Shown: positions 1-64,000 of the stretch, one piece after another
Layout: each line of letters begins with the position of its first letter
How positions within the stretch are numbered: the stretch's first letter is position 1
NCBI RefSeq assembly: GCF_002234675.1
Contig: NC_019862.2
Coordinates: forward strand, 24,858,160-24,922,159
Length of the DNA: 64,000 nt
Source: Oryzias latipes
Taxonomy: Eukaryota > Chordata > Actinopteri > Beloniformes > Adrianichthyidae
Reading direction: 5' to 3'
Position numbers and translations under genes: made by a program
The notes under the pieces: model-generated
Databases searched by the model: none
Told to the model about the DNA's origin: nothing
The model's input: only the letters and a program-made list of their open reading frames with translations

Positions 1-1106
1 CACTTTAGTCATTGGTAAAGTGCGGGATGCACACACAAACTATACTGATTGTCTTATTTCTTAATTTCTAAAAATCAGGCCCCACACAAGGAGCACACAC
101 TTATCACTTGAACAGTGCTAACGGCGTGCGGGTTTCGGCGAGTTTGTAAAGATGAAAAATCTGTACAATGTGCTTGCGTCTCACCTACTTCTCCCTTACT
201 TTTCGTGTTGGTTCAGTGTTTGCTATAATCTGTCATCTGCAGCATGCCCGTAGGGGAAAAAAAGGTGAATTTTCACCCTACGGGCTCACCAAGCGGTATG
301 TGATCTTGAATTTTCATACGGCCACCTGCGTACCCCACATAGGTTTGCCCATTTTTAACCCACAGACATCCTGTATCCACTCATGAGGGCAGTTGTTACT
401 AAGGCATTAGACAGGTCTCTGGTTTCAAAGCTCTTGATGCACCCTTTGGCATCCTTGTGCGTCTTCATGCGTCCTCATCCTTTTTCCTGCTTTTGCAATC
501 CCATTCTTCCTCAGTGGTCTTTATGCATCCTCACACCTCCTCTTGAAGTACTGCACTCCACATGTTCATCATATTACCTGCTCCCACACTTCTGTTTGTT
601 TACTGATCCCACACAGCGGCAGCTTCGGGCTACAGGAAACCTCTATTAGCAGGATGAAAATTAAGTCTGTCTTTCATCTATATCAGTTTTTGAACAATCA
701 ATGAAAATGCAGAGCAGGAATGTTTTATCCGTGCATGTAGAGTTGGTAAAAAGAAGGTGCAATGACCCCCTGCTGTTTTTTAATCTAGTTCTACCTTCCA
801 GATCCAACAAAACAGAAGGGAGAAAGGAATTGAAGTAAAAACTTTCCTGCAGTGAATCCTGTCTTTAATTGAGTCAGTAGAGATGTAATTGGTGCAATAA
901 AAACAAATTTGGATGCCGTCAATAAATTCTGAAGCACCACACTTTGTCATAAACACTCTTTCTCTTTCAATGTTCTGTAGTGTAACCCCAATTTTCCTGG
1001 CTCTCAGTGTGCCCAAAGTCTCTTGATGACTTGGTTCCTTAATGTTGCATTTACAAAAGCTGGGATATTCTGCTGTTTCTTACAATTACTTTGCTCTTCC
1101 TCACAG
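1..1106 (+). other. Intron of the podn-like gene
   Basis: This is non-coding, AT-rich sequence upstream of the only visible podn-like exon, so presumably intronic. The open frames at 168-649 show no protein-like composition or splice framing. No clear repeat was recognised. Confidence 0.45.
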
Positions 1107-1263
1107 CTTCAACCGACTGTCTGCAGCCTCGTTTGATGAAGCCTCTTTTTCCTACCTGACCAAACTGCAGGTTTTGGATGTTGGTCAAGGAAACCCGGAC
1201 CTCTTTGCTCAAAGGAAGGAAACAGAAGGTGGGGCACTGACTAAGGAGGATGAGGAAACATAG
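1107..1263 (+). CDS. podn: Last coding exon of podocan-like LRR protein (partial)
   Basis: The exon follows a pyrimidine-rich acceptor ending in CAG at 1104-1106 and runs to a TAG at 1261-1263. It encodes about 51 residues beginning FNRLSAASFDEASFSYLT, then LQVLDVG. This spacing of L, N and F residues is that of a leucine-rich repeat of the small leucine-rich proteoglycan type. A non-LRR acidic tail ending TKEDEET follows. Podocan is a secreted extracellular-matrix LRR glycoprotein. The name rests largely on position: in mammals PODN lies tail to tail with SLC1A7, as this exon does with the transporter gene on the other strand. The rest of the gene lies left of the window. Another LRR gene cannot be excluded from one exon. 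Confidence 0.62.
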
Positions 1264-1307
1264 ATATATTCATGGAAAGCAGAGGTGGACAAAGAGCTTT
1301 AAAGGGG

Positions 1308-1313
1308 AATAAA
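1308..1313 (+). terminator. Candidate polyadenylation signal of podn
   Basis: An AATAAA hexamer lies 45 bp after the podn-like stop codon, a usual place for a short 3' UTR. There is no transcript evidence, and hexamers are common by chance in AT-rich DNA. Confidence 0.35.
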
Positions 1314-3665
1314 GTGGTTGTGCTGAGATGGTGCATGGACAGAAGGCTGTGTCTTTGTATCTGACTTGCCATTGCAACTTTAGATCTGCAACACCGGTAC
1401 ACTATTTCTTTTTTACTTTAAAGACATCACAAAATGTAACTTTTTCCTTACATAACACTAAGTATGCATTCACACTTAGTATTATGAACAGAACTCAAGG
1501 TTAGCTGGTCTTTTTGGTTTGACATGTTTGCAAGCTTCCATGAACCCTGGTGTAAAAACCAACAACATGGGAACACTGGTCTCTTTTGAGAAGGAGGATC
1601 TCTCTTCACTTTAAAATGACTTCTGGTGTTTGACTTTGGTGTGAATGCAGTCAGACTTCTGACAAACCAAACAGCAGGAGAGAGCCAAAGGCAGTACACC
1701 ATGTAAGTTCCATAGCAGGGCATTACTACCAAATTCTTAAATCAATTTGATTCAGATCACAAGCATGTAAATTATTTTCAAGTTGCAATTTGATATTACT
1801 CAGTTCAATATTAGTTTTTTTTCCTTCCAAATTTCCTTTTGTTTTTTAGCACTTTTTTAGCTGATTATGTTACAAGGTTTCCCATAGCTTTTGATTTAAA
1901 CAAACAAGTGGTGCTTTGATTTATTAAGGGCTTTTAGATTACATTCAAAACTGACAGAAAAGCAGTTTTCTGACCCCTCCTCGGAAAGAATGGAAAGAAA
2001 GAAAAAGCAATAAATGGATTTAGAGAAAAATCACATTGTGTAGGTAAAGATAAATTTAAATGGATTTTCAATCCCAGCCTCTGAAAGCTCTATATTGTCT
2101 TTGGTTTTCCCCTGAGAGTGCGGTGTGAGAAAGCAGACCAACGCAGATAAGGGGTGACATTTATCAGTATCCTTGCCCATTCCAACCAAATCTAAAGGAC
2201 TGTCCCAGAGTGGAGGAGACGTCAGAGTTAAGACAGCTCAGCAGTCATAAATGAGTTTATTCAATCCTGTTTTTTTTCCCCCCACTCACATTTATAAGTC
2301 CTGATATTTATCCCACTCTAATCCTCACAGAGCATCCATAATGCCGCAGTTCCAGGCTCCTCCATGTCTGGTGGGCGGCTTTTATTTTGGAGCAGACAAA
2401 TTTGAACTATACTTCATTTTGTGGAGAATCATGTTTCACTCAGTCGTGTAATAAAACAGCAGAATTATCAGACTTTGTTTTTATTCTGAGAAAGGTTCAT
2501 TTCCTGTTGATTGCTGTTAAAATTTGTTTGAAGAAAACCTTTGAAAGACTGACTGGGAAAATGTCAAGCAGCATCATTTCACTAAACTGTACATTCGCTA
2601 CTACACATATAAGAAGGCTTTGATCTTTACATGATTTTTTTTAAGCTTAAAAGCTTTCACAAGTTTATTTATCAGAGCAGAAATAATGGCTGAGCTGTTG
2701 GATGACAGTAAGTTCATGTAGAGGTTGACATTTATCAGGATAAACTTGGGCAAGCTGTTGTGTTTGCTTGTGAGAACACATGAAGCTTTTTTCGTGTGAA
2801 CTGTTTATCCCTACAAATCTTGTGTAAACTGAGCCCTAATTGAAATGTAGTTCTTCAAAAAAAAACAAAAAACTAAATGCACATTCATAAGAACTTTATT
2901 CTCTTCCGTTTTTCCATCAGCCTCTTGATACTCCAACTGTTTAAGGCAAAAAATCCACATCAAAGCATTTCTTGTCTCCCATCCTAATCCTCCAGCTAAA
3001 ACCAATATCTGAATATGTTTGTGTGTGATAATGTCTTATCTGCAGCAGACAGCAGTCAGAATGGATCATGGGCTCTTTCATCCCCCAAAAACTCTGCATT
3101 TGTCCCTGACAATCAACTAACTCTGAAGCAGACTGTTTTTTTTTTTTTTTTTTACCCTGATGTGGTGCTGAAGCAGACATTGATTCTGCACCTCGTCCCA
3201 CACACTTACTGGTCATGGGTGCGTCAAAGGAACGTGGTGATAACAAAACATAAATATAGATAAAATGGATTCATTTTTCTTCCTCATAGACTCTTCAGCA
3301 TCCTCCTTGCTGTTCTGCACATAAAAGTCCGTGCCACAATTCACTTTGTAATTCATGCAGCAATTCATATTTTACGACTTTGTCTTCTTATTACAGTTTT
3401 CTCTGCATTTTATGCCACCTTTTTTCTTGTAGTGTATGCCTTACATTTGTTATTGCAGTTTCCATCATGTTGCAGTCACAGTTGGAGATCCTTTGCAACC
3501 TTGTTGCACTTCCTGCTGCAGTTCAGCTGCAGCAATGTGGCAAGTATGAATATAAAGTAAAAAAAAGAAAAAAACTTCTCTTTTGCTGATATAAAATGTT
3601 CTGCATCTGTGCACAGGGTCGTGCTGAAAGTAACCAACAGAAGCTTGTCTGCATCACTGGGGCCA
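1314..3665. other. Tail-to-tail intergenic region and slc1a7 3' UTR
   Basis: The convergent podn (+) and slc1a7 (-) genes end on either side of this 2.35-kb stretch. Some of it must be slc1a7 3' UTR. Minus-strand AATAAA hexamers are present, for example complementary to 2895-2900, but which one is used cannot be told. There are short T runs, such as one near 3137-3152. No gene or classifiable repeat is visible. Confidence 0.5.
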
Positions 3666-28354
<24,689 letters not shown>

Positions 28355-30115
28355 GTCACGTCAGCCGCCCCCGGCCCTCAGAAACCCATAAATGTGGATG
28401 ATGCAGTTGTGGGTAGGTCAGAAAATGTTGAATCAACAGATAGAGAGGAAAACATCCAGGACCCAGTTGTAAAGAACACCCCGTCCTCTGTGACGCCTAA
28501 AGCACCTTTGGGCTCAGCATCCTCCTCGTCCTCGCTGTCTGTGCCGAGATAAGAGGATCCCAGCACAGCACCCCTCCCACCCTGCTCCACCCATCCCAGC
28601 AGGAGGAGGGAACAGCTGGCATACCATGTCCCAGTGGGTTAACATGACCAATCCTGTTAGAGGGCGGCTGTATAAAACAGGTCCGACGCTGGATTAAGAA
28701 CCCATGAGCAATCTGTCAGAGGTTGGCAGAGAACCCCCAATAGTCGGAGGTCTGCATGGTTGTTCCAAATAAACAAGCTGTTGGTGCTCGTTATGTTTGT
28801 CTGACGCTGACCGGCTGCTGCACCCAAACAATAATAATGCACTCATTAACAAACGATAAGCTGTATCATGCAAAAACAGAATCAAAATAGTTTCTTGATC
28901 AACTAACCCATAGCGAATTTACTTGACCTATAAACTCAATTCAAGTCCAGAGAGTCCTTCAGCCAGTGCACTTGACTTCTAAATCCACATCCACGACCTC
29001 TAAGTGACAGGAACTAACATTATATCTGCAGTAAGTCAGCTAAACACCTAAACCATGCCATAAAAATGTTAGTAAATGGATTAAAACTGCATAACGTTAA
29101 AAAATATGTGTCAGTCAACTGAGAGGCAACTGTGAAGTCGGATTTATTTTCATTTTTAGGGCTAAATGCCAGACAGGCTAAAGAAAGTTGAACAGAGCCA
29201 AGTGAAATTAGCTGAGGAGTTCAAGACTGTGTTGCACAGGATTTCTAATAAATGCAAAAGGAAAAAACATTAAATAGAATCGCCCTATAATAATCCTAAA
29301 GACTCTGATACCTTTCAATTAAAAAGTACATTTTCAGAAATGAGCATTTGGTTTCATAAAACTAAGACCTCAAACTATAACAAATCTTATAAAAGTAACT
29401 AAAAGCATGGCTTTTATGCTGAATATTTTGAAGATTTATGACCTTCCCAGTTGAACAAGTTTGCTCTTAAAACTCACTCTAATAAAATGTTGGTGTTTTG
29501 AAGGTGTTCTATCATTTATCTCATGATGGAGGACACATATAAATAAAATTAAGACTGTGTTTCTTGTATTTCCTTATTCAAATTTTGGTGAATCAGGAGC
29601 AGACAAAAAATGCCACTGGAAAGAGTTTGTAGTCGTTAATGGACAAACTACAATCATAGGGCCACAAGTTCCTTTTATTCTATTATAATGCATGCAATTG
29701 TTGCTGCAGCTACACGTCATATCAGCCTGGAGTAAAAGTAATGCAGGCCAAAGCTGGAATGACTTTTGGGATAACAAAGCATCCCTGAAGGGATCACAGG
29801 CTGCCATGCCTGCTGACCAGAACAGATGGAAGATCGGCTTTTGGTCCAAATTCATCGGATGTGATTTCATGATCATTCTAATCCATCGCCGCCCCCCCTC
29901 CCCCATCCCACTTTTTTCTGAGTCAACTGTCAGAATGTCACTTCATTGATAATAAACTTGTTTTGCTCTCGCTGTTGGAGAAGAACACGGAGCATCACCC
30001 TCTCCTCTGTCCATGCCTGTTAAATATCTAAACATGCAGACAGAAGGTTTGTGTTTCATAACTGCTAAATGCCACGTCTGCAGTAATCTCTGTCCTGCGC
30101 AGAACTCAACAGGTC
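28355..30115. other. Region upstream of slc1a7
   Basis: This presumably contains slc1a7 5' UTR and promoter, but no TATA box, CpG island or noncoding exon can be assigned with confidence. The first 250 bp (to about 28620) are GC-richer than the flanks. Open frames here lack protein-like signals. No repeat was recognised. Confidence 0.4.
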
Positions 30116-30179
30116 GTAACCCTTGTGCTATCCTAGGCACATTGGGAGTTGGGTCATCTAGAACCACTAGACCTTTTTC

Positions 30180-32354
30180 GGTAACAGTTTATATTAAGAT
30201 TCCTTAACAAGCTTTGTTAACACATTTACAAGCATTATAAATGAATTTATAGGGTGTTAGTAAGACATTTATTAGTACAATAAGTATAATAAGGTTTATT
30301 AAATTACTTAGTTAACACATTTACAAGCATTATTATTAGGATGTTTTCAAGATGCGAATGATGCATTTATTGATATAGGTGCCTAACAAATGTGTCAGTG
30401 TTAATAAGCTTAATAAGATTTATTAACAACCTTTGTTAACAAATTAAGAAGCATTATTTTTGTTTGGGGCTCTTGTAAGATATTTATTAGCATTATAGAT
30501 GCCTGACACAACCCTAAGTGTTCATAAGCTTAATAAGTTTTATTAACTAACTCAACAAATTAATAGGCTTTATTAATGTGTCAGATGCTAGTACAATATT
30601 TATTAGCATTATAGAAGTCTTGCAAATACCTGAAAGTGTTAATAAGATTTATTAACATCTAAAGTCAGACCATTGTCTTCTAAATCCATATTACTAAACT
30701 GCTTATAAGCTTTACAAATGTATTAATTAACTTTGTTAATAGTTTATTAATTGTTTTGCAGCACCTCATCTAACGTGTGGACGTTTTTTAGCACAAACAA
30801 CCACAAAGCATAAAGATTGTAAAAAGAAATTTATGACATTAAAACAGACTAAACATACACAAATCGTTCTGTAAAAGATATATAATAATTTAATTCAGAC
30901 AAATATTTTTTTTTAAAAACATATATGCTGGTGTTGGATGACTAGCATCATAGCTAATAAGGATAAAGTATTAGCATCTATCCTGAGTGAAACATTCATT
31001 GCAAATCCCATCACCAGGAGACAATTCTCTGCATTCAATGCCAACTGCATTCAACCACTGTTGCCTTGCTTCAAAGTCCACAAGAAAGTTGCACAAGCCA
31101 GTCATTTTTGAAGAACGAAGACAATAAACCTACAGGAGCCATGCTAATGCTAACACGCTAACCTGCCCATCTTTGATTATGAAAGGAATCAAAGATGGGC
31201 AGGTTAACTAATGTCACCATTGGCTAATGAATATGTCAATCAAACTCATCAGCAAAACAGGCATGCTTGCTTTCAGCCAATTGAATGGCCTCTTAGACTT
31301 TGCTTTCACACAGGTGACGAAAAAAGCCCCGCCCATCTTTGATTCCTTTCATAATCAAAGATGGGCAGGTTAGCGTGTTAGCTTTAGCATGGCTCCTGTA
31401 GGTTTATTGTCTTCGTTCTTCAAAAATGACTGGCTTGTGCAACTTTCTTGTGGACTTTGAAGCAAGGCAACAGTGGTTGAATGCAGTTGGCATTGAATGC
31501 AGAGAATTGTCTCCTGGTGATGGGATTTGCAATGAATGTTTCACTCAGGATAGATGCTAATACTTTATCCTTATTAGCTATGATGCTAGTCATCCAACAC
31601 CAGTCTATATGTTTTTAATTTTTTTTATTTGTCTGAATTAAATTATTATATATCTTTTACGGAACGATTTGTGTATGTTTAGTCTGTTTTAATGTCATAA
31701 AGTTCTTTTTACAATCTTTATGCTTTGTGGTTGTTTGCGGTAAAAAACATCCTCACTTTAGATGAGGTGCTGCAAAACAATTAATAAACTATTAACAAAG
31801 TTAATTAATACATTTGTAAAGCTTATAAGCAGTTTAGTAATACGGATTTAGAAGACAATGGTCTGACTTTAGATTTTAATAAATATTATTAACACTTTCA
31901 GGTATTTGCAAGACATCTATAATGCTAATAAATATTGTACTAGCATCTGACACATTAATAAAGCCTATTAATTTGTTGAGTTAGTTAATAAAACTTATTA
32001 AGCTTATGAACACTTAGGGTTGTGTCAGGCATCTATAATGCTAATAAATATCTTACTAGAACCCCAAACAATAATAATACTTCTTAATTTGTTAACAAAG
32101 GTTGTTAATAAATCTTATTAAGCTTATTAACACCGACACATTTGTTAGGCATCTATAATATCAATAAATGCATCATTGGCATCTTGAAAACATCCTAATA
32201 ATAATGCTTGTAAATGTGTTAACTAAGTAATTTAATAAACCTTATTAGACTTATTGTACTAATAAATGTCTTACTAACACCCTATAAATTCATTTATAAT
32301 GCTTGTAAATGTGTTAACAAAGCTTGTTAAGGAATCTTAATATAAAGTGTTACC
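30180..32354. mobile_element. Giant foldback element: two ~1.02-kb inverted arms
   Basis: From GGTAACAGTTTATATTAAG at 30180 the left arm runs to about 31200. The right arm, about 31331-32354, is its reverse complement with only scattered mismatches. A loop of about 130 bp separates them. Flanks CCTTTTTC (30172-30179) and CATTTTTC (32355-32362) form a 7/8 match, suggesting an 8-bp target duplication. The outer part of each arm is built of tandem repeat units; the inner part carries a small conserved open frame. No transposase is present. The end motif resembles short palindromic fish MITEs, but at 2,175 bp this is much larger. Confidence 0.88.
31426..31560 (+). pseudogene. 44-codon open frame in foldback arm, zinc-finger-like
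   Basis: The frame starts MTGLCNFLVDFEARQQWLNA and continues with GICNECFTQD before a TAA. The spacing of W, aliphatic residues and the C-x2-C-F ending is loosely like the C-terminal half of a THAP finger, a DNA-binding domain of P- and Kolobok-type transposases. The mirror copy is at 30971-31105 on the minus strand. Homology is unproven; it could be a chance frame or a captured gene piece. Confidence 0.25.
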
Positions 32355-32492
32355 CATTTTTCTTCAATAATTTGTGATCTTCACTGGTGTCCATGGATTA
32401 CATGAAATCTTTCCACCTTTATCCACCTTTGTCATGGTAGGGAGAACACGTCAAAATAAGGGTGGGGTCATCTAAGATAGCACAAGGGTTAA

Positions 32493-35300
32493 AGTAGAAT
32501 CATGCATTAATCATAATTGCTCTTACCTCTAAGTATGTTTATTTTTGATCAAGCATAGTTTCCTTCAAACTGTTACAAAATTAAAATTCATTAAAATCCA
32601 AAATCAAAAAATAGGGAAAATACAGTTTACGCTAAACTTTTTAAGCTCCATCAATTCCATACAACCCAGAATCCCAAGTTAGATGTTTATTTAAAACATA
32701 ATAATTAAAAAAATGCACTTTTAGATATTTCTTTCCACAATTTTCAACTTTTTTAGCTAGTACATTTTCAAACTGAAAAATGGGGTCAAAGTTTTGAGAA
32801 ATTTCCACAGTTTCACTCCTAAAAGAGAGACAACTATCGTTACATGTTTTTTAAATGCACTCCAACACAAACTTCCTTATTTGATGCTTTCATCTTGTTA
32901 TTCGAATTTTTTTTCAACTCAGAATAAGGCTTGTTTTAGAATTACACCCTTTTGATATTTTCTGCCCATTAATTATGAGCTATTTTCAAACCAAAAAGCT
33001 TTAATTATGCCCTTCAACTTTATTTAAAATCGCTTTCATCAGCCCTAATTCCACCTAACAGCATGCATTTTTCTGCCCTTGATTAAGCAGTAATTTGTTA
33101 AAAACTATGTTTCTTTTTGAAGGCCCTTAGAAACTAATTATTTTAGAGAGAAAAAAACAGTTGTCTGATGCATCAAAAGCTACAAACTGAACCATCAGGC
33201 CATTTGCGCTGGTGGACAACCACAGAACGAAGGAGAAGGTTCAAATTTCCAATGACATGTTTTGGATTTTTTTTCAGTAGGACTGTGTTATATTTCACTC
33301 TGCTTTGGCAGAAAATGATGCTTTTGGACGTGTTTACAGCACAACTCGCCATTCTAACCAGTCAAGCAATCACTCAAATCTTTACAAATTAAGAAAAAAT
33401 TGAATGGTAAACGGTGTATACTTTTATGGCACCACCTTCTTATAAAGGCCAAAGTGCCGTACAGTCCCAGTTCTATTTACCCATTTACACACACATTTAC
33501 ACACTGATGGCGACTCCACTGCAGAAACTCCCACCAGGAACAATGTAGGGTTCAGTGCCTTGCCCAACAACACTTCAACACATGGGTGGGCAGGGCGGGA
33601 ACCAAACCTGGGATATTCTGATCAGAGGTCAACCACTCCACCTCTGCACCACGATCGCCTCATTTTGAATCATCTGTCCGGTTGAAGATTTGTTGAGCTT
33701 CCCATCTCTTGAGGAGGCCAAGTTTTAATGAGATCAAGAACTATCAGGGACTGTAGACTATTTAACTCCTGGATCTCTGTTCAGCTGCTTAAACCAGCAC
33801 CAAACAGGCAGACCAGAGCCGGTTTACTGAGACTGAAGCATTTTCACTTAGGACTTGTAAAAAGAGAAATTATTTTATGTACCTATTATAAAATGTGAGG
33901 CTCACTCTTTTCTATTGCCTTCAGAAATCTTTGAGCATTTTGTTCAGGCATTAGGGGTTTGTTTCTGCTTCCCATGAGTGGAGGTCACAGCAGGTTTTAG
34001 TTTGCATCATCTCAGCTGGAAAAGGAAAACTGCAGTTTTCCCCACCTCTTTGAATACAAACATATGACCATGCTTTCCACATGATCCTGTTCAACTTAAG
34101 CCCCCTTTCTTTGCACTCCCTCAGTGGACAACAGAGCACCGGCCCCCATAACCCACGAAGCGTATAAATTCATTTTACACAGATAAATATGAATTCAAAT
34201 GAGCACCCATAAAGACAATGGGCACCACAAAAACGCGCCAATCCTCGAGTTGTTGCAGCTCAAACTCAAAGTGCAAGATTTTGGAGAAGACAGCGTTGTC
34301 ATTGTTATTTAATCTGAACCAACAAATACCCAGATCCAAAATTAAACCCAAATAAGCATGTATGGGGACAGCTTCCCTCACACTTGTGGCAGGGGGGAGG
34401 GAGTGAGCGATCTGACAAAAATGGGTCATTAGCTTGGCAGCCAGTCAGGCAGCAAATGTGGTCATGAACAGAAACAGGTCAAAAAAACTTGTCAGAGCGA
34501 AAAACACTTTGATTTTTACTGTTGCTGGTGGCAAACTGTATGGAGCAGTCTGGCAGAAAAAAGGGAACGAAGCTTAATTTTGAAACAAGCAGAAGTGTAT
34601 GTCGCTAATGTGCAAGCCACATTGTTGCACATCAAGTTGCTGTGGAGATAACCGAGTGAGGCACAGGTCATGCCATGCAAAAATGTTTTGATATTTCACA
34701 GTTTCCACATTTAAATAAGCAAAACCTGAAACTATCACAGCATACTCACACTTCCTCAAAGTAATTAAAGGTTTACTTAATGATCCGCAGGGTGTTTGCA
34801 TTTTTCGCTGGCCTGGTAATGCAAAGGTGCTTCTTATCAACATTTATACTGAAATATAAACAAGAGTTTTGTGCTCAACGTCAATTACATCCCCAAATTG
34901 AGTGTAACTGACACTTCAAAACATTACATTAACTTTTGAAAGGTTATTTAACAAGGATTAAAAATGGTTTGAAAATGCAAATCATGGTATTTTTACAAGG
35001 TTAAACGAATCTGTAAAAGACAACCATTCATTCAGATAGTTCCAGAGCAGAAAAAGTTTTGAAAAAGCTCATCTGGACGTGTTGTAGAATTGGATTTGCC
35101 TCTCATCCAAAAGGCTAAAGTATTTTTTTAACTTTGTCTGCTAAGGTTAAATTAATATTTTTAAGTTTAACTTGTCAAGTTTAAGCAGTTTAAGTCTAAC
35201 CAGTTTAACTGTCTGCTATGACATGACAGGAACAATGATGGTTTCTTACTAAAGGCTCCTACTTACTAAAAGTTTGTTTGGATGGTTCATTAACCAACAA
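32493..35300. other. Intergenic, SINE at 33415-33662, otherwise unassigned
   Basis: AT-rich DNA without recognisable exons. One tRNA-type SINE is listed separately. The open frames are short and of low complexity. Confidence 0.5.
33415..33662 (-). mobile_element. tRNA-derived SINE
   Basis: Read on the minus strand it starts GAGGCGATCGTGGTGCAGAG, a polymerase III A-box-like region, followed by a B-box-like GGTTTGGTTCCCGCCC. Words such as TTGGGCAAGGCACTGAACCC and CAGTGTGTAAATGTGTGTGT, then a 3' part with TAAAAGTATACACCG, are typical of a common teleost SINE. Confidence 0.75.
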
Positions 35301-35307
35301 ACCACGT

Positions 35308-35451
35308 AACCATTTTTCTTCAATGATTTGTGATCTTCACTGGTGTCCATGGATTACATGAAATCTTTCCACCTTTATCCACCTTTTTCATGGTAGGGAG
35401 AACACGTCAATGTAAGGGTGGGGTCATCTAAGATAGCACAAGGGTTAAGGA
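35308..35451. mobile_element. Truncated piggyBac-type MITE (right half)
   Basis: From TTTTTCTTCAATGATTTGTG to GATAGCACAAGGGTTAA at 35435-35451. It matches the right half of the copy at 58795-59005; the left half is missing. The junction at about 35304 reads ACCACGTAACC. Confidence 0.8.
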
Positions 35452-35504
35452 GCTTCTGGATGAGTTAAAGTGACGGGAACAGGGGCAGTGTGGCTCTGCT
35501 CCAA

Positions 35505-35670
35505 GTATCCCGCCCACAACTCAGAGGTAAAATTTGGTAGAAACTGCTTTCTAAAACGGCACAGGTTTTTAGATTTTGGCTAAAAAAACGGCATAATCAT
35601 AATTGAAAGACCAGTGGTAATGTTTCATAAAAAATAGATCAAAAGATGATCGGAGTTGGACTTCAAGTGC
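35505..35670 (-). repeat. End fragment of the ~600-bp CTTAAAG-type repeat family
   Basis: Contains CCCGCCCACAACTCAGAGG, CGGCATAATCATAATTGAAA and AGATCAAAAGATGATCGGAG, shared with 4960-5155 and 61450-61525. It lies between two truncated piggyBac-type MITE copies. Confidence 0.65.
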
Positions 35671-35862
35671 AAACCAGCAAGATAAGTAAAGTCACTATTG
35701 CCACTTTTTAAAATCCTTAGTCACCATCTGTCCAGATTTAGGCTGACTGCAGAAAACACAGTGTGCGAGTCTTGTATACTTTCAGATAATCTTCAAGAAC
35801 TTTGTTCCAGTGGCACCTCAAGTTAAGACTCTACTCTTCACAGATCACACTACATTTTTATT

Positions 35863-35946
35863 TTAACCCTTGTGCTATCTTAGGTGACCCCACCCTTACA
35901 TTGACGTGTTCTCCCTACCATGACAAAGGTGGATAAAGGTGGAAAG
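35863..35946. mobile_element. Truncated piggyBac-type MITE (opposite orientation)
   Basis: Starts TTAACCCTTGTGCTATCTTA and breaks off after GGATAAAGGTGGAAAGA. It is the inverted counterpart of the fragment at 35308-35451. Confidence 0.8.
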
Positions 35947-35949
35947 AGT

Positions 35950-38900
35950 TACAGTATGTCAGAGAGCGTGTGTTATTTAGGTGTCACCAGCGAGACCTCT
36001 GAAATTAAAGGGTTAAAACCAGAAAGAAGAACTTTTTCTGTCCTTGTTTGTTGTTTTGGGAGTTTTCCCACACTACGTGGCAGCTTCTTGTTAATAAATT
36101 CTTCTGAACAACTATTTGGCCTTCGTTGCATTCCTCCTTTTGGTTTTCGCCGTAATGTTTTCACATTTCATTGGCTTTTTTTGAAAAAATAAAATAAAAA
36201 ACACTGTCACAGTTAAGGATGAGGAGTTAAATGGCAAATAATTATGATGCCCTTCCTCTATTTGTAAAGACCCAGCAGCAGCGCGGACAGTCTTGCCCTT
36301 ACCCTCACTTTTGCATGCCCTCAGGAAGCAAACCCAGGTTTCCTCCTACTGTACACCCAGCCCCCTAAATGAGCTTGAAAAACAAATAGAAAAATAATGA
36401 CTACCGTATAGCAAAATAGGTACACAGTGTTCTTAGCAAAGGTTTTCCTGGCCTAAAACCACATAGTTGCTGCCCTTTTTAAGTGCCTGATAATGTTTTT
36501 AGGAGGCAATTTTTCCTGAAAAGATCTAGAAAATAACTCAAAATTTTCTCATGTGGGCTCCGGTAAGAGGCTCTTTTGGTAGAAATGCACTCGCTGCAAT
36601 GAAACAGTGAGACTCTGAGTGCTTTCTTAGTTGTACTGAGGCTTTATACCTGGAGTCCAGCTCTTGTATTGATTAGTAGACAGCTGTTGGTCTTTGCACT
36701 GCAGGCAGCGCACCAAAACAATAACCCCATCACATTTTCAAATATAACCTAAATTCTGGCAAAATCTACATTTGAAGCAAACATTTAATTACAAAAGGTT
36801 GAAGCCTTTTTTAGTCATGACATATGTTTCATTTAGTTCTCATGTCATACAAACCAAGTCAAGCCATAATCAGGGTTGTTCAACCAAGCCCATCTTTCCA
36901 AACCTGAAGAACCCCCAACAAGATCCCAGGCTGTCCCAGCTACAGTCAGACAAAGGTGGAGTGGGCCCTGGATGGTTCATCAGCTGAGTGCAGGGCTCAA
37001 GCAAGTCTCAAGTCTTTAAATTTGATCATGTGACTCTACTCTATTCTAAATACAAGCTAAATTAATTTAATCACTTAATAACTAATTAATAATTAATAAC
37101 TTCAGATTGGCATGATGGCAGAAAAAGAATGTAGATGTCAAAATTGCATCATCTACCACAATGAACATGTAAAGACTGGTCACTGAAAGGGCTAAAACAG
37201 CAGAAATGGTTATCGTAAAAGGTCAAAAAGGATCTTAAATTGAAAAAAAAACATATGAAATCTTAAACAAGTCAACAAAAACATAGTAAAGGAAACACAA
37301 AACGCTGTCATGTCATCATTCAGATAATTAAAAACTCAAAAATGTTTTAGTTCACAGCTGTTTTGCTCAACCTTTTAGCTCTTAAAGAGCCAGAAAATTT
37401 GAAAAAAAGTTAGAAACATTTCTATTCATATCAATGAGCAATATAAAGGTGTTGAAATCCATCAGTTCTTTTGAACTGATACCACTTTACAAAAAGGTAC
37501 ACACAATCAGATGAAACTGTAGGTTTGCTAAAGTCAGGAACAGCCCCCCTTCACAGCATACATTTGTGTATGTATGCACGTTTTCTATGTATTCTCACCA
37601 CCAATTTAGGACAATACTATGGGCTCACAAAAAAGCCTAAAGCTCTCATTTAGGATTTGCTCACGTCTATGCTTGCCCCACTGCCGCATATCTGATTTCA
37701 TTATTTCACCAAGGTTTTTTTTTTTTAGGGGGGTAGGAGTAATCTTCCATTTGCCCAAAGATGGAGTGATTGAGGTCATTTTGTCCTCCTCCTTCTGTCT
37801 GTGTGAAAAGCTGGCATTCGGAGCGAACTCCCTGAAGCGCTGGGTGAGTAGAGGAATCTGGCTGCCGTTGGTGTCAGAGCAGAGCTGCACATGTGTGACT
37901 AAAGTATGCGCTCATGCTGGGATCACATGTTTTGCCAGACTCCATGGTCACTAATCCTTCTCTTTTGCCAATATTTCCACTCTATCTGGTTTCATCAGGC
38001 ACGGATTACACAGGATTAGACAGCCTCCCAGAGGCTGACATGCATTCATTCATTAAAAAACCCAAATGCAGTTGCTCACATGCCTCCTGCCAGAACGCAC
38101 CAGCAGCATCCAAACCATCACCACCAGCTGCTCTCAAGCTTGGGCACATCTGGAAACAGGCCTTTTTTTATCGGGTCTGGTGCTTATGTTTATGCTCTCT
38201 GTTATTATCAAAGCGGCAACATGACCCATTGAGTATTTTTAGAAACCTTTCCAGCTTTCACCTCAGACAGTTTGATCCTGCAGCACCCCCATCCAAAATC
38301 AATCTTTTTTCTGATTCTGATGGACATTTTTTAAAATATGTGTCCATGAGGATGGATGAATAGATGAGTGGTAAACAGAATATTTGACATTATGAGAAAA
38401 GAAGTTTTTCTTGTTTCCATAAAGACAATAACAGGATAGATTTTTTTCTGAATTATGGCTAAGACATAGTCTTTGTTGATGATATCCCCTCTCAGGATCT
38501 CACCTAAAGTATCAGAACGATAGTAGAAAATGAAAAAAACAGTACAGATACATATGCCAATACTCACAATAAGCTTGCCAAATAAAATGCTAAAAATACG
38601 ACTATAATCCAGGTGTAATGGAGGATTATAAATAGTCACAGATTTGTGTGATCCTGGTTACAGTTTTGCACTCATGTTGTGACTCAACATTCAGGTTATG
38701 CATTCTGACTGCAGCAGGAGTCAGAGATGTGTGAGAATTTGAAGACCTGCAGACGTTTCTGGACAGAACTGATGCTCACTAAAGCTTTAGCGAACAAGGG
38801 GAGTGCAGAGTCTCGATGAGCAGTCGCAGATACAAGAAGGGTTTTCATCCACATGATGGCCAAGGTGGACACTTGAACAACACTCTGCCATTTGAGTATG

Positions 38901-39790
38901 ACTCACAAATTACTGTGATCTTAACGGCGCCAACCCCCAAAGAGGCAATGTTGCATAAGTCTTTCGTCCACAGCAGACTCTGTTATCATTTGTCCACATA
39001 TGAAGCTGTTGCACAGCTAAATTGTGTTCTGGTGTCACTATGTGTAATTCATGGCACTGACAGGGACATCACATGACTCTTTTCTTCTATTTTAACTGCC
39101 TGAAAAGAGATTTCACTCAATTATCCATGTAAATACAGCAGGGATGCCCCAACCTAACAAACACCCACACAATGGAACACCTGGCAGGCATTCCCGCTTT
39201 TAAATTGTAGCAGACATGCTTTGACCTTCTTTTCATGTCTTTTGAACTCTGTGATTGATTTACGGTTATTTAAAATGATTGTTTTTCTGCACAATGAAAC
39301 CCATCTGTTTGGTCAGTGTGCACACTTCAGCGCGGCAGTCATTGGGCGAAACTCCTTTTTTTCAGTGTTAACAGTTCAAGCTGCTCGGAGAGTCAAATCT
39401 GCTCTGATCTGTCAGGAAGTGGGACATCAGGCCGATCTGGGACAACACTTCACTTTGGCAGCGATGCCGCTGAGCTGGAAGGGGGGGAGGAATATATATA
39501 CGGGGGCTGCGCATGAGATTTACAACAGCGTCACAAGCCGGCTGCAAGTTTTTCATTTAATAATGGCTCCGTGCCCTTGTGACTGTTCTTTCATTTGACA
39601 GAAGCAAAGACCATCACACTTAAGGGCTGAAGAGGGTATTATTATAAAAAGAGGGACTCCTGTTTGTGTTTATGCCGAATCCTTCATAGAAAATGACTTT
39701 CTTCTGCCTCCAACAAAATGACGTCAATTCAAACGCCAATCTTTCGTGATAGGGACGCTGCCATGACGGCGCCAGGGGTCATTAAAAAGC
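35950..39790. other. Intergenic, unassigned
   Basis: No exon with splice framing and no classifiable repeat. A 149-codon open frame at 37914-38363 and others are rejected below. Confidence 0.45.
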
Positions 39791-39799
39791 AGAGATAGG

Positions 39800-40085
39800 T
39801 CTGAAATCTACCTTGTGGTGGAGTGTCCACACTGAGACCGGAAGGTCACAAGTTCAAATCCAGGCCGCGTCAAACCAAAGACTCTAAAATTGCGACCCAA
39901 TGCCTCCATGCTTGACACTAAGTATGAAGGGGTTGGATTGGGGGTTTAAACCACCAAAGGATTCCTGAGCACAGCTGTGTCTGCAGCTCACCACTCCCCC
40001 CAGGAGATGGGTCAAATGCAGAGAACAATTTTCACACACACCGAGGTACGAGACAACAAATGGAAGCTTAACTTTAACTTAACTT
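39800..40085 (+). mobile_element. tRNA-derived SINE
   Basis: An A-box-like start (CTTGTGGTGGAGTGTCC) is followed by the B-box-like AAGTTCAAATCC at about 39850. The body contains GACCCAATGCCTCCATGCTT, GGTTGGATTGGGGGTTTAAA and GATGGGTCAAATGCAGAGAA, and the tail is a short TTAACTTTAACTT repeat. This is the composition of an abundant teleost SINE. Confidence 0.8.
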
Positions 40086-40291
40086 TGAGATACGGTCTGT
40101 CTAATTGGACAGTTTAATGACTTGCACTAAAGAAAAAATACAAAAATAAGGATAATCAAGAACATATTTTGAAAAAAGGTCGCAGAGGAGGAATGGGGAT
40201 TCTGACAAATACAGCGGCTGAGTAATAGTTATTTATTTCTCTGTCGAAGTCTTGGTATTTTGGCTTCAGGGTACTTTATATTTGGAACACC

Positions 40292-40308
40292 GGGGGGGGG
40301 GGGGGGGG
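40292..40308. repeat. 17-G homopolymer
   Basis: Uninterrupted run of G in intergenic DNA; similar runs occur at 58233-58249 and 62746-62773. Confidence 0.85.
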
Positions 40309-41352
40309 TCACTCAGTCAAGTTCTCATATAGTCAATGGATGATTAGTGTTTCTGTTATAACTGCCAACATCGCAATCTGGTGATTTTTATGCTGAGAGG
40401 GGTAACCGATAATTGTTAACAAATCTCCATGATCCAGTGCTTTTCAGGAGGGTTGGCTAGTGTACTGCTACCAGGCGGGGGTCTTGGTGCAACTTAAAGA
40501 AGTCGATGCTCATTTGTGTTTTTTTGTTTATCATTTATTCTGGATATGAATGGGAACCGGCTCCGCTAGAAATTGCTTTAACAGCAGGATTGTGCAAATC
40601 AGGCAGGAAATGTCTCAAACCTCTGCTGAGAGATTTTTCCTTTGAGAAATAGAGGTCTTCTTAACTTTTTTTTTCAACCATCTGGCCTTTATCTCCAGAA
40701 TGTGACTGCAATGTAAGTTTTTTTTTAACGATAAAACAATAGATTGTGCTGAGAAAGATGACTTAATGTGAAATCATATGTAAACTTTTTTTTATTCTAC
40801 TGGGAAAAAAATAAAAATCACCAGCAGTGTTTACAACCATCCATTTAAAAATACAGTCCATAAAAAGTATCCACACAGTAACAAATTATGCACTGATATA
40901 TATTTTATATTCATCCATAGGATCTTGTGAGGAAATAAAACAGAAATGTGCAAACATCTGTATAAAACATGTGGGGGGGGGCTTGTAACAGTGATGGTAA
41001 CAGAGTCGTGGCTCTGAGGAGAAATAACGTTAAAAATGTAAAAATAATAGCAAACCTGGCAGTTAGATAACAGGGCTGGACCCTCTAGTGAATTTGCTAA
41101 GCCTTTTGTTCCAGATGTTGTTGATCCAGTAGGTTATCCAAATAAAAAAGGTGATTGTTCCCAGAATCATAAAGGATTCTCTGGAGTGATCTCACCTCTC
41201 CGTAAACCCCAGAGAAAACAGAGAATATTGAGCTTCTTTTACAGACAATAACCCTTATTTACTAAGATTTTTGGGTTACGCAGAAATAATGTATCTTGAC
41301 TTTCCTAGCAAAGAAAAGAACGCCTCTTCAATGATGCATATTTGAATTTTAT

Positions 41353-41645
41353 GTCAGGAATTGGTGATGCGGGACCCAAAATCCAGAAGACTGGGCCTGC
41401 TGGCAGAAACATTTAATAAAGAAACTTCAACTTAACAACACCCAACAAACGTGGTGACAAAGCAGAAGACCTGACAATTGAGAACTAAAAACCAGACACT
41501 TGAATGTACTGAGAGTAATTAACATAAATGAAAACAGCTGTGGGTGATCATCAACGTTAACTTCATGTGATTGATAGAAGAACGACTTAAACAGAAAATG
41601 ATACCAACACAAGTGAACTAACAAAACCAAATCCAGGAGCACAAT
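41353..41645 (-). mobile_element. Possible solo LTR
   Basis: On the minus strand the segment ends with a poly(A)-signal-like TTTATTAAATG, then TTGGGTCCCGCATCACC and CCTGACA, as fish gypsy/ERV LTRs do. The start of the LTR is uncertain and no second LTR or flanking repeat was seen. Confidence 0.35.
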
Positions 41646-42631
41646 CCTTATATTTTACTTTTAATTCAAATTTAAAAAAAAATATATATATATTTATAAA
41701 AAAAAAATTTTGGCAGACACAGTGGCAATAAATACATTTTTTACCAACTATATTTTGGTGTAGTGTGTGGGAATTGTTCACATGGAAGGCAGTTTGAGGA
41801 CAGCTACAAGCACCTGTCGACTCACAAGCGCCCCCTGAAGGTGTAAACAGAGTTTGAAGGTAATAATGTCAGTCCTCACATCAAATCTACAAGCTCGTCC
41901 ATTTAGCCACATTTTTACCTTAATAACAGACTACTGTTTGCTTTATCTCAAGTTTCCTTTGCGTTTGTTTTCTTTGCACAATTAGTTAAAAGAAAAAATA
42001 AAGAGGATTAATGTGCTGATAACGCATACTGTTAATGCTTTTAGATCAGGAAAAGCACAATTATTACAAAGAAAATGTCAAGATATGTTTAAATAACATT
42101 AAAAAACACCCAAATTAAGCTTGTAAACACATTCTGCTACATTTGTTTGTATTGCTCTTGTTATGGGCATATCCCTGGTTTGATTGTGAGTGATGAAAGC
42201 AAACCAAACATTAAGGTGTTACATTTATGAACAGTTCATTAGAGCCATGATAGATAGATGTGTTCAGCTGCTCTGTTCAGAGGGCTGAAACTAGCATTTC
42301 ATCGTTTTTGAAGCAGTAAAATCTGGTATTTAAAATGAAACAATATATTGACTTTTTTTCAAAGTGGTTATCTCTTTTTTTGCATCAAACATCAGGGTTT
42401 AGTCCCTTTGACGATTCATCGAGGGATTTGTGGTCCACACACATACAAAAAAAATAGATATTACATTTTGTTTAAAGTTACACACAAAAAAATCATTGAA
42501 TCATGTAATTTCATTTCGCAACAGGTGTTTAGGAGAAAGGGGCAAAGTCAGAGGGGAGGCAGGCAGTCTGGCTGTTGTGCAGGAGCTCAGTGGCGCATGT
42601 GTGAGGTCCGTGAGGGCGCGCGACCGCTGGC

Positions 42632-53902
<11,271 letters not shown>

Positions 53903-55189
53903 GTCGGCTTCTCTGCTTACATGTGTGGAAACTACCTGGTATACTTTCATAATCATGATAAAAATGTGTTATTTTTGTCTTTGAAAAGAAAACATGCTGA
54001 AGTAAGTTGAAAGGATGATGAAAACAGAAAACCCTGTGAAGATAAAAATAGTGTTCTTGCTTAAATTGTTTTAATCAATTTGCCATGCAGCCAAAGCAAA
54101 AGTCAAAGCCGATTCTCATCAGATCCACCTCATGATCTTTTATCCATTCATGAAGAGTACTCCTAATATCAATTATCTGAAGCATCTAATCCAGACGCTA
54201 TTTTTAACAAAGTCCTAACCAAAAACTGAAAAGCTCAATAGAAGAGGCAAGCTGCATACAGCCAGGATCAGCAGGAAAAGATCACTGTCCTGTCATCAGT
54301 CTACCTTATTAATGTCCTATATTTACTCTTTCAAATCAGATTTAACCAGAGCAACAACTCCTGTGGCTTATGTGACAAGCCAACCAGACTATGGAAATGT
54401 ATTATCCTCCTGGAACGCTGTCTTGCCTTGTGTGACAACAATTCAGGAGGAAAGACACGCTTTTGAAACTAAAACACAAAGCAAAGAAAACAGAGCAATC
54501 AATTAGACAAAGTTGCCGTAAAAAAATTTTTTTTTTTCATTTGTTCAGTTTTCATTCTGATTTTTTTAGAGGGGTTGCATACCTGCGGTACAGAAGTCAG
54601 ACGTGACGTTCAGTAAGCAAAACTCAGATCTCCAACTGTTTTAATCTGATAAAGACTTCAACCTGTTCCATTACTGCCCCGGTATTCTGTCCACACTGTA
54701 TATTTGTGACTCATTTAACACTAAGCTTCACCCTCACCTTAAAAAAGGCTGTGGTTGATGTGATTTTGCTAAACCCCGGCTGAGGATTAATTGCCTTCCA
54801 ATCCCCAGTGAAGAACTCAAAGACAAAAAAACCTTCCAATTTTATGTGACCAAGTAATGACATAAGAAAGGCAGAATGTATCGAGTTCTAAAGAGGCACA
54901 AGGTGAATGATTGCCTGGGAGGCAGGTGAAGGTGAGGGCGGAGCCAAAACATGACATTCTTTTAGTCTCATGGACTGACCTGTTCAGCAATTTGGCTTTT
55001 CCTGTCATCTCTGCACATTTTATTCTTCTGCATATGTGTGCAACTTTGCTTTAGGGGCACAGTTTTGTGTTTGTGTTCTAAAACTAAAACAAAAAACAGA
55101 AATAAATGAAGCTGTGTTCAAAGGACTGGTTAAATTTCGTCTCTTGTTCCTGCTCGTGTTCCAGACTAATATGGAAAAAATACTGGTTG
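53903..55189. other. Downstream of shisal2a, unassigned
   Basis: This includes the shisal2a 3' UTR of unknown length. No AATAAA was confidently assigned. No repeats or exons recognised. Confidence 0.45.
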
Positions 55190-55475
55190 AAAGCAATACC
55201 CATCCATCCATTTTTAAAACCTGCTGTATCCTTTTTGGGCTCCCTGGTGTGCTGAGCCAACCTAGGGCACCCTTGGGCAAAGGATGCACCCTTGGGCAAA
55301 GGGGTGCATCCTGACCAGGTCACCAGTCTGTTGCAGGGCCACACACGCCCACAAGGAGACGCACAAGGAAAAATTGGCAAACTCCACAAAGAAAGGTCCC
55401 AGTCTGGATTCAAACCAGGGTCTTCTTGTTGTGAGGCAAGAGTGCTAACCACTGCGTCACCCTGCAGCCTTTCGA
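55190..55475 (-). mobile_element. tRNA-derived SINE with LINE-type tail
   Basis: On the minus strand the head reads GGTGACGCAGTGGTTAGCAC (A box) and GGTTTGAATCC (B box), then CACAACAAGAAGACCCTG is in the usual place between them. The body has GGCCCTGCAACAGACTGG and the tail ends AAATGGATGGATGGG. A 20-bp-scale duplication (GCACCCTTGGGCAAAGG) lies at 55267-55301. Confidence 0.8.
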
Positions 55476-55577
55476 GAGACATGTGAAGAAAGAAAAGTAA
55501 AAATAGTTTTTACTTTCAAAATACTACCAGTGTTTGTTTAAAGCAGCAGGAGTACACAAAAATGCTGCAGATCACGA

Positions 55578-56215
55578 GATTTGTCTTAAAGTCCCATTTC
55601 GATCATCTTGTGATCTATTGAAGAAACGTTCCCATGGATCTTTTAGTTATGACTACCACATTTGCAATAAAATTAGGACAGTTTCTGCAGAGCGACAGGA
55701 GTTCATCAGAAATTTGAGTCCATTGATGCAGAAGCCTGCCCCTATTTCCCATCATCTGTTTGCACTTTCTCCTGCTAGCTAACAGCCCCTTATACTCCCA
55801 ACCCAACATTACTGCTGCAACAAAAACAGAGCAATATTGGAGTTATCCAACTAGAAAGTTTTACCCAGATTCCAGCTCAGACGAGGAAACTGAGGACATT
55901 AATGAATCTAATATTCAATTCAATTTTATTTGTATAGCCCAAATTTGCAACAACAGTCATCTCGATGGGCTTCATATCGGCAGTCGACAATTGGATTAAA
56001 CAGAATGAAGCAGAACAGGGACCTGCAGATTGTAGATTATGTCACAGCTACAATCTTTTTCCAATGACATTTTTTCGTCTGCTCCTGATTTAATCATTTT
56101 GAATTAAGAAATGCGATTTTAAACATATATGCCCTTCATGATGAGAAAAATGCCACAAGAACATGTTAAAAAACACCAAAACCACAATTTTCATTGGAGT
56201 GGGTGTTTAAGCTGC
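55578..56215 (+). repeat. CTTAAAG-type repeat family, second near full-length copy
   Basis: Starts GTCTTAAAGTCCCATTTCGA and ends near TTGGAGTGGGTGTTTAAGC. It has the internal acidic fragment with SYPTRKFYPDSSSDEETEDI, related to the frame at 50247. It carries a foreign insertion or divergence around 55910-55990 (TTCAATTTTATTTGTATAGC, a SINE/LINE-like word). Confidence 0.7.
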
Positions 56216-57023
56216 TCTTTTACAATAACTACATGGATGTATAAACTATAATGTAACTGATTTTTAAAGCAGATTAAGTTGTTACAAAACAACCCCATTA
56301 TTATTCTGCAATATTTGTGCTTTAGACATTTTTCGTCCCCTCTCCAGTATTTTTGTCATAGACTTTAATATAATGGGTCCCGAAGCGACAAAGGCTTGAG
56401 AGCAATGCTCAGCAGAATCATTTCTAGCCTGAAGGTTTCCAGCAGAGATGACAGCAGCTCCTTTTCTCTCTTCTCTGCGGGTTCCAAGAAATAAAAGTGT
56501 GTGCAGAGAATATACATTTACAACCTGACAGGAGGAATTGTTTGGCCGGAGCCACCGTGTTTGTTGGTCCATAGCCTTGGGAAATAATTAAACCACCAGC
56601 CGATCTGGCATTCTGAGCAGCAGACAGTCGGTGATGCTTTGATTCCAGAGGCGATTTACTTTGGATCTGTTGTTACGAGTTCAGGGGTTGAAAGGCCCAC
56701 AGCCTACTGTGGCATTTCATTTTTTTCAGCTACAGCTACCTTGAAATGATGCTCTACTAAACCAGTCTGCCTTAACAGCAGGGTGTGCTCCACTTTTAAT
56801 CTTCTGCTAATTATGAAATACACCTACAAACTTTGATATAAGAGCGTAAGGGATTTCATCAGTTACACCATTTTGAAACAGTTCTACCCTTAATCCCTTG
56901 ACAGCTATAGATGCAAATCAATAGGCTATAGATTAACAGTAACCAAATTTAGCATCTACAGTCAGATCCATAAATATTGGGACAGCTGTTTGGCTATATA
57001 CACCACCACAATGGATTTGAAAA

Positions 57024-58292
57024 AGGCCTGGGCGAAAAATCGATTAAATGAATTTGAATGTTTTGTTACGGGCGATTTTAAAAAAATAACTAAATCGAAT
57101 TTTTGTGTAATCGTGCATTTTTGGCTCCCCAGAGCTTCCATAGCGTTAGTTTCACAAGGTGGTATGGCAAACGACAAACAACAACATCATAGCACACACG
57201 AAACAGCAAGAGACAACATGGCTACCGGTGAGAGTGGGAAGTTTGTTCCCAAGAAAGGAATAAAATCCTCTGTTGCTTGGACGTGGAGGAAGATACCCCC
57301 CCCCCCCCCCCACGCTGCAACATTTGCCTAAAGCCCATCACAGTCAAAGGCAGCAGCACCACAAACCTATTCCAACACCTGGGGGAAACCTTTTATTACT
57401 GTTCTCCTTCACTCCGTAACTCCAAACATGAACGCGCGCGCACCCCCAACACTTGTGCACGCTGTCACTCACTCTCACGCGGCACACGCTCTGTCCTCTT
57501 ACACACGCACCATGCTGACACACATACTCATTCTACAACACCTATATAGTTAGTTTATTAGTTAGATAGTTAGTTGTCACTGTTATTTGTTAATAAAGAA
57601 TACTGCGTTGTAATTATTACTTGTACAGCTATTCATTTGCGACGCTGCCGCCGGAGGATTTTTGTGTTCAGCGGCAACGTTCATCAGCGCGGTGATCAGA
57701 AATCCCACACCGTCACAGCTCTAGTTTATATCTTGTGGGACACAAAAAAATGCAACTTCTCCAGTACCGTTAGCAGAACCGCTGAGGTCAGATCTTACAG
57801 ACACTGCAGTCTTGAAGAGTGTTGCCCCGGGGCTCGTTCAATACCGGGGCTCGGTACCCATCACTAGGAAAGGGGCACGGTAGAGAACAATCACCGAAGC
57901 AGTCGCTTTGCATATAGCCAAAGACATGGTACCCATATATACCGTGGAGAAGACTGGGTCTATTAATTTATTTACAACCTTAGACCCCAGATATGAGCTG
58001 TATTGTTAATCCTTTAGAAAATGGTGCTACTCTCAAGGTGAATGTTTGTCTCCTTTTAGTCTAGACTACAAAGTGTGACTCAAAATACAGCTGGGACTTT
58101 GATTCCAATAGTGTGTTCATTTATTTATTATTCATCCCAGAAATGGGGGTTACATTTGACCTGGGTTTGATTAAATAAAAGCAAAATTTGCTTTAAGTTG
58201 TCTGCCGTTTGCACTTATTGCATTCCTTAAGTGGGGGGGGGGGGGGGGGTCAAATTAAAAAAAAAAAAAAATCTGAGATTTCGCCCAGCCCT
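57024..58292 (+). mobile_element. Internally deleted hAT element with BED-finger and transposase relics
   Basis: The ends are AGGCCTGGGCGAAA at 57024 and TTTCGCCCAGCCCT at 58279-58292, inverted repeats of hAT type. At about 57250-57390 the frame reads KSSVAWTW, then, shifted by the 16-C run at 57296-57311, CNICLKPITVKGSSTTNLFQ and HL: a BED zinc finger. At 57890-58010 a second relic reads TEAVALHIAKDMVPIYTVEK then LDPRYEL, matching the part of hAT transposase after the finger. The catalytic middle is deleted. Target duplications are not clear. A 17-G run lies at 58233-58249. Confidence 0.82.
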
Positions 58293-58794
58293 AAATGAAG
58301 AGCTTAAATAATGACTTTGTCTTCAACATGGCTGACTGTGTGTCTGGTGGGACACACCCTTAGCAAGAAATATGTCTGCAAGGAGCATGCACCAACTCTC
58401 TGCACATCCTGTGTACAGTAGTGCAGACTAAAAGCTCCACTATGGGCATAAAGAACTGTTCCATGTTCTGACTTTTTGACTTATGTTCTATTAGGATTTT
58501 CTGTTTCACACAAAAACATTAAAAAAGGGGAGAAAATCTCTCTAACTCTGCCACTGCTGGTCCCAAGCCTGGATAACAAAAGAAGAGGGTGAGTGAGATT
58601 TTATAGTGATTAACCAAAAATATGTCACTAAAAGGAAGATAAAAATAAGTAAATAAATATGTTCATAAAAGGAAAGGGGTCACTAACATCAGCCAATATG
58701 ATTTATTCTGTGAGAGTCATGAATGTGCACCCCAAATTAGAAAAGAGTTGGATGAAGATTTTTTAAGATCCACTAACTCTAAAACTGAGAGTGT

Positions 58795-59005
58795 AACCCT
58801 TGTGCTATCCCAGGCATTTTAACATTGGGAGTTGGGTCATCTAGACCCACTAGACAGTGCTCTGAACCTTTTTTCTTCAATGATTTGTGATCTTCACTGG
58901 TGTCTATGGATTACATGAAATCTTTCCACCTTTATCCACCTTTGTCATGGTAGGGAGAACACGTCAATATAAGGGGGGGGTCATCTAAGATGGCACAAGG
59001 GTTAA
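58795..59005. mobile_element. PiggyBac-type MITE, uninterrupted copy
   Basis: About 210 bp from AACCCTTGTGCTATCCCAGG to GATGGCACAAGGGTTAA. It is the only copy in the window without an insertion or truncation. It defines the family seen at 18484, 30117, 35308 and 35863. Confidence 0.82.
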
Positions 59006-59359
59006 CCTGGTGGTGGCGCTAAAGCAAAAGTCATACAATCACCAACACCAACAGGGTTCAAACTCTTGTGGTCATCAATGGTATCAGTAAATTTGTGAAG
59101 ATTTGAATGAAAACTTTTCAAGATACATTCATTCTAGTTTAAATGTTTGGCCTGATGCTGGCGCTAGAGAACAGGTCAACCCACTGATCTGTTTCATTAT
59201 CAAGGGGTTCTTTGTGTATTCAACAAATAAACAGTGTGCCTGACACAACAACTTGGTTAACAATTTCATGTAAATCACTTTCTGAAGGAAAATATCCCTG
59301 GGGTCAAATTGACCCCAAGGATGAAATGTGTGAGAAATATTTAAGGATAATACGAGGGT

Positions 59360-60140
59360 TAATCTGAATTGGTTTGACCGCAACATTTATTTTGTAAGTG
59401 ATATTCTTGATTTGAATGGGGAAATTCTTCAATTAGCAAAAGCAAAAATGATATGGAATGTTCAACCAAGGAATTTCAGATAATCTACAGAGCTATTCCA
59501 ATTGCTTTAATACATTTAATAAAAAACATAATATTAGCTTCCAATGTTCACATTAAACTTCCAAATTTAGTAATATGAGAGAAAAAACTTAATGAAAGAA
59601 AAGTGATCATAAATATCCAAACAAATCCTTTAAAGGTCAATTGTACCATGAAATATAAAATAACTGAGACACCTGTCACATCAGGTGCTTAACTATAGAA
59701 TTTCTTAAAATGAATTTGCCTCATACAATTCACAGAAAAAGATATTTTTTTGTATAATAGAAAGTTGTCAAACGAGACAACAAAATTAGTGATCATCCTC
59801 CTGATTTGGGGAAAATATCATATTCAATAAAAAAAGGGGATAAAAGATCGGCCAAATTTCCTGTGTTTTAAAAATTAAGTCAGACTGAAATGTATTCAGA
59901 ACTCAAGTCCTTTTATTGATGACTTTTGTAAATCTGCTACAGAACGGTTACTGGTCCAGATTGTTGATTGCCTTGAAATTCAATTTATGCTGAAAGATTT
60001 CTATATTTTTATGTACGTATATGATTTTTTTGTTGTTGTTTTTTACCTTTTTTTGTCAAGAGCTGTGCTTTGCATCATTGTGTGGTTGTATCTGCGATAG
60101 TTTTGTAAAGATTATATTTAAATTAAAAAACAAAACAAAA
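59360..60140 (+). mobile_element. L1-type LINE 3' remnant
   Basis: A frame near 59388 reads IYFVSDILDLNGEIL, resembling the conserved 'V.DLLD.NG.FLS' block in the C-terminal part of L1/Tx1 ORF2 proteins. The rest decays into stops. The sequence ends in an A-rich tail (about 60115-60142) after T-rich 3' UTR-like DNA. Confidence 0.5.
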
Positions 60141-60699
60141 GGAAATGTGGTACTGCGCTAACCGCCATTATGACTACAAAACAATGCATTGTGGGAAATG
60201 GTATTCTGTCAGTTCCTGGGGTTAAAAGTGATGCTGAACAGAAACGGCTGGCGGACAATGAAGGAAATCTGTGTATTTTGTTACTTCTTTCTGCAAATCA
60301 GTGAATCACTGATGAAAAACTAAACAAGATTTGTATTTATATAAATGGTTATGGTAATTGAAATCATCATCACCCGGATTATTTTATTATTAGAAATTGT
60401 TTTACTTGAAATTGATTATTTATTTTGGAGGGGGGGGGGGTTCAACAATGATCAATAACGCAAACTGTTTGTATTTTGTCAAAGGGCGGTTCTCTCAAAA
60501 ATGGAAGTTGTTTCCGCATTTCCACTTAACACCGCTATTGACCAAATGTGGCGAACTTCCCCCTCAACTTTATTAAGATCAATCGAATTTCACTTTTGCA
60601 GACAATTGCAAACACTATGACCTCCACGAACAAGCTGGACAAAGACTTCAGAGTCTCCCATGAATAATAAATGTACATTTACGAAGGCAAGTAAAGACG

Positions 60700-61230
60700 A
60701 CAATTTGAAGCTATCAACAATTAGTGTTGGCATTGGAGTGGATGACGCTGTCATCTACTTATTGCACAGAACCCTGCTACACCTAGAGGAACCTGGAAGC
60801 ACTGAGAGAGTCACGTTCTTCGACTTCTCCAGTGCTTTTAACACCATTCAACCATCACTGCTCAGGGGAAAGCTGGAAGGGTGTTACAACTAGCTGACCG
60901 CATGGATTATTGACTACCTCACTAACAGACCACAGTCTGTGAGGCTCCAAGACTGTGTCTGATCAGGTGGTCTGCAGCACGGGGGCTTCACCAGAGACAG
61001 TGCTCTCTCCATTTCTCTTCACCCTTTCCACATCTGACTTCCACTACGACTCAAACAGCTGCCACATCCAGAAGTTCTTTAATGACACAGCCGAATGATC
61101 TGGAATATAGGAAGGTGATCAAGGACTTTGTGGATTGTTGTGAACTCAATCACCTTCACATCAATGCCACCAAAACCAAAAAAAGGCTTCTCAATCTCCA
61201 CTAGTGGTCATCCAGGGACTGGACATCAAT
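60700..61230 (+). pseudogene. L2/CR1-type reverse transcriptase relic
   Basis: One frame reads GVDDAVIYLLHRTLLHLEEP, then STERVTFFDFSSAFNTIQPS. The next in-frame stretches include LTNRPQSVRLQDC, LSPFLFTL, STSDFHYDSN and QKFFNDTAE. These are the RT fingers and palm of fish non-LTR elements; FNDTA stands where the catalytic FADDT is expected, so the active site is lost. Stops occur after LEGCYN and elsewhere. It is 5' and 3' truncated. Confidence 0.8.
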
Positions 61231-61449
61231 TTTATCGGCAGCACATGAGCAATACAGTATCGAGGTCTTTTAGATTCAAGAGGTCCAAAATAGGTTACAA
61301 TATAGTTGTACATATTTGAAATGTATATATTTACTGCTGATTTTGAAATTTATTATTGTGCTGTTTTCACTTTAGTTGTGGTCAACTTTGATCATTTCTT
61401 TCTTTCTCTCTGTAGAAATTATGTCCTAGATAACAAGATGTGTTTTTTG

Positions 61450-61525
61450 AATAACATAATCATAATTGAAAGACGACTGGGAACGCTTTTAAAATAGATC
61501 AAAAGATGATTGAAGTGGGACTTTA
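61450..61525 (-). repeat. Solo end of the CTTAAAG-type repeat family
   Basis: CATAATCATAATTGAAAGAC, AGATCAAAAGATGATTGAAG and GTGGGACTTTAAAATG match the outer ends at 5080-5155 and 35590-35670. Confidence 0.6.
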
Positions 61526-61529
61526 AAAT

Positions 61530-62745
61530 GGCTTTAATTCAACTCTAGAACAGCAGTAATTGTGTTGAAATTGGAGAACATTGGGACACATTTGAGGTTG
61601 ATGTCAACTGAAGCCACAGACCAGACTCTAAACAGATGGAATCAGGCTTAGATTTGATTACAGCACACTTGCTCCTAGAACTAACTTGTTTTAGATGAGC
61701 TCCAAAGCAACAGATTCAAAACCACAAATCATAATCTCAGATAGAACAGGAGTCTGAAGGAAACATCTCCAATTTTTAAAGTTAGTTGTAATTTAAGGAA
61801 GTGCAATAAATGGTACAACTTGGTTGGATTCAAATCCAGGAACAGGCGATATTTCATTGAAAAAAAGGGAGACTTTACTACGACAAACATATAACTAGGC
61901 TTCTAAATAGACCAAAAGGTTAAAGCAGAAACAGCTGTGGATGCTTGACATTTCAAGCCTGATGGAACCGCCACAAGGGAAAATGAAATTACATTAAATT
62001 TGACTTAATTCAGTCAGAAATTCAGGTCTCCTTGTCCAGCCTGTGTGGCTGACTTCACAAATGTGCTTGTAGAAGGACTGTCAAACCGCCATGAAGTCAC
62101 TTCTAAATCTATAAAAATTCCTTCTGGAGAAGCTGATCCTGTTATAGCTGCAAAATGCGGGCAGAGGTCATTCTAATCATCCATTTACACTCTAAAGAGT
62201 ATTTGGGCTGTAGTTGGAAAGATAAACTATTTTTAACTTGAACTAAAACCAATCATACTTTTGTGAATATTAAGAATTTAGTGCAGCTGAGGTGGGGTTT
62301 TTTTTGTTTCACCTTTAGAAATGAACAGACACTTTAGTGTTTGCCAAAGAAAATAAGGACACTGCAATTTTCTTTTTAACTCAGCTTTTTCTGTAGACAC
62401 TACAGAACTTCAAGCATGCGGACAAGGAAATCAGGTAAAAGTTCAATTGTTTTATTCTGAAGCAGAGAATGCCAATGCCACTTTTTGCCACACGGGGGCG
62501 CTAATAGATTTATCACTATTCGCTAGCTGTTGATAAATGCCCTCACGAAGAAGTCTGCTTTTCCATGGAAACCCGACGCTTATTGGAGTCCAACCAGAAA
62601 TATGTCGTGATTTCCGGACCAGTTCGAGGTTTGAGTGAACTCGAACCCGAACCAAACGGTGTGGTCAGTCGAAGAAGGCTAATTTGAGTGTATCAACCTG
62701 TGTTGTTAGCATGCTTATGTCGTTTTAGCTAACTAACTGCCCTGC
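61530..62745. other. Upstream region of the terminal gene
   Basis: Unassigned AT-rich DNA grading into a GC-richer stretch from about 62480. No TATA box or exon was assigned. Confidence 0.45.
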
Positions 62746-62773
62746 GGGGGGGGGGGGGGGGGGGGGGGGGGGG
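62746..62773. promoter_or_regulatory. 28-G homopolymer upstream of a start codon
   Basis: An uninterrupted run of 28 G ends 58 bp before the first ATG of the terminal gene, inside its CpG-rich start region. Such runs can form G-quadruplexes in DNA and, if transcribed, in the 5' UTR. The regulatory role is only inferred; the run length may also be an assembly or polymorphism artefact. Confidence 0.35.
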
Positions 62774-62831
62774 CGAATTGAGAGGAATGCGAAACGCCGA
62801 AAGAAGACGAGCGGTCTGACTGCAGCGCAGG

Positions 62832-63870
62832 ATGATGCGGCGCAGAGGCGGCGGCAGCTCGGCTCTGGACCGGGCCGAGTCGCTGCTCTCGGCCAGGAGC
62901 AGCAGGACTCGGGGACGCGGCCAGGTGTGTGTCTGTGCCGTGACGTCCGGTGATGACGCAAGTCTGGACGTTTTTCAAATGATGGAAACACATTTAGATA
63001 AACGAATCCCATTTTTTTTGTTGACCTGAACTTGCAAACAGGCTGGACTCTTCGCCTGTGTGCAGGTACAGCAGGCGACTAAAAAAAAGTAAAAAGGGAA
63101 GAAAAGACCTGCTGGGATCCCTTTGTAGACTATTAGGTGTACTACAACTATACAGTCGATGTTAAAAGTGAAGCAGTATCCGCCAAGTTTACTTTTTATA
63201 TACTATCCTCTCTATATTATGTACTTAAAATGTTACAATATAGTCTGTAAAAAGTACTACACATAGCTTTACACATATATGGTGTATTATTAGTGTACAT
63301 GCTATACGTATACTTGACAAACTACAAGTGTAGTACTTTTTGCAAAGGAATATCACAAATGCTCATGATTTTTCTTTTAAATACATTTTTTAATCAAGTA
63401 GAACCTATTCAGACGTTCCTGTTAATAATCGGTGCACTGCTGTTATATATATTTTCCTAGTCTCCTTTTTGAATTGTGATCATCTCTACTTTCTCTTCTT
63501 TGATATGAAGACAGATCTTTTATTTTTAAGCCAGATTCCTTCTCACACATGGATGTTCTCGACTCTTTCCTGATTTCAGAAACTGGTGGCACAGTTCTTG
63601 GTCGATAATGTTGGGTTTCGTCTCACTTTTTCTCATTCAGTGATTATTTCTGATCCTCTGAAGAAAGTAATGCTTCTCTCCAGCAGAATGTATTTCATCG
63701 GGTTAAAACACTACATTTTGGTTCATATATATTTTTTAAAGTCTCTGATTCTGCTTTTTTCTCAGGGATTCTTCAAAACAACATCCAACCCCCCAAATAA
63801 ACAGGTTTCCTTCTGTAACCTGAGTGATTTGTCTGCGGACAGCTCAGCTGCAGGAGAGAACTCAGAGCAG
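62832..63870 (+). CDS. Unrecognised gene, first two coding exons (partial)
   Basis: Exon 1, 62832-62924, encodes MMRRRGGGSSALDRAESLLS plus ARSSRTRGRGQ and ends CAG|GTGTGT. Exon 2, about 63766-63870, follows CTCAG and encodes GFFKTTSNPPNKQVSFCNLS and DLSADSSAAGENSEQ, ending CAG|GTGAGA. Both are in phase 0, so they join cleanly. The product starts with a basic, disordered Arg/Gly/Ser region, then a Ser/Asn-rich stretch. This suggests a nuclear or cytoskeletal regulatory protein, but I do not recognise it. The CpG-rich first exon supports a real promoter. The gene continues beyond the window. A possible extra exon at 63580 is discussed among rejected items. Confidence 0.55.
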
Positions 63871-63949
63871 GTGAGACGTCTTTGTCAATGCAGATCCCAT
63901 CAGTCCACTACAGACATGCCTCATTTGACATAAGGTTTTACAGACTTAC

Positions 63950-64000
63950 TGTCACACTCCCATCATCTTTAGATCTATTATAAAAGTGTTCCCAGTGGTC
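63950..64000 (+). repeat. Start of another CTTAAAG-type family copy
   Basis: CATCATCTTTAGATCTATTA and AAGTGTTCCCAGTGGTC match the left end at 49975-50025. The copy runs off the window. Confidence 0.55.

What the first reader, a model, noticed from the sequence alone, without database searches (positions are those of the whole stretch)
30180..32354. Giant foldback element: near-identical 1.02-kb inverted arms
The left arm (30180-31200) and the reverse complement of the right arm (31331-32354) agree almost base for base, so the element is young or its arms are being homogenised. With a loop of about 130 bp it could form one of the longest hairpins expected in a fish genome. It has hAT/P-like 8-bp flanks (7/8 match), no transposase, and landed inside a piggyBac-type MITE. 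If transcribed, it would give a very long double-stranded RNA and possibly siRNAs.
Basis: seen in the sequence. Interest (0 to 1): 0.75.

Follow-up and report, generated by a model that had tools for sequence, protein, structure and literature searches.

The report
Foldback DNA transposon in fish genome
A defective jumping gene made of two nearly identical kilobase-long mirror-image arms sits inside an older, smaller jumping gene in what looks like a fish genome; its build matches a known kind of transposon seen in flies and worms, so it is a good clean example rather than a surprise.

Summary
Left arm 30180-31200 and the reverse complement of right arm 31331-32354 are 96.8% identical over 1024 columns, with a 130-bp spacer. 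Both ends read GGTAACA(G/C)TTTATATTAAG, flanked by CCTTTTTC/CATTTTTC (7/8). The element splits a TTAA-type MITE; another copy at 58793-59005 shows the unoccupied site, so an assembly foldback is unlikely. The outer 461 bp of the left arm is four degenerate 108-124-bp tandem units, the first being the terminus itself; then come an inner domain and a short middle domain. This is the architecture reported for foldback transposons (Tetris, Galileo, Tm1). No Pfam match reached a cut-off: non-autonomous, presumably mobilised in trans; superfamily undetermined. Arm divergence (K2P 3.0%) resembles that among four host-MITE copies (1.5-3.9%). Differences are not significantly clustered once grouped into events (p=0.39), though they are when counted singly (p=0.011), so homogenisation is not required. 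Double-stranded RNA is physically possible but unsupported. Copy number and an autonomous partner were untestable: the genome search gave no answer in seven attempts.

The parts
30116..30171 (+). left part of the host MITE (TTAA-type, CCCTTGTGCTATC end), carrying a 12-bp gap next to the insertion
   Evidence: 87% to 58793-58855; alignment
30172..30179 (.). left target-site duplication CCTTTTTC
   Evidence: 7/8 match to 32355-32362; the site occurs once in MITE copy 58793-59005
30180..31200 (+). left arm of the foldback element
   Evidence: 96.8% to the reverse complement of 31331-32354
30180..30198 (+). left terminus GGTAACAGTTTATATTAAG
   Evidence: 18 of 19 bases equal to the right terminus
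30180..30640 (+). four degenerate tandem units u0-u3 (108-124 bp, 66-74% alike); u0 is the terminus itself
   Evidence: anchors AATAAG.TT.ATTAA at 30288, 30412, 30532, 30641
30761..31158 (+). left inner domain, not tandemly repeated
   Evidence: self-comparison; GC 35% (30771-31200) against 27% in the outer part
30971..31129 (-). 52-codon stop-to-stop ORF, present letter for letter in both arms; no family matched
   Evidence: no hit in Pfam; its 44-residue ATG part no hit in PDB or protein search
31159..31206 (.). small palindrome at the inner end of the left arm
   Evidence: 83% self-complementary, 48 bp
31201..31330 (.). middle domain (loop), 130 bp
   Evidence: CCAAT on both strands and a CCCCGCC box at its edge, no significance test
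31331..32354 (-). right arm of the foldback element
31402..31560 (+). second copy of the 52-codon ORF
32336..32354 (-). right terminus GGTAACACTTTATATTAAG
32355..32362 (.). right target-site duplication CATTTTTC
32363..32492 (+). right part of the host MITE
   Evidence: 95.7-96.5% to 35307-35448, 18622-18483 and 58867-59005

Best explanation
It is a non-autonomous foldback (long terminal inverted repeat) DNA transposon. Shown: near-identical 1.02-kb arms, arm ends that coincide with the ends of the inserted DNA, an 8-bp target duplication (7/8) inside a MITE whose unoccupied form exists in the window, tandem copies of the terminus in the outer arms, an inner domain, a short middle domain, and no recognisable coding sequence. 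Inferred: a transposase encoded elsewhere bound the repeated subterminal units, excised the element and inserted it. The arms were near-identical at insertion and have since drifted apart by point changes, a 3-bp indel and one apparent micro-inversion of an A/T run. The long arms probably grew in a parent element in two steps: tandem amplification of the end, then recruitment of neighbouring internal sequence into both arms, as reported for Galileo copies with extended arms.
For: Arms. Ends and duplication. Empty-site MITE copy. Tandem units including the terminus. No Pfam domain in six frames. Same architecture in print: Tetris (terminal, ~220-bp repeat, inner and middle domains, 8-9-bp duplications in its complete copies, no conserved ORF; passages), Galileo (arms to about 1.25 kb with tandem repeats; copies with the longest arms lack the transposase ORF; passages), Tm1 (passages). 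Clock: arm p-distance 0.029 against host-MITE pairwise 0.015-0.039 over 130-131 bases.
Against: One copy only was seen: no second copy of the arms or of the 19-base end in the 64-kb window, and none in two collections that are viral and prokaryotic. The two duplications differ at one base, and the left flank has a 12-bp gap beside the insertion, so the left junction is not pristine. No transposase was identified.
Confidence: 0.86

Rival explanations
1. The palindrome is an assembly or sequencing foldback artefact: one arm was copied in reverse by a chimeric read.
For: Long palindromes are a known artefact type (general knowledge, no call).
Against: Arms differ at 33 of 1024 columns including an indel. 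The palindrome stops at the termini. The two flanks are the two different halves of one MITE, and the undivided form of that MITE exists at 58793-59005.
Confidence: 0.04
2. The arms are maintained for function: the locus is transcribed into a ~1-kb hairpin that feeds small RNAs or regulates the nearby slc1a7-like gene.
For: A read-through RNA would fold at -1663 kcal/mol with 994 arm-to-arm pairs against -448 (sd 8) for 8 dinucleotide shuffles. It lies about 1.8 kb upstream of the slc1a7-like start codon. The inner 265 columns hold 1 of the 33 differing columns.
Against: No transcript or small-RNA data. The nearest gene that I found runs away from the element. Spacing of the 15 difference events is not unusual (p=0.39). 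Outward transcripts from the loop would have the same sense and would not pair (reasoning).
Confidence: 0.04
3. The arms are actively homogenised by gene conversion or hairpin-templated repair, and the element is much older than 3% suggests.
For: Tandem units within an arm are only 66-74% alike (u0-u3) while the arms are 97% alike. The longest identical run is 220 columns (p=0.011 when every differing column counts once).
Against: After grouping neighbouring changes into events the run is not unusual (p=0.39). Divergence is close to that of the host MITE copies, and the insertion must be younger than its MITE. Old tandem units are expected if they were amplified before the arms formed.
Confidence: 0.1
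4. It is a fish member of the P superfamily (Galileo-like), its inner domain being a recruited piece of a THAP-domain transposase gene.
For: 8-bp duplication, 1-kb arms with tandem units, and a 44-residue ORF in both arms that looked THAP-like to my eye (spacing of W and C residues; recalled, not a test).
Against: Pfam lists no THAP match even at E<=10 or in six frames at E<=1. PDB and protein searches of the 44 residues found nothing. The terminus GGTAA does not fit YARNG, and differs from Izanagi and Pdre2 ends.
Confidence: 0.1

Closest known systems
Tetris foldback element, Drosophila virilis (PMC4079207; passages seen)
   Same: Long arms with a terminal domain, tandem repeats (~220 bp) that share a 37-bp stretch with the terminal domain, an inner domain, a middle domain, 8-9-bp duplications in complete copies, no conserved ORF, autonomous partner not found.
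   Different: Repeat length 108-124 bp here and the first unit is the terminus itself; no sequence comparison with Tetris was made.
Galileo, P superfamily, Drosophila (PMC3573991, PMC3688188; passages seen)
   Same: Arms up to about 1.25 kb, internal tandem repeats, long-armed copies without transposase ORF; the longest-armed copy has arms 95.2% identical.
   Different: 7-bp duplications in the copies described; a THAP/P transposase is known; terminal sequence not compared.
Tm1, Mutator/foldback family, root-knot nematodes (PMC3169594; passages seen)
   Same: Composite, internally repeated inverted ends; mostly 9-bp (8-10) duplications; non-autonomous copies; the two ends average 93% identical.
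   Different: Repeats are 13-15 bp; asymmetric terminal motifs; a copy encoding a MULE-type transposase is known.
Izanagi, P-like element of medaka (PMC2820524; passages seen)
   Same: Fish, non-autonomous, 8-bp duplication.
   Different: 1316 bp with 27-bp terminal repeats CAATGAGTTATATC..., a THAP remnant.

Membership tests
Foldback (long-TIR) DNA transposon, structural class | inverted arms of hundreds of bp to >1 kb making up most of the element | tested here: met
   2 x 1.02 kb of 2.175 kb, 96.8% identical
Foldback (long-TIR) DNA transposon, structural class | internally repeated arms | tested here: met
   four degenerate tandem units in the outer arm; Tandem Repeats Finder reports one 116-bp-period array, in the right arm only, at 31914-32133
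Foldback (long-TIR) DNA transposon, structural class | target-site duplication of 8-10 bp | tested here: met
   8 bp, 7/8, with an empty-site MITE copy
Foldback (long-TIR) DNA transposon, structural class | multiple copies in the genome | not tested
   The genome search gave no answer in 7 of 7 attempts; single copy in the 64-kb window
P superfamily (Galileo-like) | THAP domain / P transposase | tested here: not met
   a non-autonomous copy need not carry it
P superfamily (Galileo-like) | YARNG terminal motif as quoted in PMC2820524 | tested here: not met
   ends are GGTAA
hAT superfamily | 8-bp duplication | tested here: met
   7/8
hAT superfamily | hAT transposase, or the YARNG end (recalled for hAT) | tested here: not met
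   no Pfam domain; end GGTAA
Mutator-like (MULE) foldback | MULE transposase in a partner with the same ends | not testable with these tools
   no fish genome could be searched
piggyBac-type MITE (the host element) | TTAA duplication and shared CCCTTGTGCTATC ends | tested here: inconclusive
   9 matches of the 17-base TTAA-containing end with up to 3 mismatches, 0.2 expected; the left side reads GTAA in two copies; no transposase link tested

The most novel reading that the evidence does not exclude
A vertebrate foldback family of its own, with GGTAACA ends amplified in tandem and an inner domain recruited from an unknown transposase gene, showing that the foldback build arose independently in fish from a transposase lineage not yet linked to it.
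Probability: 0.2. Interest if true: 0.45.

Novelty: new member of a known kind. Interest (0 to 1): 0.3.

Why it matters
The passages seen here name foldback elements from flies, a midge, sea urchin, nematodes and plants. Four literature searches showed no fish foldback element with kilobase arms in the titles and abstract beginnings listed (20 of 60 papers, 20 of 56, 15 of 54, 1 of 1; the library holds open-licence papers only). A clean, nested and so roughly datable example in a fish would let the growth of long arms and their effect on genome stability be studied in a vertebrate. It is not a new kind of system.

Tried and rejected
THAP/P assignment: a 44-residue ORF present in both inner arms looked THAP-like by eye. 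Pfam at E<=10, PDB, the protein database and six-frame Pfam of the whole element at E<=1 gave no THAP. One weak HTH_61 match (E=0.025, 15.4 bits against a cut-off of 24.3) to an ORF on the opposite strand was set aside. Rejected as evidence.

Arm homogenisation: tested by spacing of differences. Singly counted columns p=0.011, grouped events p=0.39. The grouping distance (12 columns) was my choice.

Loop as a two-way promoter: CCAAT and GC-box letters were found, but no shuffle control was run on them, so not claimed.

Rfam: 0 families in the window. Other copies: the 19-base end in viral contigs, 0; a 31-base end in genome contigs, 0. Neither collection is meant to hold fish genomes, so this says little. 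The two 12-letter end terms in papers: 0. A paper search on long dsRNA in fish was seen as a listing only and not used. A look at the Merlin superfamily failed and was not made, so Merlin was not compared.

Full report
OBSERVATION. The window compared with itself gives one dominant inverted pair, 30180-31200 against 31331-32354, 96.8% identical over 1024 columns with 30 mismatches and 3 gap columns. A global alignment counts 33 differing columns of 1024, with 9 transitions and 21 transversions, K2P 0.030. Seven of the transversions are one block at 30906-30912, where the left arm has a run of T and the right arm, read on the same strand sense, a run of A; this looks like a micro-inversion or run-length changes, not seven substitutions. 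The spacer is 130 bp.

JUNCTIONS. The ends are GGTAACAGTTTATATTAAG (left) and GGTAACACTTTATATTAAG (right, reverse complement), followed outward by CCTTTTTC and CATTTTTC. A 7/8 match or better is rare across the window (44 of 61809 positions, this one included) but reaches 1.3% among random T-rich 8-mer pairs, so by itself it is modest. The stronger evidence is the host MITE. The left flank matches 58793-58855 and 19604-19553; the right flank matches 58867-59005, 35307-35448, 18622-18483 and, for its last part, 35950-35856. In the copy at 58793-59005 the MITE runs through, with the C(A/T)TTTTTC motif present once. Against a perfect reading, the left flank here lacks 12 bp that two other copies have (AGTGCTCTGAAC in the 58.8-kb copy, one letter different in the 18-kb copy), right next to the duplication, and has one T fewer. 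A small deletion beside the left end is the simplest account.

ANATOMY. The outer part of the arm is AT-rich (27% GC) and built of degenerate tandem units starting at an AATAAG.TT.ATTAA anchor at 30288, 30412, 30532 and 30641. I cut the units at these anchors. Units u0-u3 are 66-74% identical in pairs; u4 is 53-58% to the others and I do not count it; no background value was computed for aligned units. The terminus itself is unit u0, so the repeats are copies of the end. Short words of the units exceed dinucleotide shuffles (GCATTAT 5 against 0.19, ATTTATTA 5 against 0.29; 300 shuffles), but I chose the words after seeing the repeats. The inner domain (about 30761-31158) is not repeated and richer in GC. 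A 48-bp small palindrome closes the left arm (31159-31206); 31328-31372 matches it at 80% at the start of the right arm. A 52-codon stop-to-stop ORF is identical in both arms, but Pfam found no family for it, nor PDB or the protein database a relative of its 44-residue ATG part. ORFs of this length are common by chance.

CODING. Six-frame translations of the whole element with stops read as X matched 0 Pfam families at E<=1. Of 4 small ORFs scanned at E<=10, one had a single match far below its cut-off (HTH_61, E=0.025). The element is non-autonomous as far as this shows.

AGE. The four host-MITE right halves differ by 2-5 of 130-131 bases in pairs (0.015-0.039). The arms differ by 0.029. The insertion must be younger than its MITE. 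The arm divergence fits two arms that were near-identical at insertion and drifted since. Clustering of differences: longest identical run 220 columns, p=0.011 for single columns (20000 permutations); 221 columns, p=0.39 for 15 grouped events. The tandem units look far older than the arm pair, which fits end amplification first and arm duplication or equalisation later (inference).

RNA. Transcribed from outside, the element would form 994 arm-to-arm pairs at -1663 kcal/mol against a mean of -448 (sd 8) for 8 shuffles. Transcripts that start in the loop and run outward would have the same sense and would not pair. The nearest gene that I found is an SLC1A transporter on the minus strand. One exon at 10575-10901 has a significant Pfam SDF match (E=6.6e-12; 1 of 6 window ORFs given; the ORF at 12144-12455, which carries a recalled SLC1A motif, had none at E<=0.001). 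Further exons were picked by recalled motifs at 5.7, 7.9-8.0, 12.2, 16.8 and 23.8 kb and a start codon at 28354. The name slc1a7 (EAAT5) is recalled, not from a call. The element is thus about 1.8 kb upstream of that start codon, outside the coding part; an untranslated first exon beyond it cannot be excluded, and the window was not fully annotated.

COMPARISON. The same grammar (terminal domain, tandem-repeat domain, inner domain, middle domain, 8-9-bp duplications, no conserved ORF) is described for Tetris (PMC4079207, passages). Galileo shows arms up to about 1.25 kb, tandem repeats, and longest-armed copies that are never nearly complete (PMC3573991, passages); its transposase's THAP domain binds sites in two of four direct repeats of one long arm (PMC3688188, passages). 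Tm1 links such ends to a MULE-type transposase (PMC3169594, passages). The Tetris and Tm1 papers say that foldback build arises in different transposase lineages, so the build does not give the superfamily. Two fish P-like elements have different ends (Izanagi, PMC2820524, passages; Pdre2, PMC10983969, passages). The terminus GGTAA fails the YARNG motif quoted in PMC2820524.

GAPS. Copy number, the partner transposase and expression remain open.

VERDICT. A real, well-preserved, non-autonomous foldback DNA transposon nested in a MITE. Ordinary in kind, worth recording as an apparent fish example.

Noticed in passing
18651-19551: Another copy of the same host MITE (minus strand, halves at 19604-19551 and 18650-18484) is split by a ~0.9-kb insert with CAGTGTTTTTCAACC ends and an 8/8 duplication ATCTAGAC, hAT-like by its ends (recalled); no Pfam domain in the three plus-strand frames scanned.
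   Followed up: partly
35307-35448: A MITE right half that begins at nearly the same MITE position where the foldback element inserted in the host copy, with unrelated sequence upstream; possibly a second break or insertion at that spot.
   Followed up: no
5655-28354 (minus strand): SLC1A glutamate-transporter gene, slc1a7/EAAT5-like by recalled motifs; Pfam SDF on the exon at 10575-10901.
   Followed up: partly
42430-44479: ORFs that look like a small Shisa-like membrane protein (recalled); Pfam gave no match for the two ORFs scanned.
   Followed up: no
30906-30912 and about 31619-31626: A run of T in the left arm faces a run of A in the right arm (arms read in the same sense), suggesting a micro-inversion inside one arm.
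   Followed up: partly
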